From a virus: DNA of 64,000 nt. The stretch is from positions 17,659 to 81,658 of IMG/VR virus record IMGVR_UViG_3300021131_000003; one strand, 5' to 3'. How positions within the stretch are numbered: the stretch's first letter is position 1; each line of letters starts with the position of its first letter. Positions 1-64,000 of the stretch are shown one piece after another. The notes beneath the pieces were generated by a model that worked only from the letters and a program-made list of their open reading frames with translations, made no database searches and was not told the DNA's origin. A program made the translations under genes and the position numbers.

Positions 1-1750
1 TAGCTCCACCACCACTTGTGGTCCATGGCGTAACAACTGGTGAGCTATTCGTTCCACTGATTAAGTTAAAGCTAGGGTTAGTCAGCTCATTAATTCGATT
101 AGCCTTAAGGGTTAAGTGGAGCTGACGAGCATCATCAAACGCTGTGATAGTAGATGCCTGCTCAAACTGTGCGGCATCAAAGTATTGGTATTCGTTGCTA
201 GCTGAACCTGCAGCGGAGGCAATAGAGATAAGTGGTATTGCGTAGGTTGCTCCTGTAGGGGCTGTAGCCGTATAAGAAGGTCTGACAGAGAACGCACCAG
301 TTCCACTAGCTAAAGCTGTGCCATAAGTATCGGAACCGATTTGCACGGAGAAGCGGTCGTACCAACGGATACCTACTTTAACATTTTTGCTTGTAGACGA
401 GTTAGTCGTGTACACACTAAAGATGTAAGACAGACCAGCAGTTACTGGTATGCCCTTAGTTACTGGCTTTGTTGCTCCGCATTGAAGATTAAGAGTCTGT
501 GCACTAGTACTGGTATTTGTTACAGCCATGATTCCCTGTTGCTTATTTGGATACAGAGTTAGCGCTGTAGGTTCATTCCATGGAAGTGGGTATGGATAAA
601 TTACTGGGTATGCCTGTGTTGTAAAGTTCCAAGCATTTGTAGTTGGCAAGGTAAGACTGACGCCAATAGTAAATGAAATAGTGGTTGATGTTACCGCCGT
701 AATAGTAATAGGAGCTGAGCTTGTGCTATTAAACAACGGCTTATCACTGCCAGTTATGTATGCCTTGTTTCCAACCTTATAGTTGTGATTAGGTACTGTA
801 ATAGTTGCGGTAGTGCCAGATGCTGCTATATAAGTAACGTTTCTGCTTCTCATTACAGAGACTAGAGCAGTAGAGTCGCTGCTTGCCCAGTGACCCACAG
901 ATTCTTCAAAAGAAGAATCGTTATAATCAAGCATTAGATTGTGTCCAACTTGAACACCATTAACAGGTGAGTTAGCTGCCGAACTATTAACAGCTGGCAC
1001 AGACCATCCAGTAAATGCTTTTAAGAACTCCTTTAACCCATCGGACGTTCCCTTAGACTTATAAAGCTCTGAAGCGCTACGCGCTAGAACACGAGTTTGT
1101 TGGTAGCCAATCTCAGGTTCATAGGAGATAGCAAGCTCTTGTAAAAGGGGGGGAAGAAGTAACCCACTAATCTTAGTGGTGTCGTATCGATTGACAATTA
1201 AATTAGCCATAGTTTGATACTGGCTAAGCTGGAACCCAAATAAAGCTAAGAACTGATAGAGAGTTGTATTTTGGTCTGTTAAGTTAAATACTGTATTGGC
1301 GCCTTCATTTACGGTAGAGGCTTTATAAATCTCTGGCAGATACCCGTATAGGTTATCAGCAAAGTCATAGTCTTTAACAGATAGTCCTAGCGCGTCTGCT
1401 GCCCTAGTCCACTTAAAGTTAACTCGGTCAAAGATAAACAGTGAGTAGTAAAAGAAAGAGTTCTCAGCTAAAGGGGCGTCTGTGTACTTTCCAGGGTCTG
1501 TTTCTTTATACGCTTGGTAAGACTTATCGCCTTGAAGGTCAAGCTGAACGCCATCAAGTTCGTTTACAGGAAAACCATAAGTATTACGCACAAGCTTAAT
1601 CTTTGACCAAGCTCCTGATGGGCTTGTCCAGCTCAGCTTAATTGTTTTGTAACCAACAGGAGTTGCTTTAAAATTGTTGGCAGCATAGCTAACTGGAATG
1701 TCTCCGCCATATAGAGAAAGACCATAGTAGTTAATACCATAGCGAGCCAT
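1..1750 (-). CDS. Baseplate/tail protein I (P2 gpI-like), C-terminus cut by window edge
   Basis: The frame is open for about 583 codons from its ATG to the window edge. The N-terminal ~60 residues look like an FN3-type beta domain. The middle carries the P2 gpI/phage-tail-protein-I signature: a YLPEIYK motif, then an L.QFL.LFG.QLSQYQ helix, a segment on reaching the end of the tail, and a SKGTSDGLKEFLKAFTG helix. A Ser/Thr-rich beta module of the E1_FCCH-like type (TATITVPNHNYKVGN...) follows. The start overlaps the stop of the baseplate J gene by one base (TAATG), implying translational coupling. In P2-like and CIS baseplates gpI sits with gpJ in the wedge and links to fibres. Confidence 0.8.
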   Translation of the reverse strand, partial: MARYGINYYGLSLYGGDIPVSYAANNFKATPVGYKTIKLSWTSPSGAWSKIKLVRNTYGFPVNELDGVQLDLQGDKSYQAYKETDPGKYTDAPLAENSFFYYSLFIFDRVNFKWTRAADALGLSVKDYDFADNLYGYLPEIYKASTVNEGANTVFNLTDQNTTLYQFLALFGFQLSQYQTMANLIVNRYDTTKISGLLLPPLLQELAISYEPEIGYQQTRVLARSASELYKSKGTSDGLKEFLKAFTGWSVPAVNSSAANSPVNGVQVGHNLMLDYNDSSFEESVGHWASSDSTALVSVMRSRNVTYIAASGTTATITVPNHNYKVGNKAYITGSDKPLFNSTSSAPITITAVTSTTISFTIGVSLTLPTTNAWNFTTQAYPVIYPYPLPWNEPTALTLYPNKQQGIMAVTNTSTSAQTLNLQCGATKPVTKGIPVTAGLSYIFSVYTTNSSTSKNVKVGIRWYDRFSVQIGSDTYGTALASGTGAFSVRPSYTATAPTGATYAIPLISIASAAGSASNEYQYFDAAQFEQASTITAFDDARQLHLTLKANRINELTNPSFNLISGTNSSPVVTPWTTSGGGA

Positions 1751-3456
1751 TAGTTATTGATTCCCCCTGTAAAGGTAAGTACTAACCCAGTTGCTGTGTT
1801 GTTGAGCGTAGGGATTTCGTTAGCTCCGCAGATAACATCTTTGGTTGTCAACTTATACGCAGTACCTGTAGAGGTTGTAGTTGTTACTACAGAAGAAATT
1901 AACGCATAAGTAAAGGTAGTAGTTGTAGGTACGCCTGTAACAACAAATGTGCCACTAAAGGTCGTGTCACTGCTAATGCTTACCTGCACAGTGTCACCCA
2001 CGTTAAGCCCATGAGCCGCTGAAGTTGTTATAGTAGCTACTGTTCCGCTTGCAGCCTTGTTGCTAATTGTGGCGTATACGTCGGCATCATTTCTTACAAG
2101 GCGAGTAACCTGTGTATACCCCACGCCAGCAACAGAATTAATAGCCTTTGTTACATCGTTAAGGGTAATTTTATCTGCAAAGCTAACGTTATCAAAAGCT
2201 AGCAAGCTAGCTAGAACAGAGTTAACCGCAGTGGTAACTAAGCTTGAACGATACTGCGGAAGAACAGTAATGTTTGCGCTAATGTTAACGGGTACATAAG
2301 AAGGTGGCTGGAAGGTTACAGTTGTATTGGCTGGAATCTTTCCAATTAAAAACGTCTTAACTGTAGCCGCTAAGTTGTTAAAGATATTTGAAGGGGTTAC
2401 GCCATCAATTTGAACTCCACTATCTCCGTACGGAGCAAAGAACACAGTAACGCTTGAGTATACGTCTGCAATTGCGTTAGCCTTAGCCACACCTGCTGAC
2501 TTAACCAATGAGGCATAATCCGCTAAAGATACGGCTCTGTTGAGAGACTTTAAGCTTAAAGGCGCGTTAGCTCTAATAGAGTCTGTTGATTCTTGGTCAG
2601 CTCCACCGCTGGCAGCTGCTAAGTTAGTTACGCTTAGGCCGCTTGTGCTATTTGTCAAGACAGACTTGATGGCACCAATAGCCACGTTTCCTGTTGCACC
2701 TCCACCTACACGGTAGGTGGCTGTTAGTGCAGCGTTTGCATCTGGGACACGTCCGCTAATGTTATCGCCAAACAAAACATAAGAGGTTCCAGCGGCATTT
2801 GTATAAACAGAGAACACTGGGTCATAGTTTGTATAGTCAATAAGGTAAGGCACCTGTGTATAAGGTACCGTCCCTGCAGTAACTGACAATGAACCTTGGA
2901 TAAGAGGAGACTTGGCGAGCGCCCATACTTGGTTAATCTCACCTGTAGAGATGCCAACAGGTTCGTTTGTAACTGTATAGCCCTGTGTGCAAGCAACATC
3001 AGCCTGCCCGTTAACTGTTCCTGATTTAGCTGGTACGGTAACTGATGTATTAGTTTCAAAAATAATTTGTGTGCCTGCTGTGCTTGAAGCAGTAGTGGCC
3101 ACCTGAGTAAGTGCGGGTACAGTAATAGGGTTGCTAGATGAGTTATAAAAACGAACAGTTACAGTTGAGGCTGTTGCTGCTGATGGAGCATAACCAAGAA
3201 GTCGAGCAATCTGCAGAACACTATCGCGCTGGGTAGCAGTACCGATAAAGGCTTCATTAGCCGCGCGGTCAATGTAATAGTTAAGAATGTCACCCATGTA
3301 AGCAAAGAGCTCAATAAGAGTAATACCAAAGTCTGCTGGGTCGCGGTTGGTCCAGTTAGGTAGGTAGTTTGGAATAAGGCTAATCATGTCGTCACGAATA
3401 GCGGCAAAGTCTTTGGAGGTGTAGTCCACCTGTGGAACGTAGTTAATATCAGCCAT
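1750..3456 (-). CDS. Baseplate J-like protein (wedge)
   Basis: A 568-residue baseplate wedge component. The N-terminus (VDYTSKDFAAIRDDMI, then NWTNRDPADFGITLIELFAY) is the classical gpJ start, and the central region (DQESTDSIRANAPLSLKSLNRAVSLADY split over two motifs) is the baseplate J core. The ATG at 3456 is preferred over an upstream in-frame ATG because GGAGGT lies 9 bases ahead. The C-terminal ~110 residues contain an E1_FCCH-like beta module (ATITTSAAHGLNVGDTV) also found in the fibres of this phage, which is unusual for gpJ. It overlaps gp25 by 8 nt upstream and gpI by 1 nt downstream. Confidence 0.93.
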   Translation of the reverse strand: MADINYVPQVDYTSKDFAAIRDDMISLIPNYLPNWTNRDPADFGITLIELFAYMGDILNYYIDRAANEAFIGTATQRDSVLQIARLLGYAPSAATASTVTVRFYNSSSNPITVPALTQVATTASSTAGTQIIFETNTSVTVPAKSGTVNGQADVACTQGYTVTNEPVGISTGEINQVWALAKSPLIQGSLSVTAGTVPYTQVPYLIDYTNYDPVFSVYTNAAGTSYVLFGDNISGRVPDANAALTATYRVGGGATGNVAIGAIKSVLTNSTSGLSVTNLAAASGGADQESTDSIRANAPLSLKSLNRAVSLADYASLVKSAGVAKANAIADVYSSVTVFFAPYGDSGVQIDGVTPSNIFNNLAATVKTFLIGKIPANTTVTFQPPSYVPVNISANITVLPQYRSSLVTTAVNSVLASLLAFDNVSFADKITLNDVTKAINSVAGVGYTQVTRLVRNDADVYATISNKAASGTVATITTSAAHGLNVGDTVQVSISSDTTFSGTFVVTGVPTTTTFTYALISSVVTTTTSTGTAYKLTTKDVICGANEIPTLNNTATGLVLTFTGGINN

Positions 3457-3865
3457 TTGTTGGTACCTCCAGTAGTACATCTCCCGACCTGCTTAGAATA
3501 GCAGTTTTTATCGTTACACTCTGTTCAATGTCTGTTTCACGAAGCTTATAAGTAACGGTTAATACTAAGTTATCGTTACTAGAGTCTGATGTTCCTGCAA
3601 CAGATAGCAATGTAAGTTCCTTAAGCCATGTAGAAAATGCAATGTTTACTGCTTGACGAACTAAAGCTAAAGCCTCACCTGTGTTTAAAAAGGTAGCTTG
3701 AGAAGCGGTGCTACCAAAAGTAGGTCTCATCACTCGCTCCCCTAAGCTGGTCATAACCGCAAGTACAACACGGTCTTGCCAAATTTTGGTTAAGTCAGTT
3801 GTATAACCAACTCCGCCAGCGTCATTAATTGAAAATGGCAAACTAATAGCTGAGTTAATAGCCAT
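3449..3865 (-). CDS. Baseplate wedge protein, gp25/gpW-like
   Basis: 138 residues; the length and motifs match the GPW/gp25 family (TDLTKIWQDRV..AVMTSLGERVMRPTFGS). This small lysozyme-like-fold protein forms the wedge ring next to gpJ and helps initiate sheath polymerisation. The ATG at 3865 has GGGAG 7 bases upstream and follows the spike gene stop by 2 nt; an earlier in-frame ATG at 3883 would overlap that gene. Gene order spike-gp25-gpJ-gpI is the standard one in myoviruses and CIS. Confidence 0.92.
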   Translation of the reverse strand: MAINSAISLPFSINDAGGVGYTTDLTKIWQDRVVLAVMTSLGERVMRPTFGSTASQATFLNTGEALALVRQAVNIAFSTWLKELTLLSVAGTSDSSNDNLVLTVTYKLRETDIEQSVTIKTAILSRSGDVLLEVPTNG

Positions 3866-3867
3866 GG

Positions 3868-4374
3868 TTATACTCCCATCCATACTGGAAAGTTAGGGTC
3901 TCCTGCTACAAACATAACCCATACTTGCTGTCCTACATTTGGTACGGCTCTGTGATAAGTATGCTCAGCGGCGGTCAACCCGCTCTCTGAACCGTCTTTA
4001 TCTAGCGCATCTGTAGAGGTTTGATGCGGGTGTTTAAGGGTATTGGTGTTACCAGTGTGGTTATTGGTATGAGAAACGGTAGCCGTAAAAGTATGAGTAT
4101 GAGTGCCGCTTGGGTAAGAAGGGCCAGTGCCTGTTGTACCGCTTACTACATGGTCAGCATGGGAATTAAGCATGGCGGCAACTTCAGTGGCTAGGTGCGC
4201 TACATGGTCAGGGTGGTTTGCATTATCAGTTACAGGAGTACACGGCAAAGCCCAGCTAGTTATCTCTGTGCCAAATAGCTGCGGTACCTGAAGCGTAATC
4301 TTATTGGCATTGTCTGGGTCATTGTTATCCATACAGACGCCTCTGTAGATTCCATAAAATCTTTTGTCTGTCAT
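3868..4374 (-). CDS. Baseplate spike / assembly protein V (gp5-like OB fold)
   Basis: 168 residues. The N-terminus (KRFYGIYRGVCMDNNDPDNANK) and the C-terminal QQVWVMFVAGDPNFPVWMG are typical of the OB-fold of gpV/gp5 spike proteins. The centre is His- and Thr-rich (repeated HTH, HTN, HPH), possibly metal-binding as in spike tips. No lysozyme domain is present. The start overlaps the hub gene stop (ATGA). Confidence 0.85.
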   Translation of the reverse strand: MTDKRFYGIYRGVCMDNNDPDNANKITLQVPQLFGTEITSWALPCTPVTDNANHPDHVAHLATEVAAMLNSHADHVVSGTTGTGPSYPSGTHTHTFTATVSHTNNHTGNTNTLKHPHQTSTDALDKDGSESGLTAAEHTYHRAVPNVGQQVWVMFVAGDPNFPVWMGV

Positions 4375-5717
4375 CGTCCCGCCCTCTTATTAGCCAACCG
4401 CTCTGTAACAGCAGGTGGTTTCTTGACTGTGGGTACGATTGTATCTAAAGACTTAGTCTGGCTCTTCCAAGTGCTTGGCTTAGGGTCCCTAGCGTTTGTT
4501 TGCCCAGAACGATTTGATAAAGTTCCAAAGCTTCCTTTATTAGATGGACTAATGATTTTAGTTCTAGTACTTAGCTTAGTAACAGGCTTTACCTTAGTCT
4601 GTTTAACATTAGGGATGATAGTTCTTGCTGGTCTTTTATCAGGAACTACAATTGCTTTATTGTCTACCCATGTGGTGGCGTCCCCTAGAGAGTCAGAGCC
4701 TACTGTTAACACGGTTGTGTACATAAAAGTATTAAGCTGCGTCTCTATAATCTTATGCTCTGCCTCTAAGATAACCCAAAAACCAGAGTATGGTGAACCA
4801 ACTCCGCCCAAGTAAACAGGCATGTCTGGTCTTAAGCTAGGTGTACCAAGAACCTCAACAACAGCTCTATAAGGAAAAGAGTTTCTATCCTCAGCTGATT
4901 GAGATTCAAACCCAGCCACTTCTGGAGTAAGAGCTACAGTGTCAACATCAAACTTATCAAAGAACTCAATCTTCTGATTAAATCTTGTTTTCTTATTTCT
5001 TACCTGTGTTGCAACGGAAAGAGTTTCACCAGTAAGTACGTTAACTCCACTTACAGCAACCGCGGCCTTAGTCTCATCCTCTTCGTATGGCATAGATTCG
5101 CTGATTAATGGTTTAAAAGAGTAGATGCTAGACCCGTCTGGATGGTTCTGATTTCTCATTACAAAGTGATGAGCTTCAGACCTATAGTTTTTATAGTCCT
5201 CTAGAACAGGTTGGAAGTAAAGTTCGGTATTTTCTGTGCGCAGACTGTAACCGCTCTGCTTAGCTAAACGAACCATGAGTTCCCAATCAGATAGCCCAGC
5301 TTGAGCTATATGAGGATATATACGAGAGGTCGGAATGGTTCTAGCTACAAAATGATAGGTGTCAGCAATCTTAGAAACTACCTGGTCAGCTGTTACATCT
5401 TTGTATAAAGTTTGACGTCGTTGTTTCATAGGAAAAGAACCACCAATAAAGGTAACTGTAGTAAAGTGTTTACCTGGGGTTCTATCCAAGGAGATGTGGT
5501 GCACATACCCGTAAAAGTCTCTGCGCTCAGTCAGGTTAGCAAATTCCATATGAACTGGGGAGCCTGTAGAAACAACATCGTATTCCACGCCCCAATCTTT
5601 AAACTCAACTACAACAACTTCATGGGCATATCGCTTTTGATATAACGTAGCCTCATACACAGTCTTAGGGTTGAGCCCTGAAGTATCTGGAAAGTTAATA
5701 GATATGTATTTAAACAT
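4371..5717 (-). CDS. Baseplate hub protein, gpD/gp27-like
   Basis: 448 residues. The fold signature is that of late-control protein D/VgrG-type hubs: two beta-barrel regions with FYGYVHHISLDRTPGKHFTTVTFIGGSFP and a LAKQSGYSLRTENTELYFQP segment, the common helix-strand of gpD. The Lys/Pro-rich last ~90 residues (DKRPARTII..., TKLSTRTK...) look disordered and basic. The ATG at 5717 (MFKYISINFPDT) is chosen because residues before it are not conserved-looking and it overlaps the LysM gene by only 8 nt. It would form the hub bridging tube and spike. Confidence 0.85.
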   Translation of the reverse strand: MFKYISINFPDTSGLNPKTVYEATLYQKRYAHEVVVVEFKDWGVEYDVVSTGSPVHMEFANLTERRDFYGYVHHISLDRTPGKHFTTVTFIGGSFPMKQRRQTLYKDVTADQVVSKIADTYHFVARTIPTSRIYPHIAQAGLSDWELMVRLAKQSGYSLRTENTELYFQPVLEDYKNYRSEAHHFVMRNQNHPDGSSIYSFKPLISESMPYEEDETKAAVAVSGVNVLTGETLSVATQVRNKKTRFNQKIEFFDKFDVDTVALTPEVAGFESQSAEDRNSFPYRAVVEVLGTPSLRPDMPVYLGGVGSPYSGFWVILEAEHKIIETQLNTFMYTTVLTVGSDSLGDATTWVDNKAIVVPDKRPARTIIPNVKQTKVKPVTKLSTRTKIISPSNKGSFGTLSNRSGQTNARDPKPSTWKSQTKSLDTIVPTVKKPPAVTERLANKRAGR

Positions 5718-5991
5718 TAGGTATAACCAATACGGTGCCAGGAGTAATGTTATTGAAGTCGTCAATGCCAGGGTTAAATTCTGGTATTACCCACCAAAAC
5801 TCTGGGCGCTTATAGTATTTATAAGCAATCTGGTCTAGGCGCTCGCCGTCTTGATATGTATGCTGCCAGTAATTTACTAACCCAAGATTAGTAAAAGCGT
5901 ATAGAACTAATGGTTTTTCTACGTAGTCTGTGTTAGTTGCTACGTAGTCAATGGTTGAGTACTCGTACCTAGAGCCTTTATAAATAGTCAT
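5710..5991 (-). CDS. LysM-domain tail protein (gp53/gpX-like)
   Basis: 93 residues. The C-terminal half is a LysM fold: HTYQDGERLDQIAYKYYKRP..WWVIPEFN followed by ITPGTVLVIPN. In contractile tails such proteins (T4 gp53, P2 gpX, Pvc7 C-terminus) fasten wedge to hub. It sits between the CIS-tube-like protein and the hub and is coupled to both by overlaps (TAATG upstream). Confidence 0.88.
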   Translation of the reverse strand: MTIYKGSRYEYSTIDYVATNTDYVEKPLVLYAFTNLGLVNYWQHTYQDGERLDQIAYKYYKRPEFWWVIPEFNPGIDDFNNITPGTVLVIPNV

Positions 5992-7094
5992 TAGTTACCT
6001 GCCACAATTCCAGAACCAGAGAAGCAATCAATACTTAATGATACCGTTGTGCGTACAGGTATCATGTTCTCCGTAAAATCAGTGTGTTGAATACCCATAG
6101 TGGTAATCCACCCAACATAGCTCAAGCTGTCTAATGTAGGTCCAATTTGGATACCAACCAGGGTAGGCATCAAGAACCCAATGTTAGCTGTTTCTTTTCC
6201 TAATAGGTTTGTCCAACCACCATTTGCTTGACCACCGTTTAAAGTTTTAAATAGATACTCAAGGTCAGCCATGGTGCCCTGTGCCATAAGCTGTTGAATC
6301 TTATCGGCAGTTGTAATTTCATTTGACTGAATTGGGTAGGCGTTACCGTCGTAGTAACTGGTGAACTGGGAGTAGTTTACGCCCTTAGGGTCATTGCCTC
6401 CACCATATGCTTTGACGCAGGCAAAATCATTTACTCGGTCAAGTTGCAAGGTTAAAGATACAGTCTCTTGCCCAGGAAATGCTCCAGAGACAACCTTTAG
6501 AGAGTCTGCTGGGCTTGGGGTAATATCCATATTACGGGTAACGCTTGTGCTAATAGATGTAGGGTTCCACATAAATTGAAAACCCCAGTGGTTGCTCATT
6601 GAGCTAAGAACTGTTCCCGCATCAGTGTTTTTAGTCCCAGTATTTTTAGCAGCTGTAGCGCCAGCAGTAGTTACGTTACCGCTATCGTCAAAGGTACTAA
6701 CGTTATTAGCGCCTGAGTAATACCAGATACGACCTCGGCGCATACCATGGAACGCGTCGTAGTTGTTTGCCCCTACAAGCTCAGAATCCATCTGGCGTGG
6801 GCGAACAGGCAAGCTCCAATTATGCGGAGGAAGATTCCACTTGTAATCAGCAGTAGGCATTTTATTAATTTCAGCGCTTGTATCGGTGCTTATAGTTTTG
6901 GTGCTTACTGTAGGCTTCTGTAAATCTAAACTTAAGTAATCATCTAAGCGTAGACGGGTAGAGGTACTGTTAGCTGAGTAGTTAACAGCGGATACCGCTT
7001 GTTGATTAGCTAGCTGTAATTGGCGCTCAACTTGTATATCTGTAGTGGCGGTAGTTCCAATGAACCCGCCATCGTCTGCATAGTAACTAGCCAT
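5991..7094 (-). CDS. CIS-tube-like baseplate hub/adaptor protein
   Basis: 367 residues. A segment reading GFQFMWNPTSISTSVTRN, then SGAFPGQETVSLTLQLDR, resembles the N-terminal domain of Pvc7-type proteins (F..NP..., CIS tube protein family). In eCIS that domain is fused to LysM; here the LysM is the next, separate gene, so the two probably act together. Its place between tape measure and LysM gene supports a role at the tube-hub junction. The assignment is by motif and order only. The start overlaps the tape-measure stop (TAATG). Confidence 0.6.
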   Translation of the reverse strand: MASYYADDGGFIGTTATTDIQVERQLQLANQQAVSAVNYSANSTSTRLRLDDYLSLDLQKPTVSTKTISTDTSAEINKMPTADYKWNLPPHNWSLPVRPRQMDSELVGANNYDAFHGMRRGRIWYYSGANNVSTFDDSGNVTTAGATAAKNTGTKNTDAGTVLSSMSNHWGFQFMWNPTSISTSVTRNMDITPSPADSLKVVSGAFPGQETVSLTLQLDRVNDFACVKAYGGGNDPKGVNYSQFTSYYDGNAYPIQSNEITTADKIQQLMAQGTMADLEYLFKTLNGGQANGGWTNLLGKETANIGFLMPTLVGIQIGPTLDSLSYVGWITTMGIQHTDFTENMIPVRTTVSLSIDCFSGSGIVAGN

Positions 7095-9364
7095 TATTTA
7101 GTTGCCACCCATTTACTAGTCTGTAGGTCTTTAACTGCTTGTTGAATAGCCGCTTGTATCTTTTTAGGGTCTCCGCCCATTACATTCATATTGAAGGTAA
7201 CACCGCCGTAATTGACTGTGCTTCCTCCTCCACCGCCCAAAAGCTGTGAAGCATAACCAGCAGCATCACCACCCAAAATACTGGACAGGGTTGTTCCCTT
7301 AGCAATTGAGCCTGTCTTTAAGTATTGCTGGAACGCTGCGTTAAAGGCTTTTCCATTAGTACCGAAGAAAGAAGTAATAGCTGAAGCCGTTCCAGCGTCT
7401 TCAGTAATGCTTGAGTGCGTTTTAAAAGTTCCCCATGGGGAAGCGCCAACTATTGCTCTAAAGTCTTCTGCTGAAACGTTTCCAGCAGATAATGCTCCCA
7501 AAATTTCATTATAACGAGAGTCACCCTTAAGGGTTTTAATTGTAGCTTCCACTCCTTGTTTATAAGAAGTATAGTTTTTAACTCCATCTTTATTATTGGT
7601 AAATCCTTCTGCCTTGCCCGCGTCAACTGCCCCTGGCATAGGTTGTGTGGTAGCTAATGGATTGAACTTAGCTTTAGTATTTTCTCCAGACATCCACATT
7701 AAAATATCTGCTATAGCACTTGGTGTAGCTTTATCACCTAAACCAGCTAGTAAGTCTTTAGCAAATACATCTCCACCACCAGCGCGTCCCCCTTTATACT
7801 TAAAGAGTTGACTAGTTATGTTGTTTGGAATGATGGTTCCATCTACCTTAGGAACAAATAGCTCAGGTCCCTTTTCACCAACCATATACATATTGGATGC
7901 CGCAGTAGGTCCGCCAGAAGCTTTACCTGATATACCAAGGAGAGCTGTAAGGAATTGGATTAGCTTGTCGCCCATACCGTTACCTGCAGCGCCTAAGGTT
8001 TGAAGTAGAGCAGCCATACTATTAAGACCAAGTACGCCCTGAGGGTTAATGTTGTTCTGTATGTTGCCCATATCAGTTAAGAAGTTCTTAGTTCCAGCAA
8101 ATGTTTTAGCTCCAGCTGGGGATGCAAGAATCAACCCCTGAGTAGCAACTGCATTGCCGCGGCTAAATGCCTGGACAGCCTCGGTGGTTAACCCAGCAGC
8201 TTTAGCGTTGGCAGCATTAATAGTTGTATCCGCGCCAGCAGCAGTCTGACGAGCTTTAAATACAAGACCGTTCTTAATCATGTTATAGACAAGTGGGTCT
8301 TGGCCAAATAGATTCTGAACCAAAGAGTCCATAGAGTTTCCTGGTTGGAAACCAATCAAGACTTCGCGCTCAGATGGCTTTCTTCCAGCGCCATAAGCTT
8401 GCCCGTAGTCTCTACAAATCTTTGTCCACAAGTCATCAATAATCTTATCTGGCGGCTTTAAGTTTCCATCCGCATCACGAATAGAGATACCAACACCGCG
8501 AAGCATGTTTACATTTCTGCCTTGTTGCATAGCACCGTATGCGCGCATAGCGCCTTCAGCGCCAATACCTGGGGTGAGGTTAGATACGTTAGCTACGCCT
8601 TGCGCAATACTTCCATTGAAGTTACCGCCAGCGCCCTGTAATAAGTTAGTTCCATTAAGTCCGTAGCTTTGAGCAGCAGCAATGGCATTGATAGCATCCA
8701 TCTTGTCATTTACAGAGCCTTGAAGACCCATCTTCATCATGGCGTCTTTTACATAGTTCTGTTGATTGTCAAGAACCATAGCTGAAGGCAGAGTTGCGCC
8801 AGGGGTTGTTGGTCCCATAGCAACCTTGTTGCCCATCATGGCGTTAGCTCTTACATAAAGAAGCTGAGCTTGAACCATGTCAGATGTAGCGTTAGCTCCC
8901 ATAAGAGCTGTGCCCATTCCGTAAAGAGCCGCCGCTCCAGGGTTCTGACTTACATAATCAGATAGGTTACGGAACATGCCTCCGCCGCCAGAGGAGCCAG
9001 ATGAGCTTCCGCTTATTCCGCCACCACTAAAGGCTCCGCCACCTATTACAGTAGGCGCAGGTCCTGCAGCAATTTGATTTTGTCCACCGCCATATACAGC
9101 AGGGGCATTGTGAAAGACTGGGTCTGGAGCTACGTGATTTCCATAAACTCCGCCACCGCCGTAGCCACCGCCGTAGCCGCCAACAAAACCGCCTTGAGTT
9201 TGAACAAGCCTCTGATTACCAGACTGCATTGTTTGAACAAGGCTTGTCCACTCTTGTCTTAGAAGGGAGGTTTCTTGGCGCATACTAGAGATGCTGCTCT
9301 TGATATCAGAGACTACAAAGCTAGTACGAGACGGTAAGTTCATACCGCTCTTGCTATCAGCCAT
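7094..9364 (-). CDS. Tail tape measure protein
   Basis: 756 residues. The N-terminus is predicted coiled coil (SDIKSSISSMRQETSLLRQE), followed by a Gly-rich stretch (GGYGGGYGGGG...) and hydrophobic Ala/Gly segments. A diagnostic tape-measure motif lies around residue 485: GPTAASNMYMVGEKGPELFVP. The C-terminal part has an Asn/Gly-rich beta segment (VNYGGVTFNMNVMGG) as in many tape measures. Position directly after the chaperone/frameshift pair is canonical. Length determines tail length; at ~1.5 Å per residue this gives roughly 110 nm (inference). Confidence 0.93.
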   Translation of the reverse strand: MADSKSGMNLPSRTSFVVSDIKSSISSMRQETSLLRQEWTSLVQTMQSGNQRLVQTQGGFVGGYGGGYGGGGVYGNHVAPDPVFHNAPAVYGGGQNQIAAGPAPTVIGGGAFSGGGISGSSSGSSGGGGMFRNLSDYVSQNPGAAALYGMGTALMGANATSDMVQAQLLYVRANAMMGNKVAMGPTTPGATLPSAMVLDNQQNYVKDAMMKMGLQGSVNDKMDAINAIAAAQSYGLNGTNLLQGAGGNFNGSIAQGVANVSNLTPGIGAEGAMRAYGAMQQGRNVNMLRGVGISIRDADGNLKPPDKIIDDLWTKICRDYGQAYGAGRKPSEREVLIGFQPGNSMDSLVQNLFGQDPLVYNMIKNGLVFKARQTAAGADTTINAANAKAAGLTTEAVQAFSRGNAVATQGLILASPAGAKTFAGTKNFLTDMGNIQNNINPQGVLGLNSMAALLQTLGAAGNGMGDKLIQFLTALLGISGKASGGPTAASNMYMVGEKGPELFVPKVDGTIIPNNITSQLFKYKGGRAGGGDVFAKDLLAGLGDKATPSAIADILMWMSGENTKAKFNPLATTQPMPGAVDAGKAEGFTNNKDGVKNYTSYKQGVEATIKTLKGDSRYNEILGALSAGNVSAEDFRAIVGASPWGTFKTHSSITEDAGTASAITSFFGTNGKAFNAAFQQYLKTGSIAKGTTLSSILGGDAAGYASQLLGGGGGSTVNYGGVTFNMNVMGGDPKKIQAAIQQAVKDLQTSKWVATK

Positions 9365-9522
9365 TAGGCCCTCCCTCCGCTATAACGTAAAGCTCGGTCT
9401 ATCCAGTTCTTTCTGTCTCTAACTGAGAGCTCTTTAATCTCAGTTAAAGTCCAGCCACCAAAAACTCTGGTTAACAACTCGTACTCATTAAGTAGAGCTG
9501 TGTACTCTAGAAGCCTAGAGTC
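9364..9522 (-). CDS. Tail assembly chaperone, frameshift extension (+1 frame)
   Basis: A 52-codon open frame links the end of the 262-residue chaperone to the tape measure. It has no ATG or GTG start and is closed upstream by a TAG at 9532-9534, so it is probably reached by a +1 ribosomal shift within GAT TTG TTT CGA CTC. At TTT_C_GA, tRNA-Phe can slip from UUU to UUC before the rare-type CGA codon. The product would be about 312 residues. The extension (EYELLTRVFGGWTLTEIKEL, then SVRDRKNWIDRAL) has the 'RERxxW' flavour of GT-type extensions. Its stop overlaps the tape-measure ATG. Confidence 0.72.
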   Translation of the reverse strand, partial: DSRLLEYTALLNEYELLTRVFGGWTLTEIKELSVRDRKNWIDRALRYSGGRA

Positions 9523-10303
9523 GAAACAAATCTAGCAAGCTCAGCGGTAGAGGAATCTGCTCACCACATGCCTTGCATGGCTTCTTCACCTCCCCAAGGC
9601 GTGGGCCTGGGTTACGTTCAAGAATGTCATCTACTAGCTTTGTTCTATCTGCCATACCTAAGCTAAGAGCGGTAGGTGCTCCAATAGCTGGCTTATCTGC
9701 CAGTGATAGTAAGCAGCCTGCTAATAGCAAGGTATTAATCTCAGAGGCAGTCTTATCGGCGTTGTCCATAAGGCGCTTCTGCACTCGACCAACAGGAAGA
9801 GTAAGAACGGCTGTTCCCATCTTTGTCTCTACTGACCACTCGCGAGATGCTTGGTCATCTAAAGTTTTAACTGGAACATCCTCTGAAAGATTGATTGTAA
9901 TGTCCTGGTCTTGATTACAGTTAAAGCAACGACCTTGAAGCTCTAGCTCATCTCCAAATGTAATTGTTCTAATACCAATCAAGATGGCGTCCCTGTCTCC
10001 AGAGAGCAGACTGTCAAGGTCATCCTTACCAACCTCCTTGCCACCTAGACCTATTAATCCACGCTGTAGTAAAAGGTTTAGGGCTTTGGCTCGGCTACCT
10101 GCTTTAGAGATAGCTTCCTCATCTGCTCCATTTAACTCTCGTACTTCAGCAGTAGTTACTAAACCAGAGTCTGAAATAAATCCGCCAGGAAGTTTCACCT
10201 CTGGGTCGGAAGGGGCCCGAGATGTGATAACCACCTCGGGCTCTTCCATAGCCTGTTGCGCGTACTTTGATACAAGTTCTGCGTCAGTAATAATGTTACT
10301 CAT
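9515..10303 (-). CDS. Tail assembly chaperone / T4 gp26-like baseplate hub assembly protein
   Basis: 262 residues between tube and tape measure. Two CxxC pairs, CFNC near residue 130 and CKAC near 243, make a split zinc site typical of the T4 baseplate (gp26) family, which replaces lambda gpG in many myoviruses. The N-terminus is acidic and flexible; the middle (TITFGDELELQGRCFNC) is beta-rich. AGGAG precedes the ATG. The 3' end overlaps the +1 frame described separately, so it likely yields a short and an extended form. Confidence 0.8.
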   Translation of the reverse strand: MSNIITDAELVSKYAQQAMEEPEVVITSRAPSDPEVKLPGGFISDSGLVTTAEVRELNGADEEAISKAGSRAKALNLLLQRGLIGLGGKEVGKDDLDSLLSGDRDAILIGIRTITFGDELELQGRCFNCNQDQDITINLSEDVPVKTLDDQASREWSVETKMGTAVLTLPVGRVQKRLMDNADKTASEINTLLLAGCLLSLADKPAIGAPTALSLGMADRTKLVDDILERNPGPRLGEVKKPCKACGEQIPLPLSLLDLFRL

Positions 10304-10321
10304 TGTGCTCCTTTAGTTTAA

Positions 10322-10954
10322 TTAAGCTAAGCTGCGACCATCTGTTGGGTTGAAGGAGGTGTCAGTGAAGAACACTGATAGACCTTCATGTACCAAGCTC
10401 ATTGACTCAAACAGGATTGCTCCATCGTTAGCGTTTAAGTCGGTATAGCTTAGCTGAGTAATCCAAGCGTTACGGACGTCAAATCCCATGCGAGGCGTAT
10501 TAGCTGCCTGAGAGTTTGGGTGGTCCATAACATAGATTTTCATGTTAACGCGGAAGCCCTGCTTATTGGTAGCTCCAGCTTGGATACCGTCACCAGATAC
10601 GGCAGCAAACATGCCGCGCATCCAAGTAATGCCTTGGTCGTTTCCGTACAAGACACCACGTTGTAGTGAGATAGGTGTGAAGGTTGTCATTCCAGGGACC
10701 TGGTGAACAGTGGTGTTGTAGCCACCCTCACGGTATTGGATTGATTGGGTGGTGATATTCAATCCTGAGATTGAAGTAAAACCACCAAGGAAGCCTGTTG
10801 ACTTTCCAGTCGTAAGGCTTGGTACAGCACCAGACACTGTGGTTAGACGAGTGTCGAAGGTGTTATCTACTGCGGTGAACTCTACGTTAAACCGAAACGA
10901 GCGTAACGGGTCGGTTGCCAAAGTAGAGAACCGATTAAGCGATGTATCTGCCAT
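10322..10954 (-). CDS. Tail tube protein (gp19-like)
   Basis: 210 residues, typical tube size. It matches the T4 gp19/CIS tube family: the N-terminal DPLRSFRFNVEF, SISGLNITTQSIQYREGG and the C-terminal NAWITQLSYTDLNAND..LFESMSLVHEGL motif. It polymerises into the inner tube inside the sheath. It follows the sheath gene, and AGGAG precedes the start. Confidence 0.95.
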   Translation of the reverse strand: MADTSLNRFSTLATDPLRSFRFNVEFTAVDNTFDTRLTTVSGAVPSLTTGKSTGFLGGFTSISGLNITTQSIQYREGGYNTTVHQVPGMTTFTPISLQRGVLYGNDQGITWMRGMFAAVSGDGIQAGATNKQGFRVNMKIYVMDHPNSQAANTPRMGFDVRNAWITQLSYTDLNANDGAILFESMSLVHEGLSVFFTDTSFNPTDGRSLA

Positions 10955-10969
10955 TTTTTATTTTCTCCT

Positions 10970-12544
10970 TTACGCCACGGTAACGGTAATGCCACCGTTA
11001 AATTGACCGATTTTGATGATTACAAATTCAGCAGGGCGCTGTAAAGCTACGCCTACATCAATGTGTAGTTCACCATTATCGATGGATGCCTGTACGTTAT
11101 TTGTAGCATCACACTTAACGAAGTAAGCCTGTGCAGGTGTTGCACCAACAAGACCACCTTGTGACCAGAACTGTGTCAAGAAGGTAGAGAATGTTGCGTT
11201 AATGCGGCGCCACAAAGCTGGGTCATTTGGCTCAAAGATTGCAAACTGGCTGAGGTCCTTGAGAGCCTTCTCAAGATAGATAAGGGTACGACGAACTGGT
11301 ACATACTTATCTACATAACCTTGCTTGAGTGTGCGTGAGCCCATAACTACGATGCCTGTGCCAGGAACATACTTAATAGCGTTAACAGGAACACCTGCTG
11401 AGTTAAGGCTATCCAAGTCTGAGTTAGACAAAGACGGAACAGAGACCACGTTAGCTAAGCGAGCTTGAAGTCCAGCTGGCGCCTTAAATACTCCGCGAGA
11501 AGCATCAGTAGACGCATAGACTCCAATAACAGCTCCACCAGGAGCAACGGTCTTTACCGTATTTGAAGCAGAACCGACTGTTGATGTTGGGTCTGAGATA
11601 GAGATACGAGGGTAGTAGACCGCTCCATATGAACCAGTTGATGAGGTTCCATATGCAGAAGCTGTACTGATTGCTGTAGCTGCAGATGAGCTTGTGTCTC
11701 CGTCAATAACAACAAACACATCTCCTCGGCCTGAGGCGTAGGTAAGAGCGTTATTGATATTTGTAGAGTCTATGATACCAGGTAGGTTCAGAATCAAAGA
11801 CTGTTGGATAGTATCAAAGCTGCTAAGAGCTGTTGAGTACTGAGCAGTAGTCAATGTTAGAAGGCCATTTGCGCCACCAGCCAAAGCTGTTGGAGTTGGT
11901 ACATTGTTAGTAACAGTGCTGAGAGCTGGATTACGTGTTGCTCCAGTAGACGCGGCTCCTGCATCAGCTGCAAAGATGTATGAAGAGCTAGCGTTAATTA
12001 CTGTAGGTGCGTAACGAGCATCAGTAGCTGTCATAGAAATATCTGTGTAGCGCTCAACAATGTATGCTTCATTGTAAGTAGCAGGCATGTTGTAAGCCAC
12101 AAAGAGGTTAAAGTAACCAGTAACAGAAGAATCTGTAACGATTACGCTTGTGCTGTTACCCCATGCTCCAGCGTTAGTAGCGTTAAGGGTAAGTGTGTTT
12201 AGTGCAGTTCCTGAGGTACGGTCCTTCAAAGTAATAGCTGCTGTAGTAGCGTTGTTTGAAGGTGTTACGGTATCGCCAGAGTAAACTACACGACGGATAT
12301 AAGCCTGACGACCACCATTTGCAAAGAATAGATAAACAGCGATAGGCAGGTCATTTGAGTTTGCAGTATTCCATGTGCCATACAAAGTTGTGTATGCGCT
12401 CCATGAAGTTACAAGAGTAGGTACGGTTGGGCCACGGTCTGTAGGGCCTACAAAAGCCGCTACTGAATCCGAGTTAGGACCTACTGTGGGTTGAACGGGG
12501 TTTAGCGTTTCTTGAACGTAAACTCCAGGCCGTAGATATGCCAT
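10970..12544 (-). CDS. Tail sheath protein (gp18-like)
   Basis: 524 residues. It starts MAYLRPGVYVQETLNP, the hallmark of contractile sheath proteins, with AAFVGPTDRGPTVPTLVTSW next. The C-terminal domain contains SRTLKQGYVDKYVPVRRTLI and ...GLVGATPAQAYFVKCDATNN, VGVALQRPAEFVIIKIGQ, the conserved sheath core that contacts the tube. Strong AGGAGA ribosome site. Confidence 0.97.
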   Translation of the reverse strand: MAYLRPGVYVQETLNPVQPTVGPNSDSVAAFVGPTDRGPTVPTLVTSWSAYTTLYGTWNTANSNDLPIAVYLFFANGGRQAYIRRVVYSGDTVTPSNNATTAAITLKDRTSGTALNTLTLNATNAGAWGNSTSVIVTDSSVTGYFNLFVAYNMPATYNEAYIVERYTDISMTATDARYAPTVINASSSYIFAADAGAASTGATRNPALSTVTNNVPTPTALAGGANGLLTLTTAQYSTALSSFDTIQQSLILNLPGIIDSTNINNALTYASGRGDVFVVIDGDTSSSAATAISTASAYGTSSTGSYGAVYYPRISISDPTSTVGSASNTVKTVAPGGAVIGVYASTDASRGVFKAPAGLQARLANVVSVPSLSNSDLDSLNSAGVPVNAIKYVPGTGIVVMGSRTLKQGYVDKYVPVRRTLIYLEKALKDLSQFAIFEPNDPALWRRINATFSTFLTQFWSQGGLVGATPAQAYFVKCDATNNVQASIDNGELHIDVGVALQRPAEFVIIKIGQFNGGITVTVA

Positions 12545-12582
12545 TAGTTAGTCTCCTTTAGGTTTGACGGAATTTCCATGTG

Positions 12583-13209
12583 TTATGCCCAAACGTATCC
12601 AGTAGGTGGGGTCCCAATTTTGTCCAGATACACTGTCTGTACTGCCTTGCCTGCAACAGCGTTTGCCACTGTAGGTGACATCTCGCTTACTACACGCACA
12701 GACAATATGTTTCTAAAGGTACGGCGGTTGCCCGTCTCACCTTCAACAGCGTCTCTTTTCACAAATCCATCTAAGAACATAGAGCGATAACCTGTCTCAG
12801 TACCAAGTTGGTTTGGGACAGCTAGCTTTCCGAACTTAGCTGGAAACTTATTGAAGAGCTGAAACATCAAAGCTCTATCATGGCGCGGGTGTCTCGAGTG
12901 GGTTGTAATCTGATAGACAAGGTCATAGGCCACAGGAGCGTCATAGGCGTAAGTAATTCCTGAGGCTGGTGCGATTGTGCCGTTGTAATCAACATCAGTA
13001 ATAACGCCAGAGGTTTGACGGTCACGAGTAGCAACGATATCGATAAGGTCGATAGTTACATATGGGAAGCTTTGGTCACGAACTTCAATATCTGGATAGC
13101 CAAACCAAACCTGCACTGGGCGGGTTGCGTTCTTATTATCAGATACGGTCATACCCTGACACAAGGACTTAAGCGCTTGGTCCTCAGCAATGATAAATGG
13201 ATTACCCAT
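12583..13209 (-). CDS. Putative tail terminator protein
   Basis: 208 residues. A short alpha/beta protein with VRDQSFPYVTIDLIDIVATRD near the N-terminus and a YDLVYQITTHSRHPRHDRALM strand-helix, features shared with terminators that cap tube and sheath (gp15/gp3-like). It lies directly upstream of the sheath gene, the usual terminator position. Family assignment is by order and pattern, not clear homology. Confidence 0.55.
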   Translation of the reverse strand: MGNPFIIAEDQALKSLCQGMTVSDNKNATRPVQVWFGYPDIEVRDQSFPYVTIDLIDIVATRDRQTSGVITDVDYNGTIAPASGITYAYDAPVAYDLVYQITTHSRHPRHDRALMFQLFNKFPAKFGKLAVPNQLGTETGYRSMFLDGFVKRDAVEGETGNRRTFRNILSVRVVSEMSPTVANAVAGKAVQTVYLDKIGTPPTGYVWA

Positions 13210-13544
13210 TAGAACACATCCTCATACTGCATCAGTAAGTCAAAGGTCTCATTGGCTAGCATCTCTTTTACATACGCATCCGCGCGGTAGCTAAAGCTTC
13301 TAAGTACAGACTTTGGGGGCTGTCCGATTACCCCATACTCAAGGCCGAAGACCGTATCCTCAAGCTCGTCAGGGTATTGAATTACTAGAGAGCCTTCTAC
13401 ATAGCCAAGTGATAGCTGCGAGGCAATCTCTGTAGGCCAGCCGCTAGCTTCAGCTTCAAACTTAAGCTTATCCTCTAGCTCTGGGATTAAATAATATGCG
13501 GCGTCTGACGCCAAGGTCTCTATCTCTTTATTTGCTTCGTACAT
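13209..13544 (-). CDS. Putative neck / head-completion protein
   Basis: 111 residues from the ATG at 13544; a TTG further upstream (13562) lacks a ribosome site. The sequence has alternating helices and aromatic strands (ASDAAYYLIPELEDKL; FSYRADAYVKEMLANETF). Its stop overlaps the terminator gene start (TAATG) and its start lies inside the preceding 50-residue gene. Small proteins in this place often join head to tail; function not proven. Confidence 0.5.
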   Translation of the reverse strand: MYEANKEIETLASDAAYYLIPELEDKLKFEAEASGWPTEIASQLSLGYVEGSLVIQYPDELEDTVFGLEYGVIGQPPKSVLRSFSYRADAYVKEMLANETFDLLMQYEDVF

Positions 13545-13680
13545 TCTTAACCACTTTGCCAAGTACGTACGCTGCGCCCATGCCTACAACCAGTTTGTTC
13601 TTGTCCTCAGACGACGGAAGATGGTTTGCAATCTCTTGCGCAAACGCTACTTCATCTGGTCTGTCTATGTACTTAGACAT
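13528..13680 (-). CDS. Small conserved-looking protein, 50 aa, function unknown
   Basis: A good AGGAGA site sits 5 bases before the ATG. It reads MSKYIDRPDEVAFAQEIANH and ends with a hydrophobic then basic tail (VVGMGAAYVLGKVVKN). It overlaps the following gene by 17 nt in another frame. It is the first gene after the spacer with a strong terminator, so it may open the tail transcription unit. Confidence 0.6.
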   Translation of the reverse strand: MSKYIDRPDEVAFAQEIANHLPSSEDKNKLVVGMGAAYVLGKVVKNVRSK

Positions 13681-13765
13681 GGCAATCTCCTAAGGAGTTG
13701 GGCAACATACTTAGCATGGGTCAAGCTTTAGTTCCCGCATGGAACTACTTTAAGGATAAAGCAAA

Positions 13766-13785
13766 AGGCCCCCTTTCGGGGGCCT
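13766..13785 (-). terminator. Intrinsic terminator after the small Lys-rich genes
   Basis: Stem AGGCCCCC / GGGGGCCT with loop TTTC (8 bp). On the minus strand it is followed by TTTTGCTTT. It lies just after the stop of the Lys-rich gene ending at 13791. A second, weaker stem AGTTCC/GGAACT lies at 13730-13746 in the same spacer. Confidence 0.8.
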
Positions 13786-13790
13786 AACGC

Positions 13791-13982
13791 TTACTTCTTT
13801 TTGACCTTCTTGGCCAAAGCTTTATCCATCTTGTCATCTTCTTTACGAGATGGCTTCTTCTTATCCATCTTCTTGTCAGCCTTTTCAAAAGCTGCTTTTT
13901 GCTTTGGGGTCATGCCCTTTTCAAGCTTTGCATCCTGTTTCTTATCAGCCTTCTTCTTGGCTGCTTCGTTGTGATGAGACAT
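13791..13982 (-). CDS. Lys-rich small protein, 63 aa
   Basis: Highly charged (about one third Lys, many Asp/Glu/Ala), reading as one amphipathic or disordered basic chain: AAKKKADKKQDAKLEKG, ending LAKKVKKK. There are no hydrophobic segments or cysteines. It overlaps the preceding Cys-rich mini-gene by one base (TAATG). A nucleic-acid-binding role is conceivable but unproven. Confidence 0.7.
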   Translation of the reverse strand: MSHHNEAAKKKADKKQDAKLEKGMTPKQKAAFEKADKKMDKKKPSRKEDDKMDKALAKKVKKK

Positions 13983-14107
13983 TACTTCTTCTTTCCCATC
14001 TTCTTCATAGCTGCCTTTGGCATTGCAGACTTCTTAGAATCTGCCTTCTTACCTTTGCCATATCCTGGCTCGCCTTTTTTCTTACCGCATCCGCATGCCA
14101 TGCACAT
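13982..14107 (-). CDS. MCxxCGCG-KKK mini-protein, 41 aa
   Basis: It begins MCMACGCGKKKGEPGYGKGK, a compact Cys cluster followed by a Lys-rich tail (KAAMKKMGKKK). A second gene at 55626-55772 has the same plan (MCATCGCMGKKK). The Cys triad could bind metal. It is coupled to the next gene by TAATG. It is too short for standard length cut-offs but lies cleanly between neighbours. Confidence 0.65.
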   Translation of the reverse strand: MCMACGCGKKKGEPGYGKGKKADSKKSAMPKAAMKKMGKKK

Positions 14108-14109
14108 AA

Positions 14110-14517
14110 TTATTCGTCTCCGTTTTCGAAGTCTTCTACAAGCTCTTCGATATCTTCGATGAGCTCTTCAATAATATCATCATCAGCATCTGCTGAATCA
14201 TCTGCTGCTGGAGCATCTGCAGCAGGTGCTGCGTCGGCTGCTGGAGCATCAGCTACTGGTGCAGCTGGCTCAGCTGGTGCTTCTGCAGGAGCAGCTGGAG
14301 CTGCATCCGCTACAGGAGCAGTTGCATCAGTTGCAGGGGCTGGTGTTGCATCTGCAACAGGGGCTGCAGGTGCAGCTACTGGTGCGGCATCTGCGGCTGG
14401 AGCGGCAGGTGCGTCGGTTGTTGCAGGCGCTGTTGCGTCTGCTGCTGGTGCGGCTACTGGAGCAGCATCAGCCGCGGGTGCTGTTGCATCCGCTACTGGG
14501 GTTGTCTCATCGGTCAT
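14110..14517 (-). CDS. Ala/Pro-rich repeat protein with acidic tail, 135 aa
   Basis: Residues ~5-105 are tandem variants of APAADA / PVADA, with almost only Ala, Pro, Asp, Val and Thr. The last ~30 residues are strongly acidic (DDIIEELIEDIEELVEDF). It is probably an extended linker-like chain; no fold or family recognised. AAGGAA precedes the ATG. It is transcribed with the Lys-rich basic genes, and the opposite charges make an interaction conceivable (inference). Confidence 0.7.
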   Translation of the reverse strand: MTDETTPVADATAPAADAAPVAAPAADATAPATTDAPAAPAADAAPVAAPAAPVADATPAPATDATAPVADAAPAAPAEAPAEPAAPVADAPAADAAPAADAPAADDSADADDDIIEELIEDIEELVEDFENGDE

Positions 14518-14558
14518 AATGGTTCCTTTGCAAAGAGGGGGTTTAGTAAAAGGGTATC

Positions 14559-14699
14559 TTACTTCTTACCTTTTTGGGCCTTCTTCTTGACTTTCTTTGG
14601 AAGCTTAGCTCCCTTGGGAGTGTGCTCCTCCCATTGGCGGGCCATCTCAGGATGGGTAGCCCACATCCACTTTTCTTGCTGCTTGGACTTAAAAGGCAT
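14559..14699 (-). CDS. Small conserved phage protein (SKxQxKWMxAxHPEMAxxW), 46 aa
   Basis: It reads MPFKSKQQEKWMWATHPEMA, then RQWEEHTPKG and a Lys-rich tail. This pattern recurs in small phage proteins of unknown function from many phages infecting aquatic and actinobacterial hosts. No ribosome site stands out. The stop of the downstream gene in transcription order lies 42 nt away. Confidence 0.68.
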   Translation of the reverse strand: MPFKSKQQEKWMWATHPEMARQWEEHTPKGAKLPKKVKKKAQKGKK

Positions 14700-14700
14700 T

Positions 14701-14982
14701 TTAGACCTGTGAGTAGAGAACCGAAACTGCGTTAGCGGCTGTGCCTGCGGCTGAGATAGCGTAGATAGTGTCGTTAGCGCGAAGCCAGATTTGGAAGGTA
14801 GTTCCGTTAGCTACGGTGTGGCCCTTGTTAGCTCCAGAGGTTGAAATAGAAGAGTCGCCTACATAGATGGCGGCTGTGTCATTATTTTGGATAGATACCG
14901 CTGTGTATTCTGTTATTGCGTCTAGAGTAGTTAACGCGGTAGGCGTAGTCGCCACCGTCTTATTAAGATGTACAACTGCCAT
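14701..14982 (-). CDS. Small beta-rich virion-type protein, 93 aa
   Basis: Sequence such as TEYTAVSIQNNDTAAIYVGD and GTTFQIWLRANDTIYAIS resembles small beta-sandwich phage accessory proteins. No catalytic motif. It sits between the connector-like gene and the small basic genes. Possibly a decoration or fibre-accessory protein; uncertain. Confidence 0.6.
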   Translation of the reverse strand: MAVVHLNKTVATTPTALTTLDAITEYTAVSIQNNDTAAIYVGDSSISTSGANKGHTVANGTTFQIWLRANDTIYAISAAGTAANAVSVLYSQV

Positions 14983-14991
14983 GGTATCTCC

Positions 14992-15510
14992 TTAGTTGGC
15001 GTAGCTAGAAAATTGAGGGTCATTGACCATTTCATCAGGCATAACCTGCTGGCAATCAACGCTCAATAATGTGAAGTTCTCTCCAATGATACCAACCTGC
15101 TGGGCATCAAATGGGCGCCAAACCTCACCCTTCCAAACAATACGGCTGCGGTCTTGGTAGTCAGGGTTATCCATAACACCTGGCGCAATCGCGTTAATAT
15201 CATTTGCATTAAGGGTTAGATGTAACTGGTCAGCATTGTAGAAACCAGCTTCAGATACCTTAGATGTACCCTGCTTAATTACTGCTCTTACTACAGCAAT
15301 TTGGAAAGGTCCGCGCCATTCACGACCGCCATGTACTGATGGAACGTAACCCGTATCGTAAATTGGGTCGAGAACAGTATCGGTGGGGTCGTATATATAC
15401 CAGAGGGCGTGGGTGCCTACTGGACTCTTCAAGTCAGAGTCAATACCTACAAAGATATCTTTCTGCTCAAAGTCGGCGTCAAACCTACCGCCAGGGTTAT
15501 AGGCTTTCAT
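14992..15510 (-). CDS. Putative virion connector/neck protein, 172 aa
   Basis: Not recognised with certainty. It has beta-rich segments (KDIFVGIDSDLKSPVGTHALWY, ...EWRGPFQIAVVRAVIK) and an OB-like stretch WKGEVWRPFDAQQVGIIGEN, the latter reminiscent of head-completion proteins that carry a 'G.vw.p.....G....' strand pair. The start overlaps the preceding helical gene by one base. Confidence 0.55.
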   Translation of the reverse strand: MKAYNPGGRFDADFEQKDIFVGIDSDLKSPVGTHALWYIYDPTDTVLDPIYDTGYVPSVHGGREWRGPFQIAVVRAVIKQGTSKVSEAGFYNADQLHLTLNANDINAIAPGVMDNPDYQDRSRIVWKGEVWRPFDAQQVGIIGENFTLLSVDCQQVMPDEMVNDPQFSSYAN

Positions 15511-15746
15511 TAGCCAAGCATTGCAGCAATCTCATCAGCTGTCAGACCAAGCTTTGCTAGCTTATCTGTAGCTGAAGCTTTTGCAGCAGCTTTGGCTTCA
15601 GCTTCTGCAGCATCTGCTGCTCTTTTAGCTGCAGTATCAGCAGCTTGAGCTTCCATAGCAGCTAGTTCTTCGGCTGTCATATCGCGAGTAACGGCTTCTC
15701 CTGTAGAGCAGTCCACTTCTACGATTTGAGGTACTGTGGTTGTCAT
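15510..15746 (-). CDS. Small Ala/Glu-rich coiled-coil protein, 78 aa
   Basis: It opens with a short beta segment (TVPQIVEVDCSTGEAVTRDM) and continues as one long Ala-rich helix (EELAAMEAQAADTAAKRAAD...), ending LGLTADEIAAMLG. No enzymatic motif. It is a likely assembly or accessory protein, coupled to the next gene by TAATG. Confidence 0.6.
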   Translation of the reverse strand: MTTTVPQIVEVDCSTGEAVTRDMTAEELAAMEAQAADTAAKRAADAAEAEAKAAAKASATDKLAKLGLTADEIAAMLG

Positions 15747-15761
15747 TATGTTTCTCCTTAG

Positions 15762-16283
15762 TTATGAGTTTTTAATTCCGTACACTGTAAAGCTTGAGTA
15801 CTGAGCAAAGTTCTGCCCTTGTGTTGCTGAGTCAAACATGATACTAGTTATGGCTGCTGTATTAGTCCACAACTCTGAAACTAACGAGGTACTTGCGGTA
15901 GTAGTTGCTGCTTCAAGCGCAGAATCAGCAAGAATATGTTTAGACGTAGTTGTGCTTGAATAGTTACTTATATGTATTTTATAAGTAGTAAACGAGTTAG
16001 TTGCGGCAGTAGTTCCCCCAGATGCCATGGAGCCAAAAGCTCTATATGTGCTTGTGCTTTGGTTAATAGCTGTGCCAGTGCTTAAAACCATCAGATTAGA
16101 TATATTAGCCTGACTACCATTAAAGTAAAGACCCAAAGTATCGTACGTGCCTGCGGTACCCCGCACCGAAACAAGAATATATAAGTCTTGATAGGCTTGG
16201 GATAGAGAGCTAAATGTTATATTGTTTGCAGTGCCGCTAGCTGGCACCACATAGCTTCCTAGTTTAGTTATTGTATTTGCCAT
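15762..16283 (-). CDS. Tandem-array surface protein A (one domain), 173 aa
   Basis: First of a run of related beta proteins. Shared marks are NITFSSLSQAYQDLYILVSV near residue 22, a central NYSS..K segment, ELWTNTAAITSI near residue 140 and a C-terminus FTVYGI. The size (about 170 residues) and Ser/Thr/Asn-rich strands suit a jelly-roll or lectin-like domain on fibres or head. Family name not known to me. Confidence 0.65.
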   Translation of the reverse strand: MANTITKLGSYVVPASGTANNITFSSLSQAYQDLYILVSVRGTAGTYDTLGLYFNGSQANISNLMVLSTGTAINQSTSTYRAFGSMASGGTTAATNSFTTYKIHISNYSSTTTSKHILADSALEAATTTASTSLVSELWTNTAAITSIMFDSATQGQNFAQYSSFTVYGIKNS

Positions 16284-16284
16284 T

Positions 16285-16800
16285 TTATGCCGCCGCTATT
16301 CCGTATAGAGTGAAAGTAGACCCAGCAGCAAAGTTCTGGGTAATAGCCGTTAAATCAATTCTGTTAATTGCTGCTGTAGAGCGCCACATCTGTACCTCAA
16401 GTTTATTTGAGCTTTGCCCATTAGCTGCTCGCTCTAAATACGTTTTATAAATGTTCTGGTTAGCATAATTTAAAAAGTAAAACTTAAAAGTAGATAGTGT
16501 AGTAGCACCATATATACCAAAGTTATAAGTGGCGTACATAGGACCTGTTTGATTGTAGCTGTGGGCACTTGAAGTAGTAGAGCCGCTTGTTCCTAAGTTT
16601 GTATAAGAGTAGTTAGAGCCAGTATCGGAGTTAATTTGTATTTTCATGTCAGACACAGTTGATACAGTGCTGGCGTTAAAAACTCCTATATTTAATTCTA
16701 AATCTGTGTAGGTAGCAGGTATAGAAGAAAAAGTAACTGTTCCTGTAGAGCTACCTAAAGTGTAAGTAGCTATTGGGGTGTAAGTTGATTGAGCAGCCAT
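16285..16800 (-). CDS. Tandem-array surface protein B (one domain), 171 aa
   Basis: Same domain plan as its neighbours: VTFSSIPATYTDLELNIGVF, FLNYANQNIYKTYLERA, QMWRSTAAINRIDL and the end FTLYGIAAA. Strongly diverged in the surface-loop regions between these anchors. It is one base from the next gene. Confidence 0.65.
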   Translation of the reverse strand: MAAQSTYTPIATYTLGSSTGTVTFSSIPATYTDLELNIGVFNASTVSTVSDMKIQINSDTGSNYSYTNLGTSGSTTSSAHSYNQTGPMYATYNFGIYGATTLSTFKFYFLNYANQNIYKTYLERAANGQSSNKLEVQMWRSTAAINRIDLTAITQNFAAGSTFTLYGIAAA

Positions 16801-16808
16801 AGTATCTC

Positions 16809-18149
16809 CTAAGACAATCCGTATAAAGCAAAGTGAGAATATTGAACAAAGTTACCAGCTGAAGGGTTTAATGTTATAGTTGTTATAGGAGAAAAACTAG
16901 TCCACATAGATGAACTTAAAGCAACTGTTTCATTATTTGTGCTTACTGAAGAGTTGTTTGAATCAAAACCAGATATAGACTCAGCCACTTTCCATTTATA
17001 AGGGCTAGTGTAATCTAAAATATCTGCAATAGTTATTCCAAACATATTAGCGTACGAACCGTTGCCCGCCCCGTTTAGCCCAATGTGGGTGTACGTGGCA
17101 GCATAGTTATTAGTTGCGCTGACAGCAGACCCGTTAGCATACATACCATGCCAGCTATAGTTAGCTGACGCGTCTCCGTTATAATTTAAGTTTACATCTT
17201 GAGAGTTTGTAGAGCTTGTTAAACAAAAAGCTCTAAGTTGTAAATGTGTATAGTTTTGTGGAATGTTATAAAATGTAATGCTAGATACTGGCGTTGATAC
17301 AACAGTAGTCGCTATGCTGGAAAAACTATTAGCTCCAGTTATTGGGTTAGACACAGACGACGTTCCAGTGCCTTGAGAGTTAATTGCTTTAGCTGTAAAG
17401 GTAGTTGCTGACCCTAAAGTTAATGGCGCAACAATAGGACTTGCTGACCCGTATGATGTGTTGTTATTGTTATCAGTAACCGCATAAACAGCAGCTTGGT
17501 CACCTGCTGTAGGTGTAAACGCAATCGAAGCAAAGCCGCCCTGGTCTGTAACAGATGTTAATGTGGGGGCTGCGGGAGGCAACGAAGCGTATTGTTCTGT
17601 AACACCATATAACGTAAACACACTATATTGAACGTATGTAGTAGTTAAGTTAGCTGTATCAGGAGTTAGAGTAATAGAGGTTATAGGCGCAGTGCTTAAA
17701 TAGGAAGACGCAGCTGTCAAGATAATGTTTGCAACAGCATTGTTTTCTGCAGTACCGTCTACAATTAATTGTTTGTAGTTTCCAGACGTGTAATTTGGAA
17801 TATACATTTCAGTATTGCTAAAAATGTTAGCACTACTTCCAGCATTAGGTATATAAACAATTCCGTTATTTCCAGCGTTATACGCATTTGCAACTCCTTG
17901 CGTAATGTTTACCGTTGTAGGGGAGTTTGTAGCTTCCCACATAATAGTTCTTGAAGGAAAAAGCGTAGTGGTATTTCCATTAAAAGTAACTTGAGTATCT
18001 GAGAATGTTCCGCCACCAGTTAAAGAGTCTCTTGCAGATACCTTTAATACTAAGTCAGTGTAGGTCTGAGGTATGTTGCTAAACGTTACGCTAGACACTC
18101 CGCCAGCTCCCACTGTGTAAGTGGCGATTGGCTGCATAAAGATAGTCAT
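16809..18149 (-). CDS. Tandem-array surface protein C (two domains plus FN3-like linker), 446 aa
   Basis: Two copies of the array domain, at residues ~8-185 and ~270-446, each with VTFSNIPQTYTDLVLKVSAR- or ITFYNIPQNYTHLQLRAF-type anchors and ending FTLYGV or FALYGLS. Between them lies an FN3-like region (PTLTSVTDQGGFASIAFTPT). It looks like a fusion of two array members. The 18149 ATG is used; a later ATG at 18137 has no ribosome site. Confidence 0.65.
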   Translation of the reverse strand: MTIFMQPIATYTVGAGGVSSVTFSNIPQTYTDLVLKVSARDSLTGGGTFSDTQVTFNGNTTTLFPSRTIMWEATNSPTTVNITQGVANAYNAGNNGIVYIPNAGSSANIFSNTEMYIPNYTSGNYKQLIVDGTAENNAVANIILTAASSYLSTAPITSITLTPDTANLTTTYVQYSVFTLYGVTEQYASLPPAAPTLTSVTDQGGFASIAFTPTAGDQAAVYAVTDNNNNTSYGSASPIVAPLTLGSATTFTAKAINSQGTGTSSVSNPITGANSFSSIATTVVSTPVSSITFYNIPQNYTHLQLRAFCLTSSTNSQDVNLNYNGDASANYSWHGMYANGSAVSATNNYAATYTHIGLNGAGNGSYANMFGITIADILDYTSPYKWKVAESISGFDSNNSSVSTNNETVALSSSMWTSFSPITTITLNPSAGNFVQYSHFALYGLS

Positions 18150-18680
18150 TTAGGCCGCCTTAATCCCATAAATGTCAACTCTAGTGCCCGCCGCAATTAG
18201 GTTAAACCCAGCTAAAGTTATGTTATTAATTGCGGCAGTGTTCTTCCATACATAAGAGTTCATACAGATGTTCCCATTAGTAGTGCTTACATTGTTATCA
18301 TCCCAGCCTCCAAATACTTTTACAGACTTGTATTTATTAGTATTTGTATAATCTAAGATTTCCACAATATATGTAGCAAACGTGTTAGCTAAAGATGTGG
18401 TTATGGGCATACTTGCAGATACTAAACCAACACTACCTGCAACGCTTTGTCCAGCAGTTGCTACTCCAGCAGTGCCGTTTCCAGACATGTAGTGGTTATA
18501 GTAGTTAGCGTTTGTAACGTCTGCATTAAAGTTACAACGAAAAGAATCATAAGAGCTGGTCGCAGACCTAGCAAATACTCTAACTTGTAGATGAGTATAG
18601 GTTTGAGGAAGGTTAGTAAAATCAAACCCATAACCTAAAGAATCAGCTTTTACCGAAGATGCTATTGGATACATGCTCAT
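18150..18680 (-). CDS. Tandem-array surface protein D (one domain), 176 aa
   Basis: Anchors match the array: FTNLPQTYTHLQVRVFARSA, VEILDYTNTNKYKSVKVFGG, YVWKNTAAINNITL and the end VDIYGIKAA. It overlaps the next gene's stop by 4 nt (ATGA). Confidence 0.65.
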   Translation of the reverse strand: MSMYPIASSVKADSLGYGFDFTNLPQTYTHLQVRVFARSATSSYDSFRCNFNADVTNANYYNHYMSGNGTAGVATAGQSVAGSVGLVSASMPITTSLANTFATYIVEILDYTNTNKYKSVKVFGGWDDNNVSTTNGNICMNSYVWKNTAAINNITLAGFNLIAAGTRVDIYGIKAA

Positions 18681-19249
18681 TGGTTTACGCCCCTGACTCC
18701 ATAAAGGGTTGCTGTAGTTCCTACTCTTAAGTAAAGACCTGGAATATTAAATTGTATAGATGTAACAGGGGACGTGCTTCTATAAAGTCCAACACTCATG
18801 TCATTGTAAGAAGGACCATTGTTGTTATCCGCTGCACATCTAGAAATCATTGTTTTATTAAAAGATGAATTTGTATAGTTTAATACATGAACAATAAGCG
18901 AAGAGAACAAAGCGGCTGGTCCATTAGACACGGTCATACCCATTTGAGAACCACCTTGAGCTAATAAACGGGTACTTGTAGCTGTGGTTAGGTTGGCCCC
19001 ACTTAATCCAGCAGCTGATAGGTTTGTAATAGAATATATGTTTGAACCATCGTTATTTAAGTTTACATATATACCGTAGCCGTTTGTATAAGAGGCGTTA
19101 GCTACAGATGCTACTAACATAAGGTCTTGATATGCTTGCGGCACGTTATTAAATATAACGTTAGCGGTTGTTGTATTAGTTACTGTTGAGTAAGCTATAG
19201 GTACAACAGCGCCTTTTGTTGAACCCGCAGCTGGGGCAAATACTGGCAT
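18677..19249 (-). CDS. Tandem-array surface protein E (one domain), 190 aa
   Basis: Anchors: VIFNNVPQAYQDLMLVASVA, VLNYTNSSFNKTMISRCA, GLYRSTSPVTSIQF, and a C-terminal TATLYGVRG. The N-terminus is slightly longer than in other members. It sits directly downstream of an Mtd_N-type fibre protein, which strengthens a fibre or host-contact role. Confidence 0.65.
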   Translation of the reverse strand: MPVFAPAAGSTKGAVVPIAYSTVTNTTTANVIFNNVPQAYQDLMLVASVANASYTNGYGIYVNLNNDGSNIYSITNLSAAGLSGANLTTATSTRLLAQGGSQMGMTVSNGPAALFSSLIVHVLNYTNSSFNKTMISRCAADNNNGPSYNDMSVGLYRSTSPVTSIQFNIPGLYLRVGTTATLYGVRGVNQ

Positions 19250-19258
19250 TTAAACCCC

Positions 19259-19846
19259 CTACGCAGTAATGTCGCCGACAAGTACCCAAGTATCTGTGGC
19301 ACGTTTTAACAAAGTTGCAAAAGACCATTGACCACGAGTTTTAAGTCCTGGGTTAGCGTTCACAGTTACGCCTGATGCCCCAGCTACAGTAATCTGTCCA
19401 ACACCAGTTTGAAGCAGTTGAATCTGTGTTCCAATAGCAAAAGGCACTGTTGCGTTAGTAGGTACGGTTACCGTGCTACCACCAGAGTTAGACATTTCAA
19501 TAACAAGACCGTCATCTGACAAAGCCAAAGTATAAGTAGAGCCGCCTTGTGTGTTGGTAGGTATGTGGTAAACCACGTTATTAGTAACCGCAAGAGAGGT
19601 CAGAGTTCCAACAGATGTAAGGGAAGAAGAAACTACGTTAGAGGCAAGGGATGTTCCAGAGAGCTGAGTGGCTGGGAATGAGCCCAGTACATAAGATAAA
19701 GAGTTGTAGGCGGTTGTGCCGTTACCAATCTTGCCCTTGTTAGTATCGGTCTCGTAACCAAACTCACCAGCGGCTAGTACTGGATTCTGGGAAGCCCAAA
19801 GAGCCGCGGTACCACGGCGAAACTGTAGTACTGTCTGTGCTGCCAT
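19259..19846 (-). CDS. Tail fibre protein with Mtd N-terminal-like domain
   Basis: 195 residues. The start (QTVLQFRRGTAALWASQNPV, then LAAGEFGYETDTNKGKIGNG) is the pattern shared with the N-terminal domain of major tropism determinant and many phage fibres. The C-terminal part (TLALSDDGLVIEM..., ending WVLVGDITA) is closely similar to the end of the fibre at 49002-49799, indicating a shared exchangeable tip or trimerisation module. Confidence 0.75.
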   Translation of the reverse strand: MAAQTVLQFRRGTAALWASQNPVLAAGEFGYETDTNKGKIGNGTTAYNSLSYVLGSFPATQLSGTSLASNVVSSSLTSVGTLTSLAVTNNVVYHIPTNTQGGSTYTLALSDDGLVIEMSNSGGSTVTVPTNATVPFAIGTQIQLLQTGVGQITVAGASGVTVNANPGLKTRGQWSFATLLKRATDTWVLVGDITA

Positions 19847-19993
19847 TTAGGGTGTTCCTCCATCTAGCGTGTTAATTACATCCGTGCTCTGTCTACTTGC
19901 TAGTCCTGCATCTACTGAGGAAGTAGAATCTGGCTCTCCGCCGTCAAAGCCACCGCTAAGTAGGCGAGCTACTTGATAAGCTCTTGAAGTCAT
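19847..19993 (-). CDS. Short fibre-accessory protein, 48 aa
   Basis: Reads MTSRAYQVARLLSGGFDGGE and ends STDVINTLDGGTP. Its ATG overlaps the stop of the upstream gene (ATGA) and its TAA overlaps the Mtd_N-type fibre ATG, so it fits snugly between two coupled genes. No family known. Confidence 0.6.
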   Translation of the reverse strand: MTSRAYQVARLLSGGFDGGEPDSTSSVDAGLASRQSTDVINTLDGGTP

Positions 19994-20349
19994 TTAGACA
20001 CCCACTCTTTTTTATCTTCGTTCCAATTATATAGTTTACCGTCATTTGGATACTTTTTAGGGGGAACCCAAGTGCAGGTTTCTTTGTCTAGAGTCCAAGA
20101 CGCGTAAGTTCTAGGCGGTATAAACGCGTCAAGGTCTTTATCATAGGTATACCCTATTCCAGCGTAGTTTTTACGAAAAGGTTTTCCGCCCAGTATGTGA
20201 GCACCTGCTCTAGTGTTATAAGAAGTTTGAACCCAAGTGCCGCCAAGGTTATCAACTAACCACTGGTAACCTTTATCAGGTTCGTTGTCATCACCTATTA
20301 ATACCTGTACTACTACATTGTTTTTATCAATCTCAGCCCAGTGTGCCAT
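19990..20349 (-). CDS. Conserved phage protein (MAHWAEID...), 119 aa
   Basis: Begins MAHWAEIDKNNVVVQVLIGD and has GTWVQTSYNTRAGAHILGG, followed by a C-terminal half with repeated Trp motifs (SWTLDKETCTWVPPKKYP, YNWNEDKKEWV). Similar proteins are common beside fibres in T4-like and pelagic phages, but their function is unknown. Tightly coupled to both neighbours. Confidence 0.7.
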   Translation of the reverse strand: MAHWAEIDKNNVVVQVLIGDDNEPDKGYQWLVDNLGGTWVQTSYNTRAGAHILGGKPFRKNYAGIGYTYDKDLDAFIPPRTYASWTLDKETCTWVPPKKYPNDGKLYNWNEDKKEWVSK

Positions 20350-23054
20350 TACCCACCTACCTGCGAACGAGCGTAACGAACAATAACTAAACCTGAACCA
20401 CCTGTACCAGATGCAGAGTTTGATAGGTACTGAATAGAAGACCCTCCGCCTCCACCGCCAGTATTGGCAAGGCCATTTCCTCCAGCAGCAACAGCAGCAA
20501 AACCGCTTACAGGGTATGTAACGCCTCCGCTACCCCCACCACCAAGGCCTCCAGCTCCAGCGGTAACTCCTTCTCCAGGGCAATTAACGATACCATTAGT
20601 AATAGTTCCTGTAGGCGCGCTAGGCACTACAAATTGGAAAGTTGTTGCGGTAGGGGCAGAAGTGACAATCCAGTTACCGTTAGGCGCATTGCTTCCTGCG
20701 GTAGTTCCATACACACTTATATACTGACCTACGATTAAACCGTGAGCTGCTGGTGTTGTACATGTAATAGTTGTACCAGAATACGTAAATGAGGCAGTAG
20801 GTGTTGCTATAACTGGGGCACCTGTAATAGTTCCTGGGGTTGTTCCGTTAACTGGGGCTACGGGTACTGTAAACGTAAATACTGTTGTAGAGGTTACAGA
20901 AGCAACTGTATATAAACCATTTGGTGAGTTGGTCATCGTTTGTACAAGAGTTGCGGCCCCTGTTTGCATAACATAAACGTATTGACCAGCTGTAAGGCCG
21001 TGAGCGGCTGGAGTTGTTACTGTAATAGTAGTTCCAGAATAAGTCATTGTGGCGCTTTGTAAACCAGAGGCGTACTCAATCAGTGTTTGACTAGCGCCCC
21101 CGCCACCACCACCAAAGTAGTAAGTTCCTCCAGAGTTTTGTCCGTAACCTGTTGCAAGTCCCCATGAAGAATATGCACTTGTTCCAGCTCCGCCAAAACC
21201 TCCTCCTAGAGGACCACCGTTGCCACCTGCAGCGTTAGCTCCACCACCACCTGAACCACCAAAAACACCAATTGCTGAGTCGTAGCCAATTCCGCCATTA
21301 TAGCCTTGACCAGAAGTTCCAGAGCCACCTCGGTTACCCGCACCATTGTGGTTACCACCACCGCCTGAACCGCCATTGCCACCATCTACGCCAACGTTTC
21401 CACCAGAGAGTGTTCCCGTTGGAGTAAGGGTAGCTGTAAATGTAAATTGAGTAGAGGAGTTAATAGCCGTAACTGTCCAAGGGTTAAGGCCTGCATAGTT
21501 GTAAGAAGGCGTTTGTAGTACCGTTGTTGTGCTAGCTGGAAGACTAATTGTTCCAACAGGAGGTGTTGCCACAATTACAGTAAACTGTGTAGTGCTTAGT
21601 ACTTGGTAAACAGTCCAGTTTCCGTTAGGGGCAGCTGAACCGCTAATAGTAGTATTTGCAATTTGAATAGATTGACCAACACTTAAGCCATGAGCAGCCA
21701 CAGTTGTTACAGTTACTACTGCTCCAGAAGAGGTTATAGAGGACACTCCAGACGCTGGAGTAATAACAGCGTTACTTAAACTGTTTGGTGCGTTTGTTCC
21801 TGTAGTAGCAATTCCCACTGTTGTTACTAATGAGCCCACTGCTAAGTTATTTGGGGTAGTTGTTGTTACTGTAATTGTGGTTCCCACGTAAGTAACTGTA
21901 GAAATAGCAAATGATGCGGAGCCTCCACCGTTACCTCCACCTATAGCAGTAAGTCCAGCAAAAGTAGAGTTAGCTCCATTTGATGGGACAGCGCCGCCCG
22001 CACCAACTGTAACAGCAGCACTAGAAGCAATAGTCTGGTTTGGTGAATAAAGAACACCGCCCGCACCGCCGCCACCTGATGTACGGTCAGTGGTATACCC
22101 TCCACCGCCACCGCCAGCAATAGCAAGAACGTCAGCGGTAAGCCCTGGTCCACCGCTAACTGCAAGTGTTCCGTTAGCCGTAAACGTTCTATAGTAGTAA
22201 GTACTATCAGATGTTAGAGTACCACCTGTTACTACGTTACCAGGAGTTACGATTGCGTTAGAAGCTCCACTTGGTATGCCAACACCAATAGAGTTTGTAG
22301 TAGTTGCTGTAAAGGTATAAGAAGTATATTGGTTTAAACCAGATACTGTTATTGGGCTAGTGGTTCCTGTACCTGTGGCACCTCCAGGAGATGCTGTAAC
22401 TGTGTAGCTTATTGGGCTTCCCGAAGATGCGGGGGTAAAGGATACGCTGGCCGTATTGTAAGCTGTTACTGTTGCAAAAAGGTTAGTTGGAGGTGGGGCA
22501 TAAGCAGCGGTAGAGAACGAGGAAGAAGCAATACTTGGATTACTTGAACCAAAGCTGTTATTAGCAACAACAGTAACTGTATAAGCGGTTGCGTTTTCTA
22601 AGTTACTTAAAGTAATAGGTGAAGAAGAACCTGTAGTTAATCTAGGAGAGGATGAAGCTGAAACTGGAGTAGCGGTTACAGTATACGAAGTAATTGCTGA
22701 GTCACCAGAATAAGTTGGAGGTGTAAAAGATATTACAGAACCTTTAACTACGTTAGACGTTCCTGATACGTTTGTTGGAAGACCAGGAACATTTCCGCTT
22801 AACGCTGCACTAGACCAAGATGTACCGTTAAATACCTCAATAGATTTAGTATCAGTGTTAAATCTAACATAACCAGTTTGTGGGTTTGCTGGTCTTTGCG
22901 CAGTAGTACCTGTAGGCAGACCTAAACTTTGGTTTCCTATAAATACTGGGTTTTTAGATATGTCTTGCCCAGAAACGTATAAGCTTCCATCGATGTTTAC
23001 TGAAGACGTCTTTAACGCATCCGAGTACGGGTGATTGTACTTGTTTTCAGCCAT
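20349..23054 (-). CDS. Large Gly-rich tail fibre with FN3 and E1_FCCH-like modules, 901 aa
   Basis: The N-terminal ~75 residues are a virion-anchoring stretch (QTGYVRFNTDTKSIEVFNGT, WSSAAL). Two FN3-like domains follow (~95-265). A Gly-rich domain (IAGGGGGGYTTDRTSGGGGA...) is interrupted by four beta modules of the HGL type (VTVTTVAAHGLSVGQSIQI; ITVTTPAAHGLTAGQYVYV). The chain ends with another Gly-rich stretch and VIVRYARSQ. Gly-rich sandwich domains of this type occur at phage fibre tips that bind receptors. Coding strand is Thr-rich with low-complexity codons. Confidence 0.8.
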   Translation of the reverse strand: MAENKYNHPYSDALKTSSVNIDGSLYVSGQDISKNPVFIGNQSLGLPTGTTAQRPANPQTGYVRFNTDTKSIEVFNGTSWSSAALSGNVPGLPTNVSGTSNVVKGSVISFTPPTYSGDSAITSYTVTATPVSASSSPRLTTGSSSPITLSNLENATAYTVTVVANNSFGSSNPSIASSSFSTAAYAPPPTNLFATVTAYNTASVSFTPASSGSPISYTVTASPGGATGTGTTSPITVSGLNQYTSYTFTATTTNSIGVGIPSGASNAIVTPGNVVTGGTLTSDSTYYYRTFTANGTLAVSGGPGLTADVLAIAGGGGGGYTTDRTSGGGGAGGVLYSPNQTIASSAAVTVGAGGAVPSNGANSTFAGLTAIGGGNGGGSASFAISTVTYVGTTITVTTTTPNNLAVGSLVTTVGIATTGTNAPNSLSNAVITPASGVSSITSSGAVVTVTTVAAHGLSVGQSIQIANTTISGSAAPNGNWTVYQVLSTTQFTVIVATPPVGTISLPASTTTVLQTPSYNYAGLNPWTVTAINSSTQFTFTATLTPTGTLSGGNVGVDGGNGGSGGGGNHNGAGNRGGSGTSGQGYNGGIGYDSAIGVFGGSGGGGANAAGGNGGPLGGGFGGAGTSAYSSWGLATGYGQNSGGTYYFGGGGGGASQTLIEYASGLQSATMTYSGTTITVTTPAAHGLTAGQYVYVMQTGAATLVQTMTNSPNGLYTVASVTSTTVFTFTVPVAPVNGTTPGTITGAPVIATPTASFTYSGTTITCTTPAAHGLIVGQYISVYGTTAGSNAPNGNWIVTSAPTATTFQFVVPSAPTGTITNGIVNCPGEGVTAGAGGLGGGGSGGVTYPVSGFAAVAAGGNGLANTGGGGGGSSIQYLSNSASGTGGSGLVIVRYARSQVGG

Positions 23055-23066
23055 TTGGCTACTACC

Positions 23067-26000
23067 TTAAGCCTGAGCTTCAGACCAAGCAATACGACCG
23101 AGAACGTTAACGGCGGCGTTACCAACGTTAGTTACTGTAATAGTAAGTACGTCTGGTCCGTCTGGATAGATACCAGCGTTTGAGTAAGGGCTAACTCCGC
23201 CACCCAAGACTGCGTTACCAAGGTCTCGAACTAGTGATAAGTCAAGCGAGCCCGTTGAGTTAGTAAAGAATCCACCAGTGTTTTCACCGCCAGTTACTGA
23301 TGTAATAGAGCCGTTAGCGTTGAGTGCATAATCTGCAATCTGTGCAAGTGAAGAGTTAGTCTTACCCACTACGTTACCTACAGCGTTAGTCCAAGATGTA
23401 GATGTAGTCGCAACTCCGTTAAGTACAGCAGTAACCAGGATGTTAGCTGGGCTGGAAGTAGTTGAGATATCTAGCGCACGAAGGATTAACTGCATACGGT
23501 TAGTAAGTTCACGAGCACCAAATGGAGCAGCTACGCCGTTATCTACAGAAGGAGCAATTCGGATTGAGAACAAAGCCTTAGGTGCGCCTGTAAATGTAAG
23601 TGGTATTGATGAGATAGTGATGGCTTGTGTAACAGTAATCTGAGTACCAGAGACCACAGTTGCTACGTAAGTACCAGCTGGAACACCTGTTCCAGTAACT
23701 AGCATACCTGCAATAATGCTGGTGTTAGAAGCTGCTAGGTTTACTGTAGTAGAGGCTGAAGCTGTACCAGTTGCGGTAGTTGTTGCGTTAACTGGCGCGA
23801 TAGCTGTCTGATAAGTCTGGCCGTAAGTAAAGAGAAGAGACTTATCATCATCGTAACGGCCATCCATGATAACTGATGTACCCCAGTGAGAGATGGATGG
23901 TGCAAATGTAGGCCACCCAAACTCAACTGCTACGGGAGCAGTTGATGAGTATGTAAATGATTGTCCAGATGCAGCACCCATAGGAAGAACAGCCACTGTT
24001 GGGTTATTTGCAGTTACTGCTTGGTTAAGCGTAACTGTAGTTCCAGAGATAGAGGAAATAAATGTTCCATCAAGAATGTTAGCTCCAAATACACGCTGAC
24101 CAACTTGTAGTCCAGAAGTAGAGGACACTGTTGCAATGTTAGAACCAGAGTTAACTGTAAGAGCAAGCGAGGCGTTGCCTGCCTGTCCTCTAGTTAATCC
24201 AGTAAACGTTGTAGAAGTTATTCCTGTGTAGTTAACAAACTCATAAGTAGAGGCGTTACGAATGCAAAGAGTTCCAGATGATGGGAAGTTTGCAGTGCTT
24301 GCTACAGTAATGCTTGAATCTGTTGAGCCTACTGAAGATGTGATGTATGTAGTAGGTGGGATTGTAGAAGTCTCATAACGTCCTGGAAGGTTACCTGAGC
24401 GCATGTAGGCTTCAGTGTTAACGTTGTTGTTCATCATACGGTGGCAGTAGGTAACGTCTCCACGTGAGCCACGAAGACCCCAGCGGACAAAACCAGCGCC
24501 GTACCAAGTAAAGTCGATGTAGAACATCTGCATGTTTGCAAGGTTAAGGGTATAACCAGAAGGTCCAGTTCCGTCCATCTTGTCAATGTTCCACTGAGAT
24601 TGAGGAATCTTAGTATCTACTGTACGTGAAAGAACTACATAGCTTGATGAAGCTCCACGATATGAAGGACTGATTGTAAGCGAGGTGTCAGATGCAATAT
24701 CGGTTACGCGATAAGACTGTCCGCGAAGAACGATGTAATCGCCAACAACTAGCTGTTTAGAAAATACTGTAGGGAATGATGAGTTTGTCTGCGTAACTGT
24801 ATTTGAGCCCTGAGTTACGGTTACCTTACCTGCTACTTGGAAAGTAGAGTTACGACGTACTGCGTAGATGTTGTTACCGTCGTACTCAAAGAATAAACCG
24901 TTCTGCTGGTCAAAGATACCGAGGCGGCCTACGGCACCATTCCAGTTAAGTACCGAGATGTTAAACGCACCAGAGGCTGTAGAGGCTGAAGGTGTTGTTA
25001 ATGCTGTATAGGTAAAGGTGTTATAGCCAGTTACTGAAGTAACTGTATAAGTTCCATTGTATGCAGATTCATTAGCTCCGTAAACAAGAATGGTAGAGCC
25101 AGGGTTAATGTTGTGCTTTTCCTTTGTTTGCGCGGTAATAGTTGTACCAGACGCTGTCAAAGAATCAAGAGAGGTATAAGGCTTAAGAACAGTACCAGAG
25201 GACATCTGGATGCCCTTACCTGACTGGTATCGGAAGTAACGTCGAGTTTGACGGATTGCAGATTCAAAATTAGATTGAGCGTTGCTAGAAAAAAGAACTC
25301 CGCCATCAAATGCACGGTGTAGGAACTGAGCCTGTGGGCGCATGTAAACCGCAGCTCCAGAGTACACAATAGTTCCTGTTGGTGTGTTTAAGGTGTAGTA
25401 AGAGAATGTGGTGTTGTTTGTAATCGTTGCTACAACAAAAGAACCATTTGGTGCGTTAGTAGAGGCGGTAAGACCTGTAACAGCAATTTCATTACCAAGT
25501 GAAAGGCCGTGAGGGACAGAAGTTGTAACAGTCACTACGTTACCTGAGTATGTAACAGAGGTAGGAGCTGTTCCAATCTGAGCTCCTGTATATAGGGTAC
25601 CGAAGTAGATAGCGGTTTTGTTAGTATCAAAAACTGAAGTGATAGAGGTAGTGTTTACTGCTCTAGCTGTATAGGTAAAAGTAGTTGTGCTTGGGATTGT
25701 TTCAATAACAAAGTTACCGTTAGCAAGGGATAGGTAACAGTCTTGAACGGTGATAGGGGTTACGTTTGTAGGGATTGTGCCAGTCGCTGCAATACCGTGA
25801 GCTGTTGAAGTTGTAACAGTCACAGTACGACCGCCGTTTGCGATTTGGATATCTGAGATGTTAGAAAGAGGCGCTGATGACTGAAATGCAAATGGGCGAT
25901 TATCAATAAGAGCAAGGTTTTCCCACTTAGAAATCTGGGTACCATATTCAAAGTCGGTATCAATCAAAGCCTGTGGCTGAGATACGCGGAACTTGTTAGT

Positions 26001-26318
26001 TGGGTCAGTTTGGGTTTCAGCTGGCTGGAAGGACTCGTTGTACTCGTCTATTGTAATCTGCAACTTATCAGTGGCTGACATAGCTGAAGTGTTGTAGTTA
26101 AGTACGATGGTTGTGTATTCACTGTAGTCGGTTGAGCTTGTTGCGATTGAGTACGAGGTTGCACTAAGCGATGGGTCAGAGAAGTTATAGATAACTTTAT
26201 TTTTGGTTACGTTAGTAATTAAGACAAGGCGCTCCTGCAAAACGGCGCGTGGGATAACAATAGTTCTAGTAGAAGGCGTAAAGGTGTACGCGGTCTGAAG
26301 GATTACTTTTCTTGCCAT
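23067..26318 (-). CDS. Very large virion surface/fibre protein, 1083 aa
   Basis: The longest gene in the fibre block. The N-terminus (KVILQTAYTFTPSTRTIVIP) and a region around residue 120-160 (NKFRVSQPQALIDTDFEYG) match the start of large structural proteins in T4-like phages of aquatic hosts. At least three E1_FCCH-like modules occur (~165-330, ~375-450). Later segments (WNIDKMDGTGPSGYTLNLAN, YIDFTWYGAGFVRWGLRG) appear conserved and are non-repetitive. It ends NVLGRIAWSEAQA. Probably a baseplate- or neck-attached appendage. Confidence 0.7.
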   Translation of the reverse strand: MARKVILQTAYTFTPSTRTIVIPRAVLQERLVLITNVTKNKVIYNFSDPSLSATSYSIATSSTDYSEYTTIVLNYNTSAMSATDKLQITIDEYNESFQPAETQTDPTNKFRVSQPQALIDTDFEYGTQISKWENLALIDNRPFAFQSSAPLSNISDIQIANGGRTVTVTTSTAHGIAATGTIPTNVTPITVQDCYLSLANGNFVIETIPSTTTFTYTARAVNTTSITSVFDTNKTAIYFGTLYTGAQIGTAPTSVTYSGNVVTVTTSVPHGLSLGNEIAVTGLTASTNAPNGSFVVATITNNTTFSYYTLNTPTGTIVYSGAAVYMRPQAQFLHRAFDGGVLFSSNAQSNFESAIRQTRRYFRYQSGKGIQMSSGTVLKPYTSLDSLTASGTTITAQTKEKHNINPGSTILVYGANESAYNGTYTVTSVTGYNTFTYTALTTPSASTASGAFNISVLNWNGAVGRLGIFDQQNGLFFEYDGNNIYAVRRNSTFQVAGKVTVTQGSNTVTQTNSSFPTVFSKQLVVGDYIVLRGQSYRVTDIASDTSLTISPSYRGASSSYVVLSRTVDTKIPQSQWNIDKMDGTGPSGYTLNLANMQMFYIDFTWYGAGFVRWGLRGSRGDVTYCHRMMNNNVNTEAYMRSGNLPGRYETSTIPPTTYITSSVGSTDSSITVASTANFPSSGTLCIRNASTYEFVNYTGITSTTFTGLTRGQAGNASLALTVNSGSNIATVSSTSGLQVGQRVFGANILDGTFISSISGTTVTLNQAVTANNPTVAVLPMGAASGQSFTYSSTAPVAVEFGWPTFAPSISHWGTSVIMDGRYDDDKSLLFTYGQTYQTAIAPVNATTTATGTASASTTVNLAASNTSIIAGMLVTGTGVPAGTYVATVVSGTQITVTQAITISSIPLTFTGAPKALFSIRIAPSVDNGVAAPFGARELTNRMQLILRALDISTTSSPANILVTAVLNGVATTSTSWTNAVGNVVGKTNSSLAQIADYALNANGSITSVTGGENTGGFFTNSTGSLDLSLVRDLGNAVLGGGVSPYSNAGIYPDGPDVLTITVTNVGNAAVNVLGRIAWSEAQA

Positions 26319-27155
26319 TTACGCTCCTAGTAAGATATCTACTGCCTTGAAGGGGTAGGTTGGGTAGTTAATTACGTTCGAGCCTGGTTGGACTAGACCG
26401 TAAAAGGTTGACCCTGCTGGAGGAACTTCAGAGAAGGTTATGTACCCGTCCGAGTCCACCATAAAGCCATCCATCGGCATGCCTGATTGCCAGACATACT
26501 CAGGAAAGCTTACTGTTTGAATAATACCATTTATTGTAATTAAAATACGCAAAGGGTTGGTAATACTTATTCTGGACCCTTGGTAAGTAGGGTAAAAACG
26601 GTTTTCAATACCATCAAACTGGTAGTAGAGGTTGTCTAGCGGGACGATTGTGTAGTCCTGCCAGCTCATACCTACAGTAGCTGTTGAGTCTGCAGCAAGG
26701 ATAGTTCCGTCTGCGCCTACGTTTAATACCTGAGCTACGTTGGCGATAACACCTACGCTAAGGTCGCCCTTAGCTGTGGGTTGGGCAGAGCCAGTGGTGT
26801 TGATGCTTAGAGTGTTATAAGAGATTACGTCTACTACATCTCCAAAGAGAAGAGCGGACGCAAAAGTAATTGAGCTCTGGGTAGTTGCGGTGTAGTCGTT
26901 ACCGCGAACCATGAGGACACCATTTAGGTATACCTCTTCATTACCGACTACATAAGAAAGCGTGGTTGTGGTATTGGTTCCTGTGTTGGCTACCCCAGAG
27001 AGTACTGTTTCTCCGCCCGCGGCAAGGTAAGACCAACGAGTCTGGTTAGCTCCGCCTAATACTAGGTTCCAGCTTGTTCCATCCCAGGTCCACTGACGAC
27101 CTGAATAGTAGATAGAGGCGCCAAGGGCGGGGGATGCAGGAAATTGAATAGCCAT
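26319..27155 (-). CDS. Tail fibre/collar-like protein, 278 aa
   Basis: It opens with IQFPASPALGASIYYSGRQW and TWDGTSWNLVLG, a common anchor of phage fibres. The middle has EVYLNGVLMVRGNDYTATTQ, the 'VxLNGV.l..g.DYT' beta motif of fibre proteins. Coupled to its neighbours (1-nt overlap). Confidence 0.7.
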   Translation of the reverse strand: MAIQFPASPALGASIYYSGRQWTWDGTSWNLVLGGANQTRWSYLAAGGETVLSGVANTGTNTTTTLSYVVGNEEVYLNGVLMVRGNDYTATTQSSITFASALLFGDVVDVISYNTLSINTTGSAQPTAKGDLSVGVIANVAQVLNVGADGTILAADSTATVGMSWQDYTIVPLDNLYYQFDGIENRFYPTYQGSRISITNPLRILITINGIIQTVSFPEYVWQSGMPMDGFMVDSDGYITFSEVPPAGSTFYGLVQPGSNVINYPTYPFKAVDILLGA

Positions 27156-28738
27156 TAGTACGATGGTATTCCGTATTTAGACGCTAGGTACGCTTCAACT
27201 TGTTGATACTCAGTGGAAGACAATGTTCTGTTAAACCATATCATTTCCGCTACGTCAGCGTATGAAGCTTCAGCTCCACCAGAGAAGTTATTAATGCAAG
27301 GTGTACTGCCTGATGTAAAAGTTCCGCTATTTGCAGTGTGGCTAATACCATTAGAGCGGTATAGGTTATTTTGGTCTGTTGAGTAAATCCAAGGCCCTCC
27401 ACCAGCAGTTGCTGTATACGTAAATTGGGAGGTCGGACCTACCAGCCAGTTTTGGTGAAACGCCACGCCTACCACACCGCCCCAAAAACCAGATAGCCAG
27501 TTATATGTACTATCAGTAAAGATACGGGCTTGAACGCTGCTGTCATATCGAGCTACGTGGAAGAATGTGTAAGCGGCTGAAGAGCTGCTTACTGCTATAC
27601 CCATAGTGCTAAGAGTTGGTAATTGAATTTTAGTTGAGGTTGGTATGTAAACATAATTAAAAGTTCTAGATGCCCCGTAAAGAGAGTTAGACCCAGTAAA
27701 CACGTTTTGTATACTCATACTACCTACGTTAGTTATGTTGCTTCCTAAAATGTGTCTAGCATTTCCAGACAAGTCATTCCATTGTGTTCCATTAAATGAA
27801 TCTGCAGTAAACCAAGCTGCAAGTCCAGAGGTAACTGGAAGAGAAGTTTGAGTGGTTATAGAAGCAGCAAGGTTAGTTGAGTTTCCTCCAGAATCCGTAG
27901 CTGTAAGCGTAAAGTTATAAGTTTGAGAGCTGCCACTCGGGTTTCCGCTAATAACTCCTGTAGCAGCGTTAAATGAAAGTCCCGTAGGTAGAGAACCACC
28001 TGTTAATGAATAAGTAACAGCGGAACCTCCATCGGCATCAGTTGCTGATACAGAATACAAATACGTACTAATACCAGGATAAGCATTTGGAAGCGGGCTT
28101 GTTGTTACCCATACTGGGTTGACACCTGCGCTAATTGTGGGACTTGCAAGAATATGAGAGTTGGTGCCTATTGGGGCGTTTACCCCTGGATTGGTAGCTG
28201 TTAATGTGTAAGGGGAATACGCAACTGGAAAAGTATCTGGTCGTGTAACAATAGCTGAGTTAGGCGAACCTACAACAACAGATTTAGCTGAACGTGATAC
28301 TAAGTCCGAACCAGTAAAAGTAACAGACATTCCATTATTAAAGTTTAAACCAGTTAAAGTTAAAGAATTATTAATGTTTGCAAGGGTTGTTGGGGTAGCT
28401 CCTGTTAGCACAGGGGCCGCTCCTGTTTCAGTAGTTTCTGCGGCTGTAGTAAATGTAGTCTTATAAGAAAAACTAAGAAGGTCACCAACGGTTCCTCCAA
28501 GAACCACTAGCTTATTAAAACCGCCTGTAGCAGTAAATGATTTAGTCCCTGTATAGCCAACAAGGGTACCAAGAGAGTTATAACCGTAAATATCAATACT
28601 TGTATCGTTAGCTGCAGATGTAATACTGTAAGAGCCTGACGGATATTCTTTATCAAATGTAACTGTAGAATAAGTAGAAACAATGTTTACGTTAAAGTCA
28701 TTAGCATTAGAAGATGAAGTAAATTTAGAAACAGCCAT
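27155..28738 (-). CDS. Surface protein with IPT/TIG, Ig-like and LamG-type domains, 527 aa
   Basis: Domains in order: an N-terminal beta region; an IPT/TIG-like stretch around residue 110 (TPTTLANINNSLTLTGLNFN); a cadherin/He_PIG-like Ig domain around 210-290 (TYSLTGGSLPTGLSFNAATG, VISGNP); and a concanavalin-A-like lectin domain from ~300 (GLAAWFTADSFNGTQWNDLS) to EMIWFNRTLSSTEYQQVEAY. The last is the LamG-like fold that binds glycans. A receptor-contact or adhesion role is likely. Confidence 0.75.
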   Translation of the reverse strand: MAVSKFTSSSNANDFNVNIVSTYSTVTFDKEYPSGSYSITSAANDTSIDIYGYNSLGTLVGYTGTKSFTATGGFNKLVVLGGTVGDLLSFSYKTTFTTAAETTETGAAPVLTGATPTTLANINNSLTLTGLNFNNGMSVTFTGSDLVSRSAKSVVVGSPNSAIVTRPDTFPVAYSPYTLTATNPGVNAPIGTNSHILASPTISAGVNPVWVTTSPLPNAYPGISTYLYSVSATDADGGSAVTYSLTGGSLPTGLSFNAATGVISGNPSGSSQTYNFTLTATDSGGNSTNLAASITTQTSLPVTSGLAAWFTADSFNGTQWNDLSGNARHILGSNITNVGSMSIQNVFTGSNSLYGASRTFNYVYIPTSTKIQLPTLSTMGIAVSSSSAAYTFFHVARYDSSVQARIFTDSTYNWLSGFWGGVVGVAFHQNWLVGPTSQFTYTATAGGGPWIYSTDQNNLYRSNGISHTANSGTFTSGSTPCINNFSGGAEASYADVAEMIWFNRTLSSTEYQQVEAYLASKYGIPSY

Positions 28739-29067
28739 TATGCAAGCTCCGTACCGTACAAGTTATAAGCAACACCTTGAGTTGTGTTATAAACGTAGAT
28801 GGTTGCTCCCGCTTCTAGCGTAATACCAACAGTGATAAAGTTAGTATCATTTCCAGCTACCTTAGAGTCGTAGGCAATGTAAGAAGCGCTTCCTAAAGTA
28901 CCTCCGCTTGGTACTGTAGCAATACGGAATGTAAGTTGTGAGCCTGTTGTGTTACAGACAGCAATGGTGGAAATAACCGCAGACTTACCAGCCCCAACTG
29001 TGTAAAGAGCGGTGCTTGTTGCTGCCGATGGATAGGCTTGGGCCAGAATCTTCATTGTAGCTGCCAC
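28738..29067 (-). CDS. Small structural protein, 109 aa
   Basis: Beta-rich sequence: TALYTVGAGKSAVISTIAVC then VGITLEAGATIYVYNTTQGV. This resembles short structural proteins found with fibres in marine and freshwater phages. Function unknown; coupled with the LamG-type gene by a one-base overlap. Confidence 0.6.
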   Translation of the reverse strand: MAATMKILAQAYPSAATSTALYTVGAGKSAVISTIAVCNTTGSQLTFRIATVPSGGTLGSASYIAYDSKVAGNDTNFITVGITLEAGATIYVYNTTQGVAYNLYGTELA

Positions 29068-29068
29068 G

Positions 29069-29419
29069 TTATGCCCCCATCGTTAAGAAGTTATAGGCAA
29101 GAACAGTTGCTGGGTCTAAAGTTGCAGAGCTACCAGAACCGCTTCCCGCACCAATTTCTAACCAGTAATTATTATAGTAAACAAAAGTCTGTCCTGTATT
29201 GGAATCAAACCACAAAGAACCAGAGATAACAGTTGGACCTGTAGGTGGTGTTGCTGAGACAGTTACGCCTCCGCCAGAACCTACGGCATTCCACAGAGTT
29301 CCGTTATAAACCTTAACTTGATTAAGTACCGTATTAAAGTAAAGGTCACCAGCGGCGGCAGAAACAGGGTCACTTGCCGCGCTAACTAGGTTAAGGCTGG
29401 CTAATACGCGAACTGACAT
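29069..29419 (-). CDS. Short fibre-type protein with YFN/VKVYNG anchors, 116 aa
   Basis: Contains DLYFNTVLNQVKVYNGTLWN and SGSLWFDSNTGQTFVYYNNY, two copies of the strand-turn motif that recurs in phage fibre N-termini (also in the 523-aa fibre next to it). Likely attached to the same appendage. Confidence 0.62.
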   Translation of the reverse strand: MSVRVLASLNLVSAASDPVSAAAGDLYFNTVLNQVKVYNGTLWNAVGSGGGVTVSATPPTGPTVISGSLWFDSNTGQTFVYYNNYWLEIGAGSGSGSSATLDPATVLAYNFLTMGA

Positions 29420-29422
29420 TTA

Positions 29423-30994
29423 CTATCCTATTACTACGACGTTATATGCGTTTACTCCTGGTGCTGTAGCAAAGGATACCGTAACAGTATTAACAGTTGA
29501 ATTCACCACGTCGGTGAATACCTGAGCATATGTCGAAGCGTCAAAGATAGTAACTTGTACAAATCTTGTATTGAGATTGTGGGTAACTGTATAGGAAGTA
29601 GTAGAGCCATCACCGATTGTGGTTGTGTATTTGCGGGCTACTACGTCAGTATTGATAGCTACCTGGTTAGTGGTAGCCGCTCCCGCGGCTCCCTGACCAG
29701 AGATAGTGATACCAAGACCTGGAGTTACCGCCAAACCTGTAGAGGTTGTATTAAGACCTGAAGTACCTGGTAGGAGGATTAATGAACCAGATGAGCTGGT
29801 TGTAAGACCGCCAGTGCTGGTTGGGTTGAGGGCAAGACCATTTACGTCTGTCTTCAAACCTGAGGTAGTTGGAAGAAGTACTGCCGCACCTGTTGTGCCT
29901 GTTTGCAAACCACCTGTTGAAAGTGGGTTAAAGGTAAAGTTGTTACCTGAAAGAGTTACGCCGTTAGACGCTGTATAGGTACCAGCACCAGAGAACTGGC
30001 TGAAGACGATAGCGTCTGTGCCAATCTTAATACCGTTAAGTGGTGTTGTAGAGGTACCTGTTGCGGTTTGTACCCAACCACTTGACTGGTTAAGGGTTCC
30101 AGAAGATACGAATACAAAGTCACCAGCAACAACTTCACCAGCAACAACTCCGTTATCAGAGTCAACAGCACGTGTAAGGACTGCGCTTACTCCAGTTGTA
30201 CCCGCAGTTGTTACTACATAGATACCGTTTTGAAGAGCAGTTGTTTGATTCTTTACAAGGATGCGGTCGTTAGCTGCAACAACTTGGCCGTCAATAGAAA
30301 GCGCACCTGTAGCTGTAATAGTAAGCGTTGCGCCTACACCAAGACCGCCGTCTTGGCCAGCAGTTCCGTTTGCGTATGTAGCAACAAGGTTTGCAGTAGT
30401 TGCAAGACGAACGCTACCGTGAACGTTAAGGCCTTGAGCAGTGGTGTCTACATAGTTCTTGTTAGCAGCGTCTGTTCCAGATACTGGAGTTGCAACGTTA
30501 GTGACTTTATAGCCACCCATTGAGTAGTCGCCAGTTGCGGCAGCTAAAGCGTTAAGGTGAATGCTTCCATGGTCTGCGTCTGTGTGACGGTGAACGTGGT
30601 CAGCGCGAGAAACTTTAAGTGATGTACCTTGTGCGTTAGCTGAGCCAAGCGCAGCCATATCCGCAGTAAGGCCGTAAGGCATAACTGGAATCCAGTTAGA
30701 GGAGTTTGTAGTTCCATTAGATACGTAGACAACGCTATTGGTGAGGTCCAAGTACATTGAACCTGTAGACATAGGCGTAGACGCTGGTGCGCCTGAACCT
30801 GTAGCAACTCCACCTACTGGAGCCCAGCCAGTACCTTCATAGACTTTAAGCTGATTAACTGTGTTGTCATAAACAATCTGACCAGTGACTGGAGCGCCGA
30901 TGGCGTTAATCTGGGTGCTGGAGAGATTTTGGATTCGGGCATTCTGAAGCTCAAGCTGATTAAGGTTAATCGGCGTTAAGAAACTACGTGACAT
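29423..30994 (-). CDS. Long tail fibre protein, 523 aa
   Basis: N-terminus MSRSFLTPINLNQLELQNAR followed by GQIVYDNTVNQLKVYEGTGW, then a DHVHRHTDADHGSIHLNALA metal-site-like region. A conserved block follows (VATPVSGTDAANKNYVDTTA), the hallmark of T4-like fibre and virion shaft proteins. Repeats of TTGAAVLLPTTSGLKTDVNG-like turns (about 15-18 residues) follow, and the C-terminus has YTVTHNLNTRFVQVTIFDAS, a common fibre tip beta domain. Confidence 0.8.
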   Translation of the reverse strand: MSRSFLTPINLNQLELQNARIQNLSSTQINAIGAPVTGQIVYDNTVNQLKVYEGTGWAPVGGVATGSGAPASTPMSTGSMYLDLTNSVVYVSNGTTNSSNWIPVMPYGLTADMAALGSANAQGTSLKVSRADHVHRHTDADHGSIHLNALAAATGDYSMGGYKVTNVATPVSGTDAANKNYVDTTAQGLNVHGSVRLATTANLVATYANGTAGQDGGLGVGATLTITATGALSIDGQVVAANDRILVKNQTTALQNGIYVVTTAGTTGVSAVLTRAVDSDNGVVAGEVVAGDFVFVSSGTLNQSSGWVQTATGTSTTPLNGIKIGTDAIVFSQFSGAGTYTASNGVTLSGNNFTFNPLSTGGLQTGTTGAAVLLPTTSGLKTDVNGLALNPTSTGGLTTSSSGSLILLPGTSGLNTTSTGLAVTPGLGITISGQGAAGAATTNQVAINTDVVARKYTTTIGDGSTTSYTVTHNLNTRFVQVTIFDASTYAQVFTDVVNSTVNTVTVSFATAPGVNAYNVVVIG

Positions 30995-31005
30995 TCACTC
31001 TCTCC

Positions 31006-31308
31006 TTATGAAAGGTAGGCGTTACCGCTAAAGGCTGATTGAAAGTGGACCGTAAGTTGTTTAGGACTTGTGTATGTGATTTCGCCTTCAACTATGGTAC
31101 CAGTGGAATCTTGAACCGTCACGTTAGGGTAAAAACCTAAATTATGTGTGATGGCCCAATCTGTTGCGACTACCCCCTGAACATGGTGGTAGGCAATCGA
31201 TGGTGCATTGATAGCTCCAGCCGTAATGTTAGTTACGGTTACTGCTGCTGGGGCCGTTTGTGGAACTGTAATGACAACGGGTTGTGTCTGTGGGTATATG
31301 TTAGTCAA
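31006..31308 (-). CDS. Fibre-related protein with THNLGFYP tip domain, 100 aa
   Basis: The last ~55 residues (ATDWAITHNLGFYPNVTVQD, ...LTVHFQSAFSGNAYL) are the same beta domain as the end of the 523-aa fibre (THNLNTRFVQVTIFD). A Pro/Thr-rich N-terminus acts as linker. A TTG start is used, with AGGTGA just upstream; it overlaps the adaptor gene by 8 nt. Confidence 0.65.
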   Translation of the reverse strand: MTNIYPQTQPVVITVPQTAPAAVTVTNITAGAINAPSIAYHHVQGVVATDWAITHNLGFYPNVTVQDSTGTIVEGEITYTSPKQLTVHFQSAFSGNAYLS

Positions 31309-32359
31309 GGGTCACCTGCTGCTGCACGAATACTTGTCCTTTAATGTAGGTCTGTTCGAAGTCTGTATTAGAAGAGTTGGTTGCCTGCAAATCCCAGAAT
31401 GCGCGTACTGGTAGGTACTGGGTAGCTGAAGACGTTAATGACAAAGTAATAACGCCGTCTGCTGGGTTAGTCTTTGCGATATCAAAGGTGGCATAAAGAG
31501 AAGGCGCATTTGGATAGGTTCTAATCTGAGCCTTAAAGGTTAGGTTAGTAACATCAAATGGGAAGATAAATTGCTGAGACCAAGAATCTCCTTGGTAAAT
31601 CTGGATGTCATATACGCCCGCATACTCTGGAAGAGGAGTGCGGCCAAGCATATCGTTTTGAAGGTATACCCGCTCTGGTTGACGGCTATCGTCAATTTCT
31701 TGAGGCATGTAGATTGGGACAAGCTTATTGGTTGTGCGTGAGACGCGACGTAGGGTGCCAATCTCAAGGCGCCATAGTCCAATGTTAAGCGCTGAGCAAA
31801 GCTGCTTATATTGTTCCCATCGCTGAGCAATAATTCCAGTTAGCTGCTCGTAGCGTTGTGCGCGTGGGATGGTTACCCCATCTGGAGCAGTAATATTAAT
31901 GTCAAAGGCTGCATCTGTAGCAAGCGCCCATAGAGCCTCAATAGCAGCCAAGATAGCAATTGGATACTCTTCAACAGGCTGAATGCTGTTAAGGGTAACT
32001 GTGCTGCCAAAGCTATCTGTGCGGTTATAGGTATGCTGAGTTACCGCTGTATTGATAAAGGTAGTTAGGTCTGCGTCTAAGAAGTAGCGGACTGTGGACC
32101 CCTGAACCACGATTGCCGCGCCGTTAGCTGGGGCAGATACAAAGGTTAGAAGTCCAGTGTTGCCCTCTAAAGAGTATTGGTTTGGATAGACCTGGGCGGT
32201 GCCGTTTACGGTCACATAGAGGTTAGTAAGCTCAACAGGCTTAACGTTTAGATAGAAGGTCTTAGTTGACCCATCGCCTGTTCCAGTAAAAGTAAAAGCT
32301 TTAGAGGTGTCGCCTAGCTCTGTACGAACTCTTGTTAAAAGGTCTGCAAGTAGGGCCAC
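31301..32359 (-). CDS. Head-tail adaptor-like protein with beta C-terminal domain, 352 aa
   Basis: N-terminal helix LLADLLTRVRTELGDTSKAF, then a GDGSTKTFYLNVKPVELTNLYV beta hairpin and a helical core (PIAILAAIEALWALATDAAF; QRYEQLTGIIAQRWEQYKQL) like gp6/gp14 adaptors. The C-terminal ~80 residues (DIQIYQGDSWSQQFIFPFDV) form a beta domain of the BppU/structural type. GTG at 32359 is preferred over TTG at 32362 because AGGAG then sits 6 bases upstream. Confidence 0.6.
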   Translation of the reverse strand: MALLADLLTRVRTELGDTSKAFTFTGTGDGSTKTFYLNVKPVELTNLYVTVNGTAQVYPNQYSLEGNTGLLTFVSAPANGAAIVVQGSTVRYFLDADLTTFINTAVTQHTYNRTDSFGSTVTLNSIQPVEEYPIAILAAIEALWALATDAAFDINITAPDGVTIPRAQRYEQLTGIIAQRWEQYKQLCSALNIGLWRLEIGTLRRVSRTTNKLVPIYMPQEIDDSRQPERVYLQNDMLGRTPLPEYAGVYDIQIYQGDSWSQQFIFPFDVTNLTFKAQIRTYPNAPSLYATFDIAKTNPADGVITLSLTSSATQYLPVRAFWDLQATNSSNTDFEQTYIKGQVFVQQQVTLD

Positions 32360-32426
32360 CAACCACTCCTAACTCTTAACCTAAATGGTTTCAGTTTTTA
32401 ATTAAAAAATCTGTATAAACGAATAA

Positions 32427-32444
32427 GCGGGCCCGAAAGCCCGC
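32427..32444 (-). terminator. Hairpin after the 122-aa head-associated gene
   Basis: Stem GCGGGC/GCCCGC with 6-nt loop, in a 103-nt spacer between the adaptor gene and the gene ending at 32463. On the minus strand it is followed by TTATTCGTTTA, so the U-tract is imperfect. Confidence 0.55.
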
Positions 32445-32462
32445 CCACTCTCGCTAATTATT

Positions 32463-32831
32463 TTATAGCGTATTAGCTAAGTAACCCTTTTCCTTAAGGT
32501 GCTGAGCTACCTGCTTAGTTACTGTATAGCGCTGACCAGCTTTGAAGTTGTAGTTATTACCAGCTCCGAGAGTCATATTTTCAATGGTCTCAATAACTCT
32601 AATCTCTACAGCATCGTTATCTGGGTTTCCTACTGTGATAACTTCATCGACAATTACTGTCTGACGGTCTGGGACTCGTGCATCAATAACTTCTTCTGAA
32701 AGCTTAGCGGCTGCGGTAACGGATGCCATTGACATCTCATTTGCTCGTTCAGCCTGAACCTCTGCATTAGCTGCAAGAGCCTCTTCACGTGCGCGACCAG
32801 TTACATCTGTGGGCTTCTTTGTAGATGCCAT
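32463..32831 (-). CDS. Head-associated small protein, 122 aa
   Basis: Helical N-terminus (ARAEEALAANAEV-type heptads), then a beta region VDEVITVGNPDNDAVEIRVI and a C-terminal ...YNFKAGQRYTVTKQVAQHLK. The last motif is seen in small proteins next to capsid genes of actinophages. It has its own flanking hairpins. Function unknown. Confidence 0.62.
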   Translation of the reverse strand: MASTKKPTDVTGRAREEALAANAEVQAERANEMSMASVTAAAKLSEEVIDARVPDRQTVIVDEVITVGNPDNDAVEIRVIETIENMTLGAGNNYNFKAGQRYTVTKQVAQHLKEKGYLANTL

Positions 32832-32865
32832 TTGGATTCTCCTTGTTAATGTCTCAGTTAGATAA

Positions 32866-32887
32866 GGCGGGCCCTCACGAGCCCGCC
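32866..32887 (-). terminator. Hairpin after the major capsid gene
   Basis: Stem GGCGGGC/GCCCGCC (7 bp) with 8-nt loop, 22 nt past the capsid stop on the minus strand. It lacks a clean U-tract (CTTATC follows). It could attenuate or stabilise the abundant capsid transcript. Confidence 0.6.
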
Positions 32888-32908
32888 CTTTAAGCTATTT
32901 AGTTGTAA

Positions 32909-33979
32909 TTAGTTGGTTTCTGCAATGATTACAGACTGGTCAGTGATAAGACCAAGACCGAAGATTGAGTACCAAGCAAGTGCATGCTCACGACCGAAGT
33001 CGAGGATTCCGCCATCGCGGAGTTCGACTGGGAGTGAGATAGCGTGACCGAATGCGTTGTCTCCAATGAAGATAGCGCTATAGCGGTCTGAACCACCGTT
33101 ACCTGTGTAGGTAGCTGGAGTTGTGTATCCTCCACCAGCTGTGACAGTTGGGTTAGCAACTGCAGTATCAGCTGTGTAAGAAGTACCAGCTCCACCAGCA
33201 ACCTTGAGGACCTGTGTGGTCTCAATGAAGACTGTGTCGTACAAGCGACCAATTTCACCGAGCATGAAGTTACCAGGTGCTGCGTACTTGGTTACTTCGA
33301 TGAATTCTGGATTGTCACGAAGCTTACGGCTTTGGTGTGGGTGCACAAAGCAAACGTAAGTCTCGCCCAACCGAGGGATGTTCTTGGTTGCGAGTGTCTC
33401 GACAGCGTCCTTGACAGTGTGAGGTGTCAAGTAGAAAGTACCAGTCATTGACGCACGGGATGTACCCTTTGTGCCATCTGCGTACCAGTTGTTAACTGCT
33501 GAGAGGTTTGAGCGGTCTTCACCATAGATGGTTGAAGTAGCTGCGTAGAGGGTATCGCGTGAAAGCTGGTCTAGGTAGATAGCCATGTTGCGACCCAATA
33601 AACGTGAGGCTGAAGCCATTACGTCATCGAATGAAGCATTGAGCAAGAGCTCAGATACTGCAAGAGCATAACCATGCTCAGTTACAGTGATTGAGAATTG
33701 CTGTGCTGTAAGTGCGTTAGTCTGCATGCGAACACCTTCAACAAGCGCTGAAGCGAAGCCGAGGTTGTTGTAACGCATGAAGTTGATTTGAAGACCAGGA
33801 GCAACACCGAGTTCAGTCTTCTTGACTGCGAACTGCTCAAAGCGAAGGATTGGCATGGCCTGGAAAAGAATTTCCTTGGACCAGATTGTCTGAATCGCCT
33901 GAGTTAGCTGGGTGTTGGTACCTGAGTATGCTGTAGGTGCTGCGGCAAGATTGCCTGTACCTGTAATACTTGATGCCAT
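32909..33979 (-). CDS. Major capsid protein (N4-gp56-type HK97 fold)
   Basis: 356 residues. The N-terminal region (QAIQTIWSKEILFQAMPILR, FEQFAVKKTELGVAPGLQIN) and the central AQQFSITVTEHGYALAVSEL, LLNASFDDVMA, AIYLDQLSRDTLYAA are the signature of the N4-gp56 capsid family. The C-terminal domain contains AIFIGDNAFGHAISLPVELR and ending LGLITDQSVIIAETN. Downstream of the scaffold gene, as expected. Codon use is more GC-rich than the fibre genes, fitting high expression. Confidence 0.95.
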   Translation of the reverse strand: MASSITGTGNLAAAPTAYSGTNTQLTQAIQTIWSKEILFQAMPILRFEQFAVKKTELGVAPGLQINFMRYNNLGFASALVEGVRMQTNALTAQQFSITVTEHGYALAVSELLLNASFDDVMASASRLLGRNMAIYLDQLSRDTLYAATSTIYGEDRSNLSAVNNWYADGTKGTSRASMTGTFYLTPHTVKDAVETLATKNIPRLGETYVCFVHPHQSRKLRDNPEFIEVTKYAAPGNFMLGEIGRLYDTVFIETTQVLKVAGGAGTSYTADTAVANPTVTAGGGYTTPATYTGNGGSDRYSAIFIGDNAFGHAISLPVELRDGGILDFGREHALAWYSIFGLGLITDQSVIIAETN

Positions 33980-34021
33980 TTAGCTATGACTCCTTGTTAG
34001 ATTTTTATGGGTTGGGGGGTA

Positions 34022-34795
34022 TTAACCGAACAGCCCGCGAGACTTACCACGAGCAGATTCGCTCATGATGCGGTCTCTGTATTTCGCGTATTCGTTCATC
34101 GGCATGGCTGCAATCTCTTGAGCCGTTAACGTACGTTGCTCCATATTGGTTTCCAGTGGTCCAGCGGGAGGAGTAGTAATACTCGTTCCCTTCATTTCTT
34201 TTCTGGCTGTCTGCATAGCAGACTGCGCAGATTCAAGAATACTTGCTGAGCGTTCCTTTAACTGTTCCACGCTTGCTGTAATCTCTTCACGGCTATTGCC
34301 TTGAATGAAATCAACAAGTTGTGGAATGATATTGTCGCGCTCGGTTTCAATCACTTGCTGGCGATAAGCTTGCAAGTCTGCAAAGGTCTTTTCGCGCTCC
34401 AGAAGAGCGAAGGCTCGTTCGCGTTCTGAACGCTCACGCTCCAACTGCTCCTGCAACTCTTTTGTCTTTAGTTCTGCATAAGACTTCGCATCGAGCTCAG
34501 ACTCTTGTGCTTCCTTAAGACGTGCCGCCTCAGCTTCCGCTTCAGCCGACTTACGAGATGCTTCTTCTTCTTTTTCTTTCCGTAGAGAGTTTAGCTCTTC
34601 CTTCAAAGATTCAATCTGTGGGTAGAGCTTGTCCTTCTCTTGCGAACGGACTTTAGCTAAATCCTCATCTGTGTAGAACTTAGTTGAGTTCGTAGTAGTA
34701 ACAGTAGGCGCGTCAACGCCCGACACATTTACGACTGGAGCCGTTCCAGCTTCTGCTTCAAAAGCAGTAGCCATGTTTTCTGCAGTATCTGACAT
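34022..34795 (-). CDS. Capsid scaffolding protein
   Basis: 257 residues, mostly a long coiled coil (EDLAKVRSQEKDKLYPQIES; EKEEEASRKSAEAEAEAARL; QLERERSERERAFALLEREK), typical of internal scaffolds. A short Arg-containing C-terminus (MNEYAKYRDRIMSESARGKS) probably docks to capsid. Immediately upstream of the capsid gene. No protease is visible in this region. Confidence 0.85.
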   Translation of the reverse strand: MSDTAENMATAFEAEAGTAPVVNVSGVDAPTVTTTNSTKFYTDEDLAKVRSQEKDKLYPQIESLKEELNSLRKEKEEEASRKSAEAEAEAARLKEAQESELDAKSYAELKTKELQEQLERERSERERAFALLEREKTFADLQAYRQQVIETERDNIIPQLVDFIQGNSREEITASVEQLKERSASILESAQSAMQTARKEMKGTSITTPPAGPLETNMEQRTLTAQEIAAMPMNEYAKYRDRIMSESARGKSRGLFG

Positions 34796-34902
34796 GCTTA
34801 TATCCTTTGTATTCTAGGGGTCGTTTTCCGAAGTGAGAGCTCATATGACCTAACGTTGTTTAATTTTCTCGGTACCTACAAAAAAATACAGGCTAAACAC
34901 CT
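34796..34902 (-). promoter_or_regulatory. Spacer between portal and scaffold with a repeated 14-mer
   Basis: The 14-mer AAATACAGGCTAAA (34884-34897; TTTAGCCTGTATTT on the minus strand) occurs again at 37548-37561, also just after a minus-strand stop and before the next gene. It may be a late-promoter or processing element feeding scaffold and capsid. No canonical -35/-10 pair is evident. Confidence 0.4.
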
Positions 34903-36639
34903 TTATTTTTCGTAGTCTTGCGGAACCCTTCTCTGTGGGAGCTGTGTTCCGTAAGCTTGAGTTACCAAAGAGTTACGTAGCGCTTGGTCCGCTGTCTGTG
35001 CCTCAAGAACTGCTGGGTCAAGAATCTGTGGCATCTGTGATTCAGGAACGCCCATGTTCTCTACGCCCTTAGAGCCTGCAGGTGTTCCAGCCTGTTGAAT
35101 AGGTTGAGCTGGGTTACCGCCAGCTGGAGATTGCATTCCAGTTAGGCTCATAATGTCGTTTTCAATCTGGGTCTGTACGAGCTTAAGTGCGCCATCAGAT
35201 ACGGCGTCATCAATAAGCTCTTGACGAATCTCTGTGAGCTTCTCAGCTGGGAACTCTTCGCCGAGTGAGCGCAATGCGCCTTCCTTAGACTCAAGGCCAA
35301 GAGAGAGCTTGCTCTGGATTTCGTTAAGAGCAATAAGCTTGTCGAGAGGAAGTGGCTGTGGGAAGTGCACATAAGAACGGTAGGTAAGTGGGTCGTTAGG
35401 GTCTAGCTGAGGAACTTGTCCTGGCTTTAGTGGAACCTGGCTAGCGTTAGGGTCCCAAATAAAGGTCTCTGGCTCTTTAATAGCAAGCGATAGAAGGATA
35501 AGTTCATTAACGCGCTCTAGACCGTGGGCGTATTGAATAATCTTTTGATGGTAGCGATTCATCAAAGGCTGGAACTGAATGCTGAGCGCAACACCTGAAG
35601 TGTTAGAGATAGGCTGTGCCTGACCAAGAGCGGTCTCTGGCACACCAATCATTTCGTGCATAGCCTTCTTGAGCATCATCAAGAAGTCCATAGCGCCCTT
35701 TAGACCTTGCGCGCCACCTTCTAGGTTTTCTACCTTTGCGTCTTTTGGTAGTCCGCCCCAGACTTTATTAGCACCCTTCTCGAGCTGAGAAGCCTTTGCA
35801 CCGATGATGACTGTGACTGGGGCCGCATGATAGTTGACAATGTCTGCAATGTCAGTCGCGGTTTCGTTATAAGCCCTATTGATATTAATAATAGGCTCGC
35901 AGTCGCTGAGACCCCAAGGACTACCAGAAATACGAACGTTAGGAATATGAATAACGGGAATCGTGCCAAGCGGGTTAGGGCGCGAGTCAATGAGTTCATC
36001 ATTTATGTATTCCTCGATGATGTCTTCTGTGAGGATTTCCGTGTAGGTAAACACCTGTCGAGTACCTTCCAAAGAAGTACCCCAGAAACGATACTTAAGC
36101 TTGAAACGGATAAGGCGTTCGCGGTCGTGTGGATGGAACTCGGGGAAACAAAAAGAAGAGTTAAGAGGCAGAATTCGTACACGACCAGGATGAGGACGAC
36201 CTGAAGGGTCCACATAAGCTTCTTCATAAGCCACTTTAATAAAGACATCGCCCGACACCGTTCCTTGCTGACCGATTTCCCATAGGACTGTAGCTTTGTT
36301 GTTATCTACTTCCCATACACGCTCAAGTAGGTCTGGGACGATTGCTTCGGTCTGCTTAGGGCTGCGGAAGGTCACACCTTTACCAAAGGTAAAGTTAATA
36401 ATGAAATCAGAGAATGCTTTGTAATAGTTAAGCATAATCTGGGCTTCGCCAGTTTGACGGCGATAAGAATAGTGATGGCCTAGATACATAGCCCAGTTAA
36501 GGCTATAGCGATTTAATCGAGGGCCGTGTACTTCAAACTCTTCATCCGCTAGCTCTACTAAGCCTAGTGGGGAGATGGAGATAGTTAAGTCAGAGGAGGC
36601 TGCACGATAACTCGGAGGAGAGAAATCAATCGAGCTCAC
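34903..36639 (-). CDS. Portal protein
   Basis: 578 residues. Portal features: MLNYYKAFSDFIINFTFGKG (stem-side helix), a clip/wing region RFKLKYRFWGTSLEGTRQVF, IPVIHIPNVRISGSPWGLSD, and MIGVPETALGQAQPISNTSG in the stem-crown transition. The C-terminus is Pro/Gln-rich. The GTG at 36639 has GAGGT 5 bases upstream and is preferred to the TTG three bases earlier. It forms the dodecameric DNA gate. Confidence 0.92.
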   Translation of the reverse strand: MSSIDFSPPSYRAASSDLTISISPLGLVELADEEFEVHGPRLNRYSLNWAMYLGHHYSYRRQTGEAQIMLNYYKAFSDFIINFTFGKGVTFRSPKQTEAIVPDLLERVWEVDNNKATVLWEIGQQGTVSGDVFIKVAYEEAYVDPSGRPHPGRVRILPLNSSFCFPEFHPHDRERLIRFKLKYRFWGTSLEGTRQVFTYTEILTEDIIEEYINDELIDSRPNPLGTIPVIHIPNVRISGSPWGLSDCEPIININRAYNETATDIADIVNYHAAPVTVIIGAKASQLEKGANKVWGGLPKDAKVENLEGGAQGLKGAMDFLMMLKKAMHEMIGVPETALGQAQPISNTSGVALSIQFQPLMNRYHQKIIQYAHGLERVNELILLSLAIKEPETFIWDPNASQVPLKPGQVPQLDPNDPLTYRSYVHFPQPLPLDKLIALNEIQSKLSLGLESKEGALRSLGEEFPAEKLTEIRQELIDDAVSDGALKLVQTQIENDIMSLTGMQSPAGGNPAQPIQQAGTPAGSKGVENMGVPESQMPQILDPAVLEAQTADQALRNSLVTQAYGTQLPQRRVPQDYEK

Positions 36640-36679
36640 CAATCACCTCTTTCACTTGAACTGCCTTAGGGTACCACTA

Positions 36680-36690
36680 ATTGTCGATAA
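36680..36690. promoter_or_regulatory. Partial TTGTCGACAA-type site
   Basis: ATTGTCGATAA followed by AACTATTTA resembles the sites at 39254 and 59871 (about 16 of 21 positions). It lies in the 68-nt spacer between portal and the next upstream gene. Operator function is only a suggestion. Confidence 0.3.
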
Positions 36691-36707
36691 AACTATTTAC
36701 CGACACG

Positions 36708-37016
36708 TTATCTGAAGCGTTCGCCTCGAATGTTGCCTTGGCCTACTGGCTTGGTAACTTTCTTCTTTGCAGACTCTTCTTGTTTTTCTTTTTCTTCCTG
36801 CACGTAATCGCGGAAGCGTGGGTCAATCTCTTTTTTAGAAGTAACAAACTTGCCGCCTAGTGACGCATACTTAGCGTGAACCCAGTGGGCTGCGGCTGGA
36901 GATGGATATGTGCTGAATCTGGAGCGCGCTTGAGCGACAACCATGTTCCACATTTTAGGGTTAGCAGGTAGCTGCTTAGGACCCTTCTTTACTTCTTTAC
37001 CTGAGATGAGTGCCAT
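36708..37016 (-). CDS. Conserved basic phage protein, 102 aa
   Basis: Carries the motif MWNMVVAQARSRFSTYPSPA followed by AAHWVHAKYASLGGKFV, found in small proteins of many phages of aquatic bacteria. The C-terminal third is Lys/Glu-rich (EKEKQEESAKKK). Function unknown; placed between the 132-aa gene and portal, so likely a virion or packaging accessory. Confidence 0.68.
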   Translation of the reverse strand: MALISGKEVKKGPKQLPANPKMWNMVVAQARSRFSTYPSPAAAHWVHAKYASLGGKFVTSKKEIDPRFRDYVQEEKEKQEESAKKKVTKPVGQGNIRGERFR

Positions 37017-37033
37017 CGTTAATCCTTAATAGG

Positions 37034-37051
37034 TTCCCGCCCCCGCGGGAA
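37034..37051 (-). terminator. Hairpin in spacer after the 132-aa gene
   Basis: Stem TTCCCGC/GCGGGAA with 4-nt CCCC loop, next to GC-rich flanks. On the minus strand it lacks a run of T immediately after, so termination may be partial. Confidence 0.45.
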
Positions 37052-37089
37052 AGGAAAAAAGGCGGGGGTCGAGAATTGCTATTTAATTA

Positions 37090-37488
37090 TTAGTCGTTGA
37101 CGACTGAAGGGTTAAGGGCAGCTTGACGTGCGCCATTGCGGACAACCTCTTCAAAACGGTTATCGCCATGGTCAGCAAATCCACCAGCAGCAAACTCTTG
37201 TAGGTGAGTTGGTGCTTCTACCCAAGCTGCAGAACCAACGTGTGCGCGCTCGCGCATAGTCTCTTCTGGAAGCTTTTCAAAAACATTTGCATTGCGGTTA
37301 GCACGACCTGCAGCAGGAACATAGCCCTGCATTGCGCCCTTTGTGAATTCCTGTGGGACGTCTGTATCTGTAGCGATACCTTCTTCAAAACGAAGTGGGC
37401 CGCGTTGTCCTGGGACAGCAGCTGAAAGCTTGCGGTCGTATACAGGACTGTGCTTCTCTGGGAAGCGTGGTTCTGGGGCAATTGCCAT
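37090..37488 (-). CDS. Conserved hypothetical protein near terminase, 132 aa
   Basis: From the ATG at 37488 (AGGAG 8 bases upstream) it reads MAIAPEPRFPEKHSPVYDRK and contains ATDTDVPQEFTKGAMQGYVP, then NANVFEKLPEETMRERAH. Pro/Gly-rich and probably extended. No family recognised; between terminase and portal, so possibly packaging-related. Confidence 0.6.
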   Translation of the reverse strand: MAIAPEPRFPEKHSPVYDRKLSAAVPGQRGPLRFEEGIATDTDVPQEFTKGAMQGYVPAAGRANRNANVFEKLPEETMRERAHVGSAAWVEAPTHLQEFAAGGFADHGDNRFEEVVRNGARQAALNPSVVND

Positions 37489-37547
37489 TGTTAATCTCCT
37501 AAATTGGTTTGAGGACCTCAAGTAAAAGTGTGCTACGTATTGGGGTT

Positions 37548-37561
37548 AAATACAGGCTAAA
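37548..37561 (-). promoter_or_regulatory. Second copy of 14-mer AAATACAGGCTAAA
   Basis: An exact 14-base match to 34884-34897, in the 80-nt spacer after the terminase stop and before the 132-aa gene. The position mirrors the first copy, hinting at a shared late transcription or processing signal. Confidence 0.4.
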
Positions 37562-37568
37562 GTCTTAT

Positions 37569-39152
37569 CTATCTAAAGAAGGGGGAGCTAGAGACCTCTA
37601 CCGATGGCATTGTTAAATCCATAGTTAGAGATACAGCAATAGCCAAACTATCGGCATAGTCATCATGGGCATGGGCTTCCTCAGGAGCATGTGCTAAGAA
37701 GTTAGGCCCAGTGAACTTAGTCTCTAGGTCTGTCATCTGTTGATAGAACCGTTTCCATGTGCGTAGACGACGCGTTTTTGCATGAGCAGGCCAACCAACC
37801 ATACGACGGTCAATAAGAGCCTTAAGATGCTTCCACCTCTTAGACTGCTCTGGTTGGCTACTGCCAAGTGCATGAACTTCTGCTTTAGGTAGTAATAGCT
37901 TAAGTCTTTGGGCTACTGCATCGCCCACGCCATTTGAGTCAACTCCAACAGCAAGCACGTCATAGTTATTTAAAAAACTAACAATCTGGAAGTACTGGTC
38001 TTCCCAGTCATCACCCTGCAGCTCAAGCCAGTTGAGGATGCGGTGGTCAAAGTAACCAAACTCATCTGGGCGGTCCCAGTCAACCCAGACCACAGTTACA
38101 ACAGTAGAGTCAATCTTACGCGCTGGGTCAATACCAACAACTACAGGCGTACGGTGCCAGGCTTTGACTGTTTCTTGAGAAGTGTCACCAAGCTCATCCA
38201 TAACAGTAGACGTTACGAACATACCTCGTTCAAGAAGCCACTTGCAGTTGTACGACATCTGAAACTCGTCTGAGTCCTCGCCGATACGTAGCATCTCTTT
38301 CTTGATGTACTTAGCATAGTTGGCGTTAACCTTAGCCACATCTCGCCAATCCCATTGGAAGTGGTTCTGTCTAGAACGGGCTGTCTGAGCTCTTTTGTTT
38401 AACTGTATGCTTCTGTAAAAATTGTTCTTAGACGTTGTAGGCGTTCCTGTTTTAACCATGGTGCCAGAATAATAAGCAAGCATAGGGCTAATGGATTTAG
38501 AAACAACAAAATCATCCGCCTCTTGGCACTCGTCAATAACAATAAGATGAAAAGATTTAGATTCAATCTTGGCCCTAGGGTTAGCGGTCATCATCATAAG
38601 AGATGAACCTGAGTTCTTTAATTTAATCTGCCGTGTTACTCCAGGCACCTTGCCCAAGCTATCGTCAATCTCTGGGTCGCCTAGAATCTCTAAAGCGCGC
38701 TCGCTGGTTAGTCGGTTAACTGTACGACCGAATAGAGTTTCTACCTGACCCTCAACTGGGGCAAACATGCCAATCCAGATACCTTCTTTGAACTTCCCTA
38801 GAAGGTCTGGGTACATCTTGGCTAGGCGTGGCAGGAGAACCATAAGCGTAGCCACAGTGTTGGCGATAGTCTCTGACTTACCCGACTGACGAGCGGCAAG
38901 GGCGGTGATTTCCTCACCATCATTGATAATAACTGACTCGATAATCCGCTTAGCTAACGGCATCTGATATGGGTGAAGCTCATGCCCTACCAGCGCAGTC
39001 TGGAACTGAATGCAGCGCTCTACTATCTTTTTGACAAACTCCTTAGAGAGCTCGTCTAGTTCATCCTCGGGCTCTTCTTGAACAAGCTCGTCTTCTTCCT
39101 CTTCGGGAAGGAACTCGTCCTCATCAAAATCATCTATTAATGGTTGGCTCAT
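37569..39152 (-). CDS. terL: Terminase large subunit
   Basis: 527 residues. ATPase: Walker A-like ARQSGKSE at residues 87-94 and Walker B LIVIDE at 203-208, with coupling motif KTGTPTTSKN near 235-244. Nuclease: acidic residues D343 (VVGIDPARK), D406 (VGVDSNGVGD) and HDDYADSLA near the C-terminus, the RNase-H-like triad. The N-terminal ~35 residues are a highly acidic extension. No small subunit is recognised nearby. Confidence 0.97.
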   Translation of the reverse strand: MSQPLIDDFDEDEFLPEEEEDELVQEEPEDELDELSKEFVKKIVERCIQFQTALVGHELHPYQMPLAKRIIESVIINDGEEITALAARQSGKSETIANTVATLMVLLPRLAKMYPDLLGKFKEGIWIGMFAPVEGQVETLFGRTVNRLTSERALEILGDPEIDDSLGKVPGVTRQIKLKNSGSSLMMMTANPRAKIESKSFHLIVIDECQEADDFVVSKSISPMLAYYSGTMVKTGTPTTSKNNFYRSIQLNKRAQTARSRQNHFQWDWRDVAKVNANYAKYIKKEMLRIGEDSDEFQMSYNCKWLLERGMFVTSTVMDELGDTSQETVKAWHRTPVVVGIDPARKIDSTVVTVVWVDWDRPDEFGYFDHRILNWLELQGDDWEDQYFQIVSFLNNYDVLAVGVDSNGVGDAVAQRLKLLLPKAEVHALGSSQPEQSKRWKHLKALIDRRMVGWPAHAKTRRLRTWKRFYQQMTDLETKFTGPNFLAHAPEEAHAHDDYADSLAIAVSLTMDLTMPSVEVSSSPFFR

Positions 39153-39180
39153 ATTACTCCAAGTGTATTTGCAAACAAAA

Positions 39181-39204
39181 AGCCTGGGTTATTAAACCCA
39201 GGTT
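39181..39204 (-). terminator. Intrinsic terminator upstream of terminase
   Basis: Stem CCTGGGTT/AACCCAGG with loop ATTA; on the minus strand it is followed by CTTTTTG. It ends the transcript of the small genes 40.8-39.3 kb, so terminase would need its own promoter downstream or read-through. Confidence 0.85.
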
Positions 39205-39253
39205 CTTTGTTCCACTACGGGGATGAGAGAGAGTGGTAAGCGTAGTCTAGCAG

Positions 39254-39275
39254 ATTGTCGACAAATCTACTTAAC
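39254..39275. promoter_or_regulatory. Palindromic operator-like site TTGTCGACAA
   Basis: ATTGTCGACAAATCTACTTAAC contains the perfect 10-bp palindrome TTGTCGACAA. The 22-base stretch is matched at 21 positions at 59871-59892. Here it straddles the stop of the 83-aa gene. Confidence 0.4.
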
Positions 39276-39518
39276 GCGTGTCGTCCTAGAGTTAAGCTCG
39301 TCTACAACAGCATGTAAAGCTTCTGCTCCAGTGAGAGCTTCAGTCAGATAAACAGTCTCTCGGTTCTTTGAGTAAGAGCTCATGCACCTGCCAATTTCAT
39401 AAAGAGATTGGTCAATCCACATCTCTAGCTCTGCAGTTGGTATCTTGGCAACCCTCTTAGCCACCCGTTCAGAGAAGGGCTTTGTCCAAGCTTCATTCTT
39501 TTTCCCGAACACGGGCAA
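39267..39518 (-). CDS. Hypothetical protein, 83 aa
   Basis: A helical small protein (FSERVAKRVAKIPTAELEMW; IGRCMSSYSKNRETVYLTEA, LTGAEALHAVVDEL). No family recognised. It overlaps the next upstream gene by 26 nt and is the last gene before the terminator. Confidence 0.6.
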   Translation of the reverse strand: MPVFGKKNEAWTKPFSERVAKRVAKIPTAELEMWIDQSLYEIGRCMSSYSKNRETVYLTEALTGAEALHAVVDELNSRTTRVK

Positions 39519-39786
39519 CCCCTTCCTCGTCGGTTCTAGCCTTTAATGCTTTAGCAATAATTTCATCAATATCTTCGTCTGAGAGGTCCCACTGAGGGTT
39601 CTTTACTGTATTGAAGAGAACTCCAATGTAGTAGCCAGGGATTGTAAAGGGGACTCTAAACACCAAGCAATGACCGTAGCGGTAAGGCATATCAGTCTCT
39701 TGGGTATGTCCAACCTCAACAATGGGTAGGAACTTGCGGTGATAGTAGTTCAGCTTGCCTACGTATAGTGGTCCAAGTGTTTTCAT
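39493..39786 (-). CDS. Hypothetical protein, 97 aa
   Basis: ATG at 39786 with AAGGAG 6 bases upstream. It reads MKTLGPLYVGKLNYYHRKF, then PYRYGHCLVFRVPFTIPGYY (beta-rich) and an acidic C-terminal helix (SDEDIDEIIAKALK). Function unknown. It shares an operon with KTSC-like and zinc-binding proteins. Confidence 0.6.
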   Translation of the reverse strand: MKTLGPLYVGKLNYYHRKFLPIVEVGHTQETDMPYRYGHCLVFRVPFTIPGYYIGVLFNTVKNPQWDLSDEDIDEIIAKALKARTDEEGVARVREKE

Positions 39787-39788
39787 TA

Positions 39789-40328
39789 TTACTCCTTCGG
39801 AAAGAAGACTTCTTCCCAAGTAGGTATCTTAGTAGAGGAGTTCTGCATCCTGCTGGCTGTAGAGGCGGTATAGCTGAGTCTAGCCTTAGCACCTTCAGAG
39901 AGCACATCTAAATTAGCAGCGTGGTGGGAACTGCAGTTGTTTTCTAGCGTTTTTAAATAATCATTTGTAGAAGAGCTGTTCTTAAGACCAAGCCATATCT
40001 CTGGGGATACATCATTATATTGCCACCAAGCGCCAGACCTAAAGACAATCAATACAGTACTGGTGTTGTGGTTGTAGCCAATCGTATAAGCGCGTGGGCG
40101 ACTAGGGTTTGCGGTAGGGGCTGTATAAACCTCAGAACCTGCATCCTTTACATCGTTTGGTAGCTCAATCGACCAATCGCCAGGCTTATCAGATGAAGCC
40201 TCGCCCTCTGGTGTAGAGGAATTGCGAGAGAAGGTGTTTGCATTACGCTCTCTTGCTTGTTGAAGCTCTACCATCGCCTCATTAAGGCGTTCGGACATGA
40301 GCTTCTTCATGTCATCGCGTTTAGCCAT
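39789..40328 (-). CDS. KTSC-domain-like protein, 179 aa
   Basis: The N-terminal helix (KKLMSERLNEAMVELQQARE) is followed by a disordered Ser-rich linker and, near residues 90-140, a KTSC-like domain: YTIGYNHNTSTVLIVFRSGA, WWQYNDVSPEIW, ending with an NSSSTNDYLKT segment where the family has the K-T-S-C-like loop. KTSC domains occur in phage and plasmid proteins of unclear role. Start overlaps the upstream stop (TAATG). Confidence 0.65.
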   Translation of the reverse strand: MAKRDDMKKLMSERLNEAMVELQQARERNANTFSRNSSTPEGEASSDKPGDWSIELPNDVKDAGSEVYTAPTANPSRPRAYTIGYNHNTSTVLIVFRSGAWWQYNDVSPEIWLGLKNSSSTNDYLKTLENNCSSHHAANLDVLSEGAKARLSYTASTASRMQNSSTKIPTWEEVFFPKE

Positions 40329-40588
40329 TATTCCTCGCAGTGATGGTTTTCGGTCTCTGTCTCCAGTACTCTAACTAAACAGAGCGAACACCGCAAGTAG
40401 CGCGGTGGTTTATAGTTATTCTGAACGGTAGCGCCCAGTGGAACATCTTCGCCGTATTCGCTACGGTCATAGTTATCCGTAACAATCTCAGGCTCTTTAA
40501 AGAGGTCACGTGGGAACGGCCCCTTAGGGTCAACTATGCGGTCAGGTACGGGGTGTACCTGAACCGCTTGATAGGTTGTGACCCGCAT
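40328..40588 (-). CDS. Small zinc-site protein, 86 aa
   Basis: The C-terminal YLRCSLCLVRVLETETENHH..C contains a CxxC...HxC-type cluster (Cys, Cys, His, Cys). The N-terminal part is Pro-rich without family. One-base overlaps on both sides place it in a translationally coupled run. Confidence 0.6.
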   Translation of the reverse strand: MRVTTYQAVQVHPVPDRIVDPKGPFPRDLFKEPEIVTDNYDRSEYGEDVPLGATVQNNYKPPRYLRCSLCLVRVLETETENHHCEE

Positions 40589-40782
40589 TACTTAGACTCT
40601 GTAGAATCCTCAGCAGGTGTGGCTGTTGACTTAGCCGCCTTTGGCTTGATTAATGGGAACTGACCAGCGTGTGCGCGCTCAGTCAACCAAGGTGGTAGAC
40701 AAGCTTCGCAATAGTTAATTGGCTCTGCGTTACCTTCATCAACAAGGTAGATAGATTCCATCTCACAGTTAAAGCACTTCAT
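40588..40782 (-). CDS. Small zinc-ribbon protein, 64 aa
   Basis: CFNC near the start and CEAC ~25 residues later form a four-Cys zinc ribbon (MKCFNCEMESIYLVDEGNAE, INYCEACLPPW). The C-terminus is Ala/Lys/Ser-rich and disordered. It heads the operon running to 39267. Confidence 0.65.
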   Translation of the reverse strand: MKCFNCEMESIYLVDEGNAEPINYCEACLPPWLTERAHAGQFPLIKPKAAKSTATPAEDSTESK

Positions 40783-40820
40783 ATGTCCTCCTAAGAACAG
40801 ATATCAGTATAGATGAAAAA

Positions 40821-40846
40821 GAGGGGCAAGGTTACCCCTGCCCCTC
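40821..40846 (-). terminator. Intrinsic terminator after the lysis cassette
   Basis: Stem GAGGGGCA/TGCCCCTC (8 bp) with 10-nt loop; on the minus strand it is followed by TTTTTC. It lies 13 nt past the stop of the 68-aa gene, so it ends the endolysin transcript. Confidence 0.85.
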
Positions 40847-40858
40847 GATTTCTAGTTA

Positions 40859-41065
40859 TTACTTAGATGCGTCTGAAGATGCGCCTACGCCGAATGCGCC
40901 ATCCTTAGGGTTCAATGCACGGAGCAATGGACCTGCAACTGATGCAACTGCTGCGCTGATAAGCGCCTTTGAGTTGTGATTTCCTGCCATGTACATGGCG
41001 AGTACTGCGGAGACAGCTGTGCGAGCGTATGAGGCTGCTGCTGCTTGTAGTGCCTTTGAGTTCAT
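40859..41065 (-). CDS. Putative holin, 68 aa
   Basis: One or two weak hydrophobic segments (SYARTAVSAVLAMYMAG and ALISAAVASVAGPLLRAL) followed by a polar end with NPKDGAFG. The pattern 'VAxxxGPLLRxLNPxDxAFG' is common in short proteins beside endolysins of actinophages, often called holins. It lies directly after the endolysin; the function is unproven. Confidence 0.6.
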   Translation of the reverse strand: MNSKALQAAAASYARTAVSAVLAMYMAGNHNSKALISAAVASVAGPLLRALNPKDGAFGVGASSDASK

Positions 41066-41079
41066 GTTTATCCTTTTTA

Positions 41080-41628
41080 TTAGGCTGTGTACTTTGGACG
41101 TCCAAAGCCAACAACAGTTGCCCAGAGGTGGCGTTTGTTATCCACACGGTAACCGCGGACGTTGGAAGCAACTTCTCCGCCGTTATCTGGACTACCAGAA
41201 GGCTTGTGGTCAGGAGATGTGTTCCCTTCCACAGTTGTAATCGTACCATCACCGTTATCTTTTAACACGACTCCTACGTGCTGAACTGGGGAGGTAGGCA
41301 GCGCATGTTGAATAAAACTGAAGAAAATAAGGTCTCCAGGCTGTGGGGTACCTGTAGCTGGGTCGATAATTGCATGGGTGTTCTTAAACGCCTCGTACCC
41401 AGCTGGTGTGTAAACAACGTTTGGAATTGTTACGTTCGCTTGTTTTGCACACCACATCATGAAGCTTCCGCACCATGCTTGACCGTCGTGGCCTGTGAAC
41501 TTGCCGTAATCAGTCTCGTTGTCTTTAGGGCCTTCTACGACACCTACCTGAGACATAGCTACTTCTAGAAAGCGCGCAGCTGAACCTGCAGGCTTAGTTG
41601 TTACTGGTGGTACTGGCTTTGCACTCAT
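41080..41628 (-). CDS. Endolysin, CHAP-domain peptidoglycan hydrolase
   Basis: 182 residues. CHAP architecture: catalytic Cys53 in QAWCGSFMMWC, His117 in SPVQHVGVVL and Glu134/Asn136 in TTVEGNTS. NlpC/CHAP enzymes cleave peptide bonds in peptidoglycan. The ~15-residue Pro-rich N-terminus has no signal peptide, so it needs a holin. It lacks a separate cell-wall-binding domain. It overlaps the preceding membrane protein by 4 nt. Confidence 0.9.
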   Translation of the reverse strand: MSAKPVPPVTTKPAGSAARFLEVAMSQVGVVEGPKDNETDYGKFTGHDGQAWCGSFMMWCAKQANVTIPNVVYTPAGYEAFKNTHAIIDPATGTPQPGDLIFFSFIQHALPTSPVQHVGVVLKDNGDGTITTVEGNTSPDHKPSGSPDNGGEVASNVRGYRVDNKRHLWATVVGFGRPKYTA

Positions 41629-41936
41629 CCGTGCTCCTTTATGTGTTGTTCGAACGAACCCTCTAGCTTTGATAGTTTATCTCCGATATCAACTTGTCGG
41701 TCGGTTAGATTCTCAAGCATAGGGATAATCTGTAGGTTAATCTTATCATGCACAGAACCGCCGCCATTGGGGGTGAGCTCTTGAATTGCTGGGGCCATAG
41801 ACTTCTTTAAGTCTTCGGACTGCTCTGTTATTACGTGATAGATAGCCTTCTTAGCTATAAACCATAATACGCTTCCTACCGCACCTGTTACGAAGGTGTA
41901 TGAGTAGATTACTGTTGCCCAGTCAGATGATGTCAC
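41625..41936 (-). CDS. Lysis-cassette membrane protein, DUF2746-like, 103 aa
   Basis: One N-terminal TM segment (YSYTFVTGAVGSVLWFIAKK) followed by a polar region and a C-terminal coiled coil (LENLTDRQVDIGDKLSKLEG). This TM-plus-coiled-coil plan is that of DUF2746-type proteins in actinophage lysis cassettes. GTG start without a clear ribosome site, right after a promoter-like sequence. Confidence 0.7.
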   Translation of the reverse strand: MTSSDWATVIYSYTFVTGAVGSVLWFIAKKAIYHVITEQSEDLKKSMAPAIQELTPNGGGSVHDKINLQIIPMLENLTDRQVDIGDKLSKLEGSFEQHIKEHG

Positions 41937-41937
41937 G

Positions 41938-41966
41938 CGTATATCCGTTCATGAGTGTGATGTCAA
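41938..41966 (-). promoter_or_regulatory. Promoter candidate for the lysis cassette
   Basis: On the minus strand: TTGACA, 17-bp spacer, TATACG. The -10 ends one base before the GTG of the first lysis gene, so a normal start site would fall at or just inside that codon. This leaves either a near-leaderless message or a fortuitous match. Confidence 0.5.
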
Positions 41967-42075
41967 TGGATAAGCTTAGTGAGTATGTTCTACATGTAAG
42001 AATCACGAAATATACGAATAAACATAAGTTTACAGATAAATTGTGTATTTTCTATGTGAAGTCAGCGTTTATGAC

Positions 42076-42138
42076 TTGACATGCTCCGTAACTCTTTGGT
42101 TTGCTAGTACATGACAGGGGGCACCAGCGATGGTGCCC
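42076..42138 (+). promoter_or_regulatory. Leader of the plus-strand island with -35 and hairpin
   Basis: A perfect TTGACA (42076-42081) is followed only by a weak -10 (TTTGCT, 18-bp spacer). Downstream, GGGCACCA/TGGTGCCC with loop GCGA (42118-42138) forms an 8-bp hairpin 23 bases before the transglycosylase start, perhaps an attenuator or mRNA stabiliser. Confidence 0.4.
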
Positions 42139-42161
42139 TTAGCCAACTGAGAGGAGCAGCG

Positions 42162-42683
42162 ATGCTCAATATCAGAATTAATCTAACGATTAATCTAAGA
42201 AAGGTGTTTGCGGCAGGCCTAGCAATCTTTATGTTAGCGTCACACCTCATCTCACCTGCATATGCACTGACACGTACATCCTCTGTTCTACATGAGAGGG
42301 TCGTCACAGTGAATCTTACTTATTTAAAGGTAAGTACAACCAAATCCCAAGCAGAAGCCGCTGTAGCGAGCCCATATGCTAAGTACTTTGACCCAGAAGC
42401 CCTTGCGTTCCTGACAACCTATGCTCAGGGTATGCCTATGGCCGAATGGAAGTGCTTAGACAACATCTGGCAGCATGAGAGCCACTTCAACCCTAAAGCC
42501 CTAAACATGGGGTCTAAGGCTTTTGGTATCGCTCAATTCTTGCCAAGCACGTGGGGCAACTATAAGGTTACGAAGACAGCTAGCGCTGCACTACAAATTA
42601 AATACGGCCTACGGTACATCCACAACAGATACGGAGACGCATGTAATGCTTGGAACTTCTGGAAAACTCACGGGTGGTACTAA
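42162..42683 (+). CDS. Secreted lytic transglycosylase (SLT/Rpf-like)
   Basis: 173 residues. Signal peptide: NLRKVFAAGLAIFMLASHLI with probable cleavage after AYA (residue 35). The catalytic domain has the active-site Glu106 in NIWQHESHFNPKAL, then GSKAFGIAQFLPSTWG and GLRYIHNRYGDACNAWNFW. The ATG at 42162 has GAGGAG 6 bases upstream. It cuts glycan strands outside the membrane, so it may aid lysis or superinfection control. It overlaps the WhiB gene by 38 nt. Confidence 0.88.
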   Translation: MLNIRINLTINLRKVFAAGLAIFMLASHLISPAYALTRTSSVLHERVVTVNLTYLKVSTTKSQAEAAVASPYAKYFDPEALAFLTTYAQGMPMAEWKCLDNIWQHESHFNPKALNMGSKAFGIAQFLPSTWGNYKVTKTASAALQIKYGLRYIHNRYGDACNAWNFWKTHGWY

Positions 42684-42927
42684 TGCACCTTATTTTGATG
42701 GGAGCCAGGTCTGCGCTCAAGTAGACCCAGAGCTCTTCTTTCCCGAAGTAGATTCATCTAAACACGATATAAAACGAGCGCTTGCTATATGCAGCGACTG
42801 TGAGTTTAAGGAACCGTGTTTAGAGTTTGCCCTCACTCACGAGAACGAATACATATACGGTATATGGGGCGGTACAACCCCAAAGCAGCGTAGGTTAATA
42901 AAACAAGCTAGAAGAAGGCGTAGATAG
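42646..42927 (+). CDS. WhiB-family transcription regulator
   Basis: 93 residues from the ATG inside the end of the transglycosylase gene (GGAG about 10 bases upstream). The four Fe-S ligands are C23, C49, C52 and C58 (VCAQVDPELFFP; AICSDCEFKEPC), then GIWGGTTPKQRR, the diagnostic G[VI]WGG turn, and an Arg-rich C-terminal DNA-binding tail. WhiB proteins bind sigma factor region 4 and are restricted to Actinobacteria and their phages. Confidence 0.93.
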   Translation: MLGTSGKLTGGTNAPYFDGSQVCAQVDPELFFPEVDSSKHDIKRALAICSDCEFKEPCLEFALTHENEYIYGIWGGTTPKQRRLIKQARRRRR

Positions 42928-42932
42928 CAAAA

Positions 42933-42956
42933 AGCCCCAGCCGATTGGCTGGGGCT
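42933..42956. terminator. Bidirectional intrinsic terminator
   Basis: Stem AGCCCCAGCC/GGCTGGGGCT (10 bp) with loop GATT, flanked by A-run and TTTTTATTT, so it works for the WhiB transcript and for the converging minus-strand gene. Confidence 0.93.
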
Positions 42957-42970
42957 TTTTATTTAAGCTA

Positions 42971-44065
42971 TTAGGCCCAAGGTGTGAGTGTAACTGCAGC
43001 ACCTGCTGAGATTGATGCAGCACCAGCTGCAACGCTCTGGGTCTTGATTGTTCCTGTGGTTCCCTTAACTGTTGGGGTACCTGTAGGAGAAGCCACAGCG
43101 ATAGCGGTGGTGTTGTTAGATACGAACGATACAGTGTTTGTAGCGTTTGCAGTAACAGTCCATGTGCCGTTAAGTTCTGTGGTTGTAGCATCTGCAAGAC
43201 CAGCAATTGTAATCTTTGTACCAACTGGGAAGGCTGCGCCTGCGCCAGTAGCTGTTACAGTTGCGGTTGAAGAGCTAGCTGTACGAGCAGCAGCTGTGAT
43301 TGAGATTGGTGTGTTTGTAGCAGCTGAAGCTGTGGTCTGTACGAGTTCAGCGTCAGTCATAGCATCTACAGCATTTGCTGTGGTGAAGCCAAGGACGTTT
43401 GGAACTACTACATAATCTGTTCCGCTAACGTAAGCACCGTCACCAGCTGTAATAGCATTTGTGTACTCTGCCTTAGCGTATTGACCTGTAAGAGTTACGC
43501 CTGAACCAGCTGCGTTAGTCACTGTGAATGACTGACGTGTAGATGTAGCTACTGTTGCGTTTGAAAGGTTAAACGCGTTATTTGTGAAGCCTGTGATGTT
43601 TACAGCATCTCCTGGGTTCAAGAAGTTAAGAGATGTGTAGGTGATTGTTGTACCGTTACCTGAAGCCGCTGTAACAATGAAGTTACCTGGAGCTGGGGTG
43701 TATGAAGGGTATCCGCCCCAACCAGCTTCAGCACGAACGTGGTTGTCTGAAGGAACTGATTGTGTAATACCGTTATTAAGAGTTACTGTTGTGTTGCCAT
43801 AAGCAAGGTTACCTGAAGCAACATATGTGGTCTGTGACCAACCAGTGTCGCCTGTTGAACCGCCAGTCTGTGAGGCCGAAGCGCGGCGCTCATCGTTTGG
43901 CATAAGAGGGGTCTGACCCCATACAAAGTCAACTACTACGTTTCCTGCGGAATCTGTAGCGTGACCATCATTATTAACGCCGCCAGCTTGTGCCGCAATA
44001 GCTACTGCGTAAGCACCTGTAGCCTTTGGGTCACCAACCGCAGCTGGGTTGCTGTAACTTGACAT
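42971..44065 (-). CDS. Structural protein with E1_FCCH-like and PASTA-like segments, 364 aa
   Basis: The N-terminus (MSSYSNPAAVGDPKATGAYA; VVVDFVWGQTPLMPNDERRA) is Gly/Asp-rich. One or two HGL-type beta modules follow (around 125-180 and 255-325) with a short PASTA-like motif between them (VVVPNVLGFTTANAVDAMTD, AELV). Codon use is close to the capsid genes, suggesting strong expression. Possibly a head-decoration or fibre protein; location uncertain. Confidence 0.6.
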   Translation of the reverse strand: MSSYSNPAAVGDPKATGAYAVAIAAQAGGVNNDGHATDSAGNVVVDFVWGQTPLMPNDERRASASQTGGSTGDTGWSQTTYVASGNLAYGNTTVTLNNGITQSVPSDNHVRAEAGWGGYPSYTPAPGNFIVTAASGNGTTITYTSLNFLNPGDAVNITGFTNNAFNLSNATVATSTRQSFTVTNAAGSGVTLTGQYAKAEYTNAITAGDGAYVSGTDYVVVPNVLGFTTANAVDAMTDAELVQTTASAATNTPISITAAARTASSSTATVTATGAGAAFPVGTKITIAGLADATTTELNGTWTVTANATNTVSFVSNNTTAIAVASPTGTPTVKGTTGTIKTQSVAAGAASISAGAAVTLTPWA

Positions 44066-44119
44066 GAATTACCTTTTCTCTAGAGAGGTGTAACGCCTGA
44101 TATCATGGGCGCAAGATTA

Positions 44120-44149
44120 AGTATCCCTTAGAGAATTGGATATTGTCAG
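44120..44149 (-). promoter_or_regulatory. Weak promoter candidate before the 364-aa gene
   Basis: On the minus strand: CTGACA, 18-bp spacer, GATACT, about 55 bp upstream of the ATG. One mismatch from ideal in each box. Not supported otherwise. Confidence 0.35.
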
Positions 44150-44152
44150 GGC

Positions 44153-44932
44153 TTATCGATTAGCTTGTTCCCAAGTCTTAACTGCTGAGTCAGGGTCGGC
44201 TTGATATGGGGCAGTTGTGCCATCTGGTCTAGGAATCTTAACGTCTTCTCTGATTGGGTCAGAAGGCATGCGCTTACCCCAATAACCCATTGGATAGATA
44301 AACGGCTCAGCGTTAGGATTGTTAGTGGGAGTTGGAAGCGGGTTCTCGTTCCATACGCCTTCTTCGGTAACTAATGAGGTTATGCAATAGCGTTCTCCAG
44401 AGGTTACTAATTCAACCCCGTGCTTAGTATCTCCGCTATGAAACACTACTGAACCTGCGACTGGCTTATATTTAAATCCGTACTCTGGGTATGAAATCTC
44501 CCCGCCCTCATAATCATCGTTAGGATAGATTACGGCGCCCCAAATGATTGGCTGCGGCATGTGGCGTTGATTATCAATGTGATAGAACATCTCCACAGTC
44601 GTATCACCCGTTGGGTTAGAGCCAGGCCACATCTTGATAAAGCTAACAGGGTTAGGTTTCCACTCTGTTTGGCGAACTGTATTTAATGTATCAATAATAC
44701 GTTGTACTAGATTAGGTGCTATATCGTTTACAGGTTCAAATGAGTTCTCTAGACCAGGTAGGTTAGAGGAAGAGAGATTGAACAAACGCTGTTTCCAGAA
44801 CTTAACTGGGTTTACAGGTAACTTATCCCACTCATAGTGCCTCATCCACTCCGATACGCGCTTGGTCTCTTCTGGTGTGAAGAAGTCGTAAGCAATCATA
44901 ACGTTTCCGTCGCAATGGGTCTCTATTCTCAT
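44153..44932 (-). CDS. 2OG-Fe(II) dioxygenase 1 (prolyl-hydroxylase-like)
   Basis: 259 residues. Iron ligands H118 and D120 in MFYHIDNQ, H171 in GDTKHGVE, and a 2OG-binding R181 in SGERYCITS. The core strand YPNDDYEGGEISYPEYGFKY and KPVAGSVVFHSGD are family hallmarks. Such enzymes hydroxylate peptides, sugars or small molecules. First of three paralogous folds in the window; it ends the modification operon. Confidence 0.9.
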   Translation of the reverse strand: MRIETHCDGNVMIAYDFFTPEETKRVSEWMRHYEWDKLPVNPVKFWKQRLFNLSSSNLPGLENSFEPVNDIAPNLVQRIIDTLNTVRQTEWKPNPVSFIKMWPGSNPTGDTTVEMFYHIDNQRHMPQPIIWGAVIYPNDDYEGGEISYPEYGFKYKPVAGSVVFHSGDTKHGVELVTSGERYCITSLVTEEGVWNENPLPTPTNNPNAEPFIYPMGYWGKRMPSDPIREDVKIPRPDGTTAPYQADPDSAVKTWEQANR

Positions 44933-44941
44933 TTTAAGCTC

Positions 44942-45715
44942 CTAATTAAACTTGTAAAATAGCTCGTCAGTTGAGTATACGTGATAATCAGTTCTTATTT
45001 TAGGCCAAATATGCCTTTTAGCCTCTTCATCAAAGTCTTCAGAGAACTTTTTAACATCAGGCACTACTATTAGCTCGTTAAGCCTATTCAAATACGGAAG
45101 TCGAGTTTCATAGTCTTTCTTAACCTGCTCAAGGCTTACCGACAACCCTAAGTCTTTAATTAGCTTATCTGCTATGACCATAGGGTCTTTAGGGATGTCT
45201 TCCATACGCATTAAGAAGTTTACGCGCTTAGCTCTTTCTAATACTGTCAAGATTCCAGCCTCAGCATCAATAGACGGGTCAATTGGCCCGTGAATGAATG
45301 GTCGCGTATATAAGAAGTTTTTAGCTTGAAAGTTATTCATCATGTGCGGGATAACGCCATCTTGACCGTAATACAAAGAGCCTATAAGGATGCGCTTATC
45401 AAACAGGGAGGGGTCATACGATGGCGGATTAGGGTAAATTTGAGGCTTACTCTTATTAGCCACTATAAGTTGAAAGAATAAACTTGATATGTGCGTAGAC
45501 GGGTCTCTAAGAGTAGACATGATGTAGGTATTCTCATCAATGTCTGGGTGCCAACAAGCGTGAGCCGTTGGGTTCTCAATAGGCACAGGGTTTATAACGT
45601 TTATTCCGTCTTCCCGCATGTAGGGGATTAGAAAGTTTATAACGTTATTTAATATGAACCGCCCGCCAGTTCTAGGTATGTGTAGATGATAAAACGATTT
45701 ATAAGAGGTTCTCAT
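44942..45715 (-). CDS. Sulfotransferase
   Basis: 257 residues. The N-terminal FYHLHIPRTGGRFILNNVIN is the 5'-phosphosulfate-binding loop of PAPS-dependent sulfotransferases (HIPRTGG, residues 11-18), and STLRDPSTHISSLFFQL has the 3'-phosphate site (RDP..H..S). It transfers sulfate from PAPS to an alcohol or amine. Two genes upstream lies an APS kinase, so the phage carries both donor synthesis and transfer. The target is unknown. It is coupled to the next oxygenase by a one-base overlap. Confidence 0.85.
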   Translation of the reverse strand: MRTSYKSFYHLHIPRTGGRFILNNVINFLIPYMREDGINVINPVPIENPTAHACWHPDIDENTYIMSTLRDPSTHISSLFFQLIVANKSKPQIYPNPPSYDPSLFDKRILIGSLYYGQDGVIPHMMNNFQAKNFLYTRPFIHGPIDPSIDAEAGILTVLERAKRVNFLMRMEDIPKDPMVIADKLIKDLGLSVSLEQVKKDYETRLPYLNRLNELIVVPDVKKFSEDFDEEAKRHIWPKIRTDYHVYSTDELFYKFN

Positions 45716-46413
45716 TATAGATACTTAGCTTTTTCCTCATCAGAGGCATACATTAAGTTTGCATCCCTATGAGCATACGCATTTCTATCATTCATAATTA
45801 CAAATGCGTATTTGAACTTATCATCAAGTATAGGTTCAGCTTTATGAGCATATACGTAATTAGACGGCATAATAACAAAGTCACCAGCTGTCGCTTTATA
45901 TTTTACGTTAAAGTTTGAAAAAGTTAGCTCTCCACCCTCGTAGTCATCATTGGGGTAGCCTACAGCAGATACTACGCACCTATACGAGTGACCATCATCA
46001 GAGTGCTCATTGAAGTATTCACCCATGCCATATCTGACTACGCTATTGACTTCGTGAAACTTCATTATCCCACAGCGGTATAGGGTTGAGTAATGCTGTA
46101 GGCATTGCTCTAAAGCCTCCGTAATAAGCTTATCTACTTCAAATAAGTCTTTTGAGTATTCATCCTCTTCACCAAGTAATCTTGGTGCAAGTTTAAAGTC
46201 CTTACAACGTCTATGCTCGGTGTTTAATGATTCGAACCCAACTCGCGCATCTTTCCAAGCAAAACGGGTACCTTCTTTAGCTAAAGCCGCTTCAATACGG
46301 TTTACTAGGTTCCACTCTTGCTTTAAAGAGTTTTTATAAACAACTATGCCAGGACCTAAGGTTTCATACTCAAGTTGGACTGGAGTGCCGTTCCAATCAA
46401 TAGTTGCGTTCAC
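45715..46413 (-). CDS. 2OG-Fe(II) dioxygenase 2
   Basis: 232 residues. Iron ligands H137 and D139 (YFNEHSDDGHSYRC), H190 (YVYAHKAEP), with K201 a candidate 2OG contact. Core strand YPNDDYEGGELTFSNFNVKY closely matches enzyme 1. GTG start overlapping the DUF2061 stop. A second hydroxylase in one operon suggests stepwise or two-site hydroxylation. Confidence 0.88.
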   Translation of the reverse strand: MNATIDWNGTPVQLEYETLGPGIVVYKNSLKQEWNLVNRIEAALAKEGTRFAWKDARVGFESLNTEHRRCKDFKLAPRLLGEEDEYSKDLFEVDKLITEALEQCLQHYSTLYRCGIMKFHEVNSVVRYGMGEYFNEHSDDGHSYRCVVSAVGYPNDDYEGGELTFSNFNVKYKATAGDFVIMPSNYVYAHKAEPILDDKFKYAFVIMNDRNAYAHRDANLMYASDEEKAKYL

Positions 46414-46727
46414 TCACGACCCCACTTTACCTTGTTCCAAATGCGTTCGTGATAGTAGTACAGAACAATCTTAACAACTAGCTCAATACCAGAAGCCGCC
46501 AAAGCCAACTTACCGTTATGCGTTAAGCCATAGATAATCAAGAACGAGATTAAGTTTCCAAAGAATCTCCAGCTCACTGCCTTAGCAAGTGAACGTGCGT
46601 GAGATACCCACATAATTGGTTCTCTTTCCATATCTGTAGACCATAACCTTTCTTCGGCGTCTCCAATACCTTCCATACCCTCATATACCCATTTCGCGGC
46701 GCTTTTGAGTGGCGCTAATAGCTTCAA
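46410..46727 (-). CDS. DUF2061 membrane protein
   Basis: 105 residues. The C-terminal 60 residues are DUF2061: SLAKAVSWRFFGNLISFLII, then YGLTHNGKLALAASGIELVV and LYYYHERIWNKVKWG, with two TM helices. DUF2061 genes often sit with APS kinase genes in bacteria and phages. The TTG start at 46727 has AGGAG 6 bases before it, inside the end of the kinase gene (47-nt overlap). Confidence 0.85.
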   Translation of the reverse strand: MKLLAPLKSAAKWVYEGMEGIGDAEERLWSTDMEREPIMWVSHARSLAKAVSWRFFGNLISFLIIYGLTHNGKLALAASGIELVVKIVLYYYHERIWNKVKWGRE

Positions 46728-47433
46728 TGTCGTCTCCTAACTTAACTTGCTCAATCCTGTATCCAACGTCTCGACCGTAAACGATGTTAGTAATGTTTGG
46801 CATCTTGACAACCATAGGGTTAAAGAGATGTTCGTCTTCCTCAATATAGCCTTTGACCTCTGAAAAAGTTAGCGGGTCTTTCTCACTTGTGCCTTGAGTA
46901 TCGCGTACACCAATCATGACCTGTGGGGTACGCTCAGTGGCTGCATCATAGAGAGCATGATGACCTTCATGCCAAGGTTGATAACGACCAAGCATGAGAG
47001 TTGTAGGCGCTTTCCAATCAGGAAGGCCAAAGTACTGCACAATGTCTTTTGCAAGTATCTTAGCATTCTTCTCTAAACACTTGTAATCCCAGCGTGTAGG
47101 CGTTTCCCATAGCTTGTTAGTGTCTTCAAAACGGCCTTCTTGGATAGTATCCATCCAAATAACAATATCAGCTTCACCAAAAGCTTCACGCGTTGCCTGG
47201 GTTGGGCAGATAAAGTCAACCACTACATCAAGGTTTTGGTTTGAAAGCATCTTAGCCATCTCACCCATGCGTCGAGAGTGCTCAATACGGTCTTCTGGTG
47301 AAAAACCCAAATCCGAATTAATAGTGGACCGTACATAGTCTGCGTTTAGGTGAACGGCGTTTATTCGGCTGGCTAGTTCTGTAGCCAGAGTGGTCTTTCC
47401 AGACCCTGGTAAACCAATAATCTGGATAATCAA
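46681..47433 (-). CDS. APS kinase fused to HxGH nucleotidyltransferase
   Basis: 250 residues. N-terminal half: P-loop GLPGSGKTT (7-15), then VHLNADYVRSTINSDLGFSP and DRIEHSRRMGEMAKML, the signature of adenylylsulfate (APS) kinase. C-terminal half from ~145: LMLGRYQPWHEGHHALYDAA, the GRxQPxHxGH nucleotidyltransferase motif (HEGH 155-158), and VMIGVRDTQGTSEKDPLTF. Kinase activity would make PAPS for the sulfotransferase. The second domain's substrate is unknown. TTG start with AGGAG 7 bases upstream. Confidence 0.87.
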   Translation of the reverse strand: MIIQIIGLPGSGKTTLATELASRINAVHLNADYVRSTINSDLGFSPEDRIEHSRRMGEMAKMLSNQNLDVVVDFICPTQATREAFGEADIVIWMDTIQEGRFEDTNKLWETPTRWDYKCLEKNAKILAKDIVQYFGLPDWKAPTTLMLGRYQPWHEGHHALYDAATERTPQVMIGVRDTQGTSEKDPLTFSEVKGYIEEDEHLFNPMVVKMPNITNIVYGRDVGYRIEQVKLGDDIEAISATQKRREMGI

Positions 47434-47444
47434 ATGGGTACTCC

Positions 47445-49001
47445 TTAGGTCTTGGTTGGTGGGCGGTAGTTGTGGGTAAGTATACCCTCTGCGTAGAACA
47501 AATCGTTAGGTTCGACATCCAACATAGAGACTTCAATAGGCTCCTGTTTGATATCAATAGAGGTGATGTTGACAGGTGCGTTATTCTCATCAACAAGCCT
47601 ATCGCCAACCTTAAGGTTAGCCATCTGCTGGAACTGCCATACGCCATCGCGCTCAATGAACATCCAGTGTTCCCACGTGAGTTTGTACTGTCCGTTTACT
47701 AGGTAGTAATAAGGCTCTGTATATTGATGGTTGTAGGTGACCTTAGTGGTGCGCTTAGTAATGGTTGAAACAGTATCAGTAGACCAAACAGAGCTTGGGA
47801 ACCATTTAGAACTATCTTCACCGTTTGGATAGGTTGGGATATCAGCGGTCATAACCTCATCGCCAACCTGAAGGTACTCAATAGCAATCTTAGTTCCATC
47901 TGCCTTTGTAACCATAGAACCAACTGCCCAACATCCACCAAAGCTTGGAGTAGCAATAATTACGGTTGGGGTAGCAATAATAACAGGATGGCTAATAGGC
48001 GTAGCGATAATTACTGGCGTAGCAATAATAACTGGCGTAGCAATAATAACTGGGGTAGCAATAATAACAGAATGGCTAATTGGCGTAGCAATAATAGGAG
48101 CGCTGGTAATAGTCAAGGAAGTTCCAATAACTGGTACCTGACCGTCGTAGAGGGTTACTGAGTAGCCACCGTTTGATAATGATGGACAGGTAAATGACAC
48201 CGAGTAAAGACTCTGACTATAACCAACATAGGTATTTCCAACAGTAAGATTAGTAAGAGCCTTAGGGAAGTAGCCGCTAACGGTAACTGTTTGACCCGCA
48301 TAAGCTGGGTTTGGAGAGATACCAGAGATAGAGTTTTGCTGAGCTGGGGTAGCAATAATAAAGCTTGGAGTAGCGATAATTGGGGCAGCAGCTACGGTTA
48401 CTGAGTTACTTGCAACAGAGGCGACGCCAGTTCCATTAGCATTAGTAGCAGTAATAGTAAATGTGTACGGAACACCAGAGCTTAGTCCAGTTACTGTAAT
48501 AGAACCAGCAGTTGTAGCTGTTCCAGTTTTACCGCCTGGTGAAGATGTAGCTGTATAAAGAGTAATGGTTTTTCCGCCATTATCAACTGGTGCAGCAAAG
48601 CTAACAGTGGCAGCACCGCTTCCAGCGCTACCTGCAGTAGCGGAGATAGTCTGAACAGTAGTAGGTACTGTTGTTACGTTAGCGGTTGCAGCTGGGGATG
48701 ATGGTGTTGATGAGCCTTGAGAGTTAACCGCCGTAACCGTAAATGAATAAGGTGAAAGCTGAGAGGGCATGCCTGTAATCTGTATAGGAGAGGCACTTCC
48801 AGTAGCTGTAAATGAAACACCAGAAGCAGTAGCAGTAGCTATATAACTTGTAGCTGGCGCGCCAGTAGATGCTGCAGTAAACGCTACGTTAGCCGCGCCG
48901 TTATACCAAGGCCTATTTGTTCCTACGTCAGTTGCTGTTACGCCAGTAGGTGGGTTTGGGCCTACCTGACGTGATGAGTGGGTAACACCAATAATAGGCA
49001 T
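47445..49001 (-). CDS. FN3-repeat surface protein with C-terminal Hint (intein-like) domain
   Basis: 518 residues. Two FN3-like domains (~15-110 and ~115-205), an IPT-like domain (~215-305, GISPNPAYAGQTVTVSGYFP), a linker of IIATP repeats, then a Hint fold from Cys357: CWAVGSMVTKADGTKIAIEY, LQVGDEVMTA; TWEHWMFIERDG with H445; NLKVGDRLVDE; VSMLDVEPNDLFYAEGILTH and terminal His510-Asn511. Only seven residues follow (YRPPTKT). This arrangement fits a bacterial intein-like self-cleaving domain. Activity is unproven. Confidence 0.82.
   Translation of the reverse strand: MPIIGVTHSSRQVGPNPPTGVTATDVGTNRPWYNGAANVAFTAASTGAPATSYIATATASGVSFTATGSASPIQITGMPSQLSPYSFTVTAVNSQGSSTPSSPAATANVTTVPTTVQTISATAGSAGSGAATVSFAAPVDNGGKTITLYTATSSPGGKTGTATTAGSITVTGLSSGVPYTFTITATNANGTGVASVASNSVTVAAAPIIATPSFIIATPAQQNSISGISPNPAYAGQTVTVSGYFPKALTNLTVGNTYVGYSQSLYSVSFTCPSLSNGGYSVTLYDGQVPVIGTSLTITSAPIIATPISHSVIIATPVIIATPVIIATPVIIATPISHPVIIATPTVIIATPSFGGCWAVGSMVTKADGTKIAIEYLQVGDEVMTADIPTYPNGEDSSKWFPSSVWSTDTVSTITKRTTKVTYNHQYTEPYYYLVNGQYKLTWEHWMFIERDGVWQFQQMANLKVGDRLVDENNAPVNITSIDIKQEPIEVSMLDVEPNDLFYAEGILTHNYRPPTKT
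47936..48110 (-). repeat. Short tandem repeat encoding IIATP linker
   Basis: Units of GGCGTAGCAATAATAACT (18 nt) and variants with ISHS/ISHP spacers give seven IIATP copies here and two more near 48337-48380. The repeats join the beta domains to the Hint domain. Confidence 0.85.
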
Positions 49002-49799
49002 TTAAGCACTCAAATCGCCAACAAGCACCCAGTTATTCGTACCTAAACAGATTAAGGTAGCAGAAGAGTATGCCGTTCTTAGTTTTAGTCCTGGTGTTCC
49101 GTTAAGAGTAACGCCCGTTCCCGCTACGCTTACTCCTGATGTTAAAGCTAGTAAGTGAATCTGCGCACCCGCAGAGAGCGAGCTCAAGCTAGTTGTTACG
49201 TTAAATGCAAAAGCGCCGTTCATCTGAACCATAGTTGCAGAGTCGCTTGGAGCTAATGTGTAGGCCGCAGTCTTAGCCGAGGTATTGACTGCAAAAGAGA
49301 TATAAGAAGTAGAGTCTGTGGACCCATCGGCTTTTAAGAACTGGCTAGAGGTTCCGCTGCTTTTAACAAAAGAGGTTGCAGTAAGGTTACCGCTCTGGTC
49401 AACAGAGGCAAGGGTTGAGCCAGTGTTGCTTTGCCAATCCTGTAGCACTACAGACTGTCCAGATACGCCTTTTATCGTTAAACCCTTAGTTGTTGTGTTA
49501 GGGGTTGTAATAACGTTAGCGTTATCGCTAGTCTTACGGATGTACTGTGTATGGGTATCGGTTACGATTCCCGCTTCAAGGTTATTAAGACGAGCAGCTA
49601 CTGTTCCAAAGGTACCAGTTGGGGTTGTATAAGAGCTAGAAGATGTAGCGTTAGAGCCAACAGCTGGGTTAGCTCCCACAGTCTGCTCAATGATGGTGAT
49701 TTCATCCATCATGTTGTTAATATCTGTAGCGTCTACAATATCTACAGTATTAGCTCTGTGGACAAATCCAGGGTTGGTTCCACTTGGATACGTTGCCAT
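49002..49799 (-). CDS. Tail fibre protein, 265 aa
   Basis: N-terminus ATYPSGTNPGFVHRANTVDI and VDATDINNMMDEITIIEQTV, a common fibre anchor. The middle has a shaft-like TSTGSTLASVDQSGNL-type repeat. The C-terminal ~75 residues (QMNGAFAFNVTTSLSSLSAG, ending NNWVLVGDLSA) match the end of the Mtd_N-type fibre at 19259-19846, so the tip module is shared. It lies next to the Hint protein, which may be a partner. Confidence 0.75.
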   Translation of the reverse strand: MATYPSGTNPGFVHRANTVDIVDATDINNMMDEITIIEQTVGANPAVGSNATSSSSYTTPTGTFGTVAARLNNLEAGIVTDTHTQYIRKTSDNANVITTPNTTTKGLTIKGVSGQSVVLQDWQSNTGSTLASVDQSGNLTATSFVKSSGTSSQFLKADGSTDSTSYISFAVNTSAKTAAYTLAPSDSATMVQMNGAFAFNVTTSLSSLSAGAQIHLLALTSGVSVAGTGVTLNGTPGLKLRTAYSSATLICLGTNNWVLVGDLSA

Positions 49800-49820
49800 C
49801 TTGTTCCCTTCAAGCCGTAG

Positions 49821-49844
49821 GTTCTATTGTCGAGCAAATAGAAC
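49821..49844. promoter_or_regulatory. Inverted repeat before the 265-aa fibre
   Basis: GTTCTATT/AATAGAAC with 8-nt loop in the 63-nt spacer upstream of the fibre gene. The loop sequence TTGTCGAGCAA resembles the TTGTCGACAA sites. There is no U-tract, so it is likelier an operator or mRNA structure than a terminator. Confidence 0.4.
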
Positions 49845-49862
49845 GTATTTTCCGCCTAAACG

Positions 49863-50024
49863 CTAGTTTTGCGATTCTCCGTTTTGACCTTTACCCATAG
49901 AACTGTAAGTTTTGATACGTGGACGCTCTTGAGAGTTCAAGAACATGCGACGAATGCCAAACCTTGAGTCGTTAATTGTAACAGGCTTAGCTAACGGCTC
50001 TTTAAATACTTTATTGCGTTTCAT
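49863..50024 (-). CDS. Small basic protein, 53 aa
   Basis: Reads MKRNKVFKEPLAKPVTINDS, RFGIRRMFLNSQERPRIKTY, then a Gly/Asn/Ser tail. Its ATG overlaps the stop of the next upstream gene (ATGA). Function unknown. Confidence 0.6.
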   Translation of the reverse strand: MKRNKVFKEPLAKPVTINDSRFGIRRMFLNSQERPRIKTYSSMGKGQNGESQN

Positions 50025-50203
50025 GGAGAATATCTATTCCACTGACGGCTTTGAGTCGTAATCCCTTTTATGGGGGTTGTGATTCTTGTTAATTGGTCTC
50101 TTCCTTTACGACTAGCGCCTTTGGTTGCGCTTAAAACTTCAGCTTGAGCCGTAGTTTTGGTCTCAGATAGAAGTGGATGAGCTTTTTTACGCCTTGTTGC
50201 CAT
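50021..50203 (-). CDS. Small basic protein, 60 aa
   Basis: MATRRKKAHPLLSETKTTAQ, then Ala/Thr/Arg-rich sequence and RQWNRYSP. Basic and probably disordered. It overlaps the 127-aa gene by 17 nt and the next gene by 4 nt. Confidence 0.55.
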   Translation of the reverse strand: MATRRKKAHPLLSETKTTAQAEVLSATKGASRKGRDQLTRITTPIKGITTQSRQWNRYSP

Positions 50204-50570
50204 CTGTTCCCTTAAACTGACGAGTGCTTCTCATGCCAGGAAGGGTTGGCTGCTTCCATTTTGGAGATTTTGTTGTTGGTACTTGCGTAATAACAGTTTG
50301 TGGCTTTTGTGGAGCTGGCAAAGACTTCTGCGGAGCTGAAATCTGACGAGGAGCTGTTCCTAATTTAGGATGAACAATCTCAGCGTCAACAATATCGTCC
50401 TCGTGAGCAGTTACTGGAGTGTTTGTAGGCTCAATGACCTCACCCTCAACAACTTCCTTGCCACCGCGAACCTTTTTAGAGCTCTTCTTCTTAGGTTTGG
50501 TTGGGCGAATTGGGTTTTTAGAGTGAATACCCTTACCGATACGCTGGGCGTTAGTTACCTCAAGACTCAT
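50187..50570 (-). CDS. Hypothetical disordered protein, 127 aa
   Basis: Lys/Pro-rich N-terminus (GIHSKNPIRPTKPKKKSSKK), an acidic middle (VVEGEVIEPTNTPVTAHEDD) and a Pro/Gln-rich C-terminus ending PGMRSTRQFKGTDGNKA. No family. It overlaps a mini zinc protein by 11 nt. Confidence 0.55.
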   Translation of the reverse strand: MSLEVTNAQRIGKGIHSKNPIRPTKPKKKSSKKVRGGKEVVEGEVIEPTNTPVTAHEDDIVDAEIVHPKLGTAPRQISAPQKSLPAPQKPQTVITQVPTTKSPKWKQPTLPGMRSTRQFKGTDGNKA

Positions 50571-50664
50571 ACTCTGATTGTAAGTGCTTTTCCTCGCAGT
50601 TACGTGCTAAAGAAGGCACCACAAAGGTAATCCCGCATATATCGCAGGTCCAACGGTTGCTCAC
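50560..50664 (-). CDS. Mini zinc-finger protein, 34 aa
   Basis: GTG start overlapping the stop of the holin-like gene (GTGA). It reads MSNRWTCDICGITFVVPSLA then RNCEEKH, a CxxC...C..H pattern as in C2H2/C2HC fingers. It lacks a ribosome site and would depend on coupling. Confidence 0.5.
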   Translation of the reverse strand: MSNRWTCDICGITFVVPSLARNCEEKHLQSEYES

Positions 50665-50942
50665 TTAGTCTGCTTTGAGGCCTCTACTGCTAAATCTTCC
50701 TCTGTTTTAGCGCGCTTATCCACTTGAGAGAACGCTGCATTAACTTCGTTATCGTCTAGCTTGCCATCGTCCATAAAAGAACGTGCTAAGCGCTCAACTA
50801 CAGTTGCAACGCCAGTAATGCCAGCAACTAGCACAGCTTTTAATGTGCCAATACCAGCTAGGGCACCAGCTCCAATTACAGATAGACCGCTAGCCGCAAA
50901 GACAGCGATAATTCTAACGATAGTGTTCCAGAGCTTATTCAT
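50661..50942 (-). CDS. Holin-like membrane protein, 93 aa
   Basis: A hydrophobic N-terminus (IVRIIAVFAASGLSVIGAGA) and a second weak TM (AVLVAGITGVATVVERLA) lead to the motif FMDDGKLDDNEVNAAF, common after the TMs in actinophage holins. The C-terminus is polar (KRAKTEEDLAVEASK). It is paired with the two-TM protein upstream, suggesting a holin-antiholin-like unit. Confidence 0.65.
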   Translation of the reverse strand: MNKLWNTIVRIIAVFAASGLSVIGAGALAGIGTLKAVLVAGITGVATVVERLARSFMDDGKLDDNEVNAAFSQVDKRAKTEEDLAVEASKQTK

Positions 50943-51123
50943 CTTTTTTCTCCTTTGGGTTACGTAGTCGGAAGGTTGCTACCCACAAAAAGACAGAGAT
51001 GAGGATTGCGTCTCCCACTACAGTCTTGGCAGAACCAGTTAATACAAGCCATGCAGAGAAGAGACCAACAAAGGTCCAAATCTGATTAGCTAAGTCGGCT
51101 AACAAGCCTTTAATGAACTTCAT
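50935..51123 (-). CDS. Small two-TM membrane protein, 62 aa
   Basis: MKFIKGLLADLANQIWTFVG, FSAWLVLTGSAKTVVG and AILISVFLWVATFRL give two TM helices with a basic tail. It overlaps the secreted PA14 gene by 4 nt and the holin-like gene by 8 nt. A second holin or antiholin is possible. Confidence 0.6.
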   Translation of the reverse strand: MKFIKGLLADLANQIWTFVGLFSAWLVLTGSAKTVVGDAILISVFLWVATFRLRNPKEKKDE

Positions 51124-53738
51124 CCGAGTCTCCTTCTGAATCGAATAATCGCGCCGCCAACAATGGTGGCTACTAGTATTTTCTTTGCTTTCTTACGGGT
51201 TACTGGAGACATGTCGTTTCCGATATTAGATAGAGCAACAAAAGCTTTATTAACGGCTTCTGCGCCTGGTATTGCAGCAACGGTTGATGGGAGAGGTGTT
51301 AGAACAACAGGGACAGCAACATCTGGAGCATTAAAAGTAGCTCCTCCTGGTTGACCAATAAATGTCTCGCTAGTAGTAATAGCGTCTGGTGGAATTGGTA
51401 AGCCAGAACCTGGTGGTGGCGCTGGAGGAGTGAGCTTTCCATCTTCGCCAACAACCTGTGGAGCGCTCTGAGTACCAAAGAACTGAATGCCACCGTTCTC
51501 AACACCAACCTTGTCTACTTGGACATGCGCTACTAAAACCTCAGCTGGTGGTACCAAAGGTGTATCCTTAGGCAGAGTAGATGGATTATTTGGAATTAAG
51601 TTAGGGACAGGTGCAGCTGGTGTCGGATTATCCTGAGGTGCGGGTGGAGTTGGCGCGGGTGCTGGTGCGGGACCTGGAGCAACAGGTGCTGGAGTCGGAG
51701 CAGGAGCTGGCGCGTCTGAAGGTGATGAAGGTACAGGCTTCGGCTCTTCTGGGGTTGCTGGAGAGGGGTCTTTAGGTGCGTCAGGAGCGGGAGCTGGTGC
51801 TGGGGCAGGTTCAGGATTTGCTGGTGCTGGTTGAGGGTCTGCGGGTGCTGCAGGTGCGGGCGCAGGGTCAGGTTGAGGATTGGGTGCTGGGTCTGGAACG
51901 GGCGCTGGGTCAGGTGCTGGAGCTGGAGCAGGTTCAGGCGCCGCAGGAGCAGGGGCTGCTACAGGAGCTGGCTCAGGGGCCACTGGTGGAGTTATAGATG
52001 AAGTGGTTGAAGAAGTTGTTGTTGAACTTTCTGTATTTGATGCCGACTGAGACGAAGTATGAGAGGCGTCAACAGTTGAGGACTGGGAAGCACTATCGGA
52101 GGGGGCGCTAGATGTCTGAGAACTTGAACCCTGAGATTGATTCTGAGACGAATCAGTACTTGGAGCAGGCTGCGCAGCAGCTGCTGCAGCGGCTGCAGCA
52201 GAAGCAGCTTCTTGAGCAAGCCGAGCAGATTCAGCCTCAGCAGCCGCTTTCTGAGCAGCAGCTTCAGCATCTTTCTGAGCTTGCAACTGAAGCTGAGAGG
52301 CAACATACTGAGAAGCAGCAATGGAGACTGTGGTAACTGCTGTTTCTAATGCAGTCTTAGCGTCGTTTGCAGCAACCACCGCTGTATTTGCTAGACGATT
52401 AGCCGTATTGACGGCTGTATTTAAATTACTCTGTGCAGTTGCTAAATCCGCTACTGATTGGTCATATGCAGATTGAGCTGCAGCAATCGCAGACTTTTGT
52501 ACACCTACTGCCGTCAATGCTGTCTGCAAAGCTTGATATGCCGCGTCTTTAACAGCTAGTTGTGAATTATACGTAGATTGAGCGCTATCTACAGTTGTTT
52601 GCGCAGTGGAGACCGCAGATACCAAAGTTGGGTCTGGAGCACTAGTAGTAGAGGTGACATGGCTATAGTTAGTTGAAGTTGGAGATGTCCAGATATTGTT
52701 ATATCCCCATCCCATAGTGACGCCTGCGCCACCGCCGTTTTCATAATAATAAAGAGTTATATCTTGAGTTTGGCCTGGAGTTACTGAATACCATTGGCTG
52801 TACGGGCTCCAAGTTAATCCTTGGTCTCTCCAGTTACTTATTGATAGCTGACCGTTTATGTAAAGTTTAGAGCCATCGTCAGAATATACGGCGTACTTTA
52901 TAGAGGTAGTATCTGGAACAGTTATCTGTCCTTTAAACACCACTATCACATGGTCTGATAGACCAGAGTTAAGTATTTGACCGCTTCCCCAGTTAAAAGC
53001 AATAGAAGGGACAACAGTTGTTAGTACAGGCGTTCCAAGGTTATCTAGAGAAGGAGAAGCCCCGTTAGCAGCTTTATAAACAGTTGCTACGATTCCTGGG
53101 GCAGTAGTTGCTACTGAAACAAGAGGCGCTGTAGATAATGCGGTTTGGGCATCCGTAAGAGAAGTTTGAGCGGTGGATAAGTTTGTAGACGCCGAATTTA
53201 AATCAGAGGTAGCTTTAGATAGAGAAGAATTAGCCGTATCGGCGGTGCTTTGTAAAGGTGGAAGAGCCGCTTGAGCTGTTGTAAGGGTAGTTTGATTAGT
53301 AGCAGCAGTTACTGTTGCTGAATCAACAATCTCTTGCGCTGGCGGTATCTGTGCAGCAGCAGTTGTAGCGGCAGCAATAGCGGTATTAGCTACCGATATC
53401 TTATTAGAAGCTTCAGTTACAGAGGTAACAACTGCCGTATCAACAGTTACAGCCTGCGTTATTTCTGGAGTTGGAAGAAGAGTGGTAACCGCATCATTGG
53501 CTTTAGTTACAGCGGTAGCTACCGTCGCAGTTGCTGTATCAATCTTGCTTTGAATAGTAGATAGGTCAACAGTAGTTACTGTTGCAGTATCTTGCACTGA
53601 CGCTGGTGCTAAAGAATCTGTCGGGGCAGGCGAAACTACCGCCTGGTTAGCGGTGTCATCGGCGTATGCGTTTGAGTGACCTAATAAGTAAAAAGCTGGT
53701 GCTGCGGCTAGTGCTGCGATATGTCGCAGTTGTTTTAT
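51120..53738 (-). CDS. Giant secreted PA14 protein, start codon probably ATA
   Basis: About 872 residues if translated from ATA at 53738 (GGGGAG 5 bases upstream). This gives a signal peptide QLRHIAALAAAPAFYLLGHS ending NAYA. Later GTG 53597 has no ribosome site and no signal. Domains: coiled coil (~50-200), PA14 (~210-350; KYAVYSDDGSKLYINGQL), coiled coil (~360-510), Ser/Gln-rich (~510-580), Pro/Ala repeats (~590-720), a globular part and a C-terminal TM with basic end (LVATIVGGAIIRFRRRLG). It is probably exported and anchored in the envelope; PA14 often binds sugars. Confidence 0.7.
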   Translation of the reverse strand: MKQLRHIAALAAAPAFYLLGHSNAYADDTANQAVVSPAPTDSLAPASVQDTATVTTVDLSTIQSKIDTATATVATAVTKANDAVTTLLPTPEITQAVTVDTAVVTSVTEASNKISVANTAIAAATTAAAQIPPAQEIVDSATVTAATNQTTLTTAQAALPPLQSTADTANSSLSKATSDLNSASTNLSTAQTSLTDAQTALSTAPLVSVATTAPGIVATVYKAANGASPSLDNLGTPVLTTVVPSIAFNWGSGQILNSGLSDHVIVVFKGQITVPDTTSIKYAVYSDDGSKLYINGQLSISNWRDQGLTWSPYSQWYSVTPGQTQDITLYYYENGGGAGVTMGWGYNNIWTSPTSTNYSHVTSTTSAPDPTLVSAVSTAQTTVDSAQSTYNSQLAVKDAAYQALQTALTAVGVQKSAIAAAQSAYDQSVADLATAQSNLNTAVNTANRLANTAVVAANDAKTALETAVTTVSIAASQYVASQLQLQAQKDAEAAAQKAAAEAESARLAQEAASAAAAAAAAAQPAPSTDSSQNQSQGSSSQTSSAPSDSASQSSTVDASHTSSQSASNTESSTTTSSTTSSITPPVAPEPAPVAAPAPAAPEPAPAPAPDPAPVPDPAPNPQPDPAPAPAAPADPQPAPANPEPAPAPAPAPDAPKDPSPATPEEPKPVPSSPSDAPAPAPTPAPVAPGPAPAPAPTPPAPQDNPTPAAPVPNLIPNNPSTLPKDTPLVPPAEVLVAHVQVDKVGVENGGIQFFGTQSAPQVVGEDGKLTPPAPPPGSGLPIPPDAITTSETFIGQPGGATFNAPDVAVPVVLTPLPSTVAAIPGAEAVNKAFVALSNIGNDMSPVTRKKAKKILVATIVGGAIIRFRRRLG

Positions 53739-53762
53739 TCTCTCTCCCCTGGTTGTGCTTAG

Positions 53763-53960
53763 TTATACGAGATTAAGTTCACCTTCTGGGTCCCAGACCT
53801 CTACGGACTTAACAACAAGAGCGTCTTTCATAGCCCGTGCGTGATGGCCGCAGAACATTAATTCACCGTTTAGTAACGTAGCTACAACTTTTGCGGCTGC
53901 GCTGCAAGAATCACAGCGGTCCTGAAGGGTAAGTTCTCTATGGATTACCTCAGTTGCCAT
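53763..53960 (-). CDS. DUF7455-like zinc protein, 65 aa
   Basis: Carries ELTLQDRCDSCSAAAKVVAT and NGELMFCGHHARAMKDAL: a CxxC plus CGHH zinc site typical of a small family common in actinobacterial genomes and phages (DUF7455-type). Function unknown. Supports an actinobacterial host. Confidence 0.75.
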   Translation of the reverse strand: MATEVIHRELTLQDRCDSCSAAAKVVATLLNGELMFCGHHARAMKDALVVKSVEVWDPEGELNLV

Positions 53961-53963
53961 GTA

Positions 53964-54476
53964 TTAAATATAGCTCCAAAAACATAAAATTATGTAACGA
54001 ACTGCCCCAGAGTACGGCTGTATCGCATGCAGAGTATACGCATCGTGTACAGTGAGTAAACCAGGCTTTGGCGTGAGTTTATAATCCTGCTCTGGATATA
54101 GCAACTCTCCGCCGTCAAAGTCATTATTTAAATATAATACGCAAGCGTACTTTAATGGGTCTTCAGGTGATGAAGAATCTCTATGTGGTAGTGAGAGGTT
54201 CTCAGGTTTTCTGCGAGAAAAGTAAATATGTCCTTTGATAGGTTTAGTTTCTTTAAACTCATCAACTATAAACTTATATATTCGGTCTTTAATGCTATTA
54301 GTTAATTCAACTGCTTCAGGAAAATGCTGCATTAAAGTATTAAGCTGCATAGTTGTATTAGGTAAGATTGGGCCAGTATCGCCCGTGTTCCAAGGCTCTA
54401 TATTTAAAATGGTTTCTAGTAAAAAAGAAACCTCAGACTCTGATAAGAAGCCCTCAGCAACCTTTATGTTATCCAT
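53964..54476 (-). CDS. 2OG-Fe(II) dioxygenase 3
   Basis: 170 residues. Iron ligands H98 and D100 (LSLPHRDSSSPED), H150 (AYTLHAIQP) and 2OG-contact R160 (GAVRYIILC). The central strand YLNNDFDGGELLYPEQDYKL is close to those of the two oxygenases at 44-46 kb, but the gene lies 6.5 kb away in another operon. The smallest of the three, with a minimal fold. Confidence 0.87.
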   Translation of the reverse strand: MDNIKVAEGFLSESEVSFLLETILNIEPWNTGDTGPILPNTTMQLNTLMQHFPEAVELTNSIKDRIYKFIVDEFKETKPIKGHIYFSRRKPENLSLPHRDSSSPEDPLKYACVLYLNNDFDGGELLYPEQDYKLTPKPGLLTVHDAYTLHAIQPYSGAVRYIILCFWSYI

Positions 54477-54652
54477 TAGAATGGTGGATTAGGGTTCTGG
54501 TTCTTCTCGTGCTCTTTAGCAATCTTATCTTGCTCAGCAAAGTGTCTACCCATCTCATCTTGAGTTTCAGCGTTCCAAGACCAATCATGACCCTCAAGGT
54601 CTAAGTCTGGTTGACGCTTAGGGTTATGCTCTCTACGCTTTGGGGTTGACAT
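54476..54652 (-). CDS. Small charged protein, 58 aa
   Basis: MSTPKRREHNPKRQPDLDLE, GHDWSWNAETQDEMGRHFAE, then a Lys/Asn/Pro tail. AAGGAA precedes the ATG, and its stop overlaps the oxygenase 3 start (TAATG). No family. Confidence 0.62.
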   Translation of the reverse strand: MSTPKRREHNPKRQPDLDLEGHDWSWNAETQDEMGRHFAEQDKIAKEHEKNQNPNPPF

Positions 54653-54661
54653 AGCTGTTCC

Positions 54662-55333
54662 TTACTTTTGATATCTAACTGGAACCATTGAGTTAGGGTC
54701 AATGTCATTTGCTACTGATAGTCTATGCGTTCCATCAAAAATTTGTGGTTTAGTAATAAATGAGAATCTTTGAGTACCAGGTTGCTGTAAGACGATAGGA
54801 TTCTTAATACCTTCGCTTTGAATCTGGTTATATAGCCCATTGTTCTTTGCAGCGTCTAGTTTTGCTGCGTATGATGATTTTGAAGTAAACTGCCCTGGCA
54901 ATCTATCAGGGTTAACAAAGTTCTTTTTAACATCGGCAGCTTTCATAAAGCTTACATCTGGACCAAACTGAGAGGCAGAAAGTCTAGAAGCTTTTGCTGC
55001 ATCTGCTGCCTTAAACATATCAGCACCTTTAACAGCTGCATTTAAACCAATATCGGCAGCTTTTACGCCTTCACCAACTCCAGGTACTGCCATAGCCGCT
55101 GTAGAAGCCGCATTAATGCCGCCCATAATAGAGTGACCGATTCCGCCAGCAATGCCGCTAATACCACCGCGTGAGAAGTCCTGACCCGCTTGTTTAAAGT
55201 CAGTAACACCTGTAGTTGCCTTAACAGCATTACCAAGCTGATTACCTAGTTTAGTGCTTCCCGCTGAGGTAACAGTAGAGTCTACAGAGCTAGGTAGTTG
55301 AAAGTTAAACTGAGGAGTACTTGGAACTGTCAC
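54662..55333 (-). CDS. Glycine-zipper protein with ParB-like C-terminal domain, 223 aa
   Basis: The N-terminus LPSSVDSTVTS matches the start of the protein at 56347-57075. A Gly/Ala-rich zipper follows (GGISGIAGGIGHSIMGGINA). The last ~60 residues (QIQSEGIKNPIVLQQPGTQR; IFDGTHRLSVANDIDPNSMV, PVRYQK) resemble the ParB/sulfiredoxin-like nuclease fold (G..PI.......DG.HR...a......VPV). Such chimeras might be virion-carried and ejected; unproven. Confidence 0.65.
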   Translation of the reverse strand: MTVPSTPQFNFQLPSSVDSTVTSAGSTKLGNQLGNAVKATTGVTDFKQAGQDFSRGGISGIAGGIGHSIMGGINAASTAAMAVPGVGEGVKAADIGLNAAVKGADMFKAADAAKASRLSASQFGPDVSFMKAADVKKNFVNPDRLPGQFTSKSSYAAKLDAAKNNGLYNQIQSEGIKNPIVLQQPGTQRFSFITKPQIFDGTHRLSVANDIDPNSMVPVRYQK

Positions 55334-55626
55334 TTCTCATTCTCTTTCTTACCAGCGCGGCGCTTGTTCTCTTTAGCTGTGTTCTTGCCTTTATCTAGAA
55401 GACGAAGGTTGCCCTTAGAATCGTTATTGTGGTTATTGTCTTTATGGTCAACAGTCTTGTCTTTAGACTTAATCTTGCCATTCTTAGACTCATAATCCGC
55501 ACGAGCTTTATTCTTAGAAGTGGTATGCCACTTACCGTCCTTACCCTTTGTCTTATAGACATAGATAGGACGGCCACCATTGGCATCTGAACCCTTATAG
55601 GGTCCAAACTTCTTAGTCTCAGCCAT
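55330..55626 (-). CDS. HNH endonuclease-like protein, 98 aa
   Basis: Lys-rich. The C-terminal half holds TVDHKDNNHNNDSKGNLRLL, then DKGKNTAKENKRR, the HNH core (H, N and distal N) used in homing and packaging nucleases. The N-terminal region (GGRPIYVYKTKGKDGKWHTT) looks like a small beta domain. It overlaps the ParB-like gene by 4 nt. It may be a free-standing homing nuclease, as no terminase-linked HNH is otherwise seen. Confidence 0.8.
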   Translation of the reverse strand: MAETKKFGPYKGSDANGGRPIYVYKTKGKDGKWHTTSKNKARADYESKNGKIKSKDKTVDHKDNNHNNDSKGNLRLLDKGKNTAKENKRRAGKKENEK

Positions 55627-55772
55627 TACTTCTTCTTTTTAGCCTTGAGGGCCTTGAAGTCTTCGCCAGTAATCTTATCTTTTGGATTAGCGGCTCCAGC
55701 AATCTTCTTTTGCTTTGGAGATAGCTTCTTAGCTGACTTTTTCTTTCCCATACATCCACAAGTAGCGCACAT
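55626..55772 (-). CDS. MCxxCGC-KKK mini-protein 2, 48 aa
   Basis: Starts MCATCGCMGKKKSAKKLSPK, the same plan as the gene at 13982-14107 (MCMACGCGKKK). Lys-rich C-terminus (FKALKAKKKK). Both are coupled to neighbours by one-base overlaps. Confidence 0.65.
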   Translation of the reverse strand: MCATCGCMGKKKSAKKLSPKQKKIAGAANPKDKITGEDFKALKAKKKK

Positions 55773-55915
55773 TATTTTTTTCCCGCCTTAGCTTTAGGTT
55801 TTGACTTTGGAACTTTGTTTTTTCCAGAGCCTGCTGGAACACAGTTAGGGACTTCTTTACCGTTCTTAATCTTCATGCCAACTTGACGATAGTTAGCCCA
55901 GCATGGGTCAGCCAT
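55772..55915 (-). CDS. Conserved phage mini-protein PCW..VGMK..NGKEVPNCVP, 47 aa
   Basis: MADPCWANYRQVGMKIKNGK, EVPNCVPAGSGKN, Lys/Pro tail. The 'PCWxxYxxVGMKxKNGxxVPNCVP' pattern is frequent in phages of aquatic bacteria, with unknown role. TAATG overlaps link it to both neighbours. Confidence 0.72.
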   Translation of the reverse strand: MADPCWANYRQVGMKIKNGKEVPNCVPAGSGKNKVPKSKPKAKAGKK

Positions 55916-56184
55916 TAGCAATCCCACTTTCTTAGAGACTTGTTGATACGTGAGTTAGGGTCTTTAGCTGTCTTAGAAGAAGTGTTCTTAGACTTCATGC
56001 CCTCCATGCGAGCACAGAACGACTTGCGGCGAGCAGCAGACTTAGGAGACTTTGCAGCCTTCTCTTTAGAGACAGGAGCTTTAAGGTTGTGGCCTTCTTT
56101 TTTAGCAGAGGCTCGCCCCTTAGCATTTAATCCGCCTTCAGGGTTCTGACCCTCTTTACGAGTCCATGCAGGTGATTTAGCCAT
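55915..56184 (-). CDS. DUF6321-like protein, 89 aa
   Basis: Matches the DUF6321 pattern: SPAWTRKEGQNPEGGLNAKG, RASAKKEGHNLKAPV, ARRKSFCARMEGMK and a C-terminal LRKWDC. A widespread small phage protein of unknown function. Ser/Lys-rich. Confidence 0.8.
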   Translation of the reverse strand: MAKSPAWTRKEGQNPEGGLNAKGRASAKKEGHNLKAPVSKEKAAKSPKSAARRKSFCARMEGMKSKNTSSKTAKDPNSRINKSLRKWDC

Positions 56185-56350
56185 GTTTACGATGCCAGTC
56201 CTTTACAGCTTGCTTAGCTTCAGTAACGTTTGTTGCATCTAGTGTATAGGTGCCATCTCCGTTGGGATGGTGAACCTTAAACTTACTGCCGTGCTTATCA
56301 ACAACGTGAGTCTCACCATCAACTTTAAACTGCTCTTTATTCTTCTTCAT
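56177..56350 (-). CDS. Hypothetical protein, 57 aa
   Basis: ATG at 56350 overlaps the preceding stop (ATGA). Reads MKKNKEQFKVDGETHVVDKH, then GSKFKVHHPNGDGTYTLDAT and a helical end. Beta-strand-rich small protein, unknown function; overlaps the DUF6321-like gene by 8 nt. Confidence 0.58.
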   Translation of the reverse strand: MKKNKEQFKVDGETHVVDKHGSKFKVHHPNGDGTYTLDATNVTEAKQAVKDWHRKHG

Positions 56351-57075
56351 AGGATTGAGCTCGGATTCCACTTATCTGGTGTTCCGCTTTGGCTTTTACC
56401 ACCAAAGAGCGCGCCACCAATAGCGGTACCAGCTGCAACGCCAGTAGCTGCAGCAGCGGCTGTTTTAAATAAGCTTGAACGTGAAGTCTGTGGTGTTTCT
56501 ACTGGAGCAGCTGATGGAGCTGGTTCTTCTGCTGGAGTAGCAGATTTAACTCCACCAACCTCTGGAGCAGCACCTACACCTTGTACACCTGGGGCTTTTG
56601 GCTGTGGTGCAGCTTTTGGAACATCTGCATTGATAGGTGGTCGGTCTCCGATAGTCGTACTGCGTGTAGGTTTTGGATAACCTGGTGCAGGCTCTGGAAC
56701 CGTGCGTGGAGCTGTGTACGGCTTTGGAGAAGTAGCTGGCTTAACCTTTGTTGCTGTAGGTGAATCTTCAAAGAAGTGTGCAATTCTAGAACCAGCACCC
56801 TTAAGCGCACGGCCTACAGAAGGAGCAACCTCTTCAATACCAGCAGCGGCGGCTTCTCCTCCAGCGTAACCAGCTTCAGCGCCAGCTGCCTCAGAGGTCC
56901 CTGTTACATCTGCTCCTGGAATAAGTAGTCCAGCGCCAGCTCCAACAAGACCTAAAGCTAAACCAGTTGCTCTCTGAAACGCATCGGCTTTCTTTGGCTT
57001 ACCTGATGGAAGAGCCTTTGGAGTTACTTGTGAAGTAACCGTGCTATCTACTGAGCCAGGTAGGGAATAATCCAT
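56347..57075 (-). CDS. Glycine-zipper / Pro-rich protein with SVDSTVTS leader, 242 aa
   Basis: The leader MDYSLPGSVDSTVTSQ parallels the start of the ParB-like protein. Then a hydrophobic Gly/Ala zipper (LALGLVGAGAGLLIPGADVT), a Pro-rich middle (APRTVPEPAPGYPKPTRS), and a second Ala/Gly hydrophobic stretch (TAAAAATGVAAGTAIGGALF). This suggests a membrane-active or internal virion protein, not an enzyme. Confidence 0.6.
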   Translation of the reverse strand: MDYSLPGSVDSTVTSQVTPKALPSGKPKKADAFQRATGLALGLVGAGAGLLIPGADVTGTSEAAGAEAGYAGGEAAAAGIEEVAPSVGRALKGAGSRIAHFFEDSPTATKVKPATSPKPYTAPRTVPEPAPGYPKPTRSTTIGDRPPINADVPKAAPQPKAPGVQGVGAAPEVGGVKSATPAEEPAPSAAPVETPQTSRSSLFKTAAAAATGVAAGTAIGGALFGGKSQSGTPDKWNPSSIL

Positions 57076-57282
57076 TTATGCGCCTCTTCTCTTTAGAATA
57101 TCTTGAGCTTGCTCAGATACGTTGTACTGTCCATAACCACCGCGGCGGCCTGAATACATTCCAGTTGCGCGCATGCGGGTATTGTTATTACGGTTCTTAA
57201 TAACCTTCTTGGTGCCATCTGGGTTAGTCATCTCACCAAATGCGCGCATCTGGCGCGTAGGTCCTAGGGCTGGGTCATACAT
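57076..57282 (-). CDS. Small Arg/Asn-rich protein, 68 aa
   Basis: MYDPALGPTRQMRAFGEMTN, PDGTKKVIKNRNNNTRMRAT and ending VSEQAQDILKRRGA. Basic. No family; start precedes the zipper protein's gene by 0 nt. Confidence 0.55.
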   Translation of the reverse strand: MYDPALGPTRQMRAFGEMTNPDGTKKVIKNRNNNTRMRATGMYSGRRGGYGQYNVSEQAQDILKRRGA

Positions 57283-57289
57283 AGGTTAA

Positions 57290-58129
57290 TCACCTAAAAC
57301 TTTCAGGAGGCAGGGTCATCCCTGGTAAATTAGGCTGGAAGTTTGCTAAGCGTGATTCGTTTTTACCCTTACCAGTAGCTAAACCGAATGTTTCTGGGTT
57401 TTCAACTACAACACCAGAGTCTCCCTTTTGTGTTAGGCCTCTTGCTTTTTCTGCAGCAAGTAAACGCCTTGCAAAGGTTCTTCCACTTTGAGAAAATTCC
57501 TCTGGGTCTACCTGTGTTGTGTCAGACTCATCCCAATACCGTGCTTTTTCATTTGATGCGTTTTGAATAATGTCATGCGCTTGGTGCCAATCATAAGGGT
57601 TTCCTACATCTTTAATCTCAGGGCCCTTAGCAATTCCAGCTCTGATTAGACGATTAACTAAAGGCAGGCTGTGCATAGAAAGATTATCGGAATGCTCAAC
57701 GTCCTGTCCCCATCGCTTTTGCGATTCATTATTTGCAGTTTCTAATAAAGCAGGGACTGTGTGGTCTACGTCTTTAGTTGCTGCCATTAAATCTACTTTA
57801 GGTGGTTTACGAGTATCGTTAAATAAAACGCCTTGTCTAACTGGACGTCTCCAACCTTCAGAATCATTTTCGTAAACTACATCATCATTTTCATCTCTTA
57901 CTGCTGGGAATGCGGTATCGTCGTTTGTAACATCATTACCATAGTATTCAGCCCTGCGACTTAAGTCTTTATAATCTCTATAGCTTCCGCTAGGGCCTTC
58001 TATCTTAACAAGAGAACCTGATTGGGTACCAATTGCGTTTTGTCCAGCGCCGTGAAAAAGCGTGAATCCGTTATTGCCTGGGTCATTCATATAAGTTCCG
58101 TTTACGAACTCTTTGTTACTTCTACCCAC
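57290..58129 (-). CDS. Hypothetical protein, 279 aa
   Basis: Not recognised. The N-terminus is beta-rich and Asn/Gly-rich (NPGNNGFTLFHGAGQ-like), the middle has VRDENDDVVYENDSEGWRRP, and residues ~115-205 look helical with conserved-type Asp/His (TKDVDHTVPALLETANNESQ; VEHSDNLSMHSLPLVNRLIR). The C-terminus ends QPNLPGMTLPPESF. Possibly a virion protein. Confidence 0.5.
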   Translation of the reverse strand: MGRSNKEFVNGTYMNDPGNNGFTLFHGAGQNAIGTQSGSLVKIEGPSGSYRDYKDLSRRAEYYGNDVTNDDTAFPAVRDENDDVVYENDSEGWRRPVRQGVLFNDTRKPPKVDLMAATKDVDHTVPALLETANNESQKRWGQDVEHSDNLSMHSLPLVNRLIRAGIAKGPEIKDVGNPYDWHQAHDIIQNASNEKARYWDESDTTQVDPEEFSQSGRTFARRLLAAEKARGLTQKGDSGVVVENPETFGLATGKGKNESRLANFQPNLPGMTLPPESFR

Positions 58130-58627
58130 CTAGACCTCCAAGTAAAAAGGCAACTCCATCTGGGCTGGTCCGCCCTTGAGAACGTCTAGGACAAAGTCTT
58201 TACCCTGTCGCAAAAGTTCTAGGTCTAGAATATCGGTTTTACTTTGATTAAAAAGGCTAGACATGGTGTTAACCATTTCTACGCTAGAGAACCAGTTTTC
58301 CATATTTAGCACAGCATCGTGAGGAAGCTGGCCTAGAAGAGGCGCGAGCTTATTCTGAATACGAATACTGTGGCAAGAGAGGTTTGCATCTCCAACAGGA
58401 AGCTCACCGTAGGTATTAATGGAATGAAGCCCTAGCGCACCCAATACAGCAGGTACATAGTGGCGGGACTCGCGGGTTGCGTAAAGCATCATTACTACGC
58501 CTGGGTTCTTCTTAGTGGGAACTGTGTAGTTAGCCCAAACGCCAGATGGAGTTCCAAAAGGAGTGGTTCCAGTCTGTAGTAAGAAGTGGTGCAGGTTGCC
58601 TGCACGGAGGTGTTTGAATGTTGTCAT
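58130..58627 (-). CDS. Hypothetical protein, 165 aa
   Basis: Mixed alpha/beta: NLHHFLLQTGTTPFGTPSGV, VVMMLYATRESRHYVPAVLG, ALGLHSINTYGELPVGDANL and an acidic helical C-terminus. No motif recognised. Close to its neighbours and on the same strand. Confidence 0.52.
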   Translation of the reverse strand: MTTFKHLRAGNLHHFLLQTGTTPFGTPSGVWANYTVPTKKNPGVVMMLYATRESRHYVPAVLGALGLHSINTYGELPVGDANLSCHSIRIQNKLAPLLGQLPHDAVLNMENWFSSVEMVNTMSSLFNQSKTDILDLELLRQGKDFVLDVLKGGPAQMELPFYLEV

Positions 58628-58664
58628 ACCTAAACCCTATATCAAGGGCAGGTATGGAAGCAAC

Positions 58665-58865
58665 TTATTTAGCTGTACCTGTTCCGCCGCAGTTTGTGCA
58701 AGTAGCGCCCATGTGTGTGCCGCCAATGCCAGCGGTAATCTTAAGCCCGTACTTGTTCATGTGCTTCTCTTGGTTCTTAGGTGTCATAGGAACGAGGTCA
58801 GTCGCACCATGACCAGAACATGTAGCACAGCTTGCAGGAGCTGCTGGTTTCTTAGGAGCTGCCAT
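58665..58865 (-). CDS. DnaJ-type zinc-finger mini-protein, 66 aa
   Basis: Two CxxCxGxG-like units (SCATCSGHGATD and ATCTNCGGTGTAK), the DnaJ zinc-finger half-motif, joined by a Gly-rich loop. ATG at 58865 has GAGG 6 bases upstream; the earlier in-frame ATG is too close to it. Might aid protein folding with the nearby Hsp20 (inference). Confidence 0.65.
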   Translation of the reverse strand: MAAPKKPAAPASCATCSGHGATDLVPMTPKNQEKHMNKYGLKITAGIGGTHMGATCTNCGGTGTAK

Positions 58866-58916
58866 AATCATCCTCGCTTCAACGAATTTTTAGATGTAAT
58901 ACACTCTTAGTATAAC

Positions 58917-59144
58917 TTACTTAGCTGCAAGAGCTTTCTTATACTCCTGGAAAGATACAAAAAGCTGATAGGTCAGGTCAGAGCGATTATCGTAGTGCTT
59001 CTCATCGAAGTGCCTAATCCAATCGGAAGCTGAGAAAGCTGCAGAGGCACAGCCATTATTAACATCATTCCAAGCTACCTTGGCAAAGCCTGCTTGGTCA
59101 CCGAGGTCATCAACCTGATTCCATAACCATGAAGTAAAGCGCAT
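58917..59144 (-). CDS. Conserved-looking actinophage protein, 75 aa
   Basis: FTSWLWNQVDDLGDQAGFAK, VAWNDVNNGCASAAFSASDW, IRHFDEKHYDNRSDL: a compact helical protein resembling the YozE/actinophage 'FT.WL..Q..R.D..GD.A' family in which residues shape a small helical bundle. Function unknown. Confidence 0.6.
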   Translation of the reverse strand: MRFTSWLWNQVDDLGDQAGFAKVAWNDVNNGCASAAFSASDWIRHFDEKHYDNRSDLTYQLFVSFQEYKKALAAK

Positions 59145-59185
59145 GCGAAAATTATGGGGGTTACACCCGAATACGTCAGTGTAAA

Positions 59186-59208
59186 TGGGCAGTTTATCGT
59201 CTTGCCCA
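59186..59208 (-). terminator. Weak hairpin after Hsp20
   Basis: TGGGCA/TGCCCA (6 bp) with 11-nt loop; followed by ATTT on the minus strand. A short, weak terminator at best. Confidence 0.35.
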
Positions 59209-59220
59209 GGACAGCGCGGT

Positions 59221-59724
59221 TTACTTGATTTTGATTGTCTTTGGCTGGAGCTCCTCAGGAAGGTTGCGCTCCAACTTGATTGTCAAGATGCCGTCCGCCA
59301 TCTCAGCGGAAACGACCTCTAGATAGTCCGCCAGTGGGAAGGTCTGTGTGAAGTCCCGCTTAGCGATACCGTGATGGATGTAGTCCAACTCGCCCTCTGA
59401 CAAGAAGCTGTCAATGCCCTCGCCTGTAACTGTTAGAACATTGTTCTGGACTGTTACGTCGATATCCTTCTTGGTGAATCCCGCCAGAGCAAAGCGAATC
59501 TCATACTTATCCTTGCCCATAGAGATGATGTCGTATGGGGGATATTTGCTAATTGAGCTCCCGCTGAGAATCTCTTCGAAGAACTTGAACTGATTGCCAA
59601 AGCCCACGCCCCGAGTGATAAGGGTTGTAGTTAGGTTTGGAGTTGGAACCGTGTATGTGCTCTTGTGAGGCTCACTTGAATACGGGCCTACATGAGGATT
59701 GTATTGACTGATGCTTGAAGCCAT
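59221..59724 (-). CDS. Small heat-shock protein (Hsp20 family)
   Basis: 167 residues. The alpha-crystallin domain is clear: YPPYDIISMGKDKYEIRFAL, AGFTKKDIDVTVQNNVLTVT, GIAKRDFTQTFPLADYLEVV, and an ...ADGILTIKLERNLP edge ending PKTIKI. Such phage sHsps are known from T4-like and pelagic phages. AGGAGA precedes the ATG. They may protect or scaffold virion assembly. Confidence 0.95.
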   Translation of the reverse strand: MASSISQYNPHVGPYSSEPHKSTYTVPTPNLTTTLITRGVGFGNQFKFFEEILSGSSISKYPPYDIISMGKDKYEIRFALAGFTKKDIDVTVQNNVLTVTGEGIDSFLSEGELDYIHHGIAKRDFTQTFPLADYLEVVSAEMADGILTIKLERNLPEELQPKTIKIK

Positions 59725-59780
59725 AATTATCTCCTTAGACGATAACTAGTTAAATAGGACCCAATCGGCGTCCTGGATTA

Positions 59781-59810
59781 ATTATAAACCGCCCCCGCGC
59801 CATATTCCAT
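59781..59810 (-). promoter_or_regulatory. Promoter candidate for Hsp20
   Basis: A perfect minus-strand TATAAT (59781-59786), preceded by the weak -35-like ATGGAA with an 18-bp spacer. The predicted leader is about 50 nt and ends in AGGAGA. Confidence 0.5.
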
Positions 59811-59870
59811 CGAAAAAGGCTACTGCCTGCCAATTCAAGGTGTTACCTGCATTTCTCACCTGGTGGCCTA

Positions 59871-59892
59871 ATTGTCGACAAATCGACTTAAC
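59871..59892. promoter_or_regulatory. Palindromic operator-like site TTGTCGACAA
   Basis: ATTGTCGACAAATCGACTTAAC matches 39254-39275 at 21 of 22 positions. It lies in the divergent region between Hsp20 (minus) and the first early gene (plus), where a regulator could control both. Confidence 0.45.
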
Positions 59893-59910
59893 CCTCGGGG
59901 GGTGAGAAGT

Positions 59911-59942
59911 CTGAGAAAAGGCTGAGACCCAAACTCTCAGGA
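59911..59942 (+). repeat. CTGAGA/TCTCAG hexamer array (early leader 1)
   Basis: CTGAGA at 59911 and 59922 (11 bp apart), TCTCAG at 59935. The 11-mer AACTCTCAGGA here (59932-59942) recurs exactly at 62631-62641. It precedes the first early gene. Confidence 0.6.
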
Positions 59943-59971
59943 TACTTTAAGGAAATAAGCGTGTGGAATAG

Positions 59972-59998
59972 TTGCGTGGGGTGGTGGGGTGGTATAGC
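59972..59998 (+). promoter_or_regulatory. Weak early promoter candidate
   Basis: TTGCGT, 15-bp GT-rich spacer, TATAGC, about 50 bp before the first plus-strand gene. The spacer is short, so this is tentative. Confidence 0.35.
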
Positions 59999-60048
59999 GT
60001 ACGTGGTGTTGGGGCAGGGTGTCCCTACGATTAGGAAAGGCAAGGCAA

Positions 60049-60330
60049 ATGGAATTAAATCTATATGGTGCTATCGAGGAACAGTATAACAGCACCCCCG
60101 TCAATGTCATTGTGCGCGACAGTATCTATGACCAAGTATCCCTCATCATCACGCAGGGTTCAGATAGCGTTAATCTCTTCCTCTCTCTCGAACAACTCGA
60201 ACAGGTGTTCGGCAAGATTAACAACTACCTCCAAGAGCGTGAGGATAAGAAGGCTCACGCCGAGGCGGTCGCTCTCGCTCAATTCGACGCACAACGCGAC
60301 GACCAAGCAGAAAGTATCTCCCTTGCGTAG
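60049..60330 (+). CDS. Early hypothetical protein, 93 aa
   Basis: ATG at 60049 with AGGAAAGG upstream. Reads MELNLYGAIEEQYNSTPVNV then a beta strand (DQVSLIITQGSDSVNLFLSL) and a charged C-terminal helix (INNYLQEREDKKAHAEAVAL). No family. First gene of the rightward early region. Confidence 0.65.
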   Translation: MELNLYGAIEEQYNSTPVNVIVRDSIYDQVSLIITQGSDSVNLFLSLEQLEQVFGKINNYLQEREDKKAHAEAVALAQFDAQRDDQAESISLA

Positions 60331-60481
60331 CCCGACTTACTATCGAATCCGTCTAGGCGTTAGGGTAGCCTTCTGGGCTACCCTAGCGGTCGGGCTCGTC
60401 TATCTCGTCGGTCATATAAATTGGGTGGGTAATCACTATTGCTGGGGCACTATTGCCAAGTGTTATGGATTGGAGGGGTAA
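60323..60481 (+). CDS. Small membrane protein, 52 aa
   Basis: TTG start overlapping the previous stop. One TM helix (VAFWATLAVGLVYLVGHI) and a short C-terminal tail with two Cys (CWGTIAKCYGLEG). A perfect 10-bp inverted repeat (TAGGGTAGCC/GGCTACCCTA, loop TTCTG) lies inside the coding region at 60361-60385. Start choice uncertain. Confidence 0.5.
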   Translation: MRSPTYYRIRLGVRVAFWATLAVGLVYLVGHINWVGNHYCWGTIAKCYGLEG

Positions 60482-60681
60482 TGCTATCCGAGAACGGTAT
60501 TCAGAAATTACTAGGTGTAAAGGTACACAACGCGCTAGAAGGTAGCGTGAAGGTAGATGAACAGGCTATGAATCGAACGGCAACCTGTAAGCGTTGCGGT
60601 TCACAACTAACTAGTTTCTTTAATGAGGACGAAGACCGCTACGGCTGGTCTGCGTGGAAAGGGGATAAGACCTGTGAGTAA
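60481..60681 (+). CDS. Early small protein with CxxC, 66 aa
   Basis: ATG at 60481 overlaps the prior stop (TAATG) with GGAGGGG upstream. Reads MLSENGIQKLLGVKVHNALE, ATCKRCGSQLTSFFNEDED and a Trp-containing end (YGWSAWKGDKTCE). One zinc-knuckle half-site; partner Cys near the C-terminus. Confidence 0.6.
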   Translation: MLSENGIQKLLGVKVHNALEGSVKVDEQAMNRTATCKRCGSQLTSFFNEDEDRYGWSAWKGDKTCE

Positions 60682-60781
60682 CACAATGACTATTACTCGC
60701 ACGGTTACCACGACGGTAACCGTCAATAAGCCTAAGCCTGTCGAGGTTTGGGAACAACTAGAATTACCGCTAGAGTGGTAA
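60674..60781 (+). CDS. Mini-protein, 35 aa
   Basis: GTG overlapping the previous stop in another frame. Reads MSNTMTITRTVTTTVTVNKP, then KPVEVWEQLELPLEW. It contains a short inverted repeat CGGTTACC/GGTAACCG. The end pattern 'WEQLELPLEW' looks like a genuine conserved tail, but support is modest. Confidence 0.45.
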   Translation: MSNTMTITRTVTTTVTVNKPKPVEVWEQLELPLEW

Positions 60782-60816
60782 TACACAGATTAGGAGAAGC
60801 AGGGGAGGTGATATAA

Positions 60817-61119
60817 ATGGCATACACAGACCTAGAAGCATTAAAAGAACGTCTGAAGGCAGGGCAATCAAAGCCACGTCCGAAGCGTACTTATCGTAAG
60901 CGGGTAACCCTATCGCCGAGCAAGAAGGTAGAAATCGTAACAATGTTACGTGAAGCCTGCGAGTTCGCAGATGAGGCTCTTATCGAGCGCGAAGCAAAAA
61001 TGTACCAAGCCTACAAGATGGGCTTATCGGGTGCTGATATAGCGGAAGCGATGGGAATTAACCAAAGCGCGCTAGCAAAGCGACTCGCACGTGTTAAGGC
61101 AAAACTTAACGCCAACTAA
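60817..61119 (+). CDS. HTH DNA-binding protein, 100 aa
   Basis: A strong GGGGAGGTGAT site precedes the ATG. The N-terminus is basic (KPRPKRTYRKRVTLSPSKKV). The C-terminal MGLSGADIAEAMGINQSALA, KRLARVKAKL is a helix-turn-helix of the sigma-70 region 4/LuxR-like type. A probable early regulator; it could bind the hexamer arrays beside it (inference). Confidence 0.72.
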   Translation: MAYTDLEALKERLKAGQSKPRPKRTYRKRVTLSPSKKVEIVTMLREACEFADEALIEREAKMYQAYKMGLSGADIAEAMGINQSALAKRLARVKAKLNAN

Positions 61120-61123
61120 TAGG

Positions 61124-61149
61124 ATTCTCGTGTCCTAATCCACGAGAAT
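61124..61149 (+). other. Hairpin after the HTH gene
   Basis: ATTCTCGTG/CACGAGAAT (9 bp, 8-nt loop) just past the stop. No U-tract. It may stabilise the 3' end or act as operator. Confidence 0.5.
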
Positions 61150-61198
61150 GGCTATCCCGTCCGCGCCCGAGTGGCTGCAAAGATACGGTAATTGCCAC

Positions 61199-61228
61199 GA
61201 GCCCCAAGTGTCCCTGCGCTTGGGGCTC
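61199..61228 (+). terminator. Terminator-like hairpin before junction element 1
   Basis: GAGCCCCAAG/CTTGGGGCTC (10 bp, 10-nt loop), seven bases before the three-way junction. Only a partial U-tract follows (CATTTGTTTGTG), which is itself the start of the next element. Confidence 0.65.
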
Positions 61229-61235
61229 ACTCATT

Positions 61236-61327
61236 TGTTTGTGTTGGGCTATATACGGCAATCAGCAGCTTGCTGTGATTGCAAAAATATGCCTCGCATA
61301 TTTTTCGTATATAGCCCAACACAAACA
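61236..61327 (+). ncRNA. Three-way-junction structured element 1 (92 nt)
   Basis: A perfect 22-bp outer stem (TGTTTGTGTTGGGC... with its complement ending GCCCAACACAAACA) encloses two adjacent hairpins with no unpaired joining bases. Hairpin 1 (61258-61282) has GCAATCA/TGATTGC, a bulged base, CAG/CTG and loop CTTG. Hairpin 2 (61283-61305) has AAAAATATGC/GCATATTTTT with loop CTC. Element 2 repeats the architecture with a different sequence. It could act as RNA or as DNA cruciform; strand is uncertain. Confidence 0.75.
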
Positions 61328-61330
61328 TTC

Positions 61331-61369
61331 CTGAGAGTTGGCTGAGAGTATGCCGAGAGATTGCTGAGA
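61331..61369 (+). repeat. CTGAGA array with 11-bp spacing (early leader 2)
   Basis: CTGAGA at 61331, 61342 and 61364 and CCGAGA at 61353: four units exactly 11 bp apart, about one helical turn. A further CTGAGA is at 61420. ATTCACAGG (61385-61393) follows, as it does after element 2. Confidence 0.7.
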
Positions 61370-61412
61370 GAAAACACACAGGATATTCACAGGAAGATAG
61401 GCTTAGCGAGAG

Positions 61413-61440
61413 TTGCATTCTGAGAGAGTGAGAGTAGGCT
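61413..61440 (+). promoter_or_regulatory. Promoter candidate for the DUF932 gene
   Basis: TTGCAT, 16-bp spacer, TAGGCT; the -10 matches an actinobacterial TANNNT box. It lies about 45 bp before the GTG start, directly after the hexamer array. Confidence 0.5.
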
Positions 61441-61484
61441 AGGCCTGTCCTAGCATCCGCTAGGCTTTACGAAAGGTTAGGCTC

Positions 61485-62489
61485 GTGAACCAAAACACGA
61501 TTCACAAGTCAGAAGTGGATTCGGGCGAAGTATCGTTCGCAATCCGCGAAGACTTAAATCCAACGTGGCATTCGTTCGCTAATGCGACATTCGACCACGA
61601 CGCACAAGTCACAACAGCAGAAATGCTCAAGTCTGCAGAACTCTCTGATTGGAACGTTCGCTTAGAACCTGCAATCTACCCTGCCGATTACCGTCCTGTA
61701 TCTGAGGCGTTCAATGTAATCCGTACCAATCCGCGCGATGGTGGCGTGGATGTCCTTGCAACTGTAGGCAAGAAGTATCGCGCCTATCAGAACGAACAAC
61801 TGTTCGCATTCGGCGATAACCTCCTAGATGGTGGCGGTCGCTGGGATTCTGCAGGTTCTGTAAAGGATGGACGCGTCGCGTTCGGTTCTCTCATTCTTGA
61901 GCGTGAACTAGTTCTCGACCCACAGGGCGCAAGTGACGCCACACGTCACTATCTCCTAGTGACTACCTCACACGATGGCTCTAGTTCTATTAAGGCTCTC
62001 GTTACACCTGTTCGCGTTCTCTGCCAAAACTCTCTGAACGTGGCAATTCGTGGCGCAAAGCAATCGTTCTCCGTTCGCCACACTACTGGCACAGATGGAC
62101 GCTTGCAGGAGGCTCGCAAGGTTCTAGGGATTACTCACCAGTATCTCGACGAATTCGATACTCTCGCTCAAGAACTATTCCAGAGTGAAATCACCAATGC
62201 CGAATTCGATAAGATTGTCGCACAGGTTTATCCTGCTCCCGACGCTACCGCAAAGGCTGCCGTTACACGTTACACCGAGAAGGTCGACCTCATTCGCGGG
62301 CTCTACCTCAACTCTCCTACTCAGACCAATATCGTGGGAACTAAGTGGGGCGCGCTCAATGCCCTAACCGAACACCTCGATTACTTCCGCAAGGGTGACG
62401 CTACCAATTTAGCTGCTGCCGCTAGCGGATTCGAGGCAGGCGTCCTCAATCAGAAGGCGCGAATCCTTGAGATTGTGCAAGCCGCCTAA
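61485..62489 (+). CDS. DUF932 / phage-plasmid-like protein (TIGR03299-type), 334 aa
   Basis: GTG start with AAAGG upstream. Family features: ADYRPVSEAFNVIRTNPRDG, ATVGKKYRAYQNEQLFAFGD, and VRVLCQNSLNVAIRGAKQSF with a C-terminal helical region (NIVGTKWGALNALTEHLDYF). DUF932 proteins are frequent in actinophages and plasmids, often near replication or recombination genes, with function unknown. Codon use is more GC-rich than the late region, fitting an early high-expression gene. Confidence 0.9.
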   Translation: MNQNTIHKSEVDSGEVSFAIREDLNPTWHSFANATFDHDAQVTTAEMLKSAELSDWNVRLEPAIYPADYRPVSEAFNVIRTNPRDGGVDVLATVGKKYRAYQNEQLFAFGDNLLDGGGRWDSAGSVKDGRVAFGSLILERELVLDPQGASDATRHYLLVTTSHDGSSSIKALVTPVRVLCQNSLNVAIRGAKQSFSVRHTTGTDGRLQEARKVLGITHQYLDEFDTLAQELFQSEITNAEFDKIVAQVYPAPDATAKAAVTRYTEKVDLIRGLYLNSPTQTNIVGTKWGALNALTEHLDYFRKGDATNLAAAASGFEAGVLNQKARILEIVQAA

Positions 62490-62506
62490 GGTTAGCCAAT
62501 AAGTTC

Positions 62507-62532
62507 AGCCCCCCGACTTCCCTCGGGGGGCT
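62507..62532 (+). terminator. Terminator-like hairpin before junction element 2
   Basis: AGCCCCCCGA/TCGGGGGGCT (10 bp, loop CTTCCC) 18 bases after the DUF932 stop. Followed by TGACTTGTTTGTG, the start of element 2. Confidence 0.75.
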
Positions 62533-62538
62533 TGACTT

Positions 62539-62633
62539 GTTTGTGTTGGGGCATATAGCGGTAAATTACAGCCTGCTGAATTTACAAAAAATAACGTAAG
62601 TTATTTTTTCGCTGTATATGCCCCAACACAAAC
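62539..62633 (+). ncRNA. Three-way-junction structured element 2 (95 nt)
   Basis: Same fold as element 1: an outer stem of 19 bp plus 3 bp beyond a 2-nt bulge (GTTTGTGTTGGGGCATATA... with ...TATATGCCCCAACACAAAC). Hairpin 1 (62561-62585) has GTAAATT/AATTTAC, a bulged base, CAG/CTG and loop CCTG. Hairpin 2 (62586-62609) has AAAAAATAAC/GTTATTTTTT with loop GTAA. Most stem pairs in the hairpins differ from element 1 yet stay paired, which points to selection on structure. Confidence 0.75.
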
Positions 62634-62691
62634 TCTCAGGAGATTCACAGGTTCTCAGGAAACTCTAAGCATTCTCAGGAAACTCTAAGCA
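62634..62691 (+). repeat. TCTCAG array and 20-nt direct repeat (early leader 3)
   Basis: TTCTCAGGAAACTCTAAGCA occurs twice in tandem (62652-62671 and 62672-62691). TCTCAG (62634, 62653, 62673) and variant TCTAAG (62664, 62684) lie 11 bp apart inside each unit. The hexamers are reverse complements of those in leader 2. Confidence 0.7.
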
Positions 62692-62709
62692 AAAAGAGAG
62701 CATTGTGGC

Positions 62710-62739
62710 TTGACCGAGAGATAAGAGAGGGCATAGAGT
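62710..62739 (+). promoter_or_regulatory. Promoter candidate for the 169-aa gene
   Basis: TTGACC, 18-bp spacer, TAGAGT, about 50 bp upstream of the ATG, again right after the hexamer array. Confidence 0.55.
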
Positions 62740-62788
62740 ACGCGTACAAGGTAATCATTAGGGATTACCACTAAGAGAAAGCACGATA

Positions 62789-63298
62789 ATGGAATACACG
62801 CAACCCGCCCTCTTTTACACAGAGGAAGAAGTAGCCGCTAAGGTTACTGAAGCCCGTCTAACCGACGCGTTAGACCACGCACACCAAACGCAACGCGCAA
62901 AAGATAACACCAATTTTAATTGCGCTCTCGTTTTGGAGGAGGAACTCCGAAACGCAGTATCCGACGATAAGATTAGTGCCGAGGATGCTAACCAACTATT
63001 CGCCAATATCGCTGGACGTCTAGGGTGGCAAGCCTCCGTAGACTTCACCACCAAACTATGGACAGTAACCCTATCCTGCAATTACGACGAAATCGCCACC
63101 TTTGACGATATCGAAGCCGAGGATGAGGACGACGCCGTAGAAATCGTGCGCGATAACCTTAATCTATATGACGTATCCGCCACCGCTACCTTCGAGTATG
63201 AGGGTAGCCAATACACCTACGAAGTAACCTCAGTAGAACACGACTTGGGTGATTACTTTACCGATAACCTAGAGTTCGAGGCTCGTCGCCAAGGATAA
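62789..63298 (+). CDS. Early acidic protein, 169 aa
   Basis: Reads MEYTQPALFYTEEEVAAKVT; middle SAEDANQLFANIAGRLGWQA; C-terminal strongly acidic (DDIEAEDEDDAVEIVRDNLN) and beta-rich (SATATFEYEGSQYTYEVTSV). Acidic, DNA-mimic-like composition is notable but no family is recognised. The ribosome-site context (AGAAAGCACGATAATG) closely matches that of the next gene. Confidence 0.7.
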   Translation: MEYTQPALFYTEEEVAAKVTEARLTDALDHAHQTQRAKDNTNFNCALVLEEELRNAVSDDKISAEDANQLFANIAGRLGWQASVDFTTKLWTVTLSCNYDEIATFDDIEAEDEDDAVEIVRDNLNLYDVSATATFEYEGSQYTYEVTSVEHDLGDYFTDNLEFEARRQG

Positions 63299-63347
63299 GG
63301 TTAGTGGGCTTGGCAGGGTAGTCGTGTACCCCTAACCCCTAACAATC

Positions 63348-63378
63348 GGATAGGCTTAGTGCCAAGTAGAGCCTATCC
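63348..63378 (+). other. Inverted repeat in the spacer before the last early gene
   Basis: GGATAGGCT/AGCCTATCC (9 bp, 13-nt loop) 29 nt ahead of the ATG. No three-way junction or hexamer array appears in this spacer, unlike the two before it. Confidence 0.5.
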
Positions 63379-63406
63379 ACCCCAACTACTAATAGAAAGT
63401 ACGACA

Positions 63407-63946
63407 ATGTCCACAACCGCAAGAGTTTTATTCGACCAAATCACGCAAGAAGTAGAGGACGGCAAGAAGTACGTCATCCACTACGACACCTCCGACCTAG
63501 AGGACGGCGGTAAGGGTATGGAAGTCCTAGAGGCTTTGCCACTAGACGCAGGTACTTTAGCCTTTGGTAACTACAAGGTGCGCGACGCGCTCCTAGTAGA
63601 AGCCAACAAGGATGAGGAGTTCGCCTTTGTCCTAGTCAATAAGATTATGACGCACGTTAAGCAGAAGTCTGATGATAACGCTATCGTGCAGAGTGATATC
63701 GAAGCAGTAGCCACCGCCAGCCATATTCTCGCTATGTGGGAGTTAATCGAGCCAGCCGTAGGTACTTTAGAAATCGCTAAGATGATTATTGACTCTAATG
63801 AGGTAGAAACACCTAACCTTCTTAAATCAACTATGCAGGTAATCACCGCAGGTACTATGTTTGACCGCGATATCTCCAAATTGCGCCAGCAGATGGTTCA
63901 GGATATCGGTCAGGAAATCCTAGATAACCTAGACGACGAGGAATAA
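63407..63946 (+). CDS. Early acidic helical protein, 179 aa
   Basis: ATG at 63407 (AGAAAGTACGACAATG), sharing its start context with the preceding gene. Reads MSTTARVLFDQITQEVEDGK, then VIHYDTSDLEDGGKGMEVLE and helices (KSDDNAIVQSDIEAVATASH; FDRDISKLRQQMVQDIGQEI). Ends with an acidic DNLDDEE. Not recognised. Confidence 0.7.
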   Translation: MSTTARVLFDQITQEVEDGKKYVIHYDTSDLEDGGKGMEVLEALPLDAGTLAFGNYKVRDALLVEANKDEEFAFVLVNKIMTHVKQKSDDNAIVQSDIEAVATASHILAMWELIEPAVGTLEIAKMIIDSNEVETPNLLKSTMQVITAGTMFDRDISKLRQQMVQDIGQEILDNLDDEE

Positions 63947-63959
63947 TCCTAGCGTGAAC

Positions 63960-63983
63960 CGCTGGCGGGTTTCCCCGCCAGCG
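63960..63983 (+). terminator. Terminator-like hairpin at the right edge
   Basis: CGCTGGCGGG/CCCGCCAGCG (10 bp, loop TTTC) just after the last early stop. It mirrors the hairpins that precede junction elements 1 and 2. Confidence 0.7.
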
Positions 63984-63991
63984 AGCGCAGA

Positions 63992-64000
63992 TTGTTTGTG
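63992..64000 (+). other. Probable start of junction element 3, cut by window edge
   Basis: TTGTTTGTG is identical to the first bases of elements 1 and 2 (TTGTTTGTGTTGGG) and sits at the same place after a terminator-like hairpin. Confidence 0.5.

Follow-up and report, generated by a model that had tools for sequence, protein, structure and literature searches.

A phage fibre-type protein carrying a C-terminal Hint domain that resembles type-A bacterial intein-like domains

The window (the whole stretch of 64,000 nucleotides analysed, positions 17659-81658 of a virus record totalling 81,658 bases) encodes what is likely a phage appendage protein of the fibre type with an autoprocessing domain of the type-A bacterial intein-like (BIL) class at its free end. 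By every sequence feature tested, its Hint domain is a type-A BIL, and because seven residues follow the domain and the +1 residue is tyrosine, it groups with type-A BILs and not with splicing inteins. We infer autoprocessing of the fibre-like protein, and the data suggest that related phages may trim or covalently attach fibres with a Hint domain.

The open reading frame was confirmed as a real gene, read on the minus strand. Its domain layout is given in the table below. In the Pfam search with the whole protein, the fn3 model PF00041 matched at 3e-9. The motif MPIIGVTHSSRQVGPNPPT at the N-terminus resembles the N-terminal motif of L011 and L095 and is also listed for L008. Residues 222-296 may form an Ig/TIG-like beta domain, as judged from modelled strands; no Pfam match was found in this region. 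In the linker that follows, an 18-nt unit is repeated 3.9 times according to TRF, a periodicity test gave a period of 6 (p 0.003 against shuffles), and two further (P/V)IIATP copies lie at residues 206-219. The hexapeptide pattern, together with a weak LpxD match in L009 (E 0.023), had raised the idea of a left-handed beta-helix, which is unsupported for the monomer as AlphaFold2 pLDDT of the linker was under 50 in the full-length model.

Features of the fibre-like protein gene and its upstream neighbour, in window coordinates (AF2, AlphaFold2)
Feature	Position	Strand	Basis or remark
Fibre-like protein gene, 518 aa	47445..49001	(-)	ATG directly follows the TAA stop of the upstream gene
N-terminal FN3-like domain, residues ~1-105	48687..49001	(-)	AF2 strands
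Second FN3 domain, residues ~120-205	48387..48644	(-)	PF00041 match 125-197
Putative Ig/TIG-like beta domain, residues ~222-296	48114..48338	(-)	AF2 strands 238-285, moderate confidence
Low-complexity linker, repeated (P/V)IIATP, residues ~297-354	47940..48113	(-)	TRF, periodicity test, copy listing, AF2
Hint (BIL-type) domain, residues 357-511	47469..47933	(-)	Pfam, profile search, AF2, structure comparison
Cys357, position 1 nucleophile, preceded by Gly355-Gly356	47931..47933	(-)	Aligned to intein residue 1
His445 of block B TxxH	47667..47669	(-)	57/58 class A, 21/21 class B
His510-Asn511, C-terminal block G	47469..47474	(-)	58/58 class A; Asn511 aligned to last intein residue
C-terminal tail YRPPTKT, 7 residues	47448..47468	(-)	+1 residue is Tyr512, not Cys/Ser/Thr
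Upstream coupled gene, 265 aa, virion-type protein	49002..49799	(-)	Homologues adjoin the Hint gene in other phages

The Hint assignment was examined by profile and structure comparison. The PT-HINT model (PF07591) scored 28.8 bits with the whole protein and 33.7 bits with the Hint domain alone, above the cut-off of 27.7, and the Clostridium thermocellum BIL domain 2lwy ranked first in the profile search (E 2e-12). An AlphaFold2 model of residues 350-518, built from a 42-row alignment, adopts the Hint fold with pLDDT 94.2 and pTM 0.88. The best solved structure match was Tetrahymena BIL2 (Z 20.2, 1.8 A over 140 residues), followed by 2lwy (Z 18.4), DnaB inteins (18.2) and Hedgehog (16.8). In total 82 chains matched at Z 8 or more, and the 50 entries listed among these matches are inteins, BILs and Hedgehog. 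The structure alignments begin at residue 1 and stop at the last residue of several inteins; Mtu RecA, for instance, aligns over 1..440 with model positions 8..162, the ends of which are Cys357 and Asn511. Given the PF07591, fn3, AlphaFold2 and structure scores, the observed architecture is not due to chance. The features that mark the Hint superfamily were found together, namely the fold, the position-1 nucleophile C357 and block B T442-H445. The other motifs also lie where they had been placed (LQVGDEV 377-383, TWEH 442-445 with H445, NLKVGD 462-467, ILTHN 507-511, and the seven-residue tail). The predicted intein-like domain with a full catalytic set, C-terminal on an FN3 fibre-like protein, is supported. 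Besides the strand, one detail was corrected: the penultimate Hint residue is His510, and the asparagine, Asn511, is terminal.

Among known systems, type-A BIL domains (Amitai 2003; Dassa 2004; summarised in PMC4031507 and PMC7765530) share with the window protein Cys1, TxxH, the terminal His-Asn, the lack of a +1 nucleophile and a variable surface-type host protein, whereas the Hint domain described here, with its predicted activity, lies at the very C-terminal end of a fibre-type phage protein and is followed by a 7-residue tail. BIL2 of the Tetrahymena BUBL1 locus (6y75, 6tmm) is only 25% identical in sequence and, in contrast to the window protein with its FN3/linker and short-tail flanks, is accompanied by ubiquitin-like domains. 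The Hedgehog autoprocessing domain (1at0) has the same fold and a thioester mechanism, but identity is 11%, and the window protein lacks the sterol-recognition region and has seven residues after Hint. The closest counterparts in cultured phages are intein-domain or tail fibre proteins of NCTB, Erwinia phages (SNUABM, Y3, Alexandra) and Dickeya AD1, which are of the fibre type like the window protein and 26-31% identical to it. Those of NCTB and SNUABM_5 share the C-terminal Hint, Cys1 and HN plus a few residues, but their stems are collagen-like or of other kinds and lack a short-period linker ahead of Hint.

Two IMG/VR profile scans yielded 79 and 80 partly overlapping loci (from 162 and 87 confirmed matches), together over 100 related loci from environmental phages, and Hint relatives were located at or near the C-terminal ends of many of the phage proteins. 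A scan of viral contigs with the single protein as query gave no match. When 84,980 bacterial and archaeal genomes were searched with the same profile, a single short MAG contig was found; based on one peptide pattern, this cellular scan shows that the family is rare in cells and not that it is absent from them. The cultured relatives belong to NCTB, Erwinia and Dickeya jumbo phages, and the class B query described below matched no cultured phage.

In the first-scan alignment the Hint domains fall into two classes. Class A has Cys1, TxxH and HN, with one block B exception (L005, SxxQ), and class B has Ser1, SxxH and then HD, YD, KD (one row) or YN (two rows). The split is clean, as every Cys1 domain ends in HN and no Ser1 domain does, and the first-scan pattern contained neither C1 nor HN. 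Across 58 non-redundant class A domains with a mean identity of 29%, H510 and N511 were invariant and H445 was conserved in 98%; this count excluded a small number of rows with poor alignment or atypical ends, one second-scan pattern included HN, so that HN counts are inflated for some of the set, and Cys in 58/58 follows from the definition of the class by Cys1. The first scan, free of C1 and HN, agrees with this picture. Because the catalytic His, His and Asn rank among the most conserved columns of these Cys1 relatives, autocatalysis is probably under selection in them. The +1 residue is Lys in 20 of the 58 domains, Thr in 5 and Cys or Ser in none, leaving 53 without any of the three nucleophiles, and the tails after Hint measure 1-40 residues. 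When the catalytic columns were left out of tree building, class B came out as one clade (support 100/99, counting two rows whose N-termini are missing) and the distribution of Cys1 and Ser1 amounts to one change; a larger tree agrees. This sister clade has swapped Cys1 for Ser and Asn for Asp. A class-3 intein reading of class B through the Cys in INCEP was rejected, since by our own reading that Cys lies two positions beyond block F:4.

The nearest relative of the window protein is L091 (56% identity), then L010 and L013, and all four have short-period repeats ahead of Hint, each different (VIIATP in the window protein; FPPSF, VSPAVSP and VSPVGV in the relatives). Over the last 67 residues, significant periodicity was detected in 21 of 26 class B proteins, against 12 of 81 controls taken elsewhere in those proteins, and in 13 of 62 class A proteins, counted over two runs that differed slightly in settings; many class A relatives from marine and jumbo phages have no short-period repeat. 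When two VIIATP units were searched as an exact pattern, three additional contigs matched. L009 combines FN3, VIIATP and a class B Hint, L008 (4045-4920) has FN3, VIIATP and a small Cys-rich tip without Hint, and L007 (12000-12269) has VIIATP and a different small Cys-rich end, also without Hint; a further pattern match, L089, lay in an unrelated contig and frame and was set aside. Because VIIATP is paired with Hint in L009 and with Cys-rich ends in L008 and L007, stems, repeats and tips look exchangeable as modules. The C-terminal Hint recurs on FN3, Ig-like and collagen-like stems.

Several other arrangements were observed. At L046:5344-6474 the stem has PASTA-like sequence (recognised by eye, not by profile), followed by IINEP/VVVNDP repeats and a class B Hint; PASTA domains are known for peptidoglycan binding. 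In NCTB, a stand-alone degenerate Hint reading frame (L003:2744-3205) lies right behind the gene of a Hint-tipped collagen-like fibre, and some freshwater phages have two Hint fibre genes per contig, for example IMGVR_UViG_3300002835_000068 (L064, L075).

Because the window encodes a tail sheath, major head protein, portal and terminase, the source virus, an uncultured water phage, is, by gene content, a myophage. Its host is probably actinobacterial because of WhiB-like genes at 42523-42927 and elsewhere in the record, recognised by our own reading of the sequence and not by profile match. A search for a second Hint domain in the virus record found none. In 14 of the 15 fetched loci where a homologue of the upstream gene was found, it directly adjoins the Hint gene (gap -30 to +22), in both classes; L008 and L009 have an adjacent homologue as well. 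Within class B phages, the gene pair lies by genes related to the virion genes of the window at 29-31 kb; this pairing and the nearby relatives of virion genes support a role as virion appendage. Annotations call the Erwinia and Dickeya phage relatives tail fibre or virion structural proteins and label the NCTB ones intein domain proteins. We infer that the Hint protein belongs to the virion on the basis of its domains, of synteny and of how its relatives are annotated, the assignment as a structural gene resting on the first two.

Directly downstream, at 44153-47433 (-), lie genes for an APS-kinase plus nucleotidyltransferase, a DUF2061 protein, a 2OG-Fe(II) oxygenase, a protein weakly matching sulfotransferases and a second 2OG oxygenase. 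This gene set next to the fibre resembles a cassette for sulfation and hydroxylation. Homologues of the 2OG oxygenase recur close to other Hint fibres. In addition, positions 51120-53597 (-) encode a protein of 825 aa that combines a PA14 domain with long repeats rich in Pro/Ala and whose C-terminal end is hydrophobic and basic.

In line with known Hint chemistry, after folding Cys357 would attack the carbonyl of Gly356 in an N-S shift aided by T442xxH445, giving a thioester of the fibre at the glycine, and Asn511 would cyclise with the help of His510, so that the seven-residue tail is dropped. As there is no +1 nucleophile, the thioester could be resolved by water, leaving a fibre that ends in ...IIATPSFGG and a released Hint domain. 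Alternatively, the amine of the freed tail could resolve it and re-ligate the tail to the fibre, or an amine or hydroxyl of another molecule could do so, with covalent attachment as the result. The sequence cannot choose among trimming, re-ligation and attachment; N-terminal cleavage and trimming are favoured over attachment. Type-A BILs act without a +1 nucleophile, and cleavage dominates although some splice (PMC4031507, PMC7765530); a Magnetospirillum BIL with Tyr at +1, as in the window protein, did not splice until this residue was mutated (PMC4031507). It counts against active processing that type-A BILs can be slow or inactive. Of the self-cleaving or self-ligating activity originally proposed, the predicted cleavage is well supported by the conservation of C1, TxxH and HN across divergent phages, attachment is possible, and either may take place during virion maturation.

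That the domain glues the fibre on, with a lysine or another nucleophile on a virion partner or on the host surface capturing its thioester, seems rather unlikely to us. Tetrahymena BIL2, the best solved-structure match (Z 20.2), forms isopeptide bonds and conjugates a ubiquitin-like domain to lysines (PMC8616854), and a translationally coupled fibre-type gene neighbours the Hint gene in both classes, but hydrolysis is the default for BILs without a +1 nucleophile. We consider it just as unlikely that Hint is a catalytically idle structural tip, with catalytic residues that are leftover or structural. Class B persists in many freshwater phages without Cys1 and nearly always without the terminal Asn, and L008 and L007 carry Cys-rich tips behind the same VIIATP repeats; however, the catalytic residues are among the most conserved class A columns, and class B keeps Ser1, SxxH and mostly Asp, which would be chemically competent substitutes.

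Two further readings have little in their favour. The fold and blocks A, B, F and G would suit a canonical self-splicing intein inserted as a mobile element, yet its C-extein would be seven residues with Tyr at +1, the domain has just 155 residues and no endonuclease, and its relatives nearly always lie close to the end of variable appendage proteins and not within conserved enzymes. Intein homing or an empty site was considered for L008 and L007 and rejected, as these Hint-less stems bear another, Cys-rich tip and not a clean uninterrupted allele; we regard such an intein as highly improbable. Least credible of all is the role implied by the Pfam name, a pretoxin HINT from which a C-terminal toxin is released: PT-HINT is the best Pfam model and Hint precedes toxins in polymorphic toxins (PMC3482391), but the window protein has no toxin behind Hint, and the seven residues here and 1-40 in the 58 relatives leave no room for a toxin domain. 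Autoprocessing by a type-A BIL domain at the fibre end remains our preferred reading.

To our knowledge, the natural job of BIL domains is unsettled. Phage members of this Hint family are already known individually as annotated 'intein domain' proteins. In an open-access collection of literature, most subscription journals lying outside it, no paper was found on Hint-tipped phage fibres, on the two classes or on the repeat-Hint architecture; the phage inteins described in PMC3556154, PMC5259590 and PMC7412058 were in terminase and ribonucleotide reductase. The Hint family provides many phage examples of BIL domains on fibre-type proteins, some of them in cultured Erwinia, Dickeya and Trichodesmium phages, and the Ser/Asp sister clade would add a naturally occurring variation on Hint chemistry. 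A broader proposal, to which we give slightly less credence than to attachment of the window protein, is that fibre-tip Hint domains in Cys/Asn and Ser/Asp forms constitute a widespread and essentially viral family that might make phage appendages covalently self-attaching, by isopeptide or ester bonding to a partner in the virion or to the host surface, with the fast-changing short repeats as the stalk at the reactive end. Covalent attachment by an appendage, if true, would be a new trick for phages.

Follow-up and report, generated by a model that had tools for sequence, protein, structure and literature searches.

The early-gene spacers of this uncultivated phage carry copies of a strongly folded element, which raises the question of whether the element acts as RNA or as DNA, and what it does there. 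The window, the whole stretch of 64,000 bases that was analyzed, is the terminal part of an 81,658-base IMG/VR virus record, and window position 64000 is the last base of that record. Two complete elements, E1 and E2, and the probable start of a third lie in an array whose genes, like their neighbors, are homologous to those of actinobacterial phages (Streptomyces, Gordonia, Brevibacterium); freshwater actinobacteria are probably the hosts of this phage group. The array contains the following features.

60817–61119, + strand: 100-aa HTH protein 5′ of E1, sigma-70 region 4-like by a weak match below the Pfam cut-off
61199–61228, + strand: terminator-like hairpin directly 5′ of E1, with equivalents before other family members
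61236–61327, no strand assigned: element E1, a 22-bp outer stem and two inner hairpins in a three-way junction, with a counterpart in the relative L164
61331–61370, + strand: CTGAGAG-type 7-mers at 11-bp spacing, 3′ of E1
61413–61440, + strand: promoter-like TTGCAT-N16-TAGGCT, putatively serving the DUF932 gene
61485–62489, + strand: DUF932 protein (phrog_1221), between E1 and E2; its gene is the anchor of the array in relatives
62507–62532, + strand: terminator-like hairpin directly 5′ of E2, computed
62539–62633, no strand assigned: element E2, a 19+3-bp outer stem with a 2-nt bulge and two inner hairpins
62634–62690, + strand: CTCAGGA/ACTCTAAGC repeats 3′ of E2, recognized by eye without a separate score
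62710–62739, + strand: promoter-like TTGACC-N18-TAGAGT, putatively serving the 169-aa gene; over the whole region such matches are no more frequent than chance
62789–63298, + strand: 169-aa early protein, the next unit of the array, with homologues in 9 of 25 element-bearing loci
63359–63946, + strand: 195-aa early protein before the third copy
63960–63983, + strand: GC hairpin CGCTGGCGGG-tttc-CCCGCCAGCG, 5′ of the truncated third copy, read from the sequence
63992–64000, no strand assigned: probable third element, of which the first 9 nt precede the contig end; complete copies stand in the equivalent spacers of relatives

A phage-encoded HSP20-type small heat-shock protein (window 59221–59724, − strand) adjoins the early array.

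The first-pass annotation had drawn E1 and E2 as closed three-way junctions, and RNA folding, both strands and DNA parameters agree with that drawing. The outer stem of E1 is a perfect 22-bp helix, that of E2 consists of 19 bp, a 2-nt bulge and 3 bp, and the inner hairpins of both adjoin without joining bases. These hairpins are GCAATCA-g-CAG(cttg)CTG-TGATTGC and AAAAATATGC(ctc)GCATATTTTT in E1, and GTAAATT-a-CAG(cctg)CTG-AATTTAC and AAAAAATAAC(gtaa)GTTATTTTTT in E2. The bulged base described at a common position is present in both RNA folds, whereas folding E1 as DNA gives a slightly different pairing in that hairpin. Including flanks, the RNA minimum free energies are −58.0 kcal/mol for E1 and −53.0 kcal/mol for E2; folded as DNA, the individual strands of E1 and E2 give z-scores of −14.0, −12.2, −11.2 and −11.7, with none of 200 shuffles equally stable. 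The 81,658-base contig holds four exact inverted repeats of at least 12 bp, and only E1 and E2 exceed 14 bp. It is the paired motif that is rare, since the end motif alone, with three mismatches allowed, yields 8 matches against 7.1 expected. A terminator-like hairpin does stand before each element, and no Rfam family matches above the gathering threshold anywhere in the window, in keeping with the annotation's remark that the element fits no class familiar to it. The third copy that it proposed follows a terminator-like hairpin in the same way and begins with TTGTTTGTG, but nothing can be read past the last base of the record; relatives with complete spacers in the equivalent array carry 3 to 6 copies. 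Contigs end inside or exactly at an element in several cases (window position 64000, L179, L180, L195, L203 and L207), which suggests that the hairpins break assemblies or amplification.

The element is repeated well beyond this phage. In total, the family comprises more than 100 natural hairpin variants on about 50 IMG/VR contigs of uncultivated phages, with 1–9 copies each. The paired pattern GTTTGTGTTGGG-N55..85-CCCAACACAAAC matched 17 stretches among 2.9 million viral contigs, many of them multi-copy, and a degenerate form added a few more. Contigs of these phages each contain about 4 to 13 occurrences of GTTTGTGYYGG, compared with 0 or 1 for the reversed control. A single end motif, TTGTTTGTGTTGGG, was discarded as a search key: it hit more than 119 viral stretches, mostly unrelated, and among the loci tested the partner arm was present only in its own genome. 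A single-sequence search with the DUF932 protein found no relatives, whereas an alignment of 11 DUF932-gene sequences succeeded and led to 80 further loci, many of which contain arrays of long perfect palindromes with different end sequences; two further scans added phages with up to 8–9 copies each. Matches in bacterial genomes were rejected as members: most were either GC-rich repeats from a single Myxococcales MAG or pairs arising by chance, whose ends and interiors were unrelated. In the cultured relatives examined (phages of Gordonia, Brevibacterium and Streptomyces), the 17–32 kb around the homologous genes contain nothing comparable to these inverted repeats, the cultured phage collection holds no record with the array, and no paper describing the element was found in the open-access literature searched; the family is apparently undescribed so far.

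Copies within one genome have ~12 bp in common at each end and differ in their stems and apical parts. This base motif is uniform inside each phage and varies between lineages, as variations on a common TTGTT..GTTGG plan: besides GTTTGTGTTGGG, the ends are TTGTTACGTTGG in L195 (six copies), TGTTTGGGTTGG in L202, TTGTTGAGTTGG in L218, and TTGTTAGGTTGG and TTGTTGGGTTGG in phages L210, L220 and L230. All copies lie among co-directional early genes, where nearly every spacer of the early array holds one. Genes on either side of DUF932 keep their order, and the elements occupy orthologous positions in diverged phages. Some related DUF932-bearing phages lack the element; since they keep the DUF932 gene, the array is common to both groups and the element has been added to it. 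Six loci have only a terminal repeat of 8–11 bp, placed around other structured or GT-rich interiors. As some relatives keep only this short repeat and others carry DUF932 without any element, the element is not essential to early expression generally.

The closed three-way junction is a property of E1 and E2 rather than of the family: among the members seen, it recurs only in L164 (contig G002), which contains the structural counterpart of E1. The other members have one apical hairpin with 10–20 unpaired bases, and the elements range continuously in length between 68 and 95 nt. This continuous variation counts against two sites that need helical phase on linear DNA, and phasing of the two end motifs was rejected for this reason. 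Lineages of the TTGTT type have two classes of element, with the base motif pointing inward (IN) or outward (OUT). The OUT class lies to the left of the DUF932 gene and the IN class to its right, with gene direction unchanged. Apical AGCT/GCTTT/AAAGC motifs occur in 21 of 30 IN versus 5 of 24 OUT copies, and GATC in none of 30 versus 8 of 24. Within the same phage, apical parts can also be reverse complements of one another (scores of 21.5, 18.5 and 15.5, versus shuffle maxima of 10.5–11.5). Such inversion favors a role as DNA, since it would ruin a sequence-specific RNA.

Several structural variants were also seen. Four loci (L167 11328–11470; L175, G012 80950–81091; L178 3662–3803; L188 6884) contain a form of 105–143 nt in which the same terminal repeats enclose three hairpins and two ACCCACCC motifs; in several phages this form directly precedes an AAA-ATPase/VWA gene pair. 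Such a pair, an AAA (CbbQ/CobS-like) ATPase with a VWA (CobT-like) protein, is located 3′ of the array in L168 (4247–7611) and is also present in Gordonia phages. The terminal-repeat elements at L187 2729 and 3877 enclose a series of consecutive short hairpins whose loops are GCGAAGC or CTTCGG. Short-stem variants in L187, L190, L201 and L208 have G- and GT-rich sense strands (e.g. TGGGTGGGGTGG), with possible G-quadruplex potential.

The earlier proposal that structure rather than sequence is conserved in these early spacers is borne out by covariation in the homologues. Outer stems are fully paired over 18–32 bp. In the 32 distinct window-type outer stems, 99.7% of cells pair and 10 pairs have changed on both sides; cells changed on both sides number 112, compared with a shuffle mean of 29, and one-side (G-U) changes are absent from 608 stem cells. 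Sliding one arm by 1–3 columns as a control lowers pairing to 33–45%. A broader set gives 1868 Watson-Crick pairs, two G-A mismatches and no G-U, a count biased by a detection step that required long inverted repeats; beyond position 12, only the window-type set, found through its ends, is free of bias. Covariation extends to the conserved box (TTGGG/CCCAA, CTGGG/CCCAG, TCGGG/CCCGA). In several stem pairs, insertions or deletions have entered both arms together: CT with AG (L175_4299/L215_5771), GG with CC (L164_2091/L164_3169) and T with A (L173_5129/L177_682). Paired indels favor DNA, since hairpin-templated copying of DNA accounts for them simply and selection on an RNA needs two events. 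Perfect pairing alone is no proof of selection, as template switching may keep the arms identical mutationally; we argue for function because the placement is fixed and the ends and loops are lineage-specific.

That placement follows a regular order: stop codon, terminator, element, (DnaA box), 7-mers at 11 bp, promoter-like motif, often a short hairpin (seen by eye), ribosome-binding site and start codon. A GC-rich terminator hairpin with a T tract is found upstream of 66 of the 83 elements, compared with 2 of 83 shuffled, and is usually 0–6 nt away. Downstream, repeat matches at a lag of 11 number 218, versus 7–23 at other lags, and the 7-mers so spaced differ by phage (CTGAGAG, CTGTGAA, GTTCACC, ATAACGA). 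The GTTCACC repeats, among the phased 7-mers in spacers of L210, L229, L230 and L286, resemble actinobacterial PHO boxes (PhoP/PhoB-type direct repeats). A promoter-like GAGAG...TAnnnT motif follows 39 of 82 elements (4.8 expected), and the weaker consensus TTGnnn...TAnnnT follows 26 of 82, versus 13. With a terminator upstream, and phased repeats and a promoter-like motif downstream, the element probably lies outside ordinary mRNAs; a start site upstream of it is possible, as the promoters were assigned by a weak consensus.

We propose, at a probability of roughly 45%, that the element is a protein-recognized, cruciform-forming DNA insulator or upstream control element of early transcription units. 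This reading of the sequences builds on the observed family, its placement, the conservation of pairing, the paired indels, the apical inversion and the lineage-specific ends. The palindrome would extrude in the cell as a DNA hairpin or cruciform, at a site flanked by the terminator of the preceding early unit and the control region of the following one. A hypothetical phage-encoded protein would bind the stem base through its lineage-specific sequence of ~12 bp, and might also read the class-specific unpaired apical motif; base motifs that differ between lineages and are uniform within a phage are what a co-evolving trans factor would be expected to leave. Every early unit would thereby be marked, which could insulate it topologically and transcriptionally from its neighbor and/or control the adjacent promoter from upstream, so that the step affected may be insulation, activation, repression or replication. 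A 75-aa protein with no known domain (window 58917–59144, − strand) is encoded in 17 of 25 element-bearing versus 1 of 22 element-free loci; it was rejected as the trans factor on co-occurrence, because phylogeny and window position confound the comparison and it has no domain. More tentatively, each lineage's protein might read its own barcode at the base of a cruciform that marks almost every early unit, with two hairpin classes distinguished by motif orientation and loop motifs, such that structured DNA, and not linear operators, would organize early expression or replication in abundant freshwater phages.

Four independent points favor DNA over RNA: placement and order in the spacer, the lack of G-U pairs in the outer stem, indels common to both arms, and apical parts in both orientations. 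Of the roles initially suggested, DNA structure is thus favored, and small RNA and mRNA end stabilizer are disfavored; packaging is unlikely because the site occurs 3–9 times within the early region. An RNA element, folding in read-through or antiterminated early transcripts for RNase III processing or mRNA-end stabilization as in T7, would suit the confinement of all copies to spacers of co-directional early genes and their very low RNA free energies. Among 46 elements, the sense strand is also the more stable fold in 25 and the less stable in 8 (mean difference −1.9 kcal/mol), and in three window-type orthologues the better sense fold comes from apical G-U pairs. This stability comparison is not decisive as an RNA test, the large differences coming from a few orthologous elements, and with the four points above against it we regard an RNA role as unlikely.

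A replication element, in which dispersed hairpins linked to DnaA boxes serve as secondary origins, primosome assembly sites or DnaA titration sites, has in its favor a perfect DnaA box, TGTGGATAA, 2–34 nt downstream of 52 of the 59 window-type copies, in the same orientation in 51. The box occurs 114 times in 395 kb (L163–L182), compared with 0–7 for permuted words, and some terminator hairpins consist of paired DnaA boxes. However, no box follows E1 or E2 in the window phage (0 of 2) or the copies in L164 (0 of 3), nor was one present in the TTGTTNNGTTGG lineages read, and an origin would not be expected once per early gene, so that we consider this role decidedly unlikely. About half of the 114 boxes are near elements, and the remainder lie elsewhere.

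Alternatively, the palindrome might be selfish or mobile in the manner of a MITE or REP sequence: a trans-acting enzyme would work on its terminal repeats to spread it, and would favor DNA that follows a terminator. The terminal inverted repeats typical of MITEs are indeed there, with GTTTGTGTTGGG or TTGTTNNGTTGG at both ends, conserved and lineage-specific around a variable interior; paralogous apical parts lie either way round within one genome, and DUF932-bearing phages occur with and without the element. Nevertheless, orthologous positions are kept across diverged phages, the flanks show by eye no clear or consistent target-site duplication, and the searches returned no Y1 transposase (PF01797) in 14 records and no tyrosine recombinase (PF00589) in 18 phage records, the control for the latter being positive in 14 of 14 genomes. 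Mobility is therefore very unlikely. Least probable of all is a replication by-product, in which template switching perfects any inverted repeat and the elements would otherwise be terminators in decay or remnants of promoters. In E. coli, template switching is known to correct quasipalindromes (PMC7202029), and the paired indels are compatible with such a process, but the lineage-uniform base motifs, the class-specific apical motifs and the placement in nearly every early spacer are left unexplained.

The reading as a DNA insulator or control element matters because functional DNA cruciforms are rarely demonstrable in genomes. Here, pairing is kept almost perfectly while the sequence is rewritten, at a fixed position in the unit and with lineage-specific recognition sequences, which makes the family a ready comparative system for asking whether DNA hairpins serve as regulatory marks and how phages retain long palindromes, which are usually unstable. 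The elements also help to annotate uncultivated phages, as they show where the early array lies and several contig ends fall on them.

Among known systems, integron attC sites likewise form gene-hairpin arrays with conserved outer boxes and a variable terminal structure, but the present elements lack the extrahelical bases and unpaired central spacer of a folded attC stem, their stems are fully paired and the gene order is conserved; attC was rejected on the recombinase search. REP/BIME and MITE sequences are also dispersed intergenic palindromes with conserved ends, whereas orthologous positions are fixed here and orientation and context are conserved; REP/RAYT was rejected given the transposase result. 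The intercistronic RNase III sites of phage T7 are conserved hairpins between early genes that lie within one long transcript and act as RNA, in contrast to elements in which each unit has its own terminator and G-U pairs are absent. Phage N4 has DNA hairpins near its early promoters; these are 5–7 bp long and part of the promoter, whereas the stems described here span 18–32 bp and stand upstream of host-type promoter-like motifs. The PeSL (promoter-early stem-loop) cassettes of T4-type phages, a stem-loop with a promoter repeated between variable early genes, are alike in placement and layout though not in sequence, the promoters of the present array being putative ones assigned by a weak consensus. 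They differ in that the present element is a separate long palindrome after a terminator, with perfectly paired, covarying stems, and in that its copies have ~12 bp of common ends rather than the sequence similarity that homologous recombination would use. The hr regions of baculoviruses are palindromic repeats scattered close to early genes, where they serve both as enhancers and as origins by way of an activator that the virus encodes. They differ from the phage elements, which occur once per early transcription unit with lineage-specific ends and a variable interior, and the likeness is one of layout and, by analogy and not homology, of function.
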